This document shows, in pieces, positions 1-64,000 of a stretch of DNA of 64,000 bases; position 1 is the stretch's first letter; every line of letters starts with the position of its first letter. The notes under the pieces are model-generated. The model worked only from the letters and a program-made list of their open reading frames with translations. It searched no databases and had not been told where the DNA came from. Source of the DNA: Arcobacter arenosus. Its GTDB lineage: Bacteria; Campylobacterota; Campylobacteria; Campylobacterales; Arcobacteraceae. The position numbers and the translations under genes were made by a program. The stretch lies in NCBI RefSeq assembly GCF_005771535.1, contig NZ_VANU01000005.1, forward strand, positions 54,213-118,212. Reading direction: 5' to 3'.

Positions 1-673
1 CTCTTAGTTGGAATACTCCATTTGTATCTCCTGTTACATCTGTCCCATTTATTGTAAATGTTGATTTCCCATCATCTAATGACACTGTTAAGCTTACATC
101 ATCTACATCTTCTACACCTAATAAGTTATATACTTCTTCTAAAGATATTATTTTATAGTAGTTAGGAATTCCTGATGAATTATCTGCAAAATCACTCTCA
201 CTTAAGGCACTCATTATTGGCTCTTCTACTGTGATTACTGGGATATCATTCTCTCCACTTACTGCTACACTTACTGTCTTAGCTTCACTAAAGTCTGTCC
301 CATCATATGCTTTTACATCGAATGTGATATTCATTGTTTGATTCTCATCTAAGCTATCTATCTCTTCACTATAGATTACTAAATCATTCTCATTAGCTCC
401 TTGGTTTGCCCAATTACTATTATATACTCCATCTCTTAGTTGGAATACTCCATTTGTATCTCCTGTTACATCTGTCCCATTTATTGTAAATGTTGATTTC
501 CCATCATCTAATGACACTGTTAAGCTTACATCATCTACATCTTCTACACCTAATAAGTTATATACTTCTTCTAAAGATATTATTTTATAGTAGTTAGGAA
601 TTCCTGATGAATTATCTGCAAAATCACTCTCACTTAAGGCACTCATTATTGGCTCTTCTACTGTGATTACTGG
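1..673 (-). repeat. Tandem 432-bp repeats in the adhesin gene
   Basis: Bases 1-241 recur without a mismatch at 433-673, a period of 432 bp or 144 codons. The copies diverge abruptly at 242/674, where the first (N-terminal) unit begins. The array continues beyond the window edge. Identity at DNA level, including third codon positions, implies recent duplication or gene conversion rather than old domain shuffling. The repeat encodes cadherin-like extracellular domains rich in Asp, Asn, Ser and Thr. Confidence 0.95.
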
Positions 674-2581
674 TGCTTCATTACCACCATTTACAATTAA
701 AGATACAGTTGATACATCTACTAACATACCATCTGACGATTGATAATCAAAACTTATCTCTAGTTTTTCATTTGGTGTTAATAGATTAAAATATGGGCTA
801 TTTAAAGTATATGTACCATCACTTTGCATATCTATTATTAAAGCATTATTTGTTTGTAAAAGATTCACATATTTTTCACTTACAATACCTTCAATTGTAA
901 ACTCTCCTGTTGTCAAATCGATATTAACTTGAGTCAAATTATTTAAATATGTTATTGCATCAGTTATTGATGTTGTAGGTTCTAAAAGAAATGCTTCAAT
1001 TTCTTGTAACTTTTGACTATCATCAATTACTGCTGATACTAATGGATTACTTACAAATTCAAAGAAATAAGTTTTTAAAACCTGTGTAAACTCTGGGCTA
1101 GGATTATTTAGAGCAGATACAATTACAGTATTTGTTGTACTTAGTGAAATATTCAAATTTCCAGCATATGAGTATTCTATATCATCACCATTTATATCAG
1201 TTGCATTTCCTGCTACACTTCCTGTATAGTTGTAATCTACAATTTCTGTTCCACCAATTGTTACATCATTTAAATCATTTTCTTCTATTATATTAACTTC
1301 TTCTGTTGTATTTGGTGCATCATTTGAAGTAAATTTATTTTCTAAATCTTCTGCTTGTATTCTTTGAATTTCAGCCATTGTTGCAAATGGGTCTTGTGCA
1401 TCAACAGCTTGTTCAACTTGTAAATTAATATTTGCAATATTTGATGAAATATCTTCAAAGTCTAAACTTGGATTATTATTTGTAATTTCTCTTAAAAATT
1501 TTTCAATATCAGCAGGATTAGATAAATCAAAATTAGGATTATCTTGGAGAATTTGTGCAAATGAATCAAAGGCTATTAATGAAGCATCTAATTCATCCTG
1601 CCCTTCTACATTACTCAATAAAGCTGCACTTAAATTTACTAAGTTTGCAATTTGTACAGCAATAGCTTGAACTTGTGGATTTTGTTCTTGAATTGGGTCA
1701 TAGTTTAATAAATCAATATTTGTAACTAAACCAAAAGTATTAGCAATTAAACTCTCTGCTTCATTTTCAGTTAATCCATCTTTTACAAGCTCATGCATTA
1801 ACGTACTTAAAGGAGAAACAGTTGTAGAACCATTAGGAGCAGTATAAAATCCTTCAAATGGTAATCCAGTAGAGATATCTGTTCCACCAAAAGCTACAAT
1901 TGGTCCTGCTTCCAATTCTGTTTGTGTTAATCCACTAAAACTAAAGTCTCCATTTGCATCTGTTGTAGTAGATTTTTCACCAGCATCTAAAATACCATTA
2001 TTGTTTGCATCAATAAAAACTGTTGAACCAGAAATATATCCATCAATTAGTTTTCCTGAATAAAATACATTTGTTTCATTATTATTTTGATTTAAATTTT
2101 CAATTAAAGGAAAAAATCCATTTTGTGTAAACTCATTGTTAGTATCTAATCTTCCTGCAAGAGCAGGAGTATTCTCAAATGTTAATTCATTATTTTGAGC
2201 TGGATTTTGAGTACCATCACCTTGAGTAAGAACTTCACCTCCAGCAGCAGAAGCTTCCATAGCGCTTGCTAAATCTGATATACTATAAGTTTTTTCTGTA
2301 TCAGTTTCGATTAATTTAATTAAATCTGTGCCATCATTTGAATTAAGAATTTCTACCATCCCTTTTAAAACTATTTTAAAAGTTTGGGCATTATCATTAA
2401 ATGTTAAAGTTAAGTCTTTACCATCATTAGTAAGTTCTGACATATAAGAAATATTAGAAGACAACTCTATAGTTATTGTCTTGCCTTTTTGGAAATCTCT
2501 TAAAATCAATTCTTTTATCTCATTACTTGACATAAGATTGTCTAAATTTATATTTTGTTCATATTTTTCTATTGATAACAT
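1..2581 (-). CDS. Giant repeat adhesin, LapA-like N-terminus (partial; 3' end outside window)
   Basis: These are the first 860 codons of a large secreted surface protein that runs off the window edge. The ATG at 2581 is not followed by a classical signal peptide, as expected for a type I secretion substrate. Residues 1-105 form a compact module, followed by Ser-Ala-Ala-Gly-Gly at 111-115. This is the place and pattern of the LapG-type di-alanine cleavage site in LapA retention modules. Residues ~172-290 resemble an SdrD/CarbR-like surface domain with an acidic Ca-binding-like loop (DANNNGILDAGE, 191-202). A long helical Asn/Gln-rich part follows, and from ~637 cadherin-like 144-residue repeats begin. 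The family (RTX/LapA-type adhesin, biofilm attachment) is inferred. The C-terminal secretion signal and the lapD, lapG and type I transporter genes are not in view. It is divergent from a response regulator gene, which may control it. Confidence 0.85.
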   Translation of the reverse strand, partial: MLSIEKYEQNINLDNLMSSNEIKELILRDFQKGKTITIELSSNISYMSELTNDGKDLTLTFNDNAQTFKIVLKGMVEILNSNDGTDLIKLIETDTEKTYSISDLASAMEASAAGGEVLTQGDGTQNPAQNNELTFENTPALAGRLDTNNEFTQNGFFPLIENLNQNNNETNVFYSGKLIDGYISGSTVFIDANNNGILDAGEKSTTTDANGDFSFSGLTQTELEAGPIVAFGGTDISTGLPFEGFYTAPNGSTTVSPLSTLMHELVKDGLTENEAESLIANTFGLVTNIDLLNYDPIQEQNPQVQAIAVQIANLVNLSAALLSNVEGQDELDASLIAFDSFAQILQDNPNFDLSNPADIEKFLREITNNNPSLDFEDISSNIANINLQVEQAVDAQDPFATMAEIQRIQAEDLENKFTSNDAPNTTEEVNIIEENDLNDVTIGGTEIVDYNYTGSVAGNATDINGDDIEYSYAGNLNISLSTTNTVIVSALNNPSPEFTQVLKTYFFEFVSNPLVSAVIDDSQKLQEIEAFLLEPTTSITDAITYLNNLTQVNIDLTTGEFTIEGIVSEKYVNLLQTNNALIIDMQSDGTYTLNSPYFNLLTPNEKLEISFDYQSSDGMLVDVSTVSLIVNGGNEAPVITVEEPIMSALSESDFADNSSGIPNYYKIISLEEVYNLLGVEDVDDVSLTVSLDDGKSTFTINGTDVTGDTNGVFQLRDGVYNSNWANQGANENDLVIYSEEIDSLDENQTMNITFDVKAYDGTDFSEAKTVSVAVSGENDIPVITVEEPIMSALSESDFADNSSGIPNYYKIISLEEVYNLLGVEDVDDVSLTVSLDDGKSTFTINGTDVTGDTNGVFQLR

Positions 2582-2694
2582 TGAGTATCCTTCATAATTT
2601 TATAAATAATATAATAACAAAAAAGTAGTCACTTTATAGTTACATAAAGAAAATTCTAAAGATTATTTGTAACTAATTATGTTATGATAAGATT

Positions 2695-3387
2695 ATGAAT
2701 GTATCATTAAACAAAATCCTTAAACAAAGCAATGTCTTATATCTTTCTAGTAATGACAAACTATGTAAACAGACAGTAAATATTTTAAAACTTTTTTTTA
2801 AAAAAATAATTTTTAGAGATAATATTGAAAAGGCTATTTTAGCTTTTGATAGTATATTTATACATTTAATAATAACAGAGATAGATTTATATGAATCAAA
2901 TGGAATTGAATTTATCAAAAAAATCAGAACTATAAATAACAAAATTCCTATTATTGTAATTACAGAAAACAAAAATATAGATGTTTTATTAGAAGTTGTA
3001 AAATTAAACTTAACTGATTATATTATCAAGCCAACAGATGTAAATAAATTAATCACAAGTTTAAATATTAGTGCAAAAAAAATATACAACAATGGAGACA
3101 TTATAAATATAATAAATGACAATCTTACATATAATTATTTAGAAAAATCTCTTTCTTTGAATGAATCTATAATAAACTTGACAAAAAAAGAATCAAAACT
3201 ATTTGAACTTTTACTGTTAAATAAAAATAAAATTGTAAAAATAGAAGATATAAAAAAACATATATGGATAGATAAAGAAGTTTCTGATTCTGCATTAAAA
3301 ACTATGTTTAGTAGATTAACAAATAAAATAGGAAAAGATGTTATAACCAACTCTTTTGGAGTTGGTTATGGGATTTATGAAAAGTGA
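2695..3387 (+). CDS. OmpR-family response regulator
   Basis: A 230-residue two-component transcription regulator. The receiver domain (about 12-125) has the phosphoacceptor Asp64 in TEIDLYESNG and the conserved Lys112 in IIKPTD. The C-terminal winged-helix domain (about 150-230) has the family pattern LTKKESKLFELLLLNKNKIV and ends in a GVGYGIYE hairpin typical of OmpR/PhoB proteins. The usual acidic pair near the N-terminus is poorly conserved (SSNDK), so the receiver may be divergent. It is transcribed away from the adhesin gene, with 113 bp between the two starts. No partner histidine kinase is adjacent. Control of the adhesin is an inference from position only. Confidence 0.88.
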   Translation: MNVSLNKILKQSNVLYLSSNDKLCKQTVNILKLFFKKIIFRDNIEKAILAFDSIFIHLIITEIDLYESNGIEFIKKIRTINNKIPIIVITENKNIDVLLEVVKLNLTDYIIKPTDVNKLITSLNISAKKIYNNGDIINIINDNLTYNYLEKSLSLNESIINLTKKESKLFELLLLNKNKIVKIEDIKKHIWIDKEVSDSALKTMFSRLTNKIGKDVITNSFGVGYGIYEK

Positions 3388-3392
3388 TTAAC

Positions 3393-4088
3393 TTAATTTT
3401 GTAGTTTTTTTACAATCTTTATCATATAATCAGCTGAATTTTTAGCAGATGATTTTAAGAATTCGTCAAAATCAAATCCTGCATCCATATCAGCAGTATC
3501 AGAAATAGCTCTTAAAATTAAGAATGGAACATTTAAAGCATCACAAATAACTGCAACACTAGCACCTTCCATCTCAAGAGCATCTGCATTAAAAGTAGAT
3601 TCAATAAATTCTTTTCTCTCAACAGAATGTACAAATTGATCTCCTGTTGCAATAGTTCCTTCTAATACAGATATATTATTTTCTTCTGCAACTTCAAAAG
3701 CCACATCTCTTAATTCTTTTGAAGTTTCAACAAATACCTTTCCCCCAGGAACAAAACCATTTGGATGACCAAAAGCAGTAATATCTAAATCATGTTGGCA
3801 AAGCTTATCAGCAATAATTAAATCTCCAATTTTAAGTTTTGGATTTATTCCCCCTGCAACACCTGAAAAAAGTAAAGTATCACAACCAAACTTTTCAATC
3901 ATAGTAGTTGCTGTTAAACTTGCAAAAACTTTTCCAATTTTTGAATATGCAATTACAATATCAAGACCATTTAAATTTACTTCATAATATTTGTTGTCTG
4001 CAAATTCTGTTACTTTTACATTTTCAAAATACTCTAAAAGAGGTTCTATTTCCTCTTCCATAGCCCCCATTATCGCTAATTTAGTCAT
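3393..4088 (-). CDS. mtnN: 5'-methylthioadenosine/S-adenosylhomocysteine nucleosidase
   Basis: A 231-residue MTA/SAH nucleosidase, full length for the family. It cleaves the glycosidic bond of MTA and SAH. In Campylobacterota the same enzyme also hydrolyses aminodeoxyfutalosine in menaquinone synthesis. The sequence shows the N-terminal MGAMEEEIEPL with the catalytic-base Glu, the ribose/base segment FSGVAGGINPKLKIGDL, the LEMEGASVA motif and the RAISDTAD motif carrying the catalytic Asp. It overlaps the end of fabD by 8 bp, so the two are probably translationally coupled. It is the last gene of the minus-strand run. The rest of the futalosine pathway is not in this window. Confidence 0.95.
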   Translation of the reverse strand: MTKLAIMGAMEEEIEPLLEYFENVKVTEFADNKYYEVNLNGLDIVIAYSKIGKVFASLTATTMIEKFGCDTLLFSGVAGGINPKLKIGDLIIADKLCQHDLDITAFGHPNGFVPGGKVFVETSKELRDVAFEVAEENNISVLEGTIATGDQFVHSVERKEFIESTFNADALEMEGASVAVICDALNVPFLILRAISDTADMDAGFDFDEFLKSSAKNSADYMIKIVKKLQN

Positions 4089-5013
4089 TTAATTCACCTA
4101 ATACTTTTTCTAAGCTTTCCATATCTGAAACATTTACTGTTGGCGTTGCTTTACAAATTTTTCTATTTAGACCTTTTAAAACAATTCCATTTCCAAATTC
4201 AATCATCATATCTACACTTGATGCATTTGCACTAACTGATTGTTTATATTTAACAGGAGATACTAATTGTTCTGAAAGTAATTCAATAGCTTCATCTTTT
4301 GTAGAATAAGCTTCTGCAGTTACATTTGAAATAACTGGTGAAAATTCATCTTTTAAATACTCTTCTAAATATGGTTTTAAATTTTCAACTGCTGATGTTA
4401 AAAGTTCACAATGCGATGCAACACTCATATCAAGTACAATTGCTCTTTTTGCTCCTGCTTCTTTAAATGTATCAACTAAGCTTTCTAGGTCAGCTTTAAT
4501 ACCTGCTAAAACTAATTGTCCATCCATATTATAATTTGCTGGCCAAACTTGTTTTCCAAGTTCTTGTTGCTCTTTACAAATATCTTCAACAATTTTATCT
4601 CCAAGTCCAACTAGTGCCATCATACCTGCACCTCCACCTGAACAAGCTTCATTCATAAAAAGTCCTCTTCTATGAACTAATTCAACTGCATCTAAATAAT
4701 CTAATGCTCCAACAGCAACTAATGCTGAAAATTCTCCAAGAGAATGTCCTAATACAAATTCTGGAACAACATCACATTTTTCTTTAAAAATCGCATTTGC
4801 AATTGAACTTACAAGCAAAATTGCAGGTTGTGTATATTCTGTTTGTCCTAATTTATCATTTTCTTCAAAAAGAAGTTCTTCAAAGTTTATATTTAATCTT
4901 TTGCTAGCTTTACTAATCATCTCTTTAGCGATATCGCTATTTTCAAAAAAATCTTTTCCCATTCCTACAGATTGACTTCCCTGACCTGGGAAAATAAAAG
5001 CTACTTTTTTCAT
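4081..5013 (-). CDS. fabD: Malonyl-CoA:ACP transacylase
   Basis: A 310-residue FabD that loads malonyl groups onto acyl carrier protein for fatty-acid synthesis. The N-terminal FPGQGSQ (oxyanion region, 8-14), the nucleophile motif GHSLGE with Ser91, and the catalytic His201 in SVASHCEL are all present. The length is normal. It lies downstream of slyD, but a strong terminator separates the two, so it probably has its own promoter between 5014 and 5081. It overlaps mtnN by 8 bp at its 3' end. Confidence 0.96.
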   Translation of the reverse strand: MKKVAFIFPGQGSQSVGMGKDFFENSDIAKEMISKASKRLNINFEELLFEENDKLGQTEYTQPAILLVSSIANAIFKEKCDVVPEFVLGHSLGEFSALVAVGALDYLDAVELVHRRGLFMNEACSGGGAGMMALVGLGDKIVEDICKEQQELGKQVWPANYNMDGQLVLAGIKADLESLVDTFKEAGAKRAIVLDMSVASHCELLTSAVENLKPYLEEYLKDEFSPVISNVTAEAYSTKDEAIELLSEQLVSPVKYKQSVSANASSVDMMIEFGNGIVLKGLNRKICKATPTVNVSDMESLEKVLGELND

Positions 5014-5081
5014 CTCTTTTACCTTTTAAATTTAAAATTGAGCAGTATTATACTGAAAGTTTTTATTCATATAAATAAAAA

Positions 5082-5110
5082 AGCCCAAGAGTGACGAACT
5101 CTTGGGCTTT
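5082..5110 (-). terminator. Rho-independent terminator of slyD
   Basis: A perfect 11-bp stem (5082-5092 with 5098-5108) around a five-base loop. On the minus strand it is followed by a run of six T. It lies 54 bp past the slyD stop and ahead of fabD, and so closes the tol-slyD transcript. A matching T run on the plus side is short, so minus-strand use is preferred. Confidence 0.9.
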
Positions 5111-5161
5111 ATCTTTAGTTTTAACTTACTTTTAAAACTATATATTTTCGCAAACTGCGAA

Positions 5162-5737
5162 CTAATGGCTACAACCACATCCACCGTGTGATTGTTGTGG
5201 TTGAGGCTCAGATGAACAACATCCTCCACCTTCACCATGATCATGTCCGCCACCACCGCAGCATCCACCACCCATAGCAGCCATTCCACCAACTACACCA
5301 GTTTGGATCTCTTCTTCAGTTGCATCTCTTAAAGATAATACAGTAACTGAGAACATTAAAGTTTTACCAGCCATTGGGTGATTATAATCAATTGTTACAT
5401 CAGAATCAGTAAAAGATTTAACAGTTACTTGAACTGTTTCACCTTGCTCACCAGTTCCATATAAAGTCATACCTTCAGTTAATTCAATTCCTGCAAATTG
5501 CTCTTTTGGAAGAGTTTGCATTGCTTCTTCATTGTACTCACCATAAGCTTCAGCTGGTTGAACCATAACATCAGCTTGCTCATTTTCAGCCATTTCAACT
5601 AGTTTAGACTCTAAACCAGGAATAATTTGACCTCTACCAGAAATAAACTCTAAAGGAGCTCCACCAACATTTGAGTCTAGTTGCTCACCAGAGTTTGCAT
5701 CTTTTAAACTATATTCAATACCAATTACTTTTGACAT
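5162..5737 (-). CDS. slyD: SlyD-like FKBP peptidyl-prolyl isomerase with metal-binding tail
   Basis: An FKBP-type prolyl isomerase/chaperone of the SlyD family. The FKBP half-domains (about 1-65 and 125-150, with GRGQIIPGLE and DYNHPMAGKTL) bracket the insert-in-flap domain (about 70-120). The last ~40 residues are a Gly/Cys/His-rich tail with CC-GGGGHDHG-CC and a final GGCGCSH, the feature that binds Ni(II)/Zn(II) in SlyD. Two ATGs are adjacent. The second (5737) lies five bases from AAAGGA and is preferred over the one at 5740, which is too close. A role in nickel supply to hydrogenase or urease is known for the family but not shown here. Confidence 0.93.
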   Translation of the reverse strand: MSKVIGIEYSLKDANSGEQLDSNVGGAPLEFISGRGQIIPGLESKLVEMAENEQADVMVQPAEAYGEYNEEAMQTLPKEQFAGIELTEGMTLYGTGEQGETVQVTVKSFTDSDVTIDYNHPMAGKTLMFSVTVLSLRDATEEEIQTGVVGGMAAMGGGCCGGGGHDHGEGGGCCSSEPQPQQSHGGCGCSH

Positions 5738-5755
5738 CATTTTCCTTTATAAATT

Positions 5756-6703
5756 TTATTTTAATTTTCTTAATTTTTTTTCAGCTTCTTTTGCCTCTTT
5801 TGAATTTGGATAAATATCAATTACAGAGGTATAAAAATTAACTGCATTTCCTAAATCATTTGTTTCTTCAAAGGCAATTGCACTGTGAAGAAGTAATTCA
5901 GGCATATAATCAGCTTTGTCATACAACATTGCTGAAGTTTTAAAATACCTAATGGCATCATCATATTTTTCACGGTAATACCACATATTACCAAGATAAA
6001 AATTACTTGCCGCAGGCTTATAGTCTCTCTCAATTAATTCCTCAAACATAGGAATTGCTTTTGTAAACCAATCCTTTTTAAATAGTCTATATGCTTCATT
6101 GAACATATCTTCACTACTTAAATCGGATGATACCTTTTTTGTTTTAGGTTTTGCTGTAGATTTATTACTAGTTTTTACACCTAAAGATTTTTTTAAAGCT
6201 TCAAATTCTTCCCTAGTAATAAACTGACTCATATTTGATTTAAACTCTTTCTCTGAAATATAGCTTTTATTAATTTTGTTTATTGTGTCACTTAATTTTT
6301 TTACAGCAAGTTTCAAATTTGCAATATTTTTTGCAAACTCCTCTTGCATTAATAAAATTTGTTCAATATCTGCACGGTGTTTTTCAGTAAGTGTTGAATT
6401 CTCTTCAACTTTTTTGATAATCTCATTTATCTTTAAAACTGAAGTATTTAATTTTTGAGAATCACCTTCATAAATAGATTCTAATCCATCTATTCTTTCA
6501 TTAATTGATTCTAAAGACAATTTAACATCTTTAACTTTTGAATCAACATTTTCTAAAGTTTTTCTTGTTTTAAGTAAATTTTTTTCAGTAGAGTTTAATC
6601 CATAAGGATTTTTTGAATTTAAATCTCCCGCACCAAAAGCTGAGACCTCTTCAGCCCCAGCGATGGCACCAAATAAAAAGAAAGTTAGTGCAAGTTTTTT
6701 CAT
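5756..6703 (-). CDS. CpoB/YbgF-like periplasmic coiled-coil TPR protein
   Basis: A 315-residue exported protein with a signal peptide (MKKLALTFFLFGAIAGAEE). A long coiled coil (about 35-170) follows, then a Lys/Ser/Thr linker and three or so TPR units (about 200-315, e.g. ASNFYLGNMWYYREKYDDAI). This architecture and its position directly after pal match CpoB (YbgF), which links the Tol-Pal machine to septal peptidoglycan synthesis. The gap to pal is 3 bp, so it is clearly cotranscribed. The N-terminal coiled coil is longer than in E. coli CpoB. Confidence 0.85.
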   Translation of the reverse strand: MKKLALTFFLFGAIAGAEEVSAFGAGDLNSKNPYGLNSTEKNLLKTRKTLENVDSKVKDVKLSLESINERIDGLESIYEGDSQKLNTSVLKINEIIKKVEENSTLTEKHRADIEQILLMQEEFAKNIANLKLAVKKLSDTINKINKSYISEKEFKSNMSQFITREEFEALKKSLGVKTSNKSTAKPKTKKVSSDLSSEDMFNEAYRLFKKDWFTKAIPMFEELIERDYKPAASNFYLGNMWYYREKYDDAIRYFKTSAMLYDKADYMPELLLHSAIAFEETNDLGNAVNFYTSVIDIYPNSKEAKEAEKKLRKLK

Positions 6704-6706
6704 AAA

Positions 6707-7255
6707 TTACTTAACTAATTTGTGCTCAGATCTTCTGTTTTTTGACCAACACTCTTTATTTTTGTCAGTACATACAGGATTACTTTCACCAAAACTAACT
6801 ACAGAAACAGCATTTGAAGCAATACCGTCCATAACTAAAGCATCTTTTACAACTTTTGCTCTTTTTAAACCTAATGCATAGTTATACTCGTCTGTTCCCC
6901 ACTCATCGCAGTTACCTTCAACTTTAATTGTAGTTCCAGCTTGAACACCTGCTAATTTTGAAGCATTAGATTTTGCTACATCTTTCATTTCAGTTGTTAA
7001 GTTATATTTATCAAATCCAAAATAGATGTTTTCAATAAATACTTTTTCTCCATTAATCATATAATAATAACCGTTATCTGCTCTTTCTAACATTGCATCA
7101 TTAATAACTTCATCTTGAATATTAGAGTTATCAATATTATTTAATGCTGATTCAGAGTTTTTTGGAGCTTCAGTTCCAACTTCAACCTCTTTTTGACTAC
7201 ATCCAGTAAATAATACTGCTGCAACTAAGAAAGTGTAAATGCTTAATTTCTTCAT
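6707..7255 (-). CDS. pal: Peptidoglycan-associated lipoprotein
   Basis: A 182-residue outer-membrane lipoprotein. It has a lipoprotein signal with lipobox LFTGC (lipidated Cys at residue 19) and an OmpA-like peptidoglycan-binding domain in the C-terminal ~110 residues (IYFGFDKYNLT, EGNCDEWGTDEYNYALGLKRA). Pal anchors the outer membrane to the wall and works with TolB and TolQRA. It lies between tolB and the CpoB-like gene. The 131-bp gap to tolB is the widest in this cluster and could hold a secondary promoter. Confidence 0.96.
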   Translation of the reverse strand: MKKLSIYTFLVAAVLFTGCSQKEVEVGTEAPKNSESALNNIDNSNIQDEVINDAMLERADNGYYYMINGEKVFIENIYFGFDKYNLTTEMKDVAKSNASKLAGVQAGTTIKVEGNCDEWGTDEYNYALGLKRAKVVKDALVMDGIASNAVSVVSFGESNPVCTDKNKECWSKNRRSEHKLVK

Positions 7256-7386
7256 GGCGTTGTTTCCTTATATAAAATTTCAATTGATTTTACTAAATCT
7301 AAACTTAAGCGCGGTTTACAAGGGTTTTTGAGATTTTGTATATCTTGTAAAATTATTATACATTATCTTAAATACCCCTTTGTTTA

Positions 7387-8661
7387 TTACCAATCTATAG
7401 ACTGAATTTTTCCATTTTCAAGGGGGAATAAATATGATTTATCATGATTAAGTCTAATAATTCCAATAGAACTTCTATCCTTAACTGTTTTTAGGAAAAT
7501 TATAGATTCACCATCTGGAGAAAATTTAGGAAATTGATTACTTCCACTTGCAGTTAACCTTTTTAGATAATCTGATTTTGTAGACATCAAATATAGATTA
7601 AAAGCGAAATCACCAAATTCATTCCCTTTATCTCTACTTGTATAAACTATATAATCTTTAAATGTTGTTGCAGACGAATTATTTTTTCCATGATAAACTA
7701 ATCTTTCAACTCCCCTACTTCCCAGTTTTTTTGCAAAAATATTTGGGTAACTTAATCTATCAGAAACAAAAACTATTTTTGAATCGTTTTCAACAAATCT
7801 TGCTCCAACATCAATCCCTTTATAAGTAGTAAGTCTAATTTTAGATTTATTTCTTGTATCATAAAGATAAATATCTGGTTGATATTCTGGGCTTGCAGTA
7901 ATTAATACCTTTTTCCCATCTTCACTTATATCAGAAGCTACTATCATCCCCTCACTTTTCATAATTACTTCTCTTTTTCTAGTATAAAGATTTGTTTTTA
8001 CAAGTGTTGGGATACCTTTGTCATAAGTTGTGTAATAAAATTCTTCTTGTTTATTTTTATCTGCCCATTTAGGGAAAATATTCAGCCCACCTCGAATAAC
8101 TGCTTTTTGAAAAGTTAAAGTATAATCTGCAATTATAATATCAGCTTTTCTTGCCTCTTTATATTGTGAAAATAAAACAAATTTATCCATCCACTCAATT
8201 GATGGAGCTTTAAGATGTTTATTAATAGCAATTGAGATTCGATGAGCTAAAAATGGATATCTATCTTCTAGTGATGTTGTAAAACTTCTATTAAATACTA
8301 GCTGTCTTGTATTTATATCAAATAGTTTAACCATAATAGATATACCACCAAAACCACTAACTTGAGTATTTATATTTAAAAATAAATCTGTACCTCTGTT
8401 TGAAAGAGTAAGAATATTCGGCATAGAGTTATAATCAACACTTTCATTTGATTTTAAAACATCAAAATGACCGCTTACTTCTAAATCTTTTTCAATCATT
8501 TTTTTAATCTTAGTTGTTAATGATTTCTTCATTGTATTAGGTGAAACACCAATCTCTACTTTTGGAAGATTTGTAGAGTTTTTTACAATATCAAGTTCTG
8601 CATCAGCTGCAAAAACAGAAATAGAAAATATTAAAACTGAAACAATTAATTTTTTTATCAT
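7387..8661 (-). CDS. tolB: Tol-Pal protein TolB
   Basis: A 424-residue periplasmic TolB. It has a signal peptide (MIKKLIVSVLIFSISVFA), an N-terminal alpha/beta domain (about 30-165) and a C-terminal six-bladed beta-propeller with WD40-like PD40 blades (e.g. SGSNQFPKFSPDGESIIFL, VFVSDRLSYPNIF). The length is normal. It binds Pal and Colicin-type ligands in the family. The gap to the tolA-like gene is 4 bp, which supports one transcript. Confidence 0.95.
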   Translation of the reverse strand: MIKKLIVSVLIFSISVFAADAELDIVKNSTNLPKVEIGVSPNTMKKSLTTKIKKMIEKDLEVSGHFDVLKSNESVDYNSMPNILTLSNRGTDLFLNINTQVSGFGGISIMVKLFDINTRQLVFNRSFTTSLEDRYPFLAHRISIAINKHLKAPSIEWMDKFVLFSQYKEARKADIIIADYTLTFQKAVIRGGLNIFPKWADKNKQEEFYYTTYDKGIPTLVKTNLYTRKREVIMKSEGMIVASDISEDGKKVLITASPEYQPDIYLYDTRNKSKIRLTTYKGIDVGARFVENDSKIVFVSDRLSYPNIFAKKLGSRGVERLVYHGKNNSSATTFKDYIVYTSRDKGNEFGDFAFNLYLMSTKSDYLKRLTASGSNQFPKFSPDGESIIFLKTVKDRSSIGIIRLNHDKSYLFPLENGKIQSIDW

Positions 8662-8665
8662 TTAT

Positions 8666-9400
8666 TTATCCTTCTGATTTAAAGTTTATAATAATATCAA
8701 CTTTAGAGTTAATTTTGTGTGTAGGAAAGCTTTCATTTTTTTGACTTTCTAAAAACTCTTTTAATGATTGGTCAAATCTGTCATTACTAGAATATTTCAT
8801 TACTCTATAATCAAATACTCCATCATTTGTAATCATTACAAGAACTTTTACTGTAAGTCCAGCTTCTAAAAGTGATGGATTCCATCTTTGCCATAAAATC
8901 TCTTTAATTTTTGAAAAATACTCATGCTCTTCACCATTTGATGTAGCAGATGTTTTTGGCATATTAGTTGTAGTTTTTGTATCATTTAAAAGTTTATTAA
9001 CATTTAAATTATCAGTTTTCTTTTGTTTTTGAAACTTTGATTTAAATCTACTTGGGTCTAATGATTCTTTTACTGTACTAGTATTTTCTTTAACAACTTT
9101 TTTTGCAGTTGTTTTTACTTTTGCAAAAAGTGATTTTGCATCAACCCCTTTTTGTTCATTTGATCTTGATGTTGATTTTTTCACTACTTCTTTAGGTTCA
9201 GGTTTTTGAACACTTTTCTTTGCAACTTTTTTTTCAGTTGCCTTTGTTGAAATCAATTCTAATTCTAAAACAGTTGTTTTTGAAGAATCATATTTTTTTG
9301 GTTTTGGTGCATAAATATAAAGTAAAAAAGAAAAACAAATTGCTAAATAAACTGTAATTGATAAGAATCCAGATAGATAAAAAATACCTTTTTTTTCCAT
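8666..9400 (-). CDS. tolA: TolA/TonB-like energy-transducing protein
   Basis: A 244-residue inner-membrane protein with one N-terminal TM helix (about 8-30). A Lys/Ser/Thr-rich periplasm-spanning segment (about 45-150) follows, then a TonB/TolA-type C-terminal domain (about 155-244: YFSKIKEILWQRWNPSLLEAGL, VFDYRVMKYSSNDRFD). The sequence alone cannot fully separate TolA from TonB. Its place between tolR and tolB makes TolA the better call. It carries proton-motive-force energy from TolQR to TolB-Pal. Confidence 0.88.
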   Translation of the reverse strand: MEKKGIFYLSGFLSITVYLAICFSFLLYIYAPKPKKYDSSKTTVLELELISTKATEKKVAKKSVQKPEPKEVVKKSTSRSNEQKGVDAKSLFAKVKTTAKKVVKENTSTVKESLDPSRFKSKFQKQKKTDNLNVNKLLNDTKTTTNMPKTSATSNGEEHEYFSKIKEILWQRWNPSLLEAGLTVKVLVMITNDGVFDYRVMKYSSNDRFDQSLKEFLESQKNESFPTHKINSKVDIIINFKSEG

Positions 9401-9402
9401 AA

Positions 9403-9792
9403 TTACCCATCAGTTATTAATGCTACTTTGTAAAAACCAGCTTCTTTTACCGATTTTAATACAAACATAATATCATTATAAATTAAAGTTTTTTCTGCTC
9501 TTATATGAATTGGAATATTTCTATCTTGTTCCTTTGCAAATAAAACAAAGTTGTCAGGGAAACTATCAAGTTCATATTTCTTTTTATTTACAATTACCAT
9601 TCTATCTTTTGTTATTAATATATTGATTTTTTTTACTGCTTGAATAGATTGTGTGGCACTTCCTTGAGGAAGATTAATAGGTTCTTCAAACTCAATAACT
9701 GGTGCTGTTACCATAAGTATAGCAAGCAATACCAACATAATATCAACTAAAGGAGTAATATTTAAATCAGGTTTTTGGTTGTAATCAAACAC
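9403..9792 (-). CDS. tolR: TolR/ExbD-family protein
   Basis: A 129-residue biopolymer-transport protein with one TM helix (about 13-33). The helix carries the conserved Asp17 in ITPLVDIMLVLL, the proton-path residue of the ExbD/TolR/MotB group. A periplasmic C-terminal domain follows, ending KEAGFYKVALIT. The gap to tolQ is 3 bp. Assignment to TolR rather than ExbD rests on the tolB-pal context. Confidence 0.92.
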   Translation of the reverse strand: MFDYNQKPDLNITPLVDIMLVLLAILMVTAPVIEFEEPINLPQGSATQSIQAVKKINILITKDRMVIVNKKKYELDSFPDNFVLFAKEQDRNIPIHIRAEKTLIYNDIMFVLKSVKEAGFYKVALITDG

Positions 9793-9795
9793 GAT

Positions 9796-10356
9796 TTACC
9801 CTTTAGCTATTAAAATTTCTGATTGTGCCTTTATATAAGTATTTAACTCATAAACTTTTCTTGTAAGTATTTGATGAAAAGTATAAGCAAATATAGCTAC
9901 AAAAATACCAGCTGCAGTTGCTACTAAAGCTTCACTAATTGCTGGAGCGATAACAGAAAAACCAACCTTACTTTCATTTGAAAATTTTGCAAATGACTCA
10001 AGAATACCAACTACTGTACCAAATAAACCAACAAAAGGTGCAGTTGAAGCAATAATTGACAACCATGTTATACCAACACTTGCATCTTTTATAATATTAA
10101 TTTCACAAGCATTTAATATCTCTTTTGTATGAACACTATTTGAACATTTGTGTAATGCAGACATGGGAGATAAAGTAGAACTTCTAGAAGTTAAGTCATC
10201 AAGAGATTTTTTTTCATTGAAAATAGAAGATTTAATAGATAAAAATCTATAAATAAAAATCCAAAAACATAAAACGAAGTAGAATGAGAGTGTCAATAAC
10301 ACTAAAAGTGTTATTGCACTACCATTACCTAAATAATCTAAAGCTGTATCAATCAT
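9796..10356 (-). CDS. tolQ: TolQ/ExbB-family proton channel protein
   Basis: A MotA/TolQ/ExbB proton channel subunit of about 186 residues with three TM helices. TM1 is near residues 14-36. TM2 and TM3 lie in the C-terminal half, around WLSIIASTAPFVGLFGTVVGIL and APAISEALVATAAGIFVAIFAY. The start is taken at the ATG at 10356, eight bases past the atpC stop and after a purine-rich stretch. An upstream in-frame ATG at 10392 would add 12 basic residues and overlap atpC by 29 bp. The atpC-tolQ junction means Tol-Pal is probably transcribed from the ATP synthase operon. Confidence 0.92.
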   Translation of the reverse strand: MIDTALDYLGNGSAITLLVLLTLSFYFVLCFWIFIYRFLSIKSSIFNEKKSLDDLTSRSSTLSPMSALHKCSNSVHTKEILNACEINIIKDASVGITWLSIIASTAPFVGLFGTVVGILESFAKFSNESKVGFSVIAPAISEALVATAAGIFVAIFAYTFHQILTRKVYELNTYIKAQSEILIAKG

Positions 10357-10363
10357 TCTTTTC

Positions 10364-10741
10364 TTACGCGAAAGAGTTGATTTTAGCTTCAACTGCTGCT
10401 AATGATACGTTTGCATCTTTAACAGAGTTAACTAAGTCTTTTGCAGCCTCAATATTTTTAGCGATTTCTGAATCTTTTCCAGCTGTTAGAGCAACTGCTC
10501 CATCAACTAAACAATCAACAGATGATTCACTAACTTTTACATGTCCCCAATTAATAGCGACAGCTTCAGTTGAGTCTGCTTTTTCTATAATAATTACGCC
10601 AACTGTTAGAGAAGAAACTAAAGAAGCGTGTCCTGGTAGAACACCGAACTCTCCCTCTTTTCCAGGAAGAGTTACACTCTTTACTTCATCACTAAAAATT
10701 TGACCATTTGGTGCAACTATCGATAATTTTAATGTATCCAT
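10364..10741 (-). CDS. atpC: ATP synthase F1 subunit epsilon
   Basis: A 125-residue epsilon subunit. The N-terminal beta-sandwich (about 1-85) shows DTLKLSIVAPNGQIFSDEV and LPGKEGEFGVLPGHA, the family signature. The C-terminal helical part is short (about 90-125). Epsilon couples gamma rotation and regulates ATP hydrolysis. It is the last F1 gene of the cluster, 14 bp after atpD, and leads straight into tolQ. Confidence 0.96.
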   Translation of the reverse strand: MDTLKLSIVAPNGQIFSDEVKSVTLPGKEGEFGVLPGHASLVSSLTVGVIIIEKADSTEAVAINWGHVKVSESSVDCLVDGAVALTAGKDSEIAKNIEAAKDLVNSVKDANVSLAAVEAKINSFA

Positions 10742-10755
10742 AAAGCCGCCTTTAA

Positions 10756-12168
<1,413 letters not shown>

Positions 12169-13056
12169 TTATTTTAATGCTTCAACACCACTGATAATTT
12201 CAATCAGCTCTGTTGTAATTGCAGCTTGTCTAGCTTTATTATATTCAACTGTTAATGAATCAACTCTCTCTTTTGCATTTGTTGTTGCAGCGTCCATTGC
12301 TTGCATTCTAGCACTATGCTCTGCAGCTAATGAATCAATTAAAGAGTAATACATATTAAAATCAATGTATTTAGCAGTTAATTCTTCTAACACTTCTTCA
12401 TCATCATCTGGTTCAATTTCTAACATTGAAGATTCATTTTCAGAAACTTCAACATCTTCTAAACTGATTGGTAATAAATCTCTTACTCTAATCTCTTGAG
12501 TAAGCATATTTAAGAATCCATTATAAACCAGTACAACTTTATCTGTCTCACCGTTTTGGAAGTCTTTAACAACCTCACCAATAAACTCTGCAGCTCTATC
12601 ATAATCTGGAGCAGAAGATAAGTCAGATACTTTTTGTGTTAATTGAACACCTTGGAATGAAAAGTAGTCAACACCTTTTCTTCCTGCTACTCTATATCTA
12701 ACTTTTGTACCTTTTGCTTCATACTCAGCTGCTAATTTACTAACTGTTTTGATTGTTGCCATGTTAAAACCACCACAAAGACCTTTGTCAGCAGTTACAA
12801 AAACTAAATCAACAGTTTTTGGGTTTTCAACTGGTACAAATGCTTTACTATCATTTCCACCATCTTGAACTTTGCTAACTCTGTTTGCAATCTCAGAAAG
12901 AACTTCATTAATCTTCTTTGCATAACTTCTAGCTTGTTCAGACAATTGTCTAGTTCTAGTAAGTTTTGCAGAAGATACAAGCTTCATAGCTTTTGTAGTC
13001 TTCTGAGTGTTTTTAACACTTCCAATTTTTAATTTAATCTCTTTTAAGTTAGCCAT
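12169..13056 (-). CDS. atpG: ATP synthase F1 subunit gamma
   Basis: A 295-residue rotor shaft subunit. The N-terminal helix (ANLKEIKLKIGSVKNTQKTTKAMK) and the C-terminal helix (RMQAMDAATTNAKERVDSL) carry the two most conserved stretches of the family. The segment TADKGLCGGFN sits in the middle Rossmann-like domain. An acidic insertion near residues 205-225 (ENESSMLEIEPDDDEEVLEE) is unusually long. The gap to atpA is 9 bp. Confidence 0.97.
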   Translation of the reverse strand: MANLKEIKLKIGSVKNTQKTTKAMKLVSSAKLTRTRQLSEQARSYAKKINEVLSEIANRVSKVQDGGNDSKAFVPVENPKTVDLVFVTADKGLCGGFNMATIKTVSKLAAEYEAKGTKVRYRVAGRKGVDYFSFQGVQLTQKVSDLSSAPDYDRAAEFIGEVVKDFQNGETDKVVLVYNGFLNMLTQEIRVRDLLPISLEDVEVSENESSMLEIEPDDDEEVLEELTAKYIDFNMYYSLIDSLAAEHSARMQAMDAATTNAKERVDSLTVEYNKARQAAITTELIEIISGVEALK

Positions 13057-13065
13057 AGACTATCC

Positions 13066-14583
13066 TTATTTTGCGCTGAAAACAGTTTTGAACTCTTCTA
13101 ATGCAGCTTTTAATGCTGTTTCAGTATCTTCTTCAAGTTTTTTTGCTGTTTTAATTGAATCTAAAATATTTGCATATTTTTGCTCAATAAATGCATGTAA
13201 TTCTTCTTCAAATCTTACAACATCTTCAACAGCTACATCTTCTAAGTAACCTTTTGTACCAGCATAGATGATAACGATTTGTTTTTCAATTACTAATGGC
13301 TTATTAACACCTTGTTTTAATACTTCAACCATTCTTTGACCAAGTTCTAACTCTTTTCTTGTACTTTCGTCAAGGTCAGATGCAAACTGTGCGAATGCTT
13401 CAAGCTCTCTAAATTGTGCAAGAGATAATTTTAATGTACCAGCAACTTGTTTAGTAGCTTTGATTTGTGCAGCACCACCAACTCTTGATACTGATAAACC
13501 TACGTTAATAGCTGGTCTAATACCAGAGTTAAATAGGTTAGTTTCAAGGAAAATTTGTCCATCTGTAATAGAAATTACGTTTGTTGGAATATATGCAGCA
13601 ACGTCACCAGCTTGTGTTTCAATGATTGGTAATGCAGTCATAGAACCAGCACCTCTTTCATCTGAAAGTTTAGCAGCTCTTTCTAATAATCTTGAGTGTA
13701 GATAGAATACATCCCCTGGGAACGCCTCTCTACCTGGAGGTCTTCTTAATAATAAAGACATTTCTCTATATGCAACTGCGTGTTTTGATAAATCATCATA
13801 AACGATAAGTGCGTGTTTACCATTATCTCTAAAGTACTCACCAATTGTAACACCAGTATATGGAGCTAAGAATTGTAAAGCTGAAGATTCAGAAGCACCT
13901 GCATTAACAACAATTGTATAATCCATAGCACCTGATTCTTCTAATGTTCTAACAACAGAAGCAACAGAAGAAGCTTTTTGTCCAATTGCAACATAAATAC
14001 AAATTACATCTTCACCTTTTTGGTTAAGAATTGTATCAATAGCAACTGTAGTTTTACCAGTTTGTCTATCTCCAATAATAAGCTCTCTTTGTCCTCTTCC
14101 AATTGGAACAAGTGCATCAATTGCTTTAATACCAGTTTGTAATGGCTCATGTACAGATTTTCTTGCCATGATTCCAGGAGCTTTTTCTTCAACAAATCTT
14201 GATTCTGATGATTCAATTGCACCTTTACCATCAATAGGATCACCAAGAGCATTTACAACTCTTCCAACCATACCTTCACCAACTGGAGTCTCTAATAATT
14301 TACCTAATCTCTTACAAGAAGAACCTTCTCTTAACCCTTCTCCTGATCCAAGTACAACAACACCAACTGAAGACTCTTCTAAGTTTGAAGCAAGACCTCT
14401 CTCACCATTTTCAAACTCTACAATTTCTCCAGCCATAACGTTCTTAAGACCGTATACTTGTGCAATACCATCTGCAAAAGAGATGATTTTTCCCGTTTCG
14501 TTAACATCTACATTTAATTCAAAGTTATCAATTCTTTCTTTGATGATTGAACTGATTTCATCTGCTTGAATTTTTGCACCCAT
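13066..14583 (-). CDS. atpA: ATP synthase F1 subunit alpha
   Basis: A 505-residue non-catalytic alpha subunit. The Walker A-like GDRQTGKT, the arginine-finger region [10 protein letters not shown] and the N-terminal [13 protein letters not shown]-type segment are present. The length is normal. It follows atpH with a 21-bp gap, in the standard delta-alpha-gamma-beta-epsilon order. Confidence 0.98.
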
Positions 14584-14604
14584 TCAATTTCTCCTTTATA
14601 AGTT

Positions 14605-15135
14605 CTAAACTGCTTTTAAAATATGATCAATCATTTGTGACTTAAGTCTCTCTTTTGAGAATGAAATCTCAACACCAAGAGAATCTATATCTACCTTGAT
14701 ACCATCATAATCACAAACGTTTTGTGATAGTGATAAATTAACATTAAATTTTTTACTAAATTGTTCTTCTATTGAAGACATATATTTTGCATCTAATTCA
14801 TTGTTAGTGTACACTACACCTGTATATGAGTTATTCATTATTGCTATTTTAGATTCTAAATCTTTAACAATTTCTGGGATAAGTTCAAGTCTTTTGTTAG
14901 CCCCTAGTAACTTAACAAAATTCTTTAAGTCATCTCCGCTATTTTCAATAAATGAAATAACTAATTCAACTTTTTCACTATTTCTAACTTCTGATGAAGC
15001 TATAATAGATACAAACTTCTCATCAGCAAAAGCTGAAGAAATAGCTTTTAAATCATTACAAATAGCAGTTGCAGACTCAACATCTCTACCATCTAATAAT
15101 GCCTTAACATATCTTTTTGCTATTAAATCATTCAT
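14605..15135 (-). CDS. atpH: ATP synthase F1 subunit delta
   Basis: A 176-residue delta (OSCP) subunit that joins the stator b-dimer to the F1 head. The N-terminal six-helix domain starts LIAKRYVKALLDG. The C-terminal segment GIKVDIDSLGVEISFSKERL is less like other delta subunits, which is usual for this fast-evolving family. The gene shares one base with the atpF stop, so translation is coupled. Confidence 0.93.
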   Translation of the reverse strand: MNDLIAKRYVKALLDGRDVESATAICNDLKAISSAFADEKFVSIIASSEVRNSEKVELVISFIENSGDDLKNFVKLLGANKRLELIPEIVKDLESKIAIMNNSYTGVVYTNNELDAKYMSSIEEQFSKKFNVNLSLSQNVCDYDGIKVDIDSLGVEISFSKERLKSQMIDHILKAV

Positions 15136-15653
15136 TACGCTACCTTCTTAAGAACAATATTTGCTAACTCATCTTGTGATAAAGAAACATTGTCTGAACT
15201 TAATAGCTCTTCAAGAATTTCAGAAACAATTTGTTTCTTAGCTTTAGAAGTTTCAACTTTAACTCTTTCGTCAAAGCTTTTGTTTAAGTTTGCGATTTCA
15301 GCATCAACTGCTTCAGCAACTTTTTTCTTAACAGAATCAATATCTGCTTTTGCAGTTTCTACAATTTCTGCTGCTAAAGCTTTTGATTCTTCAAGTTTTT
15401 TATTTGCATCTTCTACTTTATCTTTTGAAGCTTTTAAAGTATCTTGTACTTTATCAAGCTCTGCTTGAATTGAAGCAGTTCTATCTGCAAAGAATGCTTT
15501 GATTTTATCAGCAAGCAAGTACCATAAAATTCCAGCAAAAATTATAAAGTTAACGGTTCTTTGAACTATATCATAGTTTGTTTCCGCACCTTCACTACTA
15601 GCGAACATTGCTACAGGAGCTAGCGCTAATCCAAGTAATAATAATTTTTTCAA
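15135..15653 (-). CDS. atpF: ATP synthase Fo subunit b
   Basis: A 172-residue stator subunit. A signal-like N-terminus (MKKLLLLGLALAPVAMFAS) precedes the membrane anchor NFIIFAGILWYLLADKIKAFF (about 31-51). A long Lys/Glu/Ala-rich coiled coil follows. The extra N-terminal hydrophobic stretch is a feature of epsilon-type b subunits. It is paired with a second b-type gene directly upstream. Confidence 0.95.
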   Translation of the reverse strand: MKKLLLLGLALAPVAMFASSEGAETNYDIVQRTVNFIIFAGILWYLLADKIKAFFADRTASIQAELDKVQDTLKASKDKVEDANKKLEESKALAAEIVETAKADIDSVKKKVAEAVDAEIANLNKSFDERVKVETSKAKKQIVSEILEELLSSDNVSLSQDELANIVLKKVA

Positions 15654-15667
15654 CCCTAACCTCCTAA

Positions 15668-16090
15668 TTAAATTGAGCTAATCTTAGCTTTTAAGCTCTC
15701 ATTAAATTGAGGCATTGCAGCTACTAATGATTCTTTTAAAGCTTTTTTCTCTGCTTCTAAATCTTTTATAAAGTTTGCAGATTTAGCTTCTAGATCCTCT
15801 TTAGCACTTGCAAGCTTTGCATCAGCAACCTCTTTCGCTTCGTTGTATGCTTGTTCTCTAATTGCAGCTGCTTCTTTTTTAGCTTCAGCAATTACATGAT
15901 TTGCTTCTTCTAACATCCCATCTACATCAGCAGAGTTTGATTGAGCATTTGCCAAGTCTTTTTTAATCGACTCTGCTCTATCATCCATATGCTTTAATAG
16001 AGGTGTAAATAGACAGCTGTTTAGTCTAGCAACAACTAAAAGAAAGATTACTGCCGTACCTAGCAATAATACAGGACTTATGTCTAACAT
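15668..16090 (-). CDS. atpF': ATP synthase Fo subunit b'
   Basis: A 140-residue second b-type stator subunit. It has one N-terminal membrane helix (about 4-24, LLLGTAVIFLLVVARLNSCLF) and then a coiled coil (about 30-130). Having b and b' side by side, rather than a b homodimer, is usual for Campylobacterota. The gene opens the atp operon. The 104-bp gap to parB (16091-16194) is the likely place of a promoter, since the spacing upstream in the cluster is otherwise tight. atpB and atpE are not next to it. Confidence 0.94.
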   Translation of the reverse strand: MLDISPVLLLGTAVIFLLVVARLNSCLFTPLLKHMDDRAESIKKDLANAQSNSADVDGMLEEANHVIAEAKKEAAAIREQAYNEAKEVADAKLASAKEDLEAKSANFIKDLEAEKKALKESLVAAMPQFNESLKAKISSI

Positions 16091-16194
16091 TCATTCCTCC
16101 ATATTTTTTACAGTTTAGTTTGACTAAAACTGCCTAAATTTTATCCAAAAGTACTATAAACTTATATTAAAATGAGTAAATTAAGAAAAGAATT

Positions 16195-17070
16195 TTAAAA
16201 AGTGTTACCAAAGTAATTAGAAATCTTCTCAATATCTTCTTGAGACTTGATTTCTATCTTAAAATAGTTTTTTTCAGCCTTAACTTTTAAGTTAGATTTT
16301 TTAAGATTTTCAATGGCTGATTCAAGTGGTTTAAAATCAAAGTTTTTGATTTTTGTTTTAGCCTTTTTATCAGAAGAATCATCTTTTGATGATTTTAATT
16401 TTTTAACTAAAGTTTCTGTTTCCCTAACTGACAACTTTTGTCCAATGATTGAGTCAGCAACTATTCTTTGTTGCTCATCATCTAGGCCTAGCATAACTTT
16501 TCCATGTCCTGCACTAATTTTGTTATTTGCTAACAATTGTTGTACATATGAACTTAATTGTAAAAGCCTAAGCGTGTTTGTAATTGATGTTCTAGATTTA
16601 AAAACTTTTTTAGAAAGTTCTTCATGAGTTATTGAGTGTTCATTAATTAATTGTGCATAAGAATAAGCTAATTCAATAATATTTAAATCATCTCTTTGAA
16701 TATTTTCAATTAAAGCTAATTCCCTTAATTTAAACTCTTCAATATCAATAATAATTGCTTTGATTGTATCAAGATTAGCTAACTTATGTGCCTTTAATCT
16801 TCTTTCACCTGCAATTAAAATGTAACCATCTATTTTGTCTTTAATTACAGTAATAGGCTGTAGTAAACCATGAGATGAGATTGAATCAGAAAGCTCTTTT
16901 AACTTTTCTTCATCAAAAATCTTTCTTGGTTGATTAGGGTTTGGTTTGATTTCATTAATATCTAATTCAACAATCTTATTATTGTTATTAGTTTTATCAT
17001 AATTATTTGAGTTGTTGTAAGCTGTTTCAACTTCACCTAAAAGTTCCCCAAGTCCTCTACCTAATGCCAT
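16195..17070 (-). CDS. parB: Chromosome partitioning protein ParB
   Basis: A 291-residue ParB/Spo0J. The N-terminal part ends in the CTP-binding/ParB core with NPNQPRKIFDEEKL and the arginine-rich GERRLKAHKLA. The HTH region (SITHEELSKKVFKSRTSITN) binds parS. The C-terminal ~45 residues form the dimer domain after a Lys/Ser-rich linker. It follows parA with a 20-bp gap. No parS site was identified by eye in the window. Confidence 0.96.
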   Translation of the reverse strand: MALGRGLGELLGEVETAYNNSNNYDKTNNNNKIVELDINEIKPNPNQPRKIFDEEKLKELSDSISSHGLLQPITVIKDKIDGYILIAGERRLKAHKLANLDTIKAIIIDIEEFKLRELALIENIQRDDLNIIELAYSYAQLINEHSITHEELSKKVFKSRTSITNTLRLLQLSSYVQQLLANNKISAGHGKVMLGLDDEQQRIVADSIIGQKLSVRETETLVKKLKSSKDDSSDKKAKTKIKNFDFKPLESAIENLKKSNLKVKAEKNYFKIEIKSQEDIEKISNYFGNTF

Positions 17071-17090
17071 AGTTTATCCTAATTTTAAAA

Positions 17091-17867
17091 TTAACCTGCA
17101 ATTGCTCTTGCTAAATTTGTATAAGCTTTTGTACCAACTGCCATTGAATCATATAACATAATTGGTTTTCCAAAACTTGGAGATTCTGCAAGTTTAATAT
17201 TTCTTGGAATAACAACATATGATGATTCATCAACTTTAAATAATTTACTTTCAAAATGCTGTGCTAAATCAGCAAACACTTGTTTAGATAAATTGTTTTG
17301 AGAAGAATACATAGTTGGTAAGAAACCTCTAATTTGTAATCCTCTATTGATAGTTTGTTTTACTAATTTAATTGTATTTAATAGTTGTGCTAAACCCTCT
17401 AAAGCAAAAAACTCACATTGAATTGGAATCAATACTGAGTTTGACGCACTTAATGTATTTATAGTAATAGGTCCAAGTGCTGGAGGTGAATCAATTATAA
17501 TATAATCAAAGTCTTTTCTAACTGGATCAATTTTTCTTTTTAAAACCAATTCTCTGTCTTGGTTTTGTTTATAAAACTCTTTTTCAATACCAACTAAGCC
17601 AATATTTGATGGTGCAACTTTTAAGTTTTCTATTTCACTGTCAAGAATGATTTCAGACAACTCTTTTGTCCCTAACATTACATGATAGATATTATACTCA
17701 TAAGTATCTCTATGGAAACCCAAAGAGGTTGTTGCGTTTGCTTGTGGATCGGCATCAATAAGTAAAACTCTTTTCCCGTCTAAGGCTAATGCTGCACTTA
17801 AATTTACGGCAGTCGTAGTTTTTCCTACACCACCTTTTTGATTTGCAATTGCAATTACTTCTGTCAT
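17091..17867 (-). CDS. parA: Chromosome partitioning ATPase ParA/Soj
   Basis: A 258-residue ParA-type ATPase. The deviant Walker A motif KGGVGKTTTAVN (about 11-22), the switch I DADPQANAT and the Walker B segment DYIIIDSPPALGP are all intact. The small size, without an N-terminal HTH, fits chromosomal Soj. It overlaps birA by 4 bp and precedes parB. Together with ParB it segregates the replication origin. Confidence 0.97.
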   Translation of the reverse strand: MTEVIAIANQKGGVGKTTTAVNLSAALALDGKRVLLIDADPQANATTSLGFHRDTYEYNIYHVMLGTKELSEIILDSEIENLKVAPSNIGLVGIEKEFYKQNQDRELVLKRKIDPVRKDFDYIIIDSPPALGPITINTLSASNSVLIPIQCEFFALEGLAQLLNTIKLVKQTINRGLQIRGFLPTMYSSQNNLSKQVFADLAQHFESKLFKVDESSYVVIPRNIKLAESPSFGKPIMLYDSMAVGTKAYTNLARAIAG

Positions 17868-18499
17868 CTTAAACTAAAAACCCTTGTATTATTAATTTCA
17901 ATAGAGCCATCTTCATTTAAAATAGCTTTTTTTAAAGAAATTTTATTGTTATTTATTGTAGCTGTGAAATTTTCGCTTTTTTTGAATTCTATCTTATATT
18001 CGCTAAAAATCTGCTTCCAAGATTGTTCAAATTCTAACTTTTTAAAATAGTTTTCTAAAGTTTCCTTTATATCAATATTTATATCAAGTTTTCCAAAATC
18101 AGAACTAACTTCAATTAGATTTAATCCTATTCCACAAAGTACTAAATCTTTTGTTGCAGTTGTGATAGTCCCACCAATTTTTTTATCATCAATATAAAAG
18201 TCATTTGGCCACTTCAACCATAAACTAGAGCCTAAAGAGCTTAATACTTTTTTTAGAATAAAAGAAAAATATATTGAAGCACTTTGAAGTTGTAAATCTT
18301 TTGGAAGATTTTTTTTCTCTAAAACAAAAGAAAAAAACAAATTTCCTTCTTTACCTTGCCAAGAGTTTCCCCTACTTCCTATACCATTTGTTTGTTTTTT
18401 TGCAGTTATACAAATTGGATAAGTAAAACCTTCCTCTTTGATTTTGTTTTTTAAATATGTATGAGTAGAGTCTACTTCTTCTAAAATAATAATTTCCAT
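17864..18499 (-). CDS. birA: Biotin--[acetyl-CoA-carboxylase] ligase
   Basis: A 211-residue biotin protein ligase without the N-terminal DNA-binding domain of E. coli BirA, hence catalytic only. The biotinoyl-AMP loop GSRGNSWQGKEGNLFFS, the motif LKWPNDFYIDDKKIGG with the catalytic Lys, and the GIGLNL segment are present. It overlaps parA by 4 bp (ATGA type). Its substrate, AccB, is not in the window. Confidence 0.93.
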   Translation of the reverse strand: MEIIILEEVDSTHTYLKNKIKEEGFTYPICITAKKQTNGIGSRGNSWQGKEGNLFFSFVLEKKNLPKDLQLQSASIYFSFILKKVLSSLGSSLWLKWPNDFYIDDKKIGGTITTATKDLVLCGIGLNLIEVSSDFGKLDINIDIKETLENYFKKLEFEQSWKQIFSEYKIEFKKSENFTATINNNKISLKKAILNEDGSIEINNTRVFSLR

Positions 18500-18556
18500 G
18501 AGTAATTTTAACTTACATATCTAAAAGAATAGATAAACTATTTATGAATATTTAAC

Positions 18557-19921
18557 TTAAATAGTAATAGTAAAAAGTGCACCTTTATACTTTTTATTTT
18601 TGTAAATATATTCACTATTTGATACTTTAATCGTACCATGCATATTCTCTTCGATAATCTTTCTTGTCATATAAAGACCTATACCTGTTCCACCATCACT
18701 CTCTTTTGTTGTAAAGTTTTGTTCAAAAATTTTTGGTAATATATTTTCATCTATTCCCCAGGCATTATCTTTTATCTCAATAACAACTTTTTCATCAACT
18801 TTTTTAGAAGATATAAATATATATCTTTTTTTATCTTTTGAAATATTTCTTACTAAAGCATCGTTAGAATTTTGAATAATATTTAAAAAAGCTTGTTTCA
18901 TCTCATTTTCATATCCATAAATTTTTAAAGAATCATCAAAATCTTTTACAACTTCAATATATTCACTTAATAATGAAGCCTCAACAATGGAAAGGCTTTG
19001 TTCAATATTTTTTCTTAAATTAAAAAAGTTTTTAGATTTATCTTTTTTATAAAAATCTCTAAAATCATCAATTGTTTGAGATAGATGTTTTGTAGTTTTA
19101 ACAATATTGTCTAAACTATTTTTTGCATTTTTTTTATTGTAAATACCCATTTCAATATGAAGACTTAACCCACTTGCAATTGTACTAATAGCACTTAAAG
19201 GTTGCCTCCATTGATGGGCAATATTTCCAATCATTTCTCCTACAAATGCTAATTTACTTTGGTGATAAATAATTGCAGATTTTTTTTCACTTTCAATTAC
19301 TTCTTTTTGAATTCTTTTTTCTAATAATTTATTAGCTACTTCAAGTTCTTCATTTAACATTTTTAATTTTTCAATATCATCTTGTGCTTTTGAAATTGAT
19401 AATGCAATAAAAGAGCTAACCATTGAAATAACCTCTTTATCTTTATCAGTAAAAGGTACAAGCTTATCATTTTCAGATTTATTTAGAAGTTGTAAAACTC
19501 CTAACTTTTTATTTTCTATAGGATGAACAATAGGAGTGGTAATAATTGATTTTGTTCTATAATTAAATCGTTTATCAAACTCTTTAACACCCAAGAAATC
19601 GAACTCTTCAACTTCATACACATCATCAATGGCTATAGTTTTATCTAAAATAAATGATTTTACCGCTAAATATTTTTCTTGTTCACTTAATGAGAGTTTA
19701 ACATCTTTTAAAGAATAAAATTGTCTATAGATATTTTCATATGACATTGCATCATTTTGAAAAACATTAAAAGATAAGAAATCGCCTTCTGTTATATATA
19801 TACTTCCAGCTTCAGCATTTAACACAGATCTTGCATGTTTTAATATTTTTTGCAATAAAACATCAAAATCGTTTAGTTTAAAAAGATTGGGATCATATAT
19901 ATCAGAAATTTCTTCTTCCAT
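18557..19921 (-). CDS. GAF-domain sensor histidine kinase
   Basis: A 454-residue cytoplasmic histidine kinase without TM helices. The N-terminal GAF domain spans about 10-180 (e.g. AEAGSIYITEGDFLSF, KLGVLQLLNKS). A coiled-coil linker (about 185-215) leads to an HisKA region with the phosphoacceptor His in GNIAHQWRQPLSAIST. The HATPase domain has the N box (QNSNDAL), G1 (DNAWGIDE) and G2 (GGTGIGLYMTRKI). The HQWRQPL form is common in Campylobacterota kinases. The ligand is unknown and there is no response regulator next to it. Confidence 0.92.
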   Translation of the reverse strand: MEEEISDIYDPNLFKLNDFDVLLQKILKHARSVLNAEAGSIYITEGDFLSFNVFQNDAMSYENIYRQFYSLKDVKLSLSEQEKYLAVKSFILDKTIAIDDVYEVEEFDFLGVKEFDKRFNYRTKSIITTPIVHPIENKKLGVLQLLNKSENDKLVPFTDKDKEVISMVSSFIALSISKAQDDIEKLKMLNEELEVANKLLEKRIQKEVIESEKKSAIIYHQSKLAFVGEMIGNIAHQWRQPLSAISTIASGLSLHIEMGIYNKKNAKNSLDNIVKTTKHLSQTIDDFRDFYKKDKSKNFFNLRKNIEQSLSIVEASLLSEYIEVVKDFDDSLKIYGYENEMKQAFLNIIQNSNDALVRNISKDKKRYIFISSKKVDEKVVIEIKDNAWGIDENILPKIFEQNFTTKESDGGTGIGLYMTRKIIEENMHGTIKVSNSEYIYKNKKYKGALFTITI

Positions 19922-19959
19922 TTTTTCACTTAAAATAATTTGTTTTCATTATAACAAGA

Positions 19960-20880
19960 TTATTTTAAAATGTCACCAATTTCTAATCTTTTACCTCTTA
20001 TATAGTCTGTAGCATTAACAGCTTTTTTTGAAGGAGCTTGGATGGTTTTAATTTCTATAGATCCTTTTTTACAAGATACTAAAATAGAATCTTTTTTAAT
20101 ATCTAAAATTTCACCCTCTTTGTTTAAAGAAGAGTTTTCAATTAGTGTAATATCTTTTATTTTTAAACCTGAATTCAAAAAAACACCTGGCCAAAAAGAA
20201 TAAGCTTTGTACTTTAAATGAAGTTTTTTTGCACTTATAAAATCAACTTCACCATCTTCTTTTTTTATTTTTTTACAAAAACTAACTTCCGATTCATTTT
20301 GTTTTAATGGATTTATATTTTCAAAGTTATCTAATGTAGTTATTGTTAATTTTGCAGCTATATCAGATAACTTATTAAAAGCTTCAACAACATCCATAGT
20401 TGGTGTGATTTTAAGATATTGTAAACCTAAAATATCTCCTGAATCAAGTCCCTCTTCCATTAACATTGAAGTTACCCCTGTAAATTCATCATCATTTAAC
20501 AGCGATTCTTGAATAGGACTTGCACCTCTATATTTAGGTAATAAAGATGCATGAAGATTTATACATGGAGCAATATCTAAAATCTCTTTTGGCAAAATTT
20601 GTCCATAGGCTGCAACAATTATATAATCTGGATTTAACGCTTCTATTTGTTTTTTTGCCTCTTGATTTCCCCTTAATTTTTCAGGTTGAAAAATAGGGAT
20701 ATCAAGATTTTTATCCAAACAGAACTGTTTAATGTGAGGAGGAGTAATAACTTGTTTTCTTCCTACTGGTTTATCAGGCTGAGTAAAAAGTCCAACAAGC
20801 TCATATGAACTATCTAAAATCTCTTCAAAAATTTTTGTTGCATAATCAGGTGTACCCATAAACAAAATTTTTTTAGACAT
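19960..20880 (-). CDS. fmt: Methionyl-tRNA formyltransferase
   Basis: A 306-residue Fmt that formylates initiator Met-tRNA with 10-formyl-THF. The N-terminal Rossmann domain has MGTPDYATKIFEE. The catalytic segment NLHASLLPKYRGASPIQ carries the family's Asn-His pair, and the substrate loop LMEEGLDSGDIL follows. The C-terminal OB-fold (about 205-306) is present. The gap to proB is 2 bp, which suggests an obg-proB-fmt operon. Confidence 0.96.
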   Translation of the reverse strand: MSKKILFMGTPDYATKIFEEILDSSYELVGLFTQPDKPVGRKQVITPPHIKQFCLDKNLDIPIFQPEKLRGNQEAKKQIEALNPDYIIVAAYGQILPKEILDIAPCINLHASLLPKYRGASPIQESLLNDDEFTGVTSMLMEEGLDSGDILGLQYLKITPTMDVVEAFNKLSDIAAKLTITTLDNFENINPLKQNESEVSFCKKIKKEDGEVDFISAKKLHLKYKAYSFWPGVFLNSGLKIKDITLIENSSLNKEGEILDIKKDSILVSCKKGSIEIKTIQAPSKKAVNATDYIRGKRLEIGDILK

Positions 20881-20882
20881 TT

Positions 20883-21659
20883 TTATCCTTTTATTGCTTT
20901 AAAAAGTGTTCCACTTTTATGATTTTCTTCTACTAAAAAATCATATGCATTTGTTAAATCAAATCCTGAAGTTAGGTACATAGGGATACCTCTTTTCATT
21001 ACATAATCAGCAGCTTTAAGTTTAGTAACTATTCCCCCTGTAGCAAATTCAGAATTTGGAGTGTGTTTCATTTCCAATTCGTACTCTTTTATTTTTTCTA
21101 CAATTTTTCTCATTTTTGCATTTAGATTTTCATGGGGATTACTATCATATAATCCATCTATGTCAGATAAAATAGCTAACATATCTGCATCAAAGAAATA
21201 AGCTGCTCGAGCTGCAAGTTGATCATTATCACCAATTAATAATTCTTGATTTGCAATTACATCATTTTCATTTAAAATAGGAATAATATTGTTTTTTAAA
21301 AGTATTTCCATTACACCTTTTGCATTTGCAGATCTTTTTCTTGAATCAAAATCCTCTTCTACAAGTAACATCTGTGCACATTTTAAATTGTGTTCTCTAA
21401 ATCTTCTTTTATAATGTTTCATTAGTAAAGGTTGACCAATTGCAGCTAATACTTGTCTATTTAATACTTCAATTCTATCAAGATTTAATACAGTATTACC
21501 AGCAGCAACAGCACCAGAACTAACTAAAATTATCTCATAACCTTTTTCGTTTTTAAGCTTTGCAATTAAATCAACTAAATTATTAAGTCTATCTACTGCT
21601 AAAACGCTGTCTTCTCGTAAAACTGCGCTTCCTACTTTTATAACTAATCTTTTTATCAC
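20883..21659 (-). CDS. proB: Glutamate 5-kinase, PUA-less
   Basis: A 258-residue glutamate 5-kinase, first step of proline synthesis. The amino-acid-kinase fold shows [30 protein letters not shown] and the [13 protein letters not shown] region. E. coli ProB has about 367 residues because of a C-terminal PUA domain. Here that domain is absent, and the protein ends right after the kinase fold. It overlaps obg by 4 bp. Confidence 0.95.
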
Positions 21660-22747
21660 TTGTTTTGTCCTATTAGCTCATATAAAGCAAATCTAATTGA
21701 ATTTGTGTTTAAGTGTGTTACTGATGAAATTGGTAATACAAAAAATGGTTTTTGTTCATCAAATTTATTAAAAGTTAAATCTTGAACATAATATGGTAAT
21801 GATTTATCAAATCCATATTCATTTGAAGAACTTACTTCTAGTCCAATATCTTCAATAAAAGCTTTAATATCCCCTTCTAAATCTTCTCCGTAATATGCAT
21901 CAACTTTTGTTAAGGCAATAGCAAAATTTCTTCCACTAAGTTCAGTTGAGAATTTTTTCACCTCTTCTTTTAATACTTGGTATTGTTCAATTGTTGTTCT
22001 ATAGTTTGCGATATCTATCATAAAAAGTAAAGTTTTTGTTCTTTCAATATGTTTTAAAAACTCTAAACCTAATCCTCTTCCTTCTGATGCTCCATCAATA
22101 ATTCCAGGAATATCAGCCATAACAAAAGAGTTAAAATCACCAACTTCAACAACACCTAATTTTGGAGTAATAGTTGTAAACTCATAGTTTGCAATCTCGG
22201 GACTTGCATTTGACGAAGTCGAAATTAACGTAGATTTTCCTACATTTGGATATCCCACTAAACCAACATCAGCAATAAGTTTTAATTCAAGTCTAATCTC
22301 AAGACTTTGCCCAGGAAGTCCAGGCTGGCAGTATGTTGGTCTTTGATTACTTGCGTTTTTAAAATGAGTGTTACCTAAACCACCCTTTCCACCTTCAAGA
22401 AACAACTCTTTTTGTCCCTCTTCTAAAAGGTCTAATAAAACTTCACCAGTTTGATTATCTATAACTTGAGTTCCAGGAGGTACAACTAAAATTAATGGAT
22501 CAGCTGATTTACCAGTTTTATTTCTACCCTCACCAGGTCTTCCATTATTTGCCTTTAAAACTGCTCTACCTTTATACCAAGATAATGTATCAGTGTTGTT
22601 GTCTACTTGAAAGTAAACATCTCCACCTTTTCCACCATCTCCTCCATCAGGACCACCTTTAATAACAAATTTTTCTCTTCTAAATGATGCACAACCTTGT
22701 CCACCTTTTCCTGAAAAAACAGTAAATTTAACGCTATCTATAAACAC
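21656..22747 (-). CDS. obgE: GTPase Obg/CgtA (GTG start)
   Basis: A 363-residue ribosome-associated GTPase. The N-terminal Gly-rich Obg domain (about 1-160) contains [20 protein letters not shown]. The G domain has G1 [10 protein letters not shown]2/G3 ([23 protein letters not shown]) and ALTKVD. A short C-terminal extension follows. The start codon is GTG at 22747, six bases after AAAGGA. Its leader carries the GTCCC/GGGAC-type hairpin found also before ridA and rnhB. It follows rplU-rpmA in gene order, but a terminator lies between them. Confidence 0.95.
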
Positions 22748-22750
22748 AAT

Positions 22751-22790
22751 TATTCCTTTAAAATGGTACCCATTTTCAAGGGACCCAAAA
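22751..22790 (-). promoter_or_regulatory. Conserved leader hairpin of obg
   Basis: On the minus strand this 40-bp leader reads GGGTCCC, a short A-rich loop, then GGGTACC, then ATTTTAAAGGA and the GTG start. The same order and nearly the same bases precede ridA (24067-24107) and rnhB (44257-44288). The hairpin ends just before the ribosome binding site. Function unknown. Confidence 0.5.
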
Positions 22791-22917
22791 TCATATAACT
22801 TCTTTTTTAGTGAAATTTTATTTCATTTTAAGAAGCCAAAATGTTTCTCTTTATGAGAAAACCTAAATTATCAATAATCAAACATCTAGTTAATATTTCA
22901 TTATTAATAATCACTAA

Positions 22918-22951
22918 AAAAGGGTGTAGGCAAAAAGCACTACACCCTTTT
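22918..22951 (-). terminator. Terminator of rplU-rpmA
   Basis: A perfect 12-bp stem (22918-22929 with 22940-22951) with a ten-base A-rich loop. It ends in T on both strands. It lies 25 bp past the rpmA stop in the minus direction and separates the ribosomal protein genes from obg. Confidence 0.88.
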
Positions 22952-22975
22952 AAAAATTATAACCTATATGAAAAA

Positions 22976-23230
22976 TTAAGAAGCGTATACAGATACTTTT
23001 TTTCTATCTTTGTCTTTTACTTCAAATTTAACAACACCATCAATTAGTGCGTAAATAGTGTGGTCTTTTCCAATTCCTACGTTTTCTCCGCAGTGTACTT
23101 TTGTACCTCTTTGTCTAATGATGATATTTCCAGCTCTTACTGTTTCACCACCAAACTTTTTAACACCAAGTCTTTTTCCAGCTGAATCTCTATTATTCTG
23201 AGTAGATCCTTGACCTTTCTTGTGAGCCAT
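22976..23230 (-). CDS. rpmA: 50S ribosomal protein L27
   Basis: An 84-residue L27 starting [16 protein letters not shown], with [22 protein letters not shown], the family core. The N-terminus reaches the peptidyl-transferase centre. There is no N-terminal prosequence of the Firmicutes type. The gap to rplU is 17 bp. Confidence 0.98.
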
Positions 23231-23247
23231 ACTTTATCTCCTTAAAC

Positions 23248-23565
23248 TTATGCAGCGATTTTAGTAATTCTAACTTTTGTGAAGCTTCTTCTGAAACCTC
23301 TTTTTAACTTAGAATCTTTTCTTCTTCTTTTTTTGTAAATAATAACTTTTTTATCTCTATTTACACCAGTTCCATCTAAAACAACCTCAGCTTCTACTTT
23401 TGCAGTAGATACAGCATCACCAGTTTTTAACTCACCATCGTTTATTGCTAAAACATCAGTGATTTCTAAAGTTTCTTTAGCAGCTTTACCAGTATAATCT
23501 ATATCTAAAATATCACCCTCAGATACTTTGTACTGCTTACCACCACACTTAATAATTGCGTACAT
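23248..23565 (-). CDS. rplU: 50S ribosomal protein L21
   Basis: A 105-residue L21 with the N-terminal [18 protein letters not shown] and the C-terminal basic motif [16 protein letters not shown] that binds 23S rRNA. The length is normal. It starts the rplU-rpmA unit. The 117 bp upstream (23566-23682) hold AT-rich promoter-like sequence but no clear element I can define. Confidence 0.98.
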
Positions 23566-23682
23566 ATTTCAATCCTCTAATTTATCAATCTTTTTTACTA
23601 TAACTTTTAACGGGACGAAATATTATCTAATATTAGTTTAAAGTTTCTTTAAGCCAATAATTCAATTAAGATTTTTTTTAGT

Positions 23683-24066
23683 CTATCTAAATTCTATTGG
23701 TAATGCAATTGCATCCATAACTACCATAGAACCCATTGGCAATCTTCTTGCTTCAACAGTTGTTCTCGCTGGTTTATGATCTCCAAAAGCTTCTGCAAAT
23801 AGTACATTCACAATACCAAAATCATCCATATTTTCTAAATGTACATTAACTTTTATAACTTTATCCATAGAACTTCCAGAATCTTCAAGTAGGTTTTTTA
23901 AGTTTTCTAATACTTGTCTAGTTTGTTTTTTAATATCTCTAACAACTATATCACCATCATGTGTTAAAGGTATTTGCGCTGATGTATAAATAAATCCATT
24001 TGCTCTAACTGCTTGTGAGTATGGTCCAATTGCCTCTGGTAGTTTACTACTCTCTAAAAATTCCAT
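23683..24066 (-). CDS. ridA: RidA-family enamine/imine deaminase
   Basis: A 127-residue YjgF/YER057c/UK114 protein. It hydrolyses reactive 2-aminoacrylate-type enamines to ketoacids. The sequence shows LPEAIGPYSQAVRANGFIYTSAQIPL and the C-terminal catalytic-Arg motif KPARTTVEARRLPMGS. The length is normal. It has its own leader with the GTCCC hairpin shared with obg and rnhB. It stands between dnaG and rplU. Confidence 0.95.
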   Translation of the reverse strand: MEFLESSKLPEAIGPYSQAVRANGFIYTSAQIPLTHDGDIVVRDIKKQTRQVLENLKNLLEDSGSSMDKVIKVNVHLENMDDFGIVNVLFAEAFGDHKPARTTVEARRLPMGSMVVMDAIALPIEFR

Positions 24067-24107
24067 TTATTTCTCCCTAAAAAATGTCCCATTTTTCAGG
24101 GACCCCT
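24067..24107 (-). promoter_or_regulatory. Conserved leader hairpin of ridA
   Basis: On the minus strand the leader reads GGGGTCCC, TGAAAAAT, GGGACATTTTTT, then AGGGAG and the ATG. GTCCC (24099-24103) pairs with GGGAC (24086-24090). This is the clearest member of the three-copy leader motif. Confidence 0.5.
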
Positions 24108-24150
24108 AATTTAATGATTTCTTTTTTATGCTTGAATTCTACAAAAATAA

Positions 24151-25788
24151 TTATAAATTATAACTTACTAATTTACCTAATTTTAATTGATATATATTAT
24201 CTTTAATTTTTCTCAACATTGTTGCTTTTTCCCTAAAAGCTAAAGTCTGATCATATTGAACACTTCTTAATTTATTTGTATAAAATTTCAGTAATAATAC
24301 TAATAATTCACTATTTAATCTTTCATCATCATAAACTTCTAATTTATCATTTAATAAAATCCCATTAAAACTTTGATTTTTAATATCTGTAATTAATAAT
24401 TCAAATTCATTTCTATGATACTCAAACATAGAAGCGTCAACTAAATCTAAAACCTTATCTAATCTACTTGGTTTTTCTAAAATTGTTTTTATTATACATA
24501 ATTCGGCAATATCTATTTTTGTTAAGTTAACTTCTGTAGGTCTTACATTATCAGTTGTAGTTTTTATTAAAGTTTCCCGTACATTTAATCTTTGGGCTAA
24601 ATATCTTTTATATTCATCTTGATAAATTATCCCCAATGATTTTAAATAATCGTTTGCTTCTAAAAGTGCTTTTTGTTTAGAACTTGGATCATTTATATCA
24701 TATTTTGAAATTATGTAATCTATTGCAAAAGGAATAAATGGTTTTGGATTATCAAATATTTTATTTAACTCTTCAATTTTTCCATCATTTACCATATCAG
24801 CAGGATCTTTACCTTCACCAAAGATAACAACACCACCTTCAAAATCTCCTTGAGAAAGCATAACTGAAGCTTTAAAAGCTGCATTCAAACCAGCTTTATC
24901 ACCATCATAAGCAAGAATAACTCTTGGCTCTCCCCTTCTAATTAAGGGTAAATGTTCTTTAGTCAATGCTGTACCAAGTGTAGCTACAGCAGTTGTAAAA
25001 CCTGCTTGATGTAGCATAATTACATCTAAATAACCTTCTGTTACAATAATTCTATTTCTTTTATATATATGCTCTTTTGCAAGGTTATACCCATAAAGTA
25101 GTTTTGATTTATTAAATATTTTTGTTTGGGGTGAATTTACATATTTAGCATTATGTCCTGTAATTGTTCTACCACCAAAACCAACTATTTTTCCACTTTG
25201 TGAATATATAGGGAAAGTGATTCGTTCAATAAATCTAGAATATAAGCCATTTTGTCCTGTATCAATTACACCCAATTCTTTTGCATCTGCAAGGTTAAAA
25301 TAATTGTTTTTTAAAAAATTAATTGTATCGCTTGAACTTGGAGCATATCCTATTTCAAATTTTTCTATTGAAAACTCTGAGATTCCTCTTTTTTTAATAT
25401 ATTCTTTTGCAATAGTGTTGTTAACAAAAAGTTTTTGATAAAATTTATTAACCTCTTCTAATACTTTTAAATCTTGTTTTTTCTGATTTGTTTCGTCATA
25501 ACTTAAATTAAAATTGTACATAGAAGCTAATTTTTCAATTGCTTCAGGAAAAGATAGTTTTTCATATTCCATTACGAAACTAATGGCATTATTCCCACCT
25601 GCACCACAACCAAAACAATGGTAAATTTGTTTTGCAGGGCTTACAACAAAAGAGGGAGTATCTTCTCCATGAAAGGGGCAACAAGCTTTAAAGTTTGCAC
25701 CACTTTTTTTTAATTCTACATATTGTGAAATAACATCTACAATATCAAGGTGGTTTTTTAAATTTTCTATGGAGTCTTTTGTAATCAT
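24151..25788 (-). CDS. dnaG: DNA primase
   Basis: A 545-residue primase that makes RNA primers for replication. The N-terminal CHC2 zinc finger (CCPFHGEDTPSFVVSP, YHCFGCG; about 36-65) is intact. The RNA-polymerase core and TOPRIM domain have EGYLDVIMLHQAGF and the AYDGDKAGLNAA acidic motif. The C-terminal ~140 residues correspond to the DnaB-interacting region and are poorly conserved. It is divergent from the TPR gene on the plus strand. Confidence 0.96.
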   Translation of the reverse strand: MITKDSIENLKNHLDIVDVISQYVELKKSGANFKACCPFHGEDTPSFVVSPAKQIYHCFGCGAGGNNAISFVMEYEKLSFPEAIEKLASMYNFNLSYDETNQKKQDLKVLEEVNKFYQKLFVNNTIAKEYIKKRGISEFSIEKFEIGYAPSSSDTINFLKNNYFNLADAKELGVIDTGQNGLYSRFIERITFPIYSQSGKIVGFGGRTITGHNAKYVNSPQTKIFNKSKLLYGYNLAKEHIYKRNRIIVTEGYLDVIMLHQAGFTTAVATLGTALTKEHLPLIRRGEPRVILAYDGDKAGLNAAFKASVMLSQGDFEGGVVIFGEGKDPADMVNDGKIEELNKIFDNPKPFIPFAIDYIISKYDINDPSSKQKALLEANDYLKSLGIIYQDEYKRYLAQRLNVRETLIKTTTDNVRPTEVNLTKIDIAELCIIKTILEKPSRLDKVLDLVDASMFEYHRNEFELLITDIKNQSFNGILLNDKLEVYDDERLNSELLVLLLKFYTNKLRSVQYDQTLAFREKATMLRKIKDNIYQLKLGKLVSYNL

Positions 25789-25864
25789 AGTAAGAATTAT
25801 ACCTTTTTATTATTTTATATGCCCTTTTATGATATATTCTTTTAAATTTAAAATGAGGTTTTTC

Positions 25865-26914
25865 TTGGACAGTATACTCTTAGAATATAGAGATCCATTA
25901 TTTGGTGTTGTAGTACTTTTTGCACTTATTTTTGCAATATCTTTCTTAACTCACTCTTTTTCTGTTTATAAAGAGAAAAAGGCTAGAAAAGATTATAAAA
26001 AACTTTTAAGAAGATTTGAAATTGGGAAATTAAAAGAAGAGGATTATGTACACCTATATAAAACTTATAACCTTCCCTTTGATTCAATTATTCTTTTAGC
26101 TTCAACTTTCTTACAAAAAGGTAATTACAACAAAGCTATATCAGTTTATTTATCACTTTTAGAGATTGTTACAGATAGAGTAAAAAAAGAGGAATTATTA
26201 GAACTACTTGGAACAACATATTTTAAAAGTGGTTTTATGCAAAGATCAAGGGATATATTTTTAAGAATTTTAAAATTTTCTCCTAGAAATAAAAAAGCTC
26301 TCCACCATCTACTTATTATTAATGAAAAGTTAAAAGAGTATGAGAAAGCAAAAGAGGTAATCGAGTGCTTAGATGAGATTGGTGAAGATACAAAAAAAGA
26401 TAAAGTTTTTATTGAAACACTTAGCATAATAAATGATCCATTAGAATCTTTTGAAAAAAAAGGTGAAAAACTTTATAAGATTTTTAAAGAAAACAATGAA
26501 GTGCAAAGACTTGTTGCAAACTTTTTTCTAAGATACAATAAAGAGTTTTTTTGGAAACACTTAGAGGAATTTGAACCAAAAAAATTCACCGATTTAATGT
26601 GGTATTTAAATTTTGATGATATTGATTTTGAAAAAGTTTCAAAAAATGATTTTTTAAATGAACTTTACAATGCAAAAGGATACTTAGATACACTAGACCA
26701 TAGTAATGACTTTGTATTTGATATTTTAATTGCTTTAAATAAACATGAACATAAAATTCCAGCTACAGTTGATTTTGAATTTATTTGTAGTTCATGTAAA
26801 CAAATACATCCTATGTTTGATACAAGATGCCCACACTGTCACTCAATTTTAAGTTTTGGAGTAAAACATAATATAGTAAAGGACTTAGTTGAAAGAAATC
26901 AATCTCTACAGTGA
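25865..26914 (+). CDS. Membrane-anchored TPR protein with C-terminal zinc-ribbon-like motif
   Basis: A protein of about 350 residues with one N-terminal TM helix (LFGVVVLFALIFAISFL). A TPR-rich cytosolic part follows (e.g. GNYNKAISVYLSLLEIV, LELLGTTYFKSGFMQRSRDIF). It ends in a treble-clef-like CSSCK-CPHCH motif. This layout resembles LapB/YciM of LPS control, but the relation is uncertain. The start is taken as TTG at 25865, six bases after GAGG. An in-frame ATG at 25853 has no Shine-Dalgarno match and is the alternative. The 3' end overlaps rnhA by 26 bp. Confidence 0.8.
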   Translation: MDSILLEYRDPLFGVVVLFALIFAISFLTHSFSVYKEKKARKDYKKLLRRFEIGKLKEEDYVHLYKTYNLPFDSIILLASTFLQKGNYNKAISVYLSLLEIVTDRVKKEELLELLGTTYFKSGFMQRSRDIFLRILKFSPRNKKALHHLLIINEKLKEYEKAKEVIECLDEIGEDTKKDKVFIETLSIINDPLESFEKKGEKLYKIFKENNEVQRLVANFFLRYNKEFFWKHLEEFEPKKFTDLMWYLNFDDIDFEKVSKNDFLNELYNAKGYLDTLDHSNDFVFDILIALNKHEHKIPATVDFEFICSSCKQIHPMFDTRCPHCHSILSFGVKHNIVKDLVERNQSLQ

Positions 26915-27329
26915 TGGTTCATCTTTAGGAAATCCAGGACCTGGTGGCTGGGGAACTATTTTAGAATACAAAGGGAAAGAGAAGGAACTCTCTGGTGCAT
27001 GTGAAAATACAACAAATAATCAAATGGAATTAAAAGGTGTAATTGAAGGTTTAAAAGCTTTAAAAGAACCTTGTGTTGTAAATATTATCTCTGATTCAAC
27101 ATATGTTGTAAAAGGGATAAATGAATGGCTTAATTCTTGGATTAAAAATAATTGGAAAACTGCATCAAAAAAACCTGTTAAAAATGTAGAACTTTGGCAG
27201 GAATATGTAGAAGTTAGTAGTATGCATAAAATCAATGCTACTTGGGTAAAAGGTCATGCTGGGCATGAACATAATGAAAGATGTGATATACTTGCACGCT
27301 CACAAGCAGAAAATTTAAAGGGAGAATAA
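26889..27329 (+). CDS. rnhA: Ribonuclease HI (TTG start)
   Basis: A 146-residue RNase HI that cuts RNA in RNA-DNA hybrids. The catalytic Asp-Glu-Asp-Asp set is seen in [35 protein letters not shown] and the late HNERCDILA. The handle region ([23 protein letters not shown]) is present. The only start that gives the whole beta-1 strand is TTG at 26889, inside the upstream gene, so translation is probably coupled. The window also encodes RNase HII at 44295. Confidence 0.96.
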
Positions 27330-27333
27330 ATTA

Positions 27334-28005
27334 ATGGATGATTATTCAAAATTAGAAAAGTGTTTGGCTTATCAGTTTAAAAATAAAGATCTGATAATCG
27401 AAGCACTTACGCATAAAAGTTATAAAAAACCTTATAACAATGAAAGACTTGAGTTTTTAGGGGATGCCGTTTTAAACTTAATTGTTGGGGAATACCTTTT
27501 TAAAAAATTTCCAAAATCAAATGAAGGTGATTTATCAAAAATAAGAGCTAGTTTAGTTAATGAAACAGGTTTCACAAAACTTGCAAATGATATTAAACTT
27601 GGAGATTATATTTATATTTCAAATGCTGAAGAGAGAAATAAAGGTAGAAGTAAAGCTTCTATTTTATCAGATGCATTTGAAGCAATTATGGGTGCTATAT
27701 ATTTAGAGTCGGGTTTAGAAACACTTAAACCAATTATTTTAAACTTATTAGAAAACTCATATGATAAAATCAATCTTGATGTTTTATTTAGTGATTACAA
27801 AACTGCCTTACAGGAGATAACGCAAGCAGAATTTGGGTCAATTCCTGAATATAAAATTGAAGGTTCATATGGACCTGACCATAAAAAAGAGTTTGAAGTA
27901 TCAATTTGGATAGATGGAAAATCATATGGAAAAGCTATTGGTAAAAGTAAAAAACTTGCACAACAAGCTGTTGCAAAAATAGCAATTGAAAAATTAAAGA
28001 AATAA
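27334..28005 (+). CDS. rnc: Ribonuclease III
   Basis: A 223-residue RNase III. The signature [20 protein letters not shown] carries the catalytic acidic residues, and a second acidic site lies in [14 protein letters not shown]. The C-terminal dsRNA-binding domain (about 150-223) ends [17 protein letters not shown]. It processes rRNA and other double-stranded RNA. The gap to rnhA is 4 bp and to aroC 15 bp, which makes one operon. Confidence 0.97.
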
Positions 28006-28020
28006 AAAGAGTAATAAAAA

Positions 28021-29094
28021 ATGAATACATTTGGACAAAAGTTTAGATTTACAACATTTGGAGAAAGTCACGGTAAAGCTTTAGGTTGTGTTGTTGATGG
28101 AGTTCCTGCTGGAATAAAAATAGATGAATCTTTTATTCAAAATGAGATGGATAGAAGAAAACCTGGACAAAATGCATATGCAACAGCTAGAAAAGAAGGT
28201 GATAAAGTTGAGATTTTAAGTGGAGTATTTGAAGGTGTAACAACTGGAACTCCAATCTCAATGGTAATTTTTAATGAAAATCAAAAAAGTAAAGATTACT
28301 CAAATGTAAAAGATTTATTTAGACCTGGACATGCTGATTTCACTTATTTTCATAAATATGGAATTAGAGACTATAGAGGTGGTGGAAGATCTAGTGCTAG
28401 AGAAACAGCAGCTAGAGTAGCAGCTGGAGCTATTGCAAAACTGATGCTTAATGAAATCAATGTGCAAATACAAAGTGGTATTTGTGAAATTGATGGAATT
28501 AAAGGAAGTTCTTTTGATTTTGAATATGCTAAAACTTCAGAAATATTTGCCCTAGATAAATCAAAAGAGGATTTCCAAAAAGAAGCTATTTTAAATGCAA
28601 AAAAAGAGCATAACTCAGTTGGTGGAGTTGCCCTAGTAAATGTAAAGAACTGTCCAATTGGTCTTGGTGAGCCCCTTTACTATAAACTTGATTCACAAAT
28701 TGCAAATGCAATGATGGGAATCAATGCTGTAAAAGGCGTAGAGATAGGTGATGGTATTGAATCTGTTTCTTTGAAAGGTCAAGATAATAATGATGAGATT
28801 AGAAGTACAGGTTTTAAATCAAATCATAGTGGGGGTATGTTAGGTGGTATCTCAAATGGTGACGATATCAATGTAAAAATTTATTTTAAACCTACACCTT
28901 CAATCTTTATTAAACAAGAAACTATTGATATTAATAATAATGAAGTTGATTGTGAGTTAAAAGGTAGACACGATCCTTGCGTTGCTATTAGAGGAAGTGT
29001 TGTAGCAGAATCAATGATGGCTTTAGTTTTAGCGGATATGGCTTTATTAAACTTAAGTAGTAAAATAGATAATATCAAAAAAATTTATAATTAG
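28021..29094 (+). CDS. aroC: Chorismate synthase
   Basis: A 357-residue FMN-dependent chorismate synthase, the last step of the shikimate pathway. The sequence shows the family signatures [35 protein letters not shown] and [11 protein letters not shown]. The length is normal. It ends the rnhA-rnc-aroC unit, closed by the hairpin at 29154-29180. Confidence 0.97.
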
Positions 29095-29153
29095 TTAAAG
29101 TAAATTTTTGTAATATTCATTTGTCCTTTACTTTGGTCAAGTTGAAAGGATAT

Positions 29154-29180
29154 AAGCGGAGTTTATCTCCGCTTTTTTTT
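29154..29180 (+). terminator. Terminator of aroC
   Basis: A perfect 8-bp stem (29154-29161 with 29167-29174) with a five-base loop and a run of eight T (29173-29180). It lies 60 bp after the aroC stop. It touches the stop codon of the convergent NifX-like gene. Confidence 0.92.
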
Positions 29181-29518
29181 TAACTTAATTTATGTAATTT
29201 ATCGTTAATAAAATCACTATAAGTATCAAGTACTGTTTTTTTAGAATCTGTAAGGAATACAGAAACACCACTTTTTTTTAGTTCTGATAAAGGCAACTCT
29301 TCATTTTCTGGAAGAATTAAAACTCCAAATCTTTCCTGTTTACATTCGTTTACAATCTCGAAAGCTGAGTTAGGATGTGGGTTTTTGATAATCTGAACAT
29401 CTGAAATATTCTGTCCATTTAAATCTAAAACTGTTAAATATTCTGATTCTTCAAAATTACTTTCAAGAACAGATAAATAACTCATTTTTTGATTTGTTGG
29501 GAAGACTACTCTAAGCAT
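29180..29518 (-). CDS. NifX/NifB-associated-family small protein
   Basis: A 112-residue protein that looks like the dinitrogenase iron-molybdenum cofactor-binding fold (NifX, NafY and NifB C-terminus family). The N-terminal strand MLRVVFPTNQKM, the central IIKNPHPNSAFEIVNECKQERFGVLIL and the final LKKSGVSVFLTDSKKTVLDTY follow that ribonuclease-H-like layout. Metal-ligand residues are not obvious, and only one Cys is present. Such orphan proteins often sit near DUF134 genes, as here. No nitrogenase genes are in view, so a role in nitrogen fixation is not implied. A good ribosome binding site (AAGGAG) precedes the ATG. The family call is moderate. Confidence 0.6.
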   Translation of the reverse strand: MLRVVFPTNQKMSYLSVLESNFEESEYLTVLDLNGQNISDVQIIKNPHPNSAFEIVNECKQERFGVLILPENEELPLSELKKSGVSVFLTDSKKTVLDTYSDFINDKLHKLS

Positions 29519-29570
29519 TTAAACTCCTTAGATTAGATTATTAAATTCAATGCATTTAAAAAAGAAATTG

Positions 29571-29655
29571 AAACATCAGTCGCTAGGACGAGTGAAAAAA
29601 GTAATGACTAGGGAAAAGACAATTATGTATTTTAATCCTAACCAAACTGATGTTT
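29571..29655. ncRNA. Candidate structured RNA or leader element
   Basis: A perfect 10-bp closing stem (29571-29580 with 29646-29655) encloses 65 bases. Inside it, TAGGA (29584-29588) pairs with TCCTA (29636-29640), giving a stacked inner helix with an asymmetric internal loop. The rest is A-rich with ACTAGGG and GACGAG segments. Read on the minus strand it would lie in the 5' leader of the NifX-like gene, 53 bases before its ATG. Read on the plus strand it lies 245 bases before DUF134. I do not recognise it as a known riboswitch class. Orientation is undetermined. Confidence 0.4.
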
Positions 29656-29801
29656 GAAATACATTCTATTAAAGCTTATATTTATATACAATTTGTACAA
29701 TATCGGGAACCATTTTGGTTACCGTAGAGAGAAGATCACATGTTTTATATTGTATAATTATATATTAAGTAATTATTAAGTCAAACTAATAACTGCTTAA
29801 A

Positions 29802-29852
29802 TGAACATATGTCAGAATTGTATCAATTTTCTGAACATATGTCAAGTATAAT
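29802..29852 (+). promoter_or_regulatory. Promoter of the DUF134 gene with paired operator-like repeats
   Basis: The 13-mer TGAACATATGTCA occurs at 29802-29814 and again at 29832-29844, exactly 30 bp apart, i.e. about three helix turns. Each is nearly palindromic around ACATATGT. TATAAT follows at 29847-29852, so the second copy covers the -35 zone. This layout suggests binding by a dimeric HTH protein, perhaps the product of the gene itself. Confidence 0.6.
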
Positions 29853-29900
29853 TCAACTAATTTGTGTTAAAATTTTAATATATCAATTTTAAGGTTATAA

Positions 29901-30491
29901 ATGGCAAGAGAAAAACTTGAAAGAAAGTTAGAATTAAAGCCCGTATCAAAGTACTTTGGACCTAAAGATATCCAAGCAAAACAAGATGTAATTTTATTAC
30001 ATGAGGAGCTTGAAGCTATCCATCTTATGGACTCATTTTGTATGTATCAAGAGGATGCAGCAAAAAAAATGAATGTATCTAGAGCTACATTTGCTAGAAT
30101 TATAAAAAGTGCTAGAAAAAAAATCTCTTTAGCTTTAATTACGGGAAGTAATATAAAAGTTCATGAGATTAAAAATGAATTTCATGTTGCAATTTGTTCA
30201 AATAGCAATACGAAACTTGAATATTCAAATGCAGATGCAAAATATATTTGGATCTATTTTATTAAAGATTATAAATTAAAATCTTCAAATTGTATTACTA
30301 ATCCAGCATATGGAAATAATGAAGAGGCACCATGTAATATTCTTCCAGAAGTATTATATGACTATGCAACTAACTATTTTATGCTAAAAGATATTGATTA
30401 TGATTTGAAAATTTCTTTGATAGCTAAAGGTATTTATCCAATTTTACAAGAAGATATAACTGAAGATAAAATAGTAGACCTATTCCAATAA
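29901..30491 (+). CDS. DUF134-family putative DNA-binding protein
   Basis: A 196-residue protein. The N-terminal ~100 residues match the DUF134 family pattern: GPKDIQAKQDVILLHEELEAIHLMD, then a sigma-4-like helix-turn-helix EDAAKKMNVSRATFARIIKSARKKI. The C-terminal half (about 100-196) has no feature I recognise, though FHVAICSNSNTKLEYSNADA may echo a NifX-like fold. It is divergent from the NifX-like gene, with 382 bp between. The ATG is preceded by AAGG at six bases. Likely role: transcription control of itself and its neighbour, inferred from context. Confidence 0.75.
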   Translation: MAREKLERKLELKPVSKYFGPKDIQAKQDVILLHEELEAIHLMDSFCMYQEDAAKKMNVSRATFARIIKSARKKISLALITGSNIKVHEIKNEFHVAICSNSNTKLEYSNADAKYIWIYFIKDYKLKSSNCITNPAYGNNEEAPCNILPEVLYDYATNYFMLKDIDYDLKISLIAKGIYPILQEDITEDKIVDLFQ

Positions 30492-30519
30492 TAAACAATC
30501 AGTATAACTGATTGTTTAT
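30491..30519. terminator. Shared bidirectional terminator
   Basis: A perfect 13-bp stem (30491-30503 with 30507-30519) with a three-base loop. It lies between the convergent DUF134 and htpX genes and covers the last base of one stop codon and the stop of the other. T-rich flanks exist on both strands but are short. Confidence 0.7.
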
Positions 30520-31367
30520 CCTAACTCATGCTTTAATTCTTCCAATCTAGCAATTCTATCTTCAGTTGTTGGATGAGTTCTAAAAAGATTTCCAAAAGAT
30601 GATTTCATTCCTGAAAATGGATTAACTATAAACATATGAGCAGTTTCTTCTGTGGCATTATGTATTTGATGTCCACGCCTTGCATAATTTTCAAGTTTTG
30701 ATAAAGCACTTTGCAATCCAGCAGGATTTCCTGTTAATCTTGCAGCTCCTTCATCAGCCATAAATTCCCTACTTCTACTAACACTCATTTGAATTACTGA
30801 TGCAGCTAAAGGTAAAATTATTGCCATAATAATCATAATAATAGGATTTCCACCTTGTCTATTATTTCCTCCAAACATTGCACCAAACTGTAAAATATTT
30901 GCAAGCATTGCAATTGCACCTGCAAAAACAGCTGCTATTGTACCAATTAAAATATCATAATGTTTTACATGGGAAAGTTCATGGGCAATAACCCCCTCTA
31001 ACTCTTTTTCATTTAACATCTCATATAATCCCATCGTAACTGCAACTGCTGCATTTTCATGATTTCTTCCCGTTGCAAAAGCATTTGGAGTATGATCAGG
31101 TATTAAATAAACTTTTGGCATAGGAAGTCCTGCCTTTTGAACTAACCTAAATGTTATTTGATAAATTGGATGTCTTGTATCTTCAATTGGTGTTGCATTA
31201 TATTGTTTTAATACATGTTTATCAGAATAGTAATATGCATAAAAATTAATTCCACCTGCAATTAAAAATGCTATTAACATACCATTTGTTCCACCAACAT
31301 AAAAACCAACAAAGACAAATAAAACGGTAAGTAATGCTAATAAAAAAACTGTTTTTACTTGTTCCAT
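30516..31367 (-). CDS. htpX: Protease HtpX
   Basis: A 283-residue M48 membrane metalloprotease. The zinc motif HELSH lies in [13 protein letters not shown], and the third ligand region is [11 protein letters not shown]. There are two N-terminal TM helices (about 5-25 and 28-48) and two central ones (about 150-200). In E. coli it degrades misfolded membrane proteins. The length is normal. The gene stands alone between a convergent and a divergent gene. Confidence 0.95.
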
Positions 31368-31469
31368 AAGTCTCCTTTATTTTATAAATTTTAAAAATTT
31401 TAACACAATAAAGTTAATAAATTTTTAATAAACTAGTTATAATATTATAGCAAAGAATAAAGAGATATA

Positions 31470-31970
31470 ATGAAAAAATTATTTATAATTAGACATGCAA
31501 AATCTGATTGGTCAAACCCATCACTAGATGATTACGATAGACCTTTAAGCAAAAGAGGTAAAAAGAATGCTCCTTTTATGGGAAAGATTATTGCAAAAAA
31601 AGATATCGTACCGGATTTAATTATCTCAAGTCCTGCTTATAGAGCAAGGGAAACTGCTAAAATAATTGCTGAAAAGGTTTCATACCAAGAAGAGATATTG
31701 TACAATGAATATATCTATGAAGCATCATTAAAAACTTTATTGGAAATTATCAATTTTATTGATGATGAATATGATGATGTATTTATATTTGGTCATAATC
31801 CCGGATTAAATATGTTAGCTTTTTATTTAATTGACTTTAATGAAAACCTACCCACTTGTGCTGTATTAGAAATAGAATTTGATTGTGAAAGTTGGAGAGA
31901 AGCTACAAAATCAAATGCAAAACTAATTTCATATGAATACCCAAAGAAATTTAAACAATTAGAAAAATAA
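31470..31970 (+). CDS. SixA-like phosphohistidine phosphatase
   Basis: A 166-residue histidine phosphatase of the SixA group. The catalytic RHAKSDW at the N-terminus (LFIIRHAKSDWS) and the second His in IFGHNPGLN are intact. SixA proteins remove phosphate from phospho-His, e.g. in Hpt domains or the PTS-Ntr. A paralogue lies 65-75 bp downstream. The target is unknown. Confidence 0.88.
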   Translation: MKKLFIIRHAKSDWSNPSLDDYDRPLSKRGKKNAPFMGKIIAKKDIVPDLIISSPAYRARETAKIIAEKVSYQEEILYNEYIYEASLKTLLEIINFIDDEYDDVFIFGHNPGLNMLAFYLIDFNENLPTCAVLEIEFDCESWREATKSNAKLISYEYPKKFKQLEK

Positions 31971-32044
31971 TAGTTTATTTTTATCAATTTTCAAGTTAAA
32001 ACCCTTTAAAATTTAAATAATAATTTTTTATTTGAATGGGTATT

Positions 32045-32521
32045 ATGAAAACATTATATATTTTAAGACATGCACAAAAAGATGAATCAAATCCAGACCA
32101 ATATGATTATGATGTAGAACTTACTTTAAAAGGTAAAGAGGACTCTAAAAAAATTGGCAAAAAATTAAAAGAAAAAAATATTTGTCCTGATTTAATTGTA
32201 TCAAGTCCTGCTATTAGAGCAAGAACCACAGCTGAAATCGTAGCTAATGAGATTGAATATCCAAGAAGTGTAATGTACAATGAAACAATCTACCAAGCTT
32301 TTTTAAATGAAATCATTGAATCAATAACATATACATATGATACAGTTGATACTCTAATGGTTGTGGGACATAACCCATCATTAACTGCACTTGCAATAAG
32401 TTTTACAGGATATAAAGAAGAGTTAAAAATGGCAAATGCAATTAGAATAGATTTTGATTGTTCCTCATGGACTTCAATTGATAAATCTAATGCACAATTT
32501 ATAGAGCTAATAGAAATTTAG
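32045..32521 (+). CDS. Second SixA-like phosphohistidine phosphatase
   Basis: A protein of about 158 residues, closely similar to the gene just upstream: LYILRHAQKDESNPDQYDYD, ICPDLIVSSPAIRARTTAEI and VVGHNPSLTALAISF. Both catalytic His residues are kept. The start is set at the ATG at 32045, because this aligns with the paralogue's start. The ATG at 32036 would add three residues. Tandem duplication is clear. Division of labour is unknown. Confidence 0.87.
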   Translation: MKTLYILRHAQKDESNPDQYDYDVELTLKGKEDSKKIGKKLKEKNICPDLIVSSPAIRARTTAEIVANEIEYPRSVMYNETIYQAFLNEIIESITYTYDTVDTLMVVGHNPSLTALAISFTGYKEELKMANAIRIDFDCSSWTSIDKSNAQFIELIEI

Positions 32522-32523
32522 CT

Positions 32524-33756
32524 CTATTTTAAAAGTTTCCCTGCAAGGTTTCCACTAGCAAAAGACCATTGAAGATTATAACCTCCACAAGGTCCATCTA
32601 AATCCATAACCTCACCACAAAAATAAAGCCCATCAATAATTTTACTTTGCATTGTTTTTGGATTTATCTCTTTAAGTGTTACTCCACCCCTTGTAATCAT
32701 AGCTTTTTCAAAACCAACATGATCGATAACTGTTAGAGGGGTATTTACTAATATTTTAACAAGCTTTTCTCTTATTTGACCATTTAAGTCTTTAAATTTC
32801 TTTGCTAAATCTGCATCAACTAATAAACATAACTCTTTTACAACAGAGTTTGGTAAGAGAAGTGTTAAAACATCCTCAATATTCTTTTCAGGGTGAGTTT
32901 TAATATGTTTAAAAACATCATCTTCATTCATCCCTTTAATCATATTAATTAATAAAGGAACTTCACCATATTTTTCTAAAAAAGGTGTAATTTCTCTAGA
33001 AAAATCTAGTACCACAGGACCTCTTATTCCCTTTGGAGTGAAGATTAAGTCTCCAACTGCTTTTAGATTTTTTGCTTTTTTCAAATCAATTTTTATTATT
33101 GCTTTTGCTATTGTATCTGCTTTACAATTTGCTACCCATTTTTCTTTTGTAATAAGTGGAAGCATTGCTGGATAAAGTTGTGTGATTTTATGCCCCAATG
33201 ATTTGGCAAAATCAAATCCGTCTCCATTTGCACCAAGCATAGAAAAACCTAGCCCACCTGTTGCAACTATGACATTTGGGGCAAAAAAATTATCAGTAGC
33301 AGTTTTTACACCTTTTATTGTTTCATTCTCACAAATTAAATCTTCAACTTTTGTATTATTTTTAACTTCAACATTTTGATTATAAAGTTCATCTTCTAAA
33401 GCTTTTATAATAGTTCCAGAATTATGGCTAATTGGAAAAACCCTAAAACCATCAGGTATATGGGTTTCAACTCCAATATTATTTAAAAAAGATATTAAGT
33501 CTTGGTAATTAAAGTCATTTAACGCATCTTGCATAAATCTTCCATTTTTACCAAATCTATTCATAAATTCTTCATTTGAAAGTGTATTTGTAAGGTTACA
33601 TTTACCGCCACCGGTGGCTTTTAATTTAGGACCAAGTTTATTTTGCTGTTCACAAAGAAGTACTTTTTTGCCATCCCTTGCAGCAACAATTGCACTAATC
33701 ATACCAGCTGCACCTGAACCAATTACTATTAAATCATATTGCTTATTTTTCATCAT
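32524..33756 (-). CDS. BaiN/HI0933-like FAD-dependent oxidoreductase
   Basis: A 410-residue flavoprotein. The N-terminal dinucleotide motif GSGAAGMISAIVAARDGKK, the family signature KATGGGKCNLTN and the C-terminal GEVMDLDGPCGGYNLQWSFASG are all present. This is the HI0933/YhiN/BaiN family. Substrates are unknown in most bacteria. The length is normal. It is convergent with the SixA gene, 2 bp apart. Confidence 0.9.
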   Translation of the reverse strand: MMKNKQYDLIVIGSGAAGMISAIVAARDGKKVLLCEQQNKLGPKLKATGGGKCNLTNTLSNEEFMNRFGKNGRFMQDALNDFNYQDLISFLNNIGVETHIPDGFRVFPISHNSGTIIKALEDELYNQNVEVKNNTKVEDLICENETIKGVKTATDNFFAPNVIVATGGLGFSMLGANGDGFDFAKSLGHKITQLYPAMLPLITKEKWVANCKADTIAKAIIKIDLKKAKNLKAVGDLIFTPKGIRGPVVLDFSREITPFLEKYGEVPLLINMIKGMNEDDVFKHIKTHPEKNIEDVLTLLLPNSVVKELCLLVDADLAKKFKDLNGQIREKLVKILVNTPLTVIDHVGFEKAMITRGGVTLKEINPKTMQSKIIDGLYFCGEVMDLDGPCGGYNLQWSFASGNLAGKLLK

Positions 33757-33834
33757 GACATAATATCAAAAAGCTATTAACATTTAGTTTTATAATTTAA
33801 AAATATTTTTATACAATTAGTTATACAATTCTTA

Positions 33835-33847
33835 AATATAGTTTAAT
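33835..33847 (+). promoter_or_regulatory. Promoter element shared by the two paralogous genes
   Basis: AATATAGTTTAAT lies just before the ribosome binding site of the 33860 gene. The identical 13-mer stands at 34789-34801 before the paralogue, and both are preceded by ATTAGTT. It includes TATAGT as a possible -10 box. The element was probably duplicated with the gene. Confidence 0.5.
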
Positions 33848-33859
33848 AAAGGATTTACT

Positions 33860-34732
33860 ATGACACTTGCTGCTATTAACACCTATACTCAATACCAAAG
33901 AACTGAATTTCAATATGAGGCTAAAATATCTGCTGTTGAAAATGAAGAACTTGAAAATAAAGATTTAGAGAATGAAGATATAAATGACTATAATTTACCA
34001 GTAATTTACGCAAATGAAGATGATTTGACTAATGGCGAATATTTCCAAAAAAATATTTTACAAAGTATTATAGCTAAGTTTAATCAAAATCAAGGGGAGT
34101 ATTCATTATTTCCAAATGGTAATAATTCTTCAAATAGTTCTAACTCTCCATATGAAAACAATATCCCTTCAACATTTTATTATGGTGAACAAAATGAGTA
34201 TTATGAAAAAATATCTTTTGAATTTGATGCAAGTGCTACAATTAAAACTCCTTCTGGAGAATATAATATTGAATTAAAACTCTCTTTTACTCAAGAATAC
34301 TATGAAAAAAATGAAACCCAAATAGCAATAATTCAAGATCAATTTAAAAATCCATTTGAGATTGAATTTGAGAGGGATGATGATTCATTAAAAGAACTAA
34401 AACAATTAAACTTTATTTTTGCTCCATATAAAGAGGAAAAAAATGAAAAGGTCGATATATTTGAACAATTAAAAAAACTTCTAAGTCAAAAAAATAAAAT
34501 GTTTTTGGATAAAACCACTTTAGATAATTTTGAAATTTGGCAAAAAAACTCTAAAGATGAAATGAACATAATTGCAGCTCAAAAAGATGGGTTTGGAGTA
34601 TTTTTAGCAAATTCTTATAGTCAATCTAGTCAAATGAGTTTTAAAGCAAATGAAAATGGATACACTTATCAAGCAAGTTATTCAAGTCAAAGTAGCCAAT
34701 ATATAGAGTTTACAAAAGATTTAAAGGCTTAA
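33860..34732 (+). CDS. Hypothetical protein, EF-hand-less paralogue of the next gene
   Basis: A 290-residue acidic, Asn/Ser/Gln-rich protein of unknown function, without a clear signal peptide. Its middle (about 112-155: FEFDASATIKTPSGEYNIEL) and its C-terminal part (FEIWQKNSKDEMNIIAAQKD, GFGVFLANSYSQSSQMSF) align with the next gene (IEFNTKALVKTNRGEIHIDL, LLVWEKNEEGEDSLITLGQA, GIGAIYLAAADSAYTY). The EF-hand block that lies between these in the paralogue is missing here. The adjacency and shared promoter element indicate tandem duplication followed by loss of the Ca-binding part. Confidence 0.7.
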   Translation: MTLAAINTYTQYQRTEFQYEAKISAVENEELENKDLENEDINDYNLPVIYANEDDLTNGEYFQKNILQSIIAKFNQNQGEYSLFPNGNNSSNSSNSPYENNIPSTFYYGEQNEYYEKISFEFDASATIKTPSGEYNIELKLSFTQEYYEKNETQIAIIQDQFKNPFEIEFERDDDSLKELKQLNFIFAPYKEEKNEKVDIFEQLKKLLSQKNKMFLDKTTLDNFEIWQKNSKDEMNIIAAQKDGFGVFLANSYSQSSQMSFKANENGYTYQASYSSQSSQYIEFTKDLKA

Positions 34733-34788
34733 ATAGAATATAAAAATAATCTTTTTTGTTAAATTTTAATTTATATTAGTTGTTATAG

Positions 34789-34801
34789 AATATAGTTTAA
34801 T
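34789..34801 (+). promoter_or_regulatory. Second copy of the shared promoter element
   Basis: The same AATATAGTTTAAT 13-mer as at 33835-33847, here 20 bp before the start of the EF-hand gene. A strong ribosome binding site (AAGGGG) follows. Confidence 0.5.
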
Positions 34802-34820
34802 CTACAAAAAGGGGTTTGTT

Positions 34821-35831
34821 ATGAAAATTGAATCATCAGAAATTATGATGGGCGCAAGAACAAGTTTTAACTTTGAAATGAAATCATCAACAGAGTTTTC
34901 AAGCCAATTAATAAATCAAAATATAGATATGAAAGAGTTAAATATTAAGCAAGATTTTGTAAAAGTTCAAACCAATGAACTTGAAAAAATTTTAGTCTCA
35001 AATGAAAAACAATTAAGCCACCTAGATAAAATGAAAAAAATGATTTTAGAACTATTTTTAGGTAAAGTCATAAAAAAAGAAGACTTTACTATTAAACCTA
35101 CAAAAGAGGACTTAAACACTGCCCCAATAACTTTACTACAAACAAAAGAAACAAACTTTAAACTTACAAGAGAGTATTATCAAGAAAGTAATATAGAGTT
35201 TAATACAAAAGCTTTAGTAAAAACAAATAGAGGTGAAATTCATATTGATTTAGATCTATCCTTTTCACAAAAATTTGCAGAAGTTCATGAGTCTTCATAT
35301 ACCTCAAGAGAGACTGTTTTTATGGATCCTTTAATTATAAATTATGATGGGAATTTAACATCATATGACAATATAAGTCCAAAAATGAGATTTGAATTTG
35401 ATTTAAATAGTGATGGAGAAAATGAATTAATACCTGAACTAAAAAAGGGTGCTGGATTTTTAGCACTTGATAAAGATAACAATGGGAAGATTGATAATGG
35501 AAATGAATTATTTGGTGCAAATAGTGGTGATGGGTTTGGAGAATTAAGCCAATACGATGAAGATGGAAACTCTTGGATTGATGAAAATGATTCAGTATTT
35601 AATGACCTACTAGTTTGGGAAAAAAATGAAGAAGGGGAAGATTCTTTAATTACACTAGGACAAGCAGGAATTGGAGCTATATATTTAGCTGCAGCTGATT
35701 CAGCATATACTTATGCAAGTGGAATTAATGAAAACTATGCCCAACTAAAGCAATCTAGTTTTTATCTAAAAGAAAATGGAGAAGCTGGACTTGTTACTAG
35801 TGTTGATTTTGCAACAGAACAAGTTGTCTAA
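34821..35831 (+). CDS. EF-hand-type calcium-binding protein, function unknown
   Basis: A 336-residue protein. About residues 190-270 hold three acidic Ca-loops: DLNSDGENE, DKDNNGKIDNGNE and DEDGNSWIDEND. This VCBS/haemolysin-associated block is followed by LLVWEKNEEGEDSLITLGQA and GIGAIYLAAAD. Similar modules occur in RTX-type and surface proteins of Campylobacterota and other Gram-negatives. No N-terminal signal peptide is visible, so export, if any, would be by another route. It is a tandem paralogue of the gene upstream. The function is not known. Confidence 0.75.
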   Translation: MKIESSEIMMGARTSFNFEMKSSTEFSSQLINQNIDMKELNIKQDFVKVQTNELEKILVSNEKQLSHLDKMKKMILELFLGKVIKKEDFTIKPTKEDLNTAPITLLQTKETNFKLTREYYQESNIEFNTKALVKTNRGEIHIDLDLSFSQKFAEVHESSYTSRETVFMDPLIINYDGNLTSYDNISPKMRFEFDLNSDGENELIPELKKGAGFLALDKDNNGKIDNGNELFGANSGDGFGELSQYDEDGNSWIDENDSVFNDLLVWEKNEEGEDSLITLGQAGIGAIYLAAADSAYTYASGINENYAQLKQSSFYLKENGEAGLVTSVDFATEQVV

Positions 35832-35893
35832 TAAAATATATAAAAGCTAATTTTAAATAGAGATATTTATTTTTGTTAATATTAAAGAAAAAA

Positions 35894-37237
35894 TCATTTT
35901 CCTAGGCAGAATGCACCAAACATAACATCTAACATCTGGTCATTCTCATATGGTCTTGTAATATTAGAGATATGTTCTAAAGCTTCTTTAATATGATAAG
36001 CAAAAAACTCTAATTCACCAGTTGTTAAAGGCATTGTTGATTCATTTATATGATACAAGGTTTGTTCAACTGAATCAACTTGTCTTTTTGAGATTAGTGT
36101 CATATCATCACTATGGGTATTTGAATCAAGTAATGATTCCAATTTATACACTAAAGGATTAATTGTCTCTTTTGTACTAAGTTCAATAAACTCATCTTCT
36201 AATTTAGACTTATCAAACTCATTGTCTAAGTCTGATTTATTAAGTACTTTGATTATCTCTTTGTGTGAGTTTTCCTCAAGTAATGTTAAAATCTTTTCAT
36301 CTTCATTATCACAAGTTTTACTATTATCAAAAAGTGCTATAACAATATCAGCTTCATTTACTGCTTCAATAGATTTTTCTATACCTATTTTTTCAATAAC
36401 ATCTGAAGCATCTCTAATACCTGCTGTATCAACAATTTTTATTATATGAGTACCAACTTTAACAGACTCTTCAATTGTATCTCTTGTAGTTCCTGCAATA
36501 TCTGAGATAATTGCTCTATCAAAATTTAACAATTTATTTAAAAGTGAAGATTTTCCAACATTTGGTTTTCCAACAATTGCAACTTTAAAACCTTCTATTA
36601 AACCTTCTCTTCTTTTACTAGCTTCTAAAGTATCAGATAATTTAGTTTTTATTTTATTTAATTTGTTTTCAATTTGTTCATAAATATCACTAGGTAAATC
36701 CTCTTCTGCATAATCGATATTAACTTCTGTATAGGCTAACATGAAAAGTAAATCTTCTCTAATATCATTAACAAAATTTGTTAATTCACCCTTTAATTGT
36801 TTTGCCAATAATTTAACAGCATCTTCACTTCTTGCTTCTATTATCTTTGCAATTGCTTCTGCTTTTGTTAAATCTATTTTGCCATTTAGAAAAGCTCTTT
36901 TTGAAAACTCACCAGGCTGTGCAACCCTTGCTCCAAGTTTAATAACTTCACTCATAATAATATTTGAAATAGCGATACCACCATGACATTGGAACTCAAC
37001 AATATCTTCGCCAGTAAATGAAAATGGATTTTTAAAATATATTAAAAGTGCTTCGTCAATAACTTCATCATTTGAATTATAAATTGAAGAAAGTGTAGCA
37101 AGACGTGGTTTTAAGTCAGTTTTTTTTGAAAGTTTTAGAGCTATAGGTAAAGCATCTTTACCACTAACTCTAATAATTGAGATTGAACCAATACCATTTG
37201 CTGTAGCAATGGCAACTATTGTTTCATCATTAAGCAA
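35894..37237 (-). CDS. mnmE: tRNA modification GTPase MnmE
   Basis: A 447-residue MnmE (TrmE) that with MnmG makes the cmnm5 modification at U34 of tRNA. The N-terminal THF-binding domain (about 1-115, with QFQCHGGIAI-like EFQCHGGIAI) is followed by helical parts. The inserted G domain has GKPNVGKSSLLN, DIAGTTRD, DTAGIRD and NKSD. The protein ends in the required CLGK. The gap to jag is 2 bp. Confidence 0.97.
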   Translation of the reverse strand: MLNDETIVAIATANGIGSISIIRVSGKDALPIALKLSKKTDLKPRLATLSSIYNSNDEVIDEALLIYFKNPFSFTGEDIVEFQCHGGIAISNIIMSEVIKLGARVAQPGEFSKRAFLNGKIDLTKAEAIAKIIEARSEDAVKLLAKQLKGELTNFVNDIREDLLFMLAYTEVNIDYAEEDLPSDIYEQIENKLNKIKTKLSDTLEASKRREGLIEGFKVAIVGKPNVGKSSLLNKLLNFDRAIISDIAGTTRDTIEESVKVGTHIIKIVDTAGIRDASDVIEKIGIEKSIEAVNEADIVIALFDNSKTCDNEDEKILTLLEENSHKEIIKVLNKSDLDNEFDKSKLEDEFIELSTKETINPLVYKLESLLDSNTHSDDMTLISKRQVDSVEQTLYHINESTMPLTTGELEFFAYHIKEALEHISNITRPYENDQMLDVMFGAFCLGK

Positions 37238-37239
37238 TT

Positions 37240-38142
37240 TTATTGCTCTTTTGACTTGTATTCATTTACAAGTACGTATTTGTCTCCCCTAATATTTGTC
37301 TTAACTGCAACATATTTTTCAGGGAATTCATCTCTTAATTTTTTTAAAGCAATATGAACTAAAATACCATCAAGGGGTTTAGTTTTAAAAGAACCTTTTT
37401 CTTTTATTGTTTCAATTACTGGCTCTAAATAAGCGTAAATTGCAGTTTCTTGATTTTTCAAGAACTCTGCAACTTCAAGTCTTAACATAAGACCATATTT
37501 TTCATTAATCCAATTAAATAAAATATATGAAAGTGCTTTGTATCTATAACCCTCTTTACCTATTAATAAAGCAGAATCGTCTCCAGTAAATTCGATATAT
37601 AAAGTATCTTCATCATAAAACTCTACTTTAATATTCTCAATACCATAACAAGTATCTTCAAATAAAGATTTTAAACCTGCATCAACTTCATTAAGAATAT
37701 CTTGTTTATCTTTTTTTACAACAATTTTTGCAATTTCATTTTTAGAAGCATCTTCACCATAAAAATTGTCAAAGATTTTTTCTTTTGATTCAACGTTTGG
37801 AACATCTCTTAGTTTTGGCTGCTCTTTTCTCTTTTCATCTCTTCTTCTTTTTTGTGCAGCTCTTCTTTGTTCCTCTTTATTAGAATCTTCAATTTTCTTA
37901 GAGACCTCTTCAATTTTTATATCTTTTTTCTTGAATTTATGTTCTCTAGGTTTTTTATCTCTTCTTCTATTATTATTGTATTTAGGGGTTGCTGTAATTA
38001 TGGCATCTTTTTTACCAAAACCTAAAAACCCCTTACTTGGTTGTTGAACAATATCAATATTTAACTGAGTAATTGAACAACCAAATTCATTTGATGCTAA
38101 TTCATAAACCTCTTCTAAAGTTTTTGCTTCAAATTGTTTCAT
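37240..38142 (-). CDS. jag: Jag/KhpB-like RNA-binding protein
   Basis: A 300-residue RNA-binding protein. The Jag-N domain (about 1-50, EAKTLEEVYELASNEFGC, GFLGFGKKDA) comes first. A Lys/Arg/Glu-rich low-complexity linker (about 55-120) follows, then a KH domain (about 150-230, ALLIGKEGYRYKALSYILF) and a C-terminal region (RDEFPEKYVAVKTNIRG) where an R3H domain normally lies. Only part of the R3H pattern is seen. It follows yidC by 12 bp, as in many bacteria. Confidence 0.88.
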   Translation of the reverse strand: MKQFEAKTLEEVYELASNEFGCSITQLNIDIVQQPSKGFLGFGKKDAIITATPKYNNNRRRDKKPREHKFKKKDIKIEEVSKKIEDSNKEEQRRAAQKRRRDEKRKEQPKLRDVPNVESKEKIFDNFYGEDASKNEIAKIVVKKDKQDILNEVDAGLKSLFEDTCYGIENIKVEFYDEDTLYIEFTGDDSALLIGKEGYRYKALSYILFNWINEKYGLMLRLEVAEFLKNQETAIYAYLEPVIETIKEKGSFKTKPLDGILVHIALKKLRDEFPEKYVAVKTNIRGDKYVLVNEYKSKEQ

Positions 38143-38154
38143 AGTAAACTCCTA

Positions 38155-39762
38155 TTACTTTTTAGCAGCTCTTTGCTTTTCAAACATTCTATTGATATAG
38201 TATTGTTGAGAAATAGTAAATACGTTGTTTACAAACCAATATAATGTAAGTCCAGCAGGGAACCATAAGAAGAAGAAAGTAAATACAACTGGTAACATTT
38301 GGAAAATCTTTCTTTGCATCTCATCTTGCATAGTATTTGGAGTGATTTTTTGTTGTAAATACATAGAAGCACCCATTAAAATTGGTAATACAAAATATGG
38401 ATCCATCTCAGCTAAGTCATTAATCCATAAAATCCATTCTGCACCTTTAAGTTCAATTGAGTTTAATAAAACTCTATAGATAGCGAAGAATACAGGAATT
38501 TGTAAAATTAAAGGTAAACAACCACCCATTGGGTTTGCACCATGTTTTTTATAAAGTTCCATCATATGCATAGATTGTTTTTGTTTATCATCTTTATATT
38601 TTGTTTGAATCTCTTTCATTTTAGGAGCTAAATCTTTTAGCTTCTGCATAGAAACCATACCTTTATATGATAATGGATATAAAATAAGTTTGATAAGAAT
38701 AGTTAAGATAACAATTGTCCATCCCCAGTTTCCAACATAAGATTGGATGAACTGTAAAAATGTAAACATAGGTTTTGCAATAAATGTAAACCAACCATAT
38801 TCAATAACATCTGTTAATTCAGGGTTTAAAGCTTTTAAATCATTGAAATTTTTAGGTCCCATAAATCCTGAAAATGAAATATCACCATTTGCATGGATAA
38901 AACTTTGTGGGTTATTTGAAGAATCAGGCATTAATGAAACTTGTAAAGAGTTTTCAAAGTTATAAGCTACAGTTGCATAATATCTATCAAAGTTTGAAAC
39001 AAATTTAATTCCTGTATGAGACTCAACTTTTTCTAGATTTTCATCAGAAGTTAAACTCATAGTTCCATCATTTAATTTTAAATATACACCATGGTCTGCA
39101 TACATGTCAACTAAAACATTTGGTCTAAAACCATTTGTAATAAAAAATTGTTGTTTTTCAGAAGTTTTTACATTTATATCATAATGACCATCTGGATAAA
39201 ATGTTAAGTCTTTTGTTACAATAAAGCCATCTATATTTTGAGTTAATGTAAGTTTTTGTTCAGTAGCTGTAGCATCAACTTTTGAACTTGAAGATGCATA
39301 AGCAGTTTTAAATGCTTTTTCATTTGTATCAGCATTTGCAAATCTAACCTCTAAAGGTCTTAATTGATTTGCTTCAAAAAGTTTGATTTGGTTACCCTCT
39401 TCATCTTTATATTTTTTTTCTAAAAGTGTAACTTGTGCAACTCTACCTAATTTATCAATTTGAATAATATTTTTTGCAGTTGTAATTGTTGAAATTATTT
39501 CAGAATCTCCAATTGCTTTTGAAGAAAGTGCTGAAATTGACTTTTTCATATCTTCACTTGAAGGTTGTGCCGCTGGACTTACATTTGAAGTAATCTGAGG
39601 TGCTGCGTTTTGTGACTGTTCTTTTGCTATTTGTGCTTGTTTAGCCTTCTCTTCTTGTTGAGGCTTTAATACTAAAAATTCATAAGCAATAAAAAATACA
39701 AACACTACTAGTGTCATTATTAACATTCTTTTTTGCATACCGTTATCTTGTTGATTCATCAT
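38155..39762 (-). CDS. yidC: Membrane protein insertase YidC
   Basis: A 535-residue YidC of the Gram-negative type. TM1 is at the N-terminus (RMLIMTLVVFVFFIAYEFLVL). The large periplasmic P1 domain follows (about 60-320). The conserved five-TM insertase core spans about 330-535, with the cytoplasmic KYKDDKQKQSMHMMELYKKHGANPMGGCLPLILQ loop region. It overlaps yidD by 20 bp. It inserts membrane proteins alone or with SecYEG. Confidence 0.97.
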   Translation of the reverse strand: MMNQQDNGMQKRMLIMTLVVFVFFIAYEFLVLKPQQEEKAKQAQIAKEQSQNAAPQITSNVSPAAQPSSEDMKKSISALSSKAIGDSEIISTITTAKNIIQIDKLGRVAQVTLLEKKYKDEEGNQIKLFEANQLRPLEVRFANADTNEKAFKTAYASSSSKVDATATEQKLTLTQNIDGFIVTKDLTFYPDGHYDINVKTSEKQQFFITNGFRPNVLVDMYADHGVYLKLNDGTMSLTSDENLEKVESHTGIKFVSNFDRYYATVAYNFENSLQVSLMPDSSNNPQSFIHANGDISFSGFMGPKNFNDLKALNPELTDVIEYGWFTFIAKPMFTFLQFIQSYVGNWGWTIVILTILIKLILYPLSYKGMVSMQKLKDLAPKMKEIQTKYKDDKQKQSMHMMELYKKHGANPMGGCLPLILQIPVFFAIYRVLLNSIELKGAEWILWINDLAEMDPYFVLPILMGASMYLQQKITPNTMQDEMQRKIFQMLPVVFTFFFLWFPAGLTLYWFVNNVFTISQQYYINRMFEKQRAAKK

Positions 39763-40087
39763 TATATGTTTTCCACTCCCGATTTTTTACTATGAGATAT
39801 TTTTTGCCATCTATTGGCACTAGCCAATATTTGACTTTTATTTTTTTAAAATTGATATTATTATGCCTTACAATCTTTACAATTGGATAATCAAATCCTC
39901 CAGCAAAAAGTTGATTGCATTTTAATACGCGTGATATTGTAAAATAAATTGCCTTAAAGAAAGAATTATTCTCTAACTGCCATAGGGCATAATTTGAGCA
40001 AGTTGGGTAATATCTACAACTTCCAAATGAAATTACAGACAAGTATCGTTGATAAAATTTGATTAAGTATCTAAAAAGTGTTTTCAT
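39743..40087 (-). CDS. yidD: Membrane protein insertion efficiency factor YidD
   Basis: A 114-residue YidD. The family core is RYLIKFYQRYLSVISFGSCRYYPTCSNYA, with the two Cys close together, followed by GGFDYP. It has a short basic tail. The ATG overlaps the rnpA stop (ATGA). The gene is in the normal rpmH-rnpA-yidD-yidC order. Confidence 0.94.
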   Translation of the reverse strand: MKTLFRYLIKFYQRYLSVISFGSCRYYPTCSNYALWQLENNSFFKAIYFTISRVLKCNQLFAGGFDYPIVKIVRHNNINFKKIKVKYWLVPIDGKKYLIVKNREWKTYNDESTR

Positions 40088-40422
40088 TTTGAATAAAGTT
40101 GCATTTTTTTCATTGCATAAATAAAGTCTTTTTCTAACTCTTTATGAGTTTTTTCAAAAAGTCTTTCTTTTGCAACAAAGATATATTTACCTGTTGCAAT
40201 ATTATTTTCAAAAGTTAGGCATAAGGCTCTAAGTTTTCTTTTAGCTTTTGCCCTTTTTACTGCATTTCCTACTTTTTTTGAAGCAACAAATGCAATTTCT
40301 AGCTCTTGGCTAGAAGAAAAAAAAGCGACAAATGAGTGGGTATGCCACTTCTTGCCGCTTTTATATAATCGATTAAAATCTTTAGAATTGTTAAGACGGT
40401 GGTCTTTGCTTAAACAGCTAAT
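40084..40422 (-). CDS. rnpA: Ribonuclease P protein component, apparent ATT start
   Basis: A 112-codon frame between rpmH and yidD encodes Rnp[21 protein letters not shown], then [21 protein letters not shown], the RNR-like RNA-binding motif, and a helical C-terminus. The frame has no ATG, GTG or TTG before the conserved start of the fold. The first stop upstream is nine bases before ATT at 40422. This ATT, preceded by AAAGAG, is the only near-cognate codon that gives a normal N-terminus. The 5' end overlaps rpmH by 13 bp, so coupled initiation at AUU is likely. AUU initiation is known from infC. Gene identity is sure; the start codon is inferred. Confidence 0.88.
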
Positions 40423-40544
40423 CTCTTTCTACCTTTAGCTCTTCTAGCTTTAATTACTTTTCTACCGTTTTTAGTTTTCATTCTGATTCTAAAACCATGC
40501 GTTCTTTTTCTTGGCGTGTTATGTGGTTGATATGTTCTTTTCAT
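40410..40544 (-). CDS. rpmH: 50S ribosomal protein L34
   Basis: A 44-residue L34: [19 protein letters not shown], then a highly basic stretch ending GRKRLAV. It is short and highly conserved. Its stop lies inside the rnpA frame. It begins the rpmH-rnpA-yidD-yidC-jag-mnmE unit. Confidence 0.97.
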
Positions 40545-40580
40545 ATTCTTTAGTTCCTCTATTCACAAATTAAGTCGCGT

Positions 40581-40586
40581 ATTATA
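40581..40586 (-). promoter_or_regulatory. Probable -10 box of the rpmH operon
   Basis: A perfect TATAAT on the minus strand, 37 bp before the rpmH ATG, in an AT-rich zone without a clear -35, as is common in Campylobacterota. Assigned by position and sequence only. Confidence 0.55.
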
Positions 40587-40619
40587 TTTAAACAAAACTT
40601 AAGTTAAGGTTAACTTTAG

Positions 40620-41522
40620 TTACTTTTCTAGATTTAATGCTTTTTGTACGCAACTTTCTAATGTAGTATTATCTGCAACACTTACATTTACATTTTCTGG
40701 AAAATACTTCATTGTTGTTTTTCCAATACTAATGGCTCTAAAAGAATTTTTCCAATTTACATTTTTAAAAAAAGCATCAATAGTCGATGGGGATGAAAAT
40801 ATTATTATTGAATCATTGGGTAAATCTATTTTTTTCTCATACTCAATACAAATTGTTTCATATAAAGCTATATGTTCACAAGATACATTATTTTCATTTA
40901 AAATATCAATTAAATTTGAAACTATCTTTTTTGCTCCAATATAGGCAACTTTTTTATTGGCTAATAACTCAATAAGCTCATAGGCAAATTCATCACCATG
41001 CTTTTCTTTTCCAACAAATGTTGCCTTTACTCCAAATTTATTTATCTGTTTTGCAGTTTGAGTTGAGATAGCATATGAGGGTATCTTTTTCCATTGATTT
41101 GTAATTGAGTTTAGATGTATTACTGCATTTTTAGAAGTAAAGATTAGAGCATCGTAGTTTTCTAAATCCACTTTATCTAAAATTGGCTTTGTATTTATAA
41201 GTGGTAAGTTTTTTGCATATTTAATATTTTTATCACTTAAAATATAAATATTCTTATTTCTATTTTTAATATCATAATTTATATTCTTCACCCTTTGTTT
41301 TAAATGCTCAAAAAAGTTGTCTTTAGGGGAAATTACTAAATCACCATTCTCATCAATAAAAAATTGAATTTGATTTTTTGAAAGTTCATAGGTAAGTTTA
41401 ATAAACTCTTTGTAAGAGATATTTTTATCACAATCTTTATCTTTTACAAATTTATTTTGATATTTATCATATTCATAATAAAGTAGTTTTAGATTATCAA
41501 AAAGCTTCGTAAGGTTTTTCAT
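40620..41522 (-). CDS. hemD: Uroporphyrinogen-III synthase-like protein with N-terminal extension
   Basis: A 300-residue protein. Residues ~91-300 look like HemD, the enzyme that closes hydroxymethylbilane to uroporphyrinogen III: NIYILSDKNIKY, LIFTSKNAVIHLN, YAISTQTAKQINKFG, VAYIGAKKIVSNLI, IIIFSSPSTIDAFF and the final AISIGKTT. HemD usually has about 210-250 residues. Here a Lys/Tyr/Asp-rich extension of ~90 residues with no recognised domain comes first. No internal ATG would remove it, though other starts are possible. It stands next to clpB, not to other haem genes. Confidence 0.78.
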   Translation of the reverse strand: MKNLTKLFDNLKLLYYEYDKYQNKFVKDKDCDKNISYKEFIKLTYELSKNQIQFFIDENGDLVISPKDNFFEHLKQRVKNINYDIKNRNKNIYILSDKNIKYAKNLPLINTKPILDKVDLENYDALIFTSKNAVIHLNSITNQWKKIPSYAISTQTAKQINKFGVKATFVGKEKHGDEFAYELIELLANKKVAYIGAKKIVSNLIDILNENNVSCEHIALYETICIEYEKKIDLPNDSIIIFSSPSTIDAFFKNVNWKNSFRAISIGKTTMKYFPENVNVSVADNTTLESCVQKALNLEK

Positions 41523-41539
41523 TTATCCCATCTTTATAT

Positions 41540-41570
41540 AAAATAAAGCTTCACTAAGAAGCTTTATTTT
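41540..41570 (-). terminator. Terminator of clpB
   Basis: A perfect 13-bp stem (41540-41552 with 41558-41570) with a five-base loop, overlapping the last two bases of the clpB stop codon. On the minus strand it ends in TTTT. Confidence 0.85.
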
Positions 41571-44148
41571 AATCTAAATTAACCACAACTTTATCATTTA
41601 TTACATCAAATTCTACTTTAGAACCCTCTCCTATTTTATCTTCTAAAATTAAGTCAGCCAATTTATCCTCTACAATCTCATAAATAGCTCTTTTTAATGG
41701 CCTAGCACCATAAACTGGGTCAAAACCAATTTTTGCAATAAACTCTTTTGCATTTGTTGTTAAACTAATCTCAATATCTTTTGAGGCTACTTTTTTCTTA
41801 ATAGCTTCAAATAATATGTCAACTATATTTGTAATAGCATCAAGTCCTAATTGCTCAAATATTACAATATCATCAAGTCTATTTAAAAACTCTGGTCTAA
41901 AATAAGCTTTTAAATCATCAAGAACTGCTTTTCTTCTATCTTCTTTATCACTTATTTCTATAATCTTAGAACTACCAATATTTGAAGTTAAGATTATGAT
42001 TGTGTTTTTAAAATCAACTGTAACACCTTTATTATCAGTTAATCTTCCATCATCTAATACTTGTAAAAGTATATTAAATACGTCAGGATGTGCTTTTTCA
42101 ATCTCATCAAATAAAATTACACTATAAGGTTTTCTTCTAACTGCCTCTGTTAATTGACCACCCTCTTCATATCCTACATATCCTGGAGCTGCACCAATTA
42201 ATCTACTTACTGCATGTTTCTCCATATATTCACTCATATCAAATCTAATTAGAGCTTTCTCATCATCAAATAAAAATCTTGCCAATGTTTTTGCACTTTC
42301 TGTTTTACCAACTCCTGTTGGCCCTAAGAACATAAATGAACCTACAGGTCTACTATCATCACTTAAGCCAGCTTTGTTCCTTTTAATAGCTCTTGAGATT
42401 GCTTTTAAAGCTTCATCTTGTCCTACAACATCCTCTTTTAAAACCTCTTCAACTTTTAAAACTTTTTGTTTTTCAGAATCCATCATTTTAGTTACAGGAA
42501 TACCTGTCCATCTACTTACAATACTTGCAATTGATTCTTCATCAACTGAGTTTCTAAGTAAAGTACCCTCTTCTTGCATTTGCTCCCATTTAGCTTGATT
42601 TTCAGCAATCTTTTTTTGTAACTCTGGAATTTCACCATATTCAATTGATGCTGCTTCTTCAAATTTTGATTCTCTTTTTGCTCTTTCTGCTTTTACTTTT
42701 AACTCATCAATTTTTGCTTTTAATGAACTTTCTGCATTAAAAGTCTCTTTTTCATTTTCAAATCTAGCTTCTAAGTTTTGTTTTTCTTCATTTTTATTAG
42801 CTAACTCTTTTTCTATATCTTCTAATCTTGCACTATTCTTTTTAGATTTTTCCATTTTTAATGCTTCTTTTTCTACATTAAGGGTTTGAATCTCTCTTTT
42901 TATAGTAGAAAGTGCAATTGGTTCAGACTCAATTTGCATTTTTAGTTCAGCTGCTGCTTCATCAATTAAGTCGATTGCTTTATCTGGTAAAAATCTATCA
43001 GAGATATATCTATCACTTAATTTTGTAGCTGCAACTAATGCTGAATCATTTATTGTTACATTATGGTGTGTTTCAAGTCTCTCTTTTATACCCCTTAATA
43101 TTTGTAAAGCTTCATTTACACTTGGTTCATTCACATTAACAGGTTGGAATCTTCTTTGCATCGCTGCGTCTTTTTCAAAGTACTTTCTATACTCTTTAAG
43201 TGTTGTTGCCCCAATAGTATGTAACTCACCTCTTGCTAATGATGGCTTTAAGATATTTGCTGCATCCATACTTCCTTCACTAGCCCCTGCTCCAATTATT
43301 GTATGAATCTCATCAATAAAAAGAATAATATTTCCAGCTTTTTTTACTTCATCAATAACTGCTTTTAATCTATCTTCAAATTCACCTCTATATTTAGCAC
43401 CTGCGATTAAGGCACTCATATCTAGAGTTACAACTTTCTTATTTTGTAAACTTAAAGGTACTTGTTTTTCCACAATTCTTTGGGCAAGACCTTCGGCAAT
43501 TGCTGTTTTACCAGTTCCAGGTTCACCCAATAAAATTGGATTATTTTTAGTTTTTCTAATAAGAATCTGCATCATTCTTTGAATTTGCTCATCCCTTCCA
43601 ATAACTGGGTCAAGCTCACCATCAATCGCTTTTTTATTTAAATCAATACCATATTTACTTAAAGCTTCTAAATTATCATCTCCACTAGCAGAATCAATAG
43701 TTTGCCCTGCTCTCATTGCCTCAAGATTTTTCTTAGCCTCACTTAAATCTAAATACTTCCCAAGTACGTCTTTAATAACTTGATTTGATAAATTTGCCAT
43801 CAACCATGTATCAATAGCAATAAACTTATCCCCTTTACTTGTCATTAAGCCCTCGGCTCCTTGAATTGTACTCAAGAAATTTCTTGATAATTTTATATTC
43901 TCTTTTGTTACACTTGATACCTGTGGAAGTTTGTTTGCATATGATTTTGCTTCTAATTCTATTGCAGCTTTGTCAACATTCATTTTATTTAATAATTGGT
44001 TTAATACTGAATTTGTATTTGTTAATAAAGCCCACAAGAAGTGGATTACATCTACCTCTTGATTTTTATTATGTAATGCAAGGGAAACTGATGAATCAAT
44101 CACCTCTGCCATTTGATTTGTTAGTTTTTCAAATATATTATTACTCAT
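41569..44148 (-). CDS. clpB: Disaggregase chaperone ClpB
   Basis: An 859-residue Hsp104/ClpB. The N-domain (about 1-145) is followed by NBD1 with Walker [14 protein letters not shown] and the CARRGE-like [14 protein letters not shown] coiled-coil middle domain (about 400-530) comes next, then NBD2 with Walker [14 protein letters not shown] and the final GARPLKRAI sensor. The length is normal. It works with DnaK to rescue aggregated protein. The start has a perfect AAGGAG. An HspR-type operator overlaps the promoter. Confidence 0.97.
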
Positions 44149-44179
44149 TTAGCACTCCTTTTCTTTAACTGCTAATATA

Positions 44180-44210
44180 ATTTTAGCACTTTGAGTGTAC
44201 CTTTGTCAAG
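44180..44210 (-). promoter_or_regulatory. clpB promoter with HspR (HAIR-like) operator
   Basis: On the minus strand, CTTGACA and ACTCAAA are separated by exactly seven bases (44190-44210). The HAIR consensus is CTTGAGT-N7-ACTCAAG, so both half sites and the spacing match, with three mismatched bases in total. TTGACA (44204-44209) also serves as -35, with TAAAAT (44180-44185) 18 bases on. HspR repression of clpB is established for Campylobacter and Helicobacter relatives; use here is inferred. Confidence 0.75.
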
Positions 44211-44256
44211 TCTTTTTATAAATCTTTTATAAATTATAATTCTTTTTTTATATTTT

Positions 44257-44288
44257 TGTCCCTTTTAAAAGGGGACACTTTTTAAAGG
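44257..44288 (+). promoter_or_regulatory. Conserved leader hairpin of rnhB
   Basis: The leader reads GTCCC, TTTTAAAA, GGGGAC, ACTTTTTAAAGG and, six bases on, the ATG. It matches the leaders of obg and ridA in order, spacing and bases. The hairpin ends right before the ribosome binding site. Confidence 0.5.
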
Positions 44289-44294
44289 TTTTTT

Positions 44295-44876
44295 ATGTTG
44301 TGTGGAATTGATGAAGCGGGCCGTGGTCCAATTGCAGGTCCTTTAAGTGTAGCTGGTGTTATATTTATAAATGAAGTAAAAGAATTAAATGACTCTAAGA
44401 AATTAAGTGAAAAAAAAAGGGAAGAATTATTTCCTAAAATTAAAGAAAACTGCCATTATCATATAGTATTTAAAAGTGCTAAAGAAATAGATCAAAAAGG
44501 GATTAGTACTTGTTTAAAAGAGTCAATTATTGAAATCATGAACACATTAAAAAATAAATGTGATGGAAATATAGATTTTTTAATGGATGGGAATACCTCT
44601 TTTGGAATAAATACACTTCAACACAAAATAAAAGCTGATGCAACAATAAAAGAGGTAAGTGCGGCTTCAATACTAGCAAAAGTAAGTCGTGATAGATATA
44701 TGAATGAAATAGCCCCAAACTACAAAGAATACGATTTTGATAAACATAAAGGGTATGGAACAAAATCTCACGTTGAAGCGATTAAAAAATATGGAAGAAG
44801 TGATGAACACAGAGTTAGTTTTAGGCTAAAAGCATTAGGTGAAGAGAAAATTGGGGTACAAAAAAATCTATTTTGA
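44295..44876 (+). CDS. rnhB: Ribonuclease HII
   Basis: A 193-residue RNase HII. The DEAGRGP motif at the N-terminus (CGIDEAGRGPIAGPL), LNDSKKLSEKKR and the late acidic residue in the DGNTSFG region and ASILAKVSRDRYM are present. It removes misincorporated ribonucleotides from DNA. It overlaps the convergent thiamine-binding gene by 9 bp. Confidence 0.95.
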   Translation: MLCGIDEAGRGPIAGPLSVAGVIFINEVKELNDSKKLSEKKREELFPKIKENCHYHIVFKSAKEIDQKGISTCLKESIIEIMNTLKNKCDGNIDFLMDGNTSFGINTLQHKIKADATIKEVSAASILAKVSRDRYMNEIAPNYKEYDFDKHKGYGTKSHVEAIKKYGRSDEHRVSFRLKALGEEKIGVQKNLF

Positions 44877-45182
44877 AACTTCCCCAATGTGATTTTCAAC
44901 AGATTTCACTTTCCCTTCAAGTCTATTTTCATAACCAGGCCTTATATCAAAAGTAATTGTTGAATATATCCTTTTTGAACCTAGTTCTTCTAATTTGTCA
45001 TAACATTTTTGAATTATTAATAAAGCTTCACTCATTTTTTCTGTTTCAATTATTGTAGACATTGCAGTTAATTTATAAGGATATCCACAATCCCTTATAA
45101 CTTTTAAAACTTCAGAAACTTCCTTACTTTTGCTTTCACTTTTATCAGTTGGAAACATTGCCATTTGTAGTAACACAGACAC
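44868..45182 (-). CDS. MTH1187/YqgV-family thiamine-binding protein
   Basis: A 104-residue protein of the MTH1187/YkoF-like family (formerly DUF77). The ferredoxin-like fold is seen in VLLQMAMFPTDKSESKSKEVSEVL, YKLTAMSTIIETEKM and RIYSTITFDIRPGYENRLEGKV. Members bind thiamine or its precursors. It lies 14 bp after the NMT1-GGDEF gene on the same strand, so they are probably cotranscribed. No TPP riboswitch is seen before the pair. Confidence 0.85.
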   Translation of the reverse strand: MSVLLQMAMFPTDKSESKSKEVSEVLKVIRDCGYPYKLTAMSTIIETEKMSEALLIIQKCYDKLEELGSKRIYSTITFDIRPGYENRLEGKVKSVENHIGEVSK

Positions 45183-45196
45183 AATAACCCCTTACA

Positions 45197-46831
45197 TTAA
45201 TTAAAGATATTTAATTGATTTTTTCCATTTTTTTTAGCAATATACATACCCTCATCTGCCCTATCTAAGGCAGAATAAATATCATCGCTAGGTTTACAAA
45301 TAGTTAAACCCATACTTGCAGTTACTCTAATACTAAGATTATCAATTTTAAGTTTTTCATTTGCTATAACTTCTCTTAGATTTTCTGAGTACTTCTTTGC
45401 ACCAGATAAAGATGTATTTGGTAATAAAATAGCAAACTCTTCACCACCATATCTACAAATTACATCACTTTTTCTTTTATGTTCCATCATTAAATCAGCT
45501 ACAGCACACAATACATAATCACCTACTTGATGCCCATAAGTGTCATTTATTTTTTTAAAATTATCAAGGTCTATAAGTAAAATAGACACATTTTTACCTT
45601 CCCTTTTTGCAAGACTTATAGACTCTTTTGCAATTGTCTCGAAATATCTTCTATTATAAATTTTTGTTAAAAAATCTTTTTCTGAAAGATCTTTTAATTC
45701 TTTATTCATTTGAAGCAGTTTTTCTTCATTATTTTTTAGTTTATGAGTTACTTTATAAAGTACGATGTTTTTATAAATAATCACAATGATTAAAAGGGTA
45801 AAAAGTCCAATAAAAAAATATAAATAAGGTAATTCTTTGTATTCAGATAATCTTTTGAATTCATTTTTTAAATGATTAAGTAAACTGTTATTGATATATA
45901 CAAAATCTTTTACGTTAATATTGTTTTTTACTAATCCCATAACATTATATAAATCATAAATTCTTTGTAGTTTGCTTAAATCAATGTTACCTAAAATTTC
46001 AGTATTATAAAAAGATAATTTTCTTAACTCTTTCCCTTCAAATATCAACTCTTCTCTTGTTAGGTTTTGGGTATTATATTTTTCTAAAATTAAATCAACT
46101 GCTTCTTCAATATTTGCGTAAGCATATTCCCACCCTTTCAATGAAGCATTTCTGAATCTTTCAACTAATTCTTTTTGTTTTTCCAATTTAGTTTTACTTG
46201 TATACAAAAAATCACTATACATATCAAAGCCATAATTACTAGGAGAAAAAGTATTATAATCAACTCCTTTTTTTTGTAAAAAATATGGAGCTTTTGAGGT
46301 ATAAGCTGATATAACATCTGTTTTTTTATCAATTAAATCATTTATATTGTGGGTATGATTAATAAATTTTAAATTTTTTAATTGCACTTTTTGGGAAATA
46401 ATCATAGATTTTAATGATACTTCACTTGCATCATCAATTGTGGTCATTATTCTTTTGCCATTGAAATCTTTGATACTATTTATATTTGATTCTTTTGTAG
46501 ATATTAAAATTAATGGACTATTTTGAAATAAAGCATATAAAGTAACGATATTTTTATTATTTGTTTTCTCTAAAATTAAAGTTTCTCTACCAACTGCAAA
46601 ATCATATTTACCATCACTCACCCCTTGAGGGATATCAAGACCAAATTCAAAAGGTTTAATATTTACATCTAAACCTTCATCTTTGTAAAAACCTTTTTCT
46701 TTGGCAATATAATAACCTGCAAACTGAAATTGATTAAACCATGATAATTGTAAGGTAACATTATCATTTGCTTTAAGTAAAAAAGGATTCAATATCAAAA
46801 TAAGAAACAATGTAAAGAAAAAATGATTCAT
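45197..46831 (-). CDS. NMT1/THI5-like periplasmic sensor with GGDEF domain
   Basis: A 544-residue predicted diguanylate cyclase. A signal peptide (about 1-20) is followed by an NMT1/THI5 substrate-binding domain (about 25-310: LQLSWFNQFQFAGYYIAKEKGFYKDEG is the family signature). A TM helix (about 340-362, ELPYLYFFIGLFTLLIIVIIY) and a linker lead to the GGDEF domain (about 390-544) with active-site RYGGEEF and the DLDNFKKINDTYGH motif. A clear I-site RxxD is not certain. NMT1 domains bind pyrimidine precursors of thiamine (HMP-type). The adjacent thiamine-binding gene suggests the ligand is thiamine-related. This link is inferred. Confidence 0.88.
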   Translation of the reverse strand: MNHFFFTLFLILILNPFLLKANDNVTLQLSWFNQFQFAGYYIAKEKGFYKDEGLDVNIKPFEFGLDIPQGVSDGKYDFAVGRETLILEKTNNKNIVTLYALFQNSPLILISTKESNINSIKDFNGKRIMTTIDDASEVSLKSMIISQKVQLKNLKFINHTHNINDLIDKKTDVISAYTSKAPYFLQKKGVDYNTFSPSNYGFDMYSDFLYTSKTKLEKQKELVERFRNASLKGWEYAYANIEEAVDLILEKYNTQNLTREELIFEGKELRKLSFYNTEILGNIDLSKLQRIYDLYNVMGLVKNNINVKDFVYINNSLLNHLKNEFKRLSEYKELPYLYFFIGLFTLLIIVIIYKNIVLYKVTHKLKNNEEKLLQMNKELKDLSEKDFLTKIYNRRYFETIAKESISLAKREGKNVSILLIDLDNFKKINDTYGHQVGDYVLCAVADLMMEHKRKSDVICRYGGEEFAILLPNTSLSGAKKYSENLREVIANEKLKIDNLSIRVTASMGLTICKPSDDIYSALDRADEGMYIAKKNGKNQLNIFN

Positions 46832-47046
46832 ATGTTTTTAATTTCCTATTATTGAATTGCTAATAAATTATTTATTTAATTGTATTCTACAACAGTTTTG
46901 TTAAAAAGGATTTAATTAAATTATATTTTACCATATTTAACTAACTTTTACTGCATGAAAACGATATATTATATAGATTTATTAATATTTTATTTACATT
47001 ATTTTTGATATTATGTCAAACTTTACAATAAAAAAAGGGGAAAAGA

Positions 47047-47385
47047 ATGCAGATAGAAATATCTCCAGAAGTTTTATTATCTCAACTTGGTTATGCTAAA
47101 AATGATTCTTCATTAAAGCAAGCAGAAGATGTTATCAATGGAACTAAAAATTTTAACAAATTTTCAAAACATATTATTAGTTTAAATGACCATTTAAAAA
47201 AGATGAATGCATATGTTGCTTTATCAAATTCATCTAATTATTTAAAAATTAAATGTGATGAAAATGATGCAGAAGAGATTTTAACTGAATTTCATGATGA
47301 AGTTTCTCATTGGGCTGGGAAATACAATGTTGATGTTGAAAAATTAGATAAAAAACATGTATATTATATTTTAGGATCTAACTAA
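47047..47385 (+). CDS. Small acidic hypothetical protein
   Basis: A 112-residue soluble protein that I do not recognise. It has a mixed alpha/beta composition, with SPEVLLSQLGYAKNDSSLKQ at the start and a Lys/Asp-rich C-terminal half (ILTEFHDEVSHWAGKYN). There is no signal peptide or TM helix. It has a very good ribosome binding site (GGGG, seven bases from ATG) and its own terminator, so it is a real, probably well-translated monocistronic gene. The 215-bp gap upstream (46832-47046) is AT-rich and shows no other feature. Confidence 0.65.
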   Translation: MQIEISPEVLLSQLGYAKNDSSLKQAEDVINGTKNFNKFSKHIISLNDHLKKMNAYVALSNSSNYLKIKCDENDAEEILTEFHDEVSHWAGKYNVDVEKLDKKHVYYILGSN

Positions 47386-47392
47386 AAAAAAC

Positions 47393-47422
47393 AATAAAGA
47401 TATCTTTTTCGATATCTTTATT
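47393..47422. terminator. Bidirectional terminator
   Basis: A perfect 12-bp stem (47393-47404 with 47411-47422) with a six-base loop, between the convergent 47047 gene and msrBA. T/A-rich tails on both sides allow use in both directions. Confidence 0.85.
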
Positions 47423-47424
47423 TA

Positions 47425-48282
47425 TTATTTAAAAATCTTTTTATAAGAGTGACAGTAAGGAACTTTTCCTGTTCTTTCATAATAATTTTGATGATAATCT
47501 TCAGCTTCGTAAAATACACTTGATTCATATAATGATGTAGCAACCTTATAATCCATATCTTCAAGTTCATCTACTAATTCTAAAGCTGTTCTTTTTTGCC
47601 CTTCATTTTGATAAAAAATTGCAGATAGATATTGACTTCCTATATCTGGTCCTTGTCCATCAATTTGAGTAAAGTCATGAATTTCAAAAAAATGTTTTGC
47701 TAATTCCCGAAAAGAAACCTCACACTCATCATATTCTACCCTTACAACCTCAAGATGTCCAGTTCTTCCTGTACAAACAGCTTCATAATCTGGGTTTTCC
47801 ATATGCCCACCCATATAACCAGAAACAACAGAATGTACACCTTTGAATTTTTCAAAAAAGTGTTCAACACCCCAAAAACATCCCCCGGCAAAATATGCAA
47901 AGGCATGCTGTTCACAACAATTTTCTATACTTTTGAAAGATAAAGACAATGAGTTTACACAGTGTCTTGTATTTTTTGAAGTGAAACCTTCACCCTCAAA
48001 AACATGACCTAAATGAGCACCACAATTGGCACAAATAATTTCAACTCTTCTTCCATCTGCATCGGGAACTCTTTTTACAGCTCCAACAATATCATCATCA
48101 AAGCTTGGCCAGCCACAACCTGATGAGAATTTATCTTCTGATCTATAAAGTGCAGTATCACATTTCCTACATTTATAAACTCCTGCTTCATAAAAATCAT
48201 TGTATTTCCCAGAAAAAGGTCTTTCTGTACCTTTATTCTCTATTACATATTCTTCTTCGGGAGTTAATTTATTATAGCTCAT
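47425..48282 (-). CDS. msrBA: Fused methionine sulfoxide reductase MsrB-MsrA
   Basis: A 285-residue bifunctional enzyme that reduces both R- and S-methionine sulfoxide. The MsrB domain comes first (about 1-120), with zinc ligands CRKCDTALY and CANCGAHLGHVFEGEGF and catalytic Cys in TRHCVNS. The MsrA domain follows (about 125-285), with catalytic GGCFWGVEHFFEKF and the late EDYHQNYY. The B-A order is less usual than A-B. There is no signal peptide, so it is cytoplasmic. A single gene unit. Confidence 0.95.
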   Translation of the reverse strand: MSYNKLTPEEEYVIENKGTERPFSGKYNDFYEAGVYKCRKCDTALYRSEDKFSSGCGWPSFDDDIVGAVKRVPDADGRRVEIICANCGAHLGHVFEGEGFTSKNTRHCVNSLSLSFKSIENCCEQHAFAYFAGGCFWGVEHFFEKFKGVHSVVSGYMGGHMENPDYEAVCTGRTGHLEVVRVEYDECEVSFRELAKHFFEIHDFTQIDGQGPDIGSQYLSAIFYQNEGQKRTALELVDELEDMDYKVATSLYESSVFYEAEDYHQNYYERTGKVPYCHSYKKIFK

Positions 48283-48397
48283 AGGCCTCTCTTTACAAAA
48301 ATTTAATTGCAGTAGTTTATCAAAACAACAACAAAGAGTGTATTAATTTTTAATATAATCAATATACTTTAGTTTTTTTTAATACTCAAAACAGATA

Positions 48398-49015
48398 TTA
48401 ATTAACTAAAAATCTTTGCTCAACTAAAAGTTTTCCCTTTTCAAAAATTTTACCTTCAAAGATATCACCTTCAACAAAATTTCCTACACCCTTTGGTGTT
48501 CCTGTCATTAAGATATCTCCATCTTCAAAAGATGAAAAAGTTAAAACTTCATCAATAATTTCTTTAGGTTTATTTATCATTAAAGAAACATCACCTTTTT
48601 GTTTAATCTCACCATTAATATAAAGTTCTAACTCTAAATCTTCAATATTTCCATTAAAACTTACAAATTGAGAAAATACAGCTGAACCATTAAAACATTT
48701 TGCTCTTTCCCAAGGTAAACCCTTTTCCTTTAGAGAACTTTGAACCTCTCTTAATGTTAGATCTAATCCAAATCCTACAGCTGTGATTTTATTCTCTTCC
48801 ATTAAAAAAGAGATTTCAGCTTCATAATGACATGAACTATTTCCTTGTGGAAAAGTTAATACTCTTGAAACAGAAGAATTAGGTTTAAAAAAGAAAACCA
48901 TCTCTTCAGGGGTTTCGTTATTTAACTCTTTTATATGCTCTGTATAATTTCTTCCAATACATACCACTTTTGATGGATATATCCTTTCATTATTTTTTAA
49001 AATAATATAATTCAT
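48398..49015 (-). CDS. Fumarylacetoacetate hydrolase-family protein
   Basis: A 205-residue FAH-family enzyme. The start VVCIGRNYTEHIKELNN and the metal/substrate region PNSSVSRV, CHYEAEISFLM and GDILMTGTPKGVG fit the fumarylpyruvate hydrolase/oxaloacetate decarboxylase type. The substrate cannot be told from sequence. It overlaps the Sel1 gene by 4 bp, third in the nudix-Sel1-FAH operon. Confidence 0.85.
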   Translation of the reverse strand: MNYIILKNNERIYPSKVVCIGRNYTEHIKELNNETPEEMVFFFKPNSSVSRVLTFPQGNSSCHYEAEISFLMEENKITAVGFGLDLTLREVQSSLKEKGLPWERAKCFNGSAVFSQFVSFNGNIEDLELELYINGEIKQKGDVSLMINKPKEIIDEVLTFSSFEDGDILMTGTPKGVGNFVEGDIFEGKIFEKGKLLVEQRFLVN

Positions 49016-49851
49016 TTATCTAATACCTTTAATCTGTTTTTAGCAAAATTATCTCCTGATTTTTTATACCACATTATCGCCTCTTTCTCATTTTTTTCTA
49101 CACCATAACCTTTTTCATATAAATATCCTAACCAAGACATTGAATGCTTATCATTTTGTTGTGCAGCTTTACTAAATAATTCAAATGCTTTCTCATAGTT
49201 TTTTTCTACACCATAACCTTTTGCATAAAGGTATCCTAATTGAGACATTCCATATGCATTATTTTTATCAGCTGTTTTTTGATACCAGTATTTAGCTTTT
49301 TCATAATCTTTTTTTACAGACCATCCTTTTTCATAATAATATCCAAGTTCATTTTGTGCATAAGTATCACCTTGATATGCTGCTTTTTTAAAATATGAAA
49401 ATGCTTTATTTAAATCTTTTTCAACACCATTACCTTTGTCATATAAATATGCAAGTTCTCTTTGGGCAACAGGATCATCGTTAGTTGCAGCTTTTTTCAA
49501 CCAGATATATCCTTTTTTATAATCTTTATAATCAAGGACATAGTTTAAGCCCAATTCCCTTTGTGAATATGTATCTCCTGCTTCAGCCGCTTTTAAATAC
49601 CAATTGGTAGCTTTTGTTTTGTCTTTTTCTACTATTTTTCCAACATTATAATAATATGCAACCCAACTTTGTGCAATTATATCACCATCTTTTGCCTTTT
49701 CTAAATAACAAAGAAACCTATCCATATTAACAGGAAAAGTTTTACAATCATTTATATTGGTATACTTTTTGTTGGATAAATTTGCTTGTCCATTGGCACA
49801 ACCTGTTAATAAAAAACCTAAAAAAACTAAAATAATTAATTTAATTTGCAT
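49012..49851 (-). CDS. Sel1-repeat lipoprotein
   Basis: A 279-residue lipoprotein with lipobox LLTGC (Cys at about 18) and about six Sel1 repeats of 36 residues (e.g. GDTYAQNELGYYYEKGWSVKKD, NAYGMSQLGYLYAKGYGVEKN). Such proteins scaffold protein complexes. In Helicobacter they are known as Hcp or beta-lactamase-like proteins, but those are Cys-rich and this one is not. The gap from the nudix gene is 9 bp. The partner is unknown. Confidence 0.85.
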   Translation of the reverse strand: MQIKLIILVFLGFLLTGCANGQANLSNKKYTNINDCKTFPVNMDRFLCYLEKAKDGDIIAQSWVAYYYNVGKIVEKDKTKATNWYLKAAEAGDTYSQRELGLNYVLDYKDYKKGYIWLKKAATNDDPVAQRELAYLYDKGNGVEKDLNKAFSYFKKAAYQGDTYAQNELGYYYEKGWSVKKDYEKAKYWYQKTADKNNAYGMSQLGYLYAKGYGVEKNYEKAFELFSKAAQQNDKHSMSWLGYLYEKGYGVEKNEKEAIMWYKKSGDNFAKNRLKVLDK

Positions 49852-49860
49852 ATCTTTCTC

Positions 49861-50517
49861 CTAAACTATTTTTTTTATTAAATCATTTAATATTACTGCT
49901 GTTAAACCCCAAATAATATCTCCCTTATAGTCATAAACCCAAACTTTATGTCGTCTATGCCCCCAAGGTTTATGATAAGCTTCAGGTAAACCTAACTCTT
50001 CTACGGGGAAAAGAATCTCTTTATTTCCATCATCATCTATGGTATAAGGATGAACTTGATATTTTAAATTATATTCAATTGGAGGATTTTTTTTAAAAAA
50101 ATCTAAGGGGATAATTAATATATCTTCAACTTCATTTTTATCAATTACCATATTTTTGATTGCTCTTTTTTTCACTCTAGCTACAAAAGATTCAACTAAT
50201 GCTCCTATCGGAGCAACATAGGTATCTAACTGTCCCAATATTTTGATATCTTTTTTTCTGATACCTAATTCTTCGTAGGTCTCTCTTAATGCAGTATCTT
50301 TAAAACTTTTATCATTTTCTTCTTTTCTTCCACCAGGGAAACAAATATCACCACCTTGTCTTATATGGGCAGCTCTTTTTTGAAAAATTAAATAATATTC
50401 ATCTTTTATTTTGACAATAGGAATTAAAACTGCTGAATTAAAATATCTATCCCTTGCCATAACTCCTGGTTTATCAGGTAAATTTTTGACAAGTTTTTTA
50501 AGCTCTTTCTTTTTCAT
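49861..50517 (-). CDS. Nudix hydrolase, CoA pyrophosphatase-like
   Basis: A 218-residue Nudix protein. The Nudix box is intact in GGRKEENDKSFKDTALRETYEELGI. The CoA-specific motif of NudL-type enzymes (upstream LLxxR.) is partly recognisable in YLIFQKRAAHIRQGGDICFPGG, and VWGLTA-like IIWGLTAVIL lies near the end. It probably cuts CoA or related dinucleotides. It starts the nudix-Sel1-FAH operon. Confidence 0.85.
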   Translation of the reverse strand: MKKKELKKLVKNLPDKPGVMARDRYFNSAVLIPIVKIKDEYYLIFQKRAAHIRQGGDICFPGGRKEENDKSFKDTALRETYEELGIRKKDIKILGQLDTYVAPIGALVESFVARVKKRAIKNMVIDKNEVEDILIIPLDFFKKNPPIEYNLKYQVHPYTIDDDGNKEILFPVEELGLPEAYHKPWGHRRHKVWVYDYKGDIIWGLTAVILNDLIKKIV

Positions 50518-50591
50518 ATTACCTTATTCAAATTTTTCAAAAAGTATATCAAAAAAATTTAAAATATCATATTTTTGTCATATGTTCATTA

Positions 50592-50663
50592 TATAATTTC
50601 AACATCCCCATTCATGAAGACTCATAGAATGACGATTAGTTTAAACACTAGTCGACCTTTTTT
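50592..50663 (+). ncRNA. Candidate small RNA: promoter plus terminator
   Basis: TATAAT (50592-50597) is followed 35 bases on by an 8-bp hairpin (50633-50640 with 50647-50654, one G-T pair) and a run of six T (50658-50663). Starting near 50604 this would give an RNA of about 60 bases. A second, stronger hairpin follows (50668-50702). No open reading frame of note lies in it. It could instead be an attenuated leader of the 50795 kinase gene. Confidence 0.35.
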
Positions 50664-50667
50664 AAAT

Positions 50668-50702
50668 AATTTAAAGTCGTATTCGCTCCACGACTTTAAA
50701 TT
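50668..50702 (+). repeat. 13-bp perfect hairpin before the three-domain kinase gene
   Basis: The stem 50668-50680 pairs with 50690-50702 around a nine-base loop (ATTCGCTCC). T-rich sequence follows. It may be a terminator of the putative small RNA or part of the leader of the kinase gene at 50795. Confidence 0.6.
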
Positions 50703-50794
50703 TAATAATAAATTTCAATTCACACCTATTACAAATTTATCAGGCTTTAACATTTTTCAAGCATCATTTTTATAAAATAATAAAAAGGCTATGG

Positions 50795-53700
50795 ATGAAA
50801 ATTGTATTACTATTTTTCTTTCTATTTGTATCTATTTTTGCTAAAGAACTATCTTTTACAAATGAAGAAATTGAATTCATTAAAAACCATAAACCTATAA
50901 AAATCGCCTCAATAAAATCATATATCCCCTTTAGTTATGAAAAAAATAATAATAAAATTGGACTTACTCACGATTTACTTGATTTAATATCTAAAAAAAG
51001 TGGTCTAAAATTTGAAAAAACAAATGGTTCTTGGTCAACAATTTTCAAAAAATTTAAAAACAAAGAAGTTGATATAATAAGTGAAATCTCTTATAAAAAA
51101 GATAGAGAAGAGTATGCTGTTTTTACAGAGCCTTATTATGAAGTACCAATTGGAGTTTTTACAAATGGTTTAATAAAATACGAAGGAAAAAAATCCTTAG
51201 AGGGTAAAAGAATTGGAATCTTAAAGGGTTCATTTTTTATTCAAATATTAAAAGAGATTAAAGATGTTGAAATTGTAGAATTAGAATCGGAAAAAGAAAA
51301 ACTTTTTTATCTACTAAATAATCAAGTTGATTTAATAATCAGTAATGCTATGACAGAAAATTATACTTATAACCTGATGTACAAAGATGTAAAACTAAGT
51401 GGTTTTTTTGAAAATGAGCAAATAAGTAAAGAAGATTTACGATTTGGTATACAAAAAGAGAATAAAATATTAAGTTCGATTTTTTTAAAAACCTTTAATT
51501 CTATCTCATTAACAGAAATGATTCAACTAAAGAAAGACTGGATTTACTCAAATAAAAATCTTCATACTAAAGCATATTTAACAATTGAAGAAAAGAATTT
51601 TATAGAAGACAATGTAATAAAAATTGGAATAGAAAGTTCTAAACCATATATCTTTTTTAATGAAAAACAAAATGATATTGATGGATTTTATTCTGATATT
51701 TTAAAACTGGTTTTAGAAAAAACTGGTTTAAAAGTTGAATACGTAAAAGACTCATGGCATAATTTATTAACTGATTTCAAAAAAGGAAAAATAGATTTAC
51801 TCCCTGCAACTTTTTACGATAAAAAAAGAGAAGATTTTGGGTTATATACAAAAGAATATTACAAAGTTAAAGAGTATATTTATACCAAATTACTAAATTA
51901 TAAAGATTTAACAAATTTAAACAATAAAAAAGTTGCTATTGTAAAAGGTTATGCCACAATTAATAAACTCAAGAAAAAATTTCCAAATATACAAATAGTA
52001 GAAACAGATAGTTTAGCACAATCAGTTTCTTTAGCTTTAAATGAAAAAGTTGATGCCCTGATAGATTACCATTTAGTTGTAGAAAACTTTTTATTTGAAA
52101 ATGCTATTTTAGACTTAAAAGGCACACCTCAAGATTATCTAAATGCAACATCAGTCCACTATTTTTCTAAAAAAGAGCAACCTATTTTAAACTCTATTTT
52201 ACAAAAAGGTTTAGATTCCATTTTAAAAGAAGAAAGAACAAAGCTATACAACAATTGGTTTAGTGCAAATAGTATTTTAAGTTCACAAAATTTAAAAACA
52301 ATTAAAGAAAAAAAATTTATACAAAACCACCCTTTAATAAAATTTAGAGTTAGACCAAATAGAGCCCCTTATGAGTTTGAAAAAGATGGAAAAGCTGCAG
52401 GTTTAGCTGTTGACTATGTAAGGGAAAGTGCAAAAAAAATGGGCTTTGAAGTTGAATTTGTAGTAAATAATGATCCTGTTAAAGATGCTTTTTATCATAT
52501 AAATAATGTTAGGGAAAAATATGATACTTTAGTTTTTACAGTTAAAAATCCAGATAGAGAAAAAGAGTTTTCTTTTGGTATTGACTTTTTATCTTATCCT
52601 CTTATGATTATTACCCATAAAGATGCAAACTATGTAGGATCTATGAGTAGTTTAAATAATAAAACAGTAGTTTTAGAAGAAGGATTTTTGACAAATAAAT
52701 GGATAAAAAGAGATTATCCAAAAATAAATATTATAAATGCTAAAGATACAAAAAGTGCTTTAGAGATGGTAAATAGTAACAAAGATCTTACGTATATAGG
52801 AAATTTAGGAGTTGCAAATTATCTTAGAGTTCATGATAAATTAGAAAATATAAAAATATCTGCCCCAAGTGGATATGGAGATGTAAATTTTAGCTTTATT
52901 GCTCCAAAAGAATGGCCAGAATTAGCTTCTTTACTAAGTAAAGGATTTAAACAAATAGCTCCAACGGAACATATAAAAATTCAACAAAAATGGTTCTCAA
53001 TTCAAGAAGTTAGAAATACAGATTATTCTTTGATATTTAAAACCTCTATTATTTTATTTTTAATAATCATTTGGATTTTATGGTGGAATAGAAAATTATC
53101 AAAAGAAAAAGATAAAACAAAAACAGCATTAAAAGAGCTTCAAAAAGCTAAGGGTTTATTAGAAGAGAAGAATAAAGAGGTCTTAATCTCTCAACAGTTT
53201 TTAGAATCAGTTTTAGATGAAAGTCCAAATCCAATAATTATTAAAGACCATAATAACAAATTTGTTTTAGTAAATGAAGCTTTAGCTAAACTATATAACA
53301 CTACAAAAGAAAACTTAATAGGTAAAGATGACAGTTCATTTATAGATGATAAAGAGATGACAAACTTTTACAAAGAAAATGTTAAAAACATTTTTGATAG
53401 TGGTAAAAGTCAAATTGTATATGAAGATTCAAAAGATTTAAAAACTGGAGAGATTAGAAACTTTATGTCCATAAAAAAACCATTTAAAGATACAAATGGA
53501 AATCAACTAATATTAGTTATTGCAAATGATATTACTGAAATCAAAAAACTTGAAGCTGAAAAATTAAAAAATCAAGAATTAATTTTCCAACAATCAAAAA
53601 CTGCCTCAATGGGTGAGATGATAGGAAACATTGCCCACCAATGGAGACAACCCTTATCTATCATCTCAACTGCATCTACTGGACTTGTAATTGAAAAAGA

Positions 53701-54277
53701 ACTAGGTGTATTAGATGATAATAAATTAATCGATACACTAAAAACTATTAATGAATATACCCAACATTTATCAAATACAATTGAGACATTTAGGGATTAT
53801 ATAAAAGATACAAAAGAGTTTAAAGAGGTTATATTACAAGATAGAATCAAAGTTGCAATAAATATTGTAAATGCTTCTTTTAGTAGTAACTTTATAGTTA
53901 TAAAAACAAATATTGAAACAATAGAACCAATTAAAATAAAACTTGTTTTAGGTGAACTATCTGAAGCTTTAATTAATATTTTAAATAATTCAAAAGATGT
54001 TTTAAAAGAAAGAAAAATAAAATCCCCTTGGGTTGATGTTCAATTAAAAAAACAGAGCAACAAAGCTATGATAACTATTGAAGACAATGGTGGAGGGGTT
54101 GATGAAGAAATAATTGAAAGAATTTTTGAACCATACTTTACAACAAAACATCAATCTCAAGGTACTGGGTTAGGTCTTCATATGAGTTATAAAATTATAA
54201 CTGAAAGTTTAAAAGGTTCAATATATGTTAAAAACACTTCAAATGGAGCAAAATTTTTTATAGAATTACCCCTTTAA
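50795..54277 (+). CDS. Hybrid-ligand sensor kinase: three substrate-binding domains, PAS, HisKA
   Basis: A 1160-residue membrane histidine kinase. The signal peptide MKIVLLFFFLFVSIFA is followed by three periplasmic type-3 solute-binding domains (about 18-250, 255-495, 500-740), each starting with an NxxIKIxxx-type strand and holding DGxxxD-like segments. One TM helix follows (about 750-770, IFKTSIILFLIIIWILWW), then a coiled coil, a PAS domain (about 805-920), HisKA with GNIAHQWRQPLSIIST and HATPase with GTGLGLHMSYKI. Three tandem binding domains are unusual; one or two are typical. BvgS-like proteins have two. Ligands are unknown, and no response regulator is adjacent. Confidence 0.93.
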   Translation: MKIVLLFFFLFVSIFAKELSFTNEEIEFIKNHKPIKIASIKSYIPFSYEKNNNKIGLTHDLLDLISKKSGLKFEKTNGSWSTIFKKFKNKEVDIISEISYKKDREEYAVFTEPYYEVPIGVFTNGLIKYEGKKSLEGKRIGILKGSFFIQILKEIKDVEIVELESEKEKLFYLLNNQVDLIISNAMTENYTYNLMYKDVKLSGFFENEQISKEDLRFGIQKENKILSSIFLKTFNSISLTEMIQLKKDWIYSNKNLHTKAYLTIEEKNFIEDNVIKIGIESSKPYIFFNEKQNDIDGFYSDILKLVLEKTGLKVEYVKDSWHNLLTDFKKGKIDLLPATFYDKKREDFGLYTKEYYKVKEYIYTKLLNYKDLTNLNNKKVAIVKGYATINKLKKKFPNIQIVETDSLAQSVSLALNEKVDALIDYHLVVENFLFENAILDLKGTPQDYLNATSVHYFSKKEQPILNSILQKGLDSILKEERTKLYNNWFSANSILSSQNLKTIKEKKFIQNHPLIKFRVRPNRAPYEFEKDGKAAGLAVDYVRESAKKMGFEVEFVVNNDPVKDAFYHINNVREKYDTLVFTVKNPDREKEFSFGIDFLSYPLMIITHKDANYVGSMSSLNNKTVVLEEGFLTNKWIKRDYPKINIINAKDTKSALEMVNSNKDLTYIGNLGVANYLRVHDKLENIKISAPSGYGDVNFSFIAPKEWPELASLLSKGFKQIAPTEHIKIQQKWFSIQEVRNTDYSLIFKTSIILFLIIIWILWWNRKLSKEKDKTKTALKELQKAKGLLEEKNKEVLISQQFLESVLDESPNPIIIKDHNNKFVLVNEALAKLYNTTKENLIGKDDSSFIDDKEMTNFYKENVKNIFDSGKSQIVYEDSKDLKTGEIRNFMSIKKPFKDTNGNQLILVIANDITEIKKLEAEKLKNQELIFQQSKTASMGEMIGNIAHQWRQPLSIISTASTGLVIEKELGVLDDNKLIDTLKTINEYTQHLSNTIETFRDYIKDTKEFKEVILQDRIKVAINIVNASFSSNFIVIKTNIETIEPIKIKLVLGELSEALINILNNSKDVLKERKIKSPWVDVQLKKQSNKAMITIEDNGGGVDEEIIERIFEPYFTTKHQSQGTGLGLHMSYKIITESLKGSIYVKNTSNGAKFFIELPL

Positions 54278-54281
54278 TATC

Positions 54282-54698
54282 TTATACTTTTCTATTTTGA
54301 TATTTAGACCAATCTGGCATTTCATGAATGTATCCATCAAATAATGGTGATGAAATAATAAAATCAGCTGTTTGTCTATTTGTTGCAATTGGGATTCTAT
54401 AGGTATCGCATATTCTTCTAAGAGCTGTAATATCTGGTTCATGGGGTTGAGCTGCCATTGGGTCAACAAAGAAAAATAAAATATCAATCTTTCCTTCAGC
54501 TATCATAGCTCCTATTTGTTGATCTCCACCTAAAGGACCCGATTTTAATCTATGAATTCCAAAACCTTTTTCTTGTAAAAGTTTTCCCGTAGTACCTGTT
54601 GCATAAATCACATGTTTTTGCAAAGTTCCTTTATTGAACATTGCCCAATCTATTAAATCAAGTTTTAAATTATCGTGGGCAACTAAAGCAATATTCAT
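54282..54698 (-). CDS. mgsA: Methylglyoxal synthase
   Basis: A 138-residue MgsA, which turns dihydroxyacetone phosphate into methylglyoxal. The start NIALVAHDNLKLDLIDWA, the phosphate loop ATGTTGKLL, the catalytic-Asp motif LKSGPLGGDQQIGAMI and FFVDPMAAQPHEPDI are present. It is convergent with the kinase gene, 4 bp away. The gene is a little shorter than E. coli's 152 residues, as in many bacteria. Confidence 0.95.
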   Translation of the reverse strand: MNIALVAHDNLKLDLIDWAMFNKGTLQKHVIYATGTTGKLLQEKGFGIHRLKSGPLGGDQQIGAMIAEGKIDILFFFVDPMAAQPHEPDITALRRICDTYRIPIATNRQTADFIISSPLFDGYIHEMPDWSKYQNRKV

Positions 54699-54809
54699 TT
54701 TTATCCTTTTAGCAAATAATTTTTTATAGTTGATGTTAACAATTGTATCTAAAATGGGTATAATTTCAATAAAAGCTTTATGTGTTCCACAAACATCAAG
54801 ATGATTTTT

Positions 54810-55895
54810 TTATAATGATTCTATCCAAAGTTCTAAAGTTCTATCGGGAATAAAATATTTATCACTCTCTTTATCAATTAATTCTTTGTCAAATAATGTT
54901 TTTACAGAAGATTGAAGTGTTTGTTTTTTGATATTATATTTATTTAAAATATCATTTACAAAGAAACCATTTTTATACTTCCCAACAATTTTTAATGCAA
55001 TTTTTTGATTGTTGTTTAAAGTATCAAAAATAATTCTAAAACTAGCTTCTTTAGAAGCAATAATTTCACTTAAAATCTCTTCTATTTTCTCTTTATCTAT
55101 ATTTTCTACTCTATAAACATACAATAGGTGTAATATATTTTGAATCAACTTTGTTTCTCCATTTGCTTTTTCAAATATATAACCTACAAGTTCTTCAGAA
55201 ATATCCAGATAATCCTTTGAGTAATCAAAAATATTTTTAGTATCTAAAGCTTGTAATTCAAAATGATTTGCCAATTCATAAAGTGGTGCTTTATATTCAA
55301 ATAATGATGTTAAAAGATGTCTTTTTGAACCTAAAAAGACATATGATATATTTTCTCTATTTTGTATATAACTTCTTAAATAAGCATCTAATTTTACATC
55401 TTTAATTGTAGCTATTTGTTGAAATTCATCTATTGCTAAAATTATCTGTTTTGTTTTAGATAATTCATTTAAGGAATTGAAAAAATCCTCCATCATTTGC
55501 TCAAAACTAAGAGTTGCAATAACTGGTTTTATACTATATTTTAATGTTGTTGGGTCAATTGTAGGTTCAACTCTAACCCTTTTAAATAAAGATGTTAAAG
55601 TTTTAATGGCAGACTTTAAATCACTTTCTTGACTATTTGATAAAGCTTTTAAAAGTAAGTAGGCAAAATCCTCTTTTGAAGTCATTTCAAAAATATCCAC
55701 ATAAATACATATATACTGTTTTTTATGATTTTCTATAAAATTACTAATAAGTGAACTTTTACCCATTCTTCTTTTTGAATGAATTAAAATGTTATTTGAA
55801 TACTTTACAACTTTTTCTAACTCTTTAAGCTCTTTTTCTCTACCAAAGAAACACTTACTATCTGAAATCTTGTCATAAGGAAATGGAGAAAACAT
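54810..55895 (-). CDS. AAA-family ATP-binding protein
   Basis: A 361-residue STAND/AAA ATPase of the archaeal-ATPase (PF01637-like) type. It has an N-terminal FFGREKELKELEKVV, Walker A HSKRRMGKSSLIS, Walker B ILAIDEFQQI and the sensor GSKRH. The C-terminal ~90 residues form a winged helix (FVNDILNKYNIKKQTLQSSV). It lacks C-terminal repeats. Such proteins occur near mobile or toxin genes but their roles are often unknown. Two ATACT-N3-AGTAT palindromes lie upstream. Confidence 0.8.
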   Translation of the reverse strand: MFSPFPYDKISDSKCFFGREKELKELEKVVKYSNNILIHSKRRMGKSSLISNFIENHKKQYICIYVDIFEMTSKEDFAYLLLKALSNSQESDLKSAIKTLTSLFKRVRVEPTIDPTTLKYSIKPVIATLSFEQMMEDFFNSLNELSKTKQIILAIDEFQQIATIKDVKLDAYLRSYIQNRENISYVFLGSKRHLLTSLFEYKAPLYELANHFELQALDTKNIFDYSKDYLDISEELVGYIFEKANGETKLIQNILHLLYVYRVENIDKEKIEEILSEIIASKEASFRIIFDTLNNNQKIALKIVGKYKNGFFVNDILNKYNIKKQTLQSSVKTLFDKELIDKESDKYFIPDRTLELWIESL

Positions 55896-55920
55896 ATTTA
55901 AACCTTAGTATCTATTTTTA

Positions 55921-55971
55921 AATACTATTAGTATAGTTAAAATATTTAATAAAGTCAATACTATAAGTATT
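55921..55971 (-). promoter_or_regulatory. Paired palindromes before the AAA ATPase gene
   Basis: ATACT-ATT-AGTAT (55922-55934) and AATACT-ATA-AGTATT (55957-55971) share the same arms and spacer length, with centres 36 bp apart. They lie 26-76 bp upstream of the ATPase start. Operator-like; the binding protein could be the ATPase's own winged helix or another regulator. Confidence 0.55.
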
Positions 55972-56043
55972 AGTTTTTAAATACTTGCAATTTCTTAACT
56001 TGTAAAAAAGTGATTTAAATGATTAGATTTTGAAAGAAATTAA

Positions 56044-56111
56044 GGCGGAGGAAAATAGTGTTGGAGGAGTTTACTAAAGTAAATGACTTTAACACTATTT
56101 TTCTCCAACGC
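56044..56111. repeat. Large imperfect inverted repeat between the ATPase gene and purH
   Basis: A perfect 11-bp pair (56052-56062 with 56091-56101) extends outwards by GGAGG/CTCC-type pairs to about 16 bp. The loop holds a smaller palindrome TTTACT-AA-AGTAAA (56070-56083). GTTGGAG (56060-56066) can instead pair with CTCCAAC (56103-56109), which gives a second, exclusive fold. No coding potential. Confidence 0.6.
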
Positions 56112-56121
56112 TTATTTATAA

Positions 56122-56150
56122 AAAAAGATGATTATTTAAATCATCTTTTT
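56122..56150 (-). terminator. Terminator of purH
   Basis: A 10-bp stem (56122-56131 with 56141-56150) with a nine-base loop, overlapping the purH stop by two bases. On the minus strand it ends in six T. Confidence 0.88.
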
Positions 56151-57681
56151 AGTGTAAAAAGTGTCTAACACCTGTAAAGTATAACGCCATTCCATGCTCA
56201 TTTGCTGCGTCAATAACCTCATCATCTCTAACAGACCCACCTGGTTCAATTACACATTTTACACCAGCCTCTGCTGCTGCGTCAATTGAATCTCTAAATG
56301 GAAAGAATGCTTCAGAAGCAAGTACTGAACCACTTACATCAATTCCCATGTCTTCTGCTTTTCTAAGTGCTGCTTTAGCTGCATCAACTCTTGAAGTCAT
56401 ACCCATACCAATAGCAACAACTGCAGAATCTTTTACATAAACAACACAGTTAGATTTTGTTCCAGCTGCTACTTTAACAGCAATTTCCATATCTTTTTTC
56501 TCTTGTTCTCTTGCTTCTCTTGTAGTTTTAAGTTCTGCATTTTTAACTTCATCCTCACCTACTACATCAGAATCTTGGTATACAAATCCACCATCAACAA
56601 TTTTAAAATTAAATGGGTCATTTGCAAGATCTAATTTTTGTGTACCTTGTTTGAATAGTTTTAATCTCTTTTTCTTATTAAACTCTTCAATTGCATCTTC
56701 TGTAAAATCAGCCGCGAATACAACTTCTAAGAAGATTTCATTCATTTTTTTAGCTAATTCACCGTCAACTACACCATTTACTGCAACAACACCACCAAAG
56801 GCAGAAACAGGGTCACATTTCAATGCTTCAGTATAAGATTCAAATAATGTATCTTTAATAGCAAATCCACAAGGATTTCCATGTTTTACAATACATACAG
56901 CGTTATCATCACCAAAATTTGCAGCAATTTTAGCAGCTCCACTAATATCACCCATATTGTTAAATGATGCTTCACCTTTTACAGTGATGAATTTGTCTGA
57001 TAAATGTTTATCAAATTCGTATAATGCACCTTTTTGGTGTGGGTTTTCACCATATCTAGTATCAAATACTTTCTCACCAACGATAAATTGTTTTGCACCC
57101 ATTCCACCATTGAATCTTTTGTTCATATAGTTTGCAATCATAGAGTCATATGCAGCTGTATGCTCATATGCTTTAATCATCATATCTCTTCTAAATTCTA
57201 CTGTATTAGTATCATTTTTAAGATTATTTAAAACTACATCATAATCAGCAACATCCGTTACTATAATTACTGAATCAAAGTTTTTAGCTGCAGATCTAAC
57301 CATTGCTGGTCCACCAATATCAATGTTTTCAATAATCTCTTCAAAATCATCTGTTTTTTCAATTGTTGCTTTAAATGGATAAAGGTTTACACATACTAAA
57401 TCAATCCCTTCTACACCTAACTCTTTTGCTTGGTCAAGGTGAGATTCTTTGTCTCTTCTATGAAGAATACCACCATGGATATATGGGTTTAAAGTTTTAA
57501 CTCTACCTTCAAAACACTCTGGAAATTTTGTTACTTCATTTGCTTCAATAACTGCAATTCCAGCTTCTTTTAGTTTATTGTAAGTACCACCAGTTGAAAT
57601 AATTTCATATCCTAAAGATACTAACTCTTTAGCAAAGTTTTCAACTCCACTTTTGTCGCTAACGCTAATTAATGCTCTCAT
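56149..57681 (-). CDS. purH: Bifunctional AICAR formyltransferase/IMP cyclohydrolase
   Basis: A 510-residue PurH, the last two steps of IMP synthesis. The N-terminal cyclohydrolase (about 1-190) has [33 protein letters not shown] and [15 protein letters not shown]. The C-terminal transformylase has the catalytic [10 protein letters not shown] and ends [21 protein letters not shown]. The length is normal. It stands alone, with hairpin-rich intergenic regions on both sides. Confidence 0.97.
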
Positions 57682-57711
57682 TAAGATTTACCTTTTGATT
57701 GTTGTTTTTTT

Positions 57712-57972
57712 GGGCAATTCTAAAAATTCTTATACTTCATAGAAGAAAAAATTTGGTGATTTATTTTTTTAGAAAAAATTGAAGTACTAGCTAGCTAATT
57801 CAAAAATTTTTCTAAAAAAAGAGATATCAAATAATTCTTCCCTATGGGCTTTATATACTTTTTTCTATGCATCGTCACTACTTTACGTATTACTGCAGTA
57901 GTACTAAAAGTATTTCCTTGCATAGAAAAAAGTATTTTAAAGCTATGAACATAATAATTTTTAGAAGTGCCC
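57712..57972. repeat. MITE-like 261-bp palindromic element between purH and nosL-like gene
   Basis: The outer arms (57712-57728 and 57956-57972) match at 16 of 17 bases, start with GGGC and end with GCCC, and continue inward to about 30 bp with few mismatches. Inside lie two strong hairpins: 14-bp perfect arms at 57764-57777 and 57807-57820, and 17-bp perfect arms at 57855-57871 and 57919-57935, each with further palindromes in the loop. There is no reading frame of note. A target-site duplication is not clear. The pattern suggests a non-autonomous mobile element or a dispersed intergenic repeat. Confidence 0.6.
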
Positions 57973-58034
57973 TTAGTTTTCGCGGATTATACTTAAAGTT
58001 TATTTAATAAAGGCTTTTGTAAGTTTTCCAAAAA

Positions 58035-58057
58035 GGGGAGATTGAAAGTCAATCTCC
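58035..58057 (-). terminator. Terminator of the nosL-like gene
   Basis: A perfect 9-bp stem (58037-58045 with 58049-58057) with a three-base loop, followed on the minus strand by CCTTTTTGG. It lies just past the stop of the gene at 58065. Confidence 0.82.
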
Positions 58058-58064
58058 GAATGTT

Positions 58065-58766
58065 TTATCTTCTTCCTAGGTAAAGACCAACTTGTTGTAA
58101 AGGTTTCCCTTTCATCTCACCACAAGTTTTATTTTCAGTAATATAGGCTTTAGCTTGGGCTACAGAATCAAATTTTACATCAATTTTTTTACACATTTTA
58201 TTGTAAATTTTTTCACCCATTTTTGCAGCTTTTGCTTGTCTTTTTAAAATCATTGCTTTTTCTTTTTCCATCCCTTTAGCAACTAACTCATAAACTTCAT
58301 CATATTTTTTTATCTCACCACCATTTGCTTTTTGAAAAGCTATAGCATCTGCTTCATTTGCAAATCCATACTTACTAGTCATACTCATAGTTCCAGGTTT
58401 AGAACTACCTACAACATAAGTAGCATCTTTTGCCTCTATAAATTTTAAAGTTTTATTATCAACAACTTTTTCATCACTTAATTTTGCACCATTTAATTCT
58501 TTATCTTCAACCATACAATGGATTGAACAATATTGTTTAGTGTGTCCTTCATGTTTTGCGGCGTGATTTGTTTTATAAAACAGTGGTAATGTCATTCCAC
58601 ATACTGGACAGTAATTTTTTGTTTTACCCTCTTGGACAATTGTTGCTTTATCCATAGGTACTGCTTGATACATCATTTTTTTTGGCTTTTTATCCATATT
58701 ACCTTCAGCAAATGCAAGTGTAAAAGATACAATAGCTAAAAGTGACAATTTGAAAATTTTATTCAT
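58065..58766 (-). CDS. NosL-like exported protein with degenerate cytochrome-c-like tail
   Basis: A 233-residue exported protein with a signal peptide (about 1-20). The NosL-type domain has YCPVCGM, then FYKTNHAAKHEGHTKQYCSIHC, and TMSMTSKYGFANEADAIAF (Cys and Met residues that bind Cu(I) in NosL). The C-terminal ~70 residues (MGEKIYNKMCKK, then CGEMKGKPLQQVGLYL) resemble a class I cytochrome c in helix pattern but lack the haem motif CXXCH. It is divergent from the two-domain paralogue, with 121 bp between. A role in copper handling is inferred. Confidence 0.8.
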   Translation of the reverse strand: MNKIFKLSLLAIVSFTLAFAEGNMDKKPKKMMYQAVPMDKATIVQEGKTKNYCPVCGMTLPLFYKTNHAAKHEGHTKQYCSIHCMVEDKELNGAKLSDEKVVDNKTLKFIEAKDATYVVGSSKPGTMSMTSKYGFANEADAIAFQKANGGEIKKYDEVYELVAKGMEKEKAMILKRQAKAAKMGEKIYNKMCKKIDVKFDSVAQAKAYITENKTCGEMKGKPLQQVGLYLGRR

Positions 58767-58887
58767 CCTCTTCTCCTGAAATATATATTTAAAGAATCTT
58801 ACTCTTTAGGTGTTAAATTACTGTTAATTAACTGTAATTTAACTATTAACTGTTATTATTCATAAATTTTTTAAAAAAGGATTTACT

Positions 58888-60012
58888 TTGTTAAAATATC
58901 TATTAATTTTAATGCTTTTTTTTGGAAATTATTTAAATGCAGAAACATTCTCTAAAGAAGCTAGCAATGAGCCAATTTTAGTTCAAAAAGGTGAAGAAAA
59001 ACACTGGTGTCCCGTTTGTGGAATGAATATAAAAAAATTTTACAAAACATCTCATACTTCAACATTAGAAAATGGAACTCCTAGACAATATTGTTCTATT
59101 AGATGTTTAGCAAAAGATAAAGAAGAGTATGGGATAGATGAGAACAACATCAAAGTAATTGATGCAAAACATGAAAAACTAATAGATGCAAAAAAAGCTT
59201 TTTATGTAATTGGTAGTAAGGTTAAAGGTACAATGAGTATGACTAGTAAACTTGCCTTTGAAAAAGAGCTTGATGCTAAAGAGTTTATAAAACAATATGG
59301 TGGAAAAATTGCAAGTTTTGCTGAAGCATTGAAAGAAGCTCAAAATTCACTAAAAGAAGATGATAAAAATACAAAAAATAAAAAAATAAAAAAGATTTAT
59401 CCAATGGGTAAAAAAATATTTGAAAAACTATGTAATCAAGATATTGACCCAACAGATTATATAGAGATAAATGAACTTAAAGCAGATATAAAAAATAATA
59501 AACTTTGCAAAAGATTAGATGAAAAAAAACTACAAGCAGTCTCTTTATACTTATGGGATGTTAAAAGATTTGGGGATTTAGATTCAATCAAAAATAAAGT
59601 AGAAGTTGAAGAGAGAGAAAAATGTCCTGTATGTGGTATGTTTGTTGCAAAATATCCAAGATGGGCTGCACAAATATTTTATAAACATGGCGATCACGAA
59701 CATAAATTTTCATTTGATGGGGTAAAAGATATGATGAAATTTTACTTTAATCCAAAGAAATGGGGAGAATATCCTGTTTCTAAAGATATGATTAGTAAAA
59801 TTTTAGTTACAGATTATTACTCTCAAGAAGCTATTGATGGAATTAAAGCATTTTATGTAATTGGTTCTGATGTTTATGGTCCAATGGGAAATGAATTAAT
59901 TCCTTTTATTAGCGAAAATGATGCAAAAATATTTAAAAATGATCATGATGGAACAAAAATCGTTAGCTTTGATAAAATTATTGAAAATGAAGTTTATAAA
60001 TTAGATGAATAA
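58888..60012 (+). CDS. Two-domain NosL-like protein (TTG start)
   Basis: A 374-residue exported protein. The signal peptide (about 1-18) is followed by a first NosL domain (about 35-155) with HWCPVCGM, TPRQYCSIRC and GTMSMTSKLAFEKELDAKEF. A haem-less cytochrome-c-like segment comes next (about 165-235, MGKKIFEKLC, LQAVSLYLW), then a second NosL domain (about 245-370) with EKCPVCGMFVAKYP and SDVYGPMGNELIPF. The start is TTG at 58888, seven bases after AAGG. It is a larger paralogue of the divergent gene. It overlaps the next gene by 8 bp. Confidence 0.82.
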   Translation: MLKYLLILMLFFGNYLNAETFSKEASNEPILVQKGEEKHWCPVCGMNIKKFYKTSHTSTLENGTPRQYCSIRCLAKDKEEYGIDENNIKVIDAKHEKLIDAKKAFYVIGSKVKGTMSMTSKLAFEKELDAKEFIKQYGGKIASFAEALKEAQNSLKEDDKNTKNKKIKKIYPMGKKIFEKLCNQDIDPTDYIEINELKADIKNNKLCKRLDEKKLQAVSLYLWDVKRFGDLDSIKNKVEVEEREKCPVCGMFVAKYPRWAAQIFYKHGDHEHKFSFDGVKDMMKFYFNPKKWGEYPVSKDMISKILVTDYYSQEAIDGIKAFYVIGSDVYGPMGNELIPFISENDAKIFKNDHDGTKIVSFDKIIENEVYKLDE

Positions 60013-60325
60013 AAAAAGTAAGTATTTTATTGGTATCACAATTTTTTTAATTAGTTCAGTACTAATTTTGATTGTCTATCTAAATATGAATGAATCAATA
60101 GACAAAAAAGAGTTAAATGAAAAAAAAGCTTTTCTAAAAGTTACTGCCTTGCCAGATTTAGCTATATCAACAGAGGCAATGTATATTAGACATAGAACAT
60201 TAAGTGATACATTTTCTTTATTAAAAGAGAGCCCAGAATTAAGGGAATACTTCCCATCTACATATACATATTCTCATTCACATATTTTAAATAATACCCC
60301 CTCAAAGGTTTTAAATGAAAAGTAA
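60005..60325 (+). CDS. Small membrane-anchored protein of the NosL/ABC operon
   Basis: A 106-residue protein with one N-terminal TM helix (about 8-27, YFIGITIFLISSVLILIVYL) and a periplasmic part (about 30-106: ALPDLAISTEAMYIRHRTLSD, SPELREYFPSTYTYSHSH). I do not recognise the family. His/Tyr/Met residues in the tail might bind metal, but this is guesswork. It overlaps both neighbours (8 bp and 11 bp), so it is firmly part of the operon. Confidence 0.75.
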   Translation: MNKKSKYFIGITIFLISSVLILIVYLNMNESIDKKELNEKKAFLKVTALPDLAISTEAMYIRHRTLSDTFSLLKESPELREYFPSTYTYSHSHILNNTPSKVLNEK

Positions 60326-61502
60326 AATAAATCTATATTTGATAGAGTTTGCAATAAATTCTTTACTTAGACAAAAATTTAAAAATATATTTATTTTAAT
60401 GGTTCTTATTTTTTTAACTTCACTTTTAGCCTCAATATTTTTTATTTCAAATTCAATAAAACATGAACTAAACTCAACACTAAGAACCCTTCCTCAAATA
60501 ACTATTCAAAAATTAAAAGCAGGAAGACATTATGATATGAATTTAAGTGATGTGGATGAAATTTTAAATATTGCAGGAGTTAGTGATGCAATCCCTAGAG
60601 TATGGGGATACTATTATTTTGCAAACATGGGTACAAACTTTTCAATAATTGGTATAGATGAATTTGAAAATCAATATAAACAAACTTTAGTTAAAGCAAC
60701 TAAAACAAATGATTTTACAAAAGCTTTAGATGAAAACTCTATGATAGTTGGAGAAGGAGTTAAAAAAGCCTTAGAGGAGAACTATTATAAAGAATATTTT
60801 AACTTTATCAAACCAGATGGGACTTTCAAAAAAGTAAATATTGGAGGTGTTTTTAAAGCTTCTACAAACTTAGAATCAAATGATACAATTTTACTTCCAA
60901 AACAAATTGCATTAGAGATTTTTGGAATGGAAGAGGATAAGATTACTGATATTGTTGTAAAGGTTGCAAACCCTGAAGAGATACCAACAGTTGCCTCAAA
61001 AATCCAGATAATATTTCCTGATGCAAGGGTTATTACAAATAAAGATTTAGAGATATCATATCAAAACATCTTTGATTATAAAAGTGGAATATTTTTAGCA
61101 TTATTTGTTGTTTCAATATTTACATTTTTTATTATTGTTTATGACAAAGCAAGTGGAATGAGTTCAGAAGAGAAAAGAGAGATTGGTGTTTTAAAAGCTT
61201 TAGGTTGGAAAATTGAAGATGTCTTAAAAGAGAAGTTTTATGAGAGTTTTATTATCTCTTTTTTAGGATATATAATTGGTATTTTAACAGCTTTAAGTTT
61301 CGTATATATTTTTAACGCACCATTACTAAATAACATATTCACTGGATATTCTGAATTAAAAACAGATTTTGAGTTGCCTTTTATAATTGATTATAATACT
61401 TTATTTTTAATATTTTTCCTGACTGTACCTATTTATATAGCTTCAACAATAATACCTTCATGGAGAAGTGCAACAATTGAGACAGACAAGGTTTTAAGAT
61501 GA
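60315..61502 (+). CDS. FtsX/MacB-type ABC transporter permease
   Basis: A 395-residue permease with four TM helices. TM1 is near the N-terminus (FKNIFILMVLIFLTSLLASIFF). A large periplasmic domain follows (about 45-250), then TM2-4 in the last 150 residues (IFLALFVVSIFTFFIIVYDKA, SFIISFLGYIIGILTALSFVY, and the last before the C-terminus). The FtsX-like cytoplasmic motif SEEKREIGVLKALGWK is present. This is the type VII exporter or MacB/LolCE class, which uses the ATP energy for periplasmic work or lipoprotein release. It overlaps the ATPase gene by 4 bp. Confidence 0.9.
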   Translation: MKSKINLYLIEFAINSLLRQKFKNIFILMVLIFLTSLLASIFFISNSIKHELNSTLRTLPQITIQKLKAGRHYDMNLSDVDEILNIAGVSDAIPRVWGYYYFANMGTNFSIIGIDEFENQYKQTLVKATKTNDFTKALDENSMIVGEGVKKALEENYYKEYFNFIKPDGTFKKVNIGGVFKASTNLESNDTILLPKQIALEIFGMEEDKITDIVVKVANPEEIPTVASKIQIIFPDARVITNKDLEISYQNIFDYKSGIFLALFVVSIFTFFIIVYDKASGMSSEEKREIGVLKALGWKIEDVLKEKFYESFIISFLGYIIGILTALSFVYIFNAPLLNNIFTGYSELKTDFELPFIIDYNTLFLIFFLTVPIYIASTIIPSWRSATIETDKVLR

Positions 61503-62182
61503 TAGAAATAAAAAATCTGAAAAAAGTTTTTGAACTAAATAAAAACAATAAAATAATTGCAGTAAACAATGTAAATTTAAAAATAGATGATGGGGAACTA
61601 CTTGTTTTAAAAGGGGCAAGTGGAAGTGGTAAAAGTACAATTCTTTCTTGTTTAGCTGGACTTTCAAAACCTACAACGGGTGAAGTTATTATTGATAATG
61701 ATAGAATCTCTAAACTTCCTGATAACTTTGCCTCACTTTTTAGAAGGGAAAAAATTGGTTTTATATTCCAAAAATATAATTTAATACCAACATTAAGTGT
61801 AAAAGAGAATATATTAGTTCCCCTAATTCCTGAAAATCTACCCTCAAAGAAAACAAAAGAGATTTTAGAAAAGGTTATGAAGAAGTTTAAGATTGAGCAC
61901 AAAAAAGATGAACTTGTAAAAAACCTTTCAGGGGGAGAACAACAAAGAGTAGCAATTGCAAGAAGTCAAGTAAATAGTCCAAAATATATTATTGCAGATG
62001 AACCAACTGCAAACTTAGATAAAGAGTTGTCACTTCATTTTATAGAGATTATAAAAGAATTAAAAAATGATGGTAAAACAATTATTATTGCTACCCATGA
62101 CCCACTTTTTTTTGAGCTTGATTTTGTTGATAGAGTTATTGAGATATCAAATGGGGAAATTTTAAACAAGGACTTAGCATAA
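61499..62182 (+). CDS. ABC transporter ATP-binding protein (MacB/LolD type)
   Basis: A 227-residue ATPase with Walker A GASGSGKSTILS, Q loop FIFQKYNLIPTLSVKEN, signature LSGGEQQRVAIARS, Walker B IIADEPTANLDKE and the switch His in IIATHDP. The Q-loop and signature variants are typical of the MacB/LolD/FtsE group, matching the FtsX-type permease. It overlaps the next gene by one base (62182). Confidence 0.94.
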   Translation: MIEIKNLKKVFELNKNNKIIAVNNVNLKIDDGELLVLKGASGSGKSTILSCLAGLSKPTTGEVIIDNDRISKLPDNFASLFRREKIGFIFQKYNLIPTLSVKENILVPLIPENLPSKKTKEILEKVMKKFKIEHKKDELVKNLSGGEQQRVAIARSQVNSPKYIIADEPTANLDKELSLHFIEIIKELKNDGKTIIIATHDPLFFELDFVDRVIEISNGEILNKDLA

Positions 62183-63150
62183 TGCTTTTATCACCTGAAG
62201 TTTTAACAATCCTTATTATAAACATAATATTTTTAGTATTTGGTACCATTGCTTTTTTTCTATCAACTAAAATTTTTTTAGGATGGAATATCAACTCAAC
62301 TTCTAAAAAACAATATACTTTAGAAAAACAAAACTATTTAACTGCAACAATAATCAAATATATACTTTTTACAAAAATAGTTCTTTTTTTATTTTTCGTT
62401 TTTACTCTTGATAAAATATCAAATGTTTTAACTGGAGCCATGTGTGCAGCAGGTGTTGTTGATGCTACTAGTTATGGTATTTATCTACTTTTATTTAAAT
62501 TAATAAATATCTATTTATTTGGCTTTTGGTTAATAATTCACAAAAGTGATATTGAAACAAAAGATATGAAATTTACAAGATTAAAGTTTGGTTTTTATCT
62601 TTTTATCTATTTAGTATTTTTAGTTGAAACAATTATTGAAATAACAATGTTTTCTTCAATTGAAGTTGATAAATTAGTTTCTTGTTGTGGAACTTTATAT
62701 TCAAATTCAACAGGCTCATATCTATCTTCTTTATATGCCTTTGATAATAGTATGATTCTAGGAGTTTTCTATTCAATTTTTACACTACTTATAATATCAT
62801 ACTTTCTAAAAAATGATTTTTTATATGTGATTTTAAATCTTTTATTTTTAATTATCTCATTGTTAAGTTTGATTATGTTTTTTGGAACCTATATTTATGA
62901 ATTGCCAACTCACCATTGTCCTTTTTGTATGCTTCAAAAAGAGTACAATTACATAGGTTATATTATTTATATCTTTTTATTTTTAGGAACTTTTTATGGC
63001 TTTATCCCTGCTCTTAAAAATATAGTTTTAGATATAAAAGAGAAACAAAACTATTATTATAAGATTTCTATTGTATCTTCTACTATTTATGTGATAATTG
63101 TAAGTTTATATCCAATAGTATTTTATATAAAAAATGGTGTTTGGCTATAG
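62182..63150 (+). CDS. Polytopic membrane protein with conserved-type cysteines
   Basis: A 322-residue protein with about eight TM helices. Cys residues lie at likely helix ends or loops: GAMCAAGV (about 91), LVSCCGTLY (about 170) and HHCPFCML (about 247), the last a CXXC. This pattern suggests metal or thiol/disulfide handling, as in DsbB/VKOR-type proteins, but I do not see a known family. It is coupled to the ABC ATPase gene by a one-base overlap and ends the operon. Confidence 0.7.
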   Translation: MLLSPEVLTILIINIIFLVFGTIAFFLSTKIFLGWNINSTSKKQYTLEKQNYLTATIIKYILFTKIVLFLFFVFTLDKISNVLTGAMCAAGVVDATSYGIYLLLFKLINIYLFGFWLIIHKSDIETKDMKFTRLKFGFYLFIYLVFLVETIIEITMFSSIEVDKLVSCCGTLYSNSTGSYLSSLYAFDNSMILGVFYSIFTLLIISYFLKNDFLYVILNLLFLIISLLSLIMFFGTYIYELPTHHCPFCMLQKEYNYIGYIIYIFLFLGTFYGFIPALKNIVLDIKEKQNYYYKISIVSSTIYVIIVSLYPIVFYIKNGVWL

Positions 63151-63273
63151 TTATATAAAAAATTATTTTTTAAATAAAAAAAGATAATTGTATGATTTTT
63201 ATATAGCTGTATGCATATTCTTTTGTTATATTAGTGATAAAATTATTGTCATTATAAAACAAAGGACTAAGTA

Positions 63274-64000
63274 ATGAATAACTTAGACTTAATTTGGATT
63301 CTATTAAGTGCTTTTTTGGTTTTCTTAATGCAATTTGGTTTTTCTTTAGTTGAAACTGGAAGTGTAAGATCAAAAAACACAATTAATGTTGCTATGAAAA
63401 ACCTAATAGACACAGTTTTTGGGATAATCTTTTTTTGGTTTATTGGTTTTGGATTAATGTTTGGGACTGATTCTTTAGGACTATTTGGAACTGACAGTTT
63501 TATAATAGATGGTAAAGACCTAGAACAAAATGCAATATTTTTCTTCCAAGCAATGTTTGCAGCCACCGCAGTTACAATTGTATCAGGAGCAGTTGCAGAA
63601 AGAATAAAATTTAATGGCTATATTGTAGTTGCTATAATTGTTTCTGCACTTATTTACCCTATTTTTGGACATTGGGCATGGAATGAAAATGGCTGGTTAA
63701 ATAAGCTTGGTTTTATAGATTTTGCTGGGTCTACAGTTGTTCACTCAATTGGGGCTTGGATTGGACTTATTGGAACTATAGTTTTAGGGCCAAGACTTGG
63801 TAAATTTAAAAATGGAAAAGTGAAATATTTTGCTCCTAGTAATCATAATTTTATAGTTTTTGGTGTATTTATACTTTTTTTCTCTTGGTTTGGATTTAAT
63901 GCAGGAAGCCTATTAAAATTTGACTACGAAGTTACTTCAATTCTTCTAAACACTCTAATAGCTGCTGTTTTTGGTGGCTTTGGTGCTTGGATTATAACTT
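63274..64000 (+). CDS. amt: Ammonium transporter Amt (partial; 3' end outside window)
   Basis: The N-terminal ~242 residues of an Amt/Mep/Rh channel. The start [28 protein letters not shown], the phenylalanine-gate region [22 protein letters not shown], and [30 protein letters not shown] (with the family's twin-His helix 1 residue) are clear. The ATG is preceded by AAAGGA. The 123-bp gap upstream is AT-rich. Whether a C-terminal signalling domain follows, as in Amt-GGDEF or Amt-kinase fusions, cannot be seen. Confidence 0.95.

Follow-up and report, generated by a model that had tools for sequence, protein, structure and literature searches.

Upstream of the DUF134 gene of Arcobacter arenosus lies a conserved hairpin, and the question that it raises is what it is for. 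We analysed it within a window of 64,000 nt, the whole stretch of DNA considered here, in which a 382-bp gap separates the minus-strand gene of a 112-aa protein (29180-29518) from the plus-strand gene of a DUF134 protein (29901-30491); the preliminary description of this DNA had noted a gap of that length between a NifX-like gene and a DUF134 regulator. That description called the hairpin an unrecognised structured element and supposed it to be a metal- or cofactor-sensing leader. The first half of this reading has held: scans with Rfam (release 15) returned no family at gathering score in the whole window or in five loci of other genera. The second half has given way to a minus-strand RNA with complementary sites in mRNAs. 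From the comparisons described below, we consider it probable that the element is the target-binding hairpin of a DUF134-linked antisense sRNA acting in trans, whose loop would pair with the mRNA of prpC (2-methylcitrate synthase) and tune or repress its expression. Most likely it belongs to a small RNA family not described before, one of a known kind, whose strand and structure are well supported and whose target prediction is good.

Structure, strand and distribution of the element

A closing stem with a nested helix had been noted in the gap, and both are present: AAACATCAGT (29571-29580) forms a perfect 10-bp stem with ACTGATGTTT (29646-29655), and inside it TAGGA (29584-29588) faces TCCTA (29636-29640). 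The helices exceed the earlier account, with 13 pairs in P1 (29646-29659 with 29567-29580) and 8 pairs in P2 (29635-29642 with 29582-29589), and they surround a long loop in an element that spans 29567-29659 on the minus strand and is present in all 16 genomes of the genus. The 85-mer folded at -21.2 kcal/mol as minus-strand RNA (z = -4.5 against dinucleotide shuffles) and at -16.6 kcal/mol as plus-strand RNA (z = -2.4). The gap was matched by sequence search in 16 of 16 own-genus genomes, the weakest best match (G064, with part of the gap covered) having an E-value of 1.8e-24, and P1, P2 and the long loop are conspicuous in the genus alignment.

Covariation among relatives, whose absence had been named beforehand as the result that would tell against the element, is present, with changes on both sides of six pairs among the 16 genomes. 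The covariation set comprised 21 pairs in 15 distinct sequences (315 cells), and 308 cells (97.8%) were paired when read on the minus strand versus 286 (90.8%) on the plus strand. In a shuffle control (n = 500), none was as high as the element in paired percentage or in covariation score, one was as high in the two-sided pair count and 28 in the count of different pair types; when the helices were slid, 30-48% of cells paired. Because the element folds better than dinucleotide shuffles and its helices are kept with two-sided changes in 16 genomes, we regard it as beyond chance. The strand, left unnamed in the preliminary description, follows from the pair counts: 24 wobble cells in the helices read as G-U on the minus strand (A-C on the plus strand), against 2 the reverse, and we therefore assign the RNA to the minus strand, reading away from DUF134. 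These sequence comparisons indicate that the hairpin is real and belongs to a minus-strand RNA.

Within the long loop, a C/U-rich core, 5'-AUUGUCUUUUCCCUAGUCAUUAC-3' (29601-29623, minus strand; GTAATGACTAGGGAAAAGACAAT in plus-strand letters), is identical in 15 of the 16 genus genomes and differs by one base in the other (L016). Its seed, UCUUUUCCCUAG, has a predicted mean unpaired probability of 0.64-0.77 in all 16, and the RNA as predicted combines a conserved secondary structure with an unpaired seed, as expected of an antisense sRNA. The genus alignment also shows a second conserved loop patch, UUUUUUCACUC (29590-29600, minus strand), and a second conserved hairpin with a C/U-rich 5' flank (GUGAUCUUCUCUC...GGUAACC..GGUUCCC; 29704-29739, minus strand). 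The latter, which is partly lost in L016, may be the 5' part of the RNA.

A covariance model of the element identified one strong copy per genome in all 16 genus genomes (94-109 bits). Among the family's other 88 genomes, six gave matches, all of them weak (24-35 bits), and a class sample of 397 genomes yielded strong matches in six members of the genus and 28 bits in one other genome; both searches used stricter filters, which lose weak matches. The strong element is thus confined to one genus among the family and class genomes searched. A conserved core common to several lineages upstream of related genes, as would characterise a riboswitch, was not found, strong matches occurring in one genus only. 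The weak matches look like chance or coding sequence and were rejected as second copies of the element. One of them (L062 1501-1581, in G067) falls inside a reading frame that is presumably HlyD-like, and the coding strand of this gene shows complementarity to the loop of the RNA along some 25-30 bases, probably by chance.

A sub-threshold Rfam scan of the gap gave as its best match a plant microRNA model (E 0.12), and a sub-threshold match to STnc230 in L106 (E 0.44) was set aside. The 6S RNA model (RF00013) had no match in the own genome; since it matched just 6 of 14 control genomes, it may miss 6S RNA here. A single long-looped hairpin is unlike 6S RNA.

Promoter, flanking genes and the same gap in other genera

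Two copies of an operator-like repeat, TGAACATATGTCA (29802-29814 and 29832-29844, plus strand), stand 30 bp apart upstream of DUF134. Between them lies an extended -10, TGATACAAT (29817-29825, minus strand), of a probable minus-strand promoter. TGnTAyAAT occurs at this place between the repeats in 15 of the 16 genomes of the genus, which makes a start of the RNA near 29810, overlying the first repeat, probable. The DUF134 protein itself (PF02001, Pfam E 1.2e-15) is a probable regulator of this divergent promoter, and a TATAAT (29847-29852, plus strand), read from the sequence in a neighbourhood that is conserved in the alignment, is the probable -10 of its gene. The repeat-bearing stretch upstream of DUF134 has matches in many genera of the family. 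Titles and abstract openings of the literature bearing the term DUF134 contained, among the matches listed, no description of its function.

Operator-like words of the form TGAACATATG (some with one mismatch) were present at 26 sites in a search of the own genome, versus 7 for the control. Some stand near the genes for lactate permease, SufB, pyruvate:ferredoxin oxidoreductase and pyruvate dehydrogenase E1 (L069, L071, L076, L085), hinting that DUF134 may govern pyruvate and Fe-S metabolism.

On the far side of the element, the gene for the 112-aa protein comes next in every one of the 16 genus genomes. We call it NifX-like, although the name is weak: similarity to Nitro_FeMo-Co (PF02579) stayed under the Pfam cut-off for each of the four proteins that were scanned (E 0.14 for the window protein and 0.0002 to 0.0014 for three homologues). 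No clear terminator was seen between the element and this gene in the 16 genus genomes, and the RNA could continue into the gene. Of the features of a discrete transcript, a promoter-like word is present in 15 of 16 genomes and no clear terminator is seen in the genus; a terminator-like hairpin is present in the genus g15.

The same gap was compared in four other genera (g3, g18, g15 and g4), where its minus strand carries C/U-rich hairpins, with a long A/U hairpin behind them. Of the 12 loci checked, 10 (all except L092 and L106) have a minus-strand U-run after this hairpin, with four or more U in seven bases, an arrangement that looks like a terminator. The minus-strand gap ends in a hairpin and U-run in six of six g15 genomes, and the outer arms of the g15 hairpin vary in the alignment, judged by eye, through A-U, U-A, G-U and U-G on the minus strand. 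In g15 and g4 the terminator-like hairpin lies upstream of the NifX-like gene, which was not found in three g3 loci or three g18 loci (L092, L106, L027). Smith-Waterman scores between the own-genus RNA and the stretches of the other genera were within those of shuffles for most pairs (the lowest shuffle counts, 6, 7 and 15 of 200, were all with g4), so we claim only a shared position and not homology. Nor was pairing of the other genera's stretches with their own prpC above shuffles in any of six own pairs. Two matches to the g15 RNA elsewhere than at its own locus (L115, L116) were put down to chance.

Within the same gap, the minus strand in g3 contains a C-run of 9, 10 and 5 C in L089, L090 and L091, reminiscent of a phase-variable repeat; in one genome (G032, L089), ACUCCUUUGUUAUCUAUUU on the minus strand is partly complementary to the prpC leader (L173), with a duplex not above shuffles (z -0.7). 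In several other genera a short membrane protein gene and then an oxidase gene, which we take to be cytochrome bd, stand divergent to DUF134 at the same repeats.

These observations bear on a different reading, in which the element is a cis-acting minus-strand leader of the NifX-like gene, whether riboswitch, attenuator or protein-binding site. The gene is next in all 16 genomes, and because the genus has no clear terminator in between, a leader role is possible; the terminator-like hairpin before this gene in g15 and g4 is, moreover, attenuator-like. We nonetheless consider such a leader unlikely. It is made doubtful by the gaps of g3 and g18, which hold similar minus-strand stretches (of undemonstrated homology) without the NifX-like gene. 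The NifX-like proteins of the 15 other genus genomes are 40-64% identical to that of the window, whereas 15 of 16 genomes share an identical loop core, and restriction to one genus would be unusual for a ligand pocket. A cofactor-sensing leader, as originally supposed, is doubtful also in that what is nearly invariant is a C/U-rich loop, to which conserved sites in the prpC and ackA mRNAs are complementary; a leader leaves these sites unexplained. Leader and trans-acting roles could coexist.

Complementary sites in prpC and ackA mRNAs

The antisense reading rests on the loop core, which is complementary to CUAGGGAAAA, a site that coincides with the prpC Shine-Dalgarno sequence or lies just 5' of it. 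We read prpC in 26 of the 27 genomes asked, 16 of the own genus and 10 of other genera (G102 had neither a prpC nor an ackA match). Of the genus genomes, 14 of 16 have the exact word CTAGGGAAAA 20-34 nt 5' of the prpC start codon, compared with 1 of 10 others (G080, a g15 genome that has the site without this RNA), and it is the commonest 10-mer common to the 16 spacers of 75 nt before prpC. Near-forms are found in G056 (CTAGGGAATA) and G060 (CAAGGGAAAA). The site overlaps the prpC Shine-Dalgarno sequence in five genomes, and a separate one lies downstream in 9 of the 14 exact cases.

Two types of PrpC, 42-46% identical, both carry the upstream site. With NCBIfam models, PrpB and PrpC of the first type passed the cut-off, and PrpC of the second type fell short of it for the same families. 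At the loci where prpB was read, one genus can have prpC of either type after prpB, apparently by replacement in place (L167-L190).

The predicted duplex between the RNA and prpC amounted to -23.4 kcal/mol in the window genome, where prpC ranked second among 128 start regions (mechanically called ORFs of the window and other own-genome loci), and to -30.6 to -34.0 kcal/mol in G056, G054, G067 and G068. No more than 10 of 300 shuffles were as good in 12 of 16 genus genomes; pairing was weaker in G055, G057, G065 and G060 (21, 41, 43 and 112 of 300). The second loop patch, UUUUUUCACUC, pairs further upstream of prpC in five predicted duplexes (G000, G056, G067, G054, G063). Among the nine genomes of other genera compared (G035 was left out), only G080 had an equally strong duplex.

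A second site occurs in the 3' tail of ackA (acetate kinase), about 20 nt past the stop codon and directly before a terminator-like hairpin. It is exact in 7 of 15 genus genomes, near in two (G065 and the window genome) and absent from the other six, and was found in none of 10 genomes of other genera; these counts leave out G057, whose tail was not read. Predicted pairing, folded with one stretch of each tail as far as the terminator-like hairpin, was -17.0 to -20.1 kcal/mol in the nine genomes with the site versus -6.9 to -13.6 kcal/mol in the six without. In the window genome the letters of the site have changed (CUAGGGGAAGAC), and pairing is kept at -18.6 kcal/mol through a G-U pair and one bulge. 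A second close copy of ackA adjoins the first in G068, G054, G067 and G056 (L296/L308, L298/L309, L290/L310 and L297/L311), and both copies lack the tail site.

Conserved complementary sites, as expected for an antisense sRNA, are thus present in two unlinked mRNAs, almost only in the genus that bears the RNA; by sequence they track its presence with one exception, G080. The sites alone might be explained differently, if a protein that binds RNA or DNA recognised CUAGGGAAAAG and the element served that protein as a decoy or a further site, given that the same words stand at three unrelated places: the element, the region before prpC and the ackA tail. This we consider very unlikely. The strand that is structured bears the complement and not the motif, pairing at the ackA site has been kept although letters have changed in the window genome and G065, and complementarity extends well past the motif in several genomes.

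We also searched more widely for complementary sequences. The loop complement CTAGGGAAAAGACA, with up to one mismatch, had 34 matches in the 16 genomes, comprising the 16 elements and 18 others, versus 3 for a reversed control; of the 14 others with a locus, 5 were in the prpC spacer, 2 in the ackA tail and 7 in or near reading frames. A wider search with WCTAGGGAAAA had 110 matches in the 16 genomes versus 36 for its control, and grouping the matches by eye put prpC and ackA next to the elements in order of recurrence. Loci were read for 89 of the 110 places; the other 21 correspond, by count, to elements (13) and prpC sites (8). With L200 unclassified, 88 places fell inside reading frames in sense (36) or antisense (25) orientation or between frames (27), L222 being classed as coding by a short ORF though it is an ackA tail. 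In the own genome the 10-mer TAGGGAAAAG showed little excess, with 20 matches versus 9 for the reversed control: one element, one prpC site and others mostly inside reading frames.

Single-genome matches before other genes exist, and single sites can arise by chance, since AGGGAAAA resembles a Shine-Dalgarno sequence. The prpC and ackA matches might likewise be coincidental, Shine-Dalgarno-like or terminator-flanking sequence unconnected with a conserved structured RNA, and the purine-rich AGGGAA does look like a Shine-Dalgarno sequence. We find this scarcely credible: the prpC site is present in 14 of 16 genus genomes versus 1 of 10 elsewhere, most exact cases have a separate Shine-Dalgarno sequence downstream, and the ackA tail sites are not ribosome sites. 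A plus-strand leader of DUF134 was rejected on the strand counts and on the probable TATAAT of DUF134 itself, which lies downstream of the element.

Proposed mechanism and relation to known systems

We infer transcription of the minus strand, as well as the start and end of the RNA, with the promoter probably that between the two repeats, which DUF134 may bind and thereby control. The loop seed, extended by UUACUUUUUUUCA in some species, would pair with CUAGGGAAAAG over or adjacent to the Shine-Dalgarno sequence of prpC, keep ribosomes from entering and so reduce the amount of 2-methylcitrate synthase. In roughly one half of the genomes of the genus, the loop would also pair with the 3' tail of the ackA mRNA and may alter that mRNA's stability. 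The locus provides a candidate sRNA with two predicted targets, a prediction at the level of the site and a likely controller.

A broader view, which we hold tentatively and with somewhat less than even confidence, is that the DUF134-linked divergent promoter may be a regulatory slot whose output differs between genera of the Arcobacteraceae: a cytochrome bd operon, the NifX-like gene or fast-evolving sRNAs. In this genus it would hold an RNA that arrived independently at control of methylcitrate synthase and acetate kinase, the two enzymes also targeted by the Neisseria sibling sRNAs, and that would tie propionate and acetate metabolism to the signal sensed by DUF134; this RNA may double as a leader of the NifX-like gene.

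To our knowledge, base-pairing sRNAs with known targets are few in the Campylobacterota, and we know of none in the Arcobacteraceae. A search of titles and abstract openings gave no report of this RNA among the matches listed. Helicobacter pylori, which belongs to the same phylum as Arcobacter, has the sRNA RepG, and Neisseria has the sibling sRNAs, of which Bns1 is presumably a member. Judged from published descriptions, the sibling sRNAs appear to be the nearest system in function and RepG the nearest in phylum.

RepG uses a C/U-rich terminator loop to pair with a G-repeat at the tlpB leader (PMC8295292). The RNA proposed here would similarly oppose a C/U-rich hairpin loop to a G-rich leader, and both are encoded beside a regulator gene (a response regulator for RepG). 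They differ in that RepG's loop sits in its terminator and its target is the tlpB G-repeat. Its authors looked for homologues, with Arcobacter spp. among the species covered, and are reported to have found none beyond Helicobacter (PMC8295292), and a study of Arcobacter sp. L left genus-confined motifs unnamed (PMC6429828).

The likeness to Neisseria lies in the predicted targets. Those given for the sibling sRNAs NgncR_162/163 include prpB, prpC, ack and gltA, and for earlier targets the SL2 loop is described as obstructing the ribosome binding site (PMC9973317). Bns1 is reported to lie divergent to an operon with transcription regulators (GntR/DeoR) and to act positively on the prp operon (PMC4423775); the two papers differ in the sign of the effect on prp genes. 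Like the siblings, the Arcobacter element is a stem-loop RNA beside a regulator gene with prpC and acetate kinase as (here predicted) targets, although it belongs to another phylum and has other neighbours, and the likeness is drawn from descriptions rather than sequences. The siblings are an adjacent gene pair, whereas here each of the 16 genomes has a single strong copy. Convergence of the two systems on prpC and acetate kinase would suggest that RNA-based control of carbon use tends to act at these enzymes.
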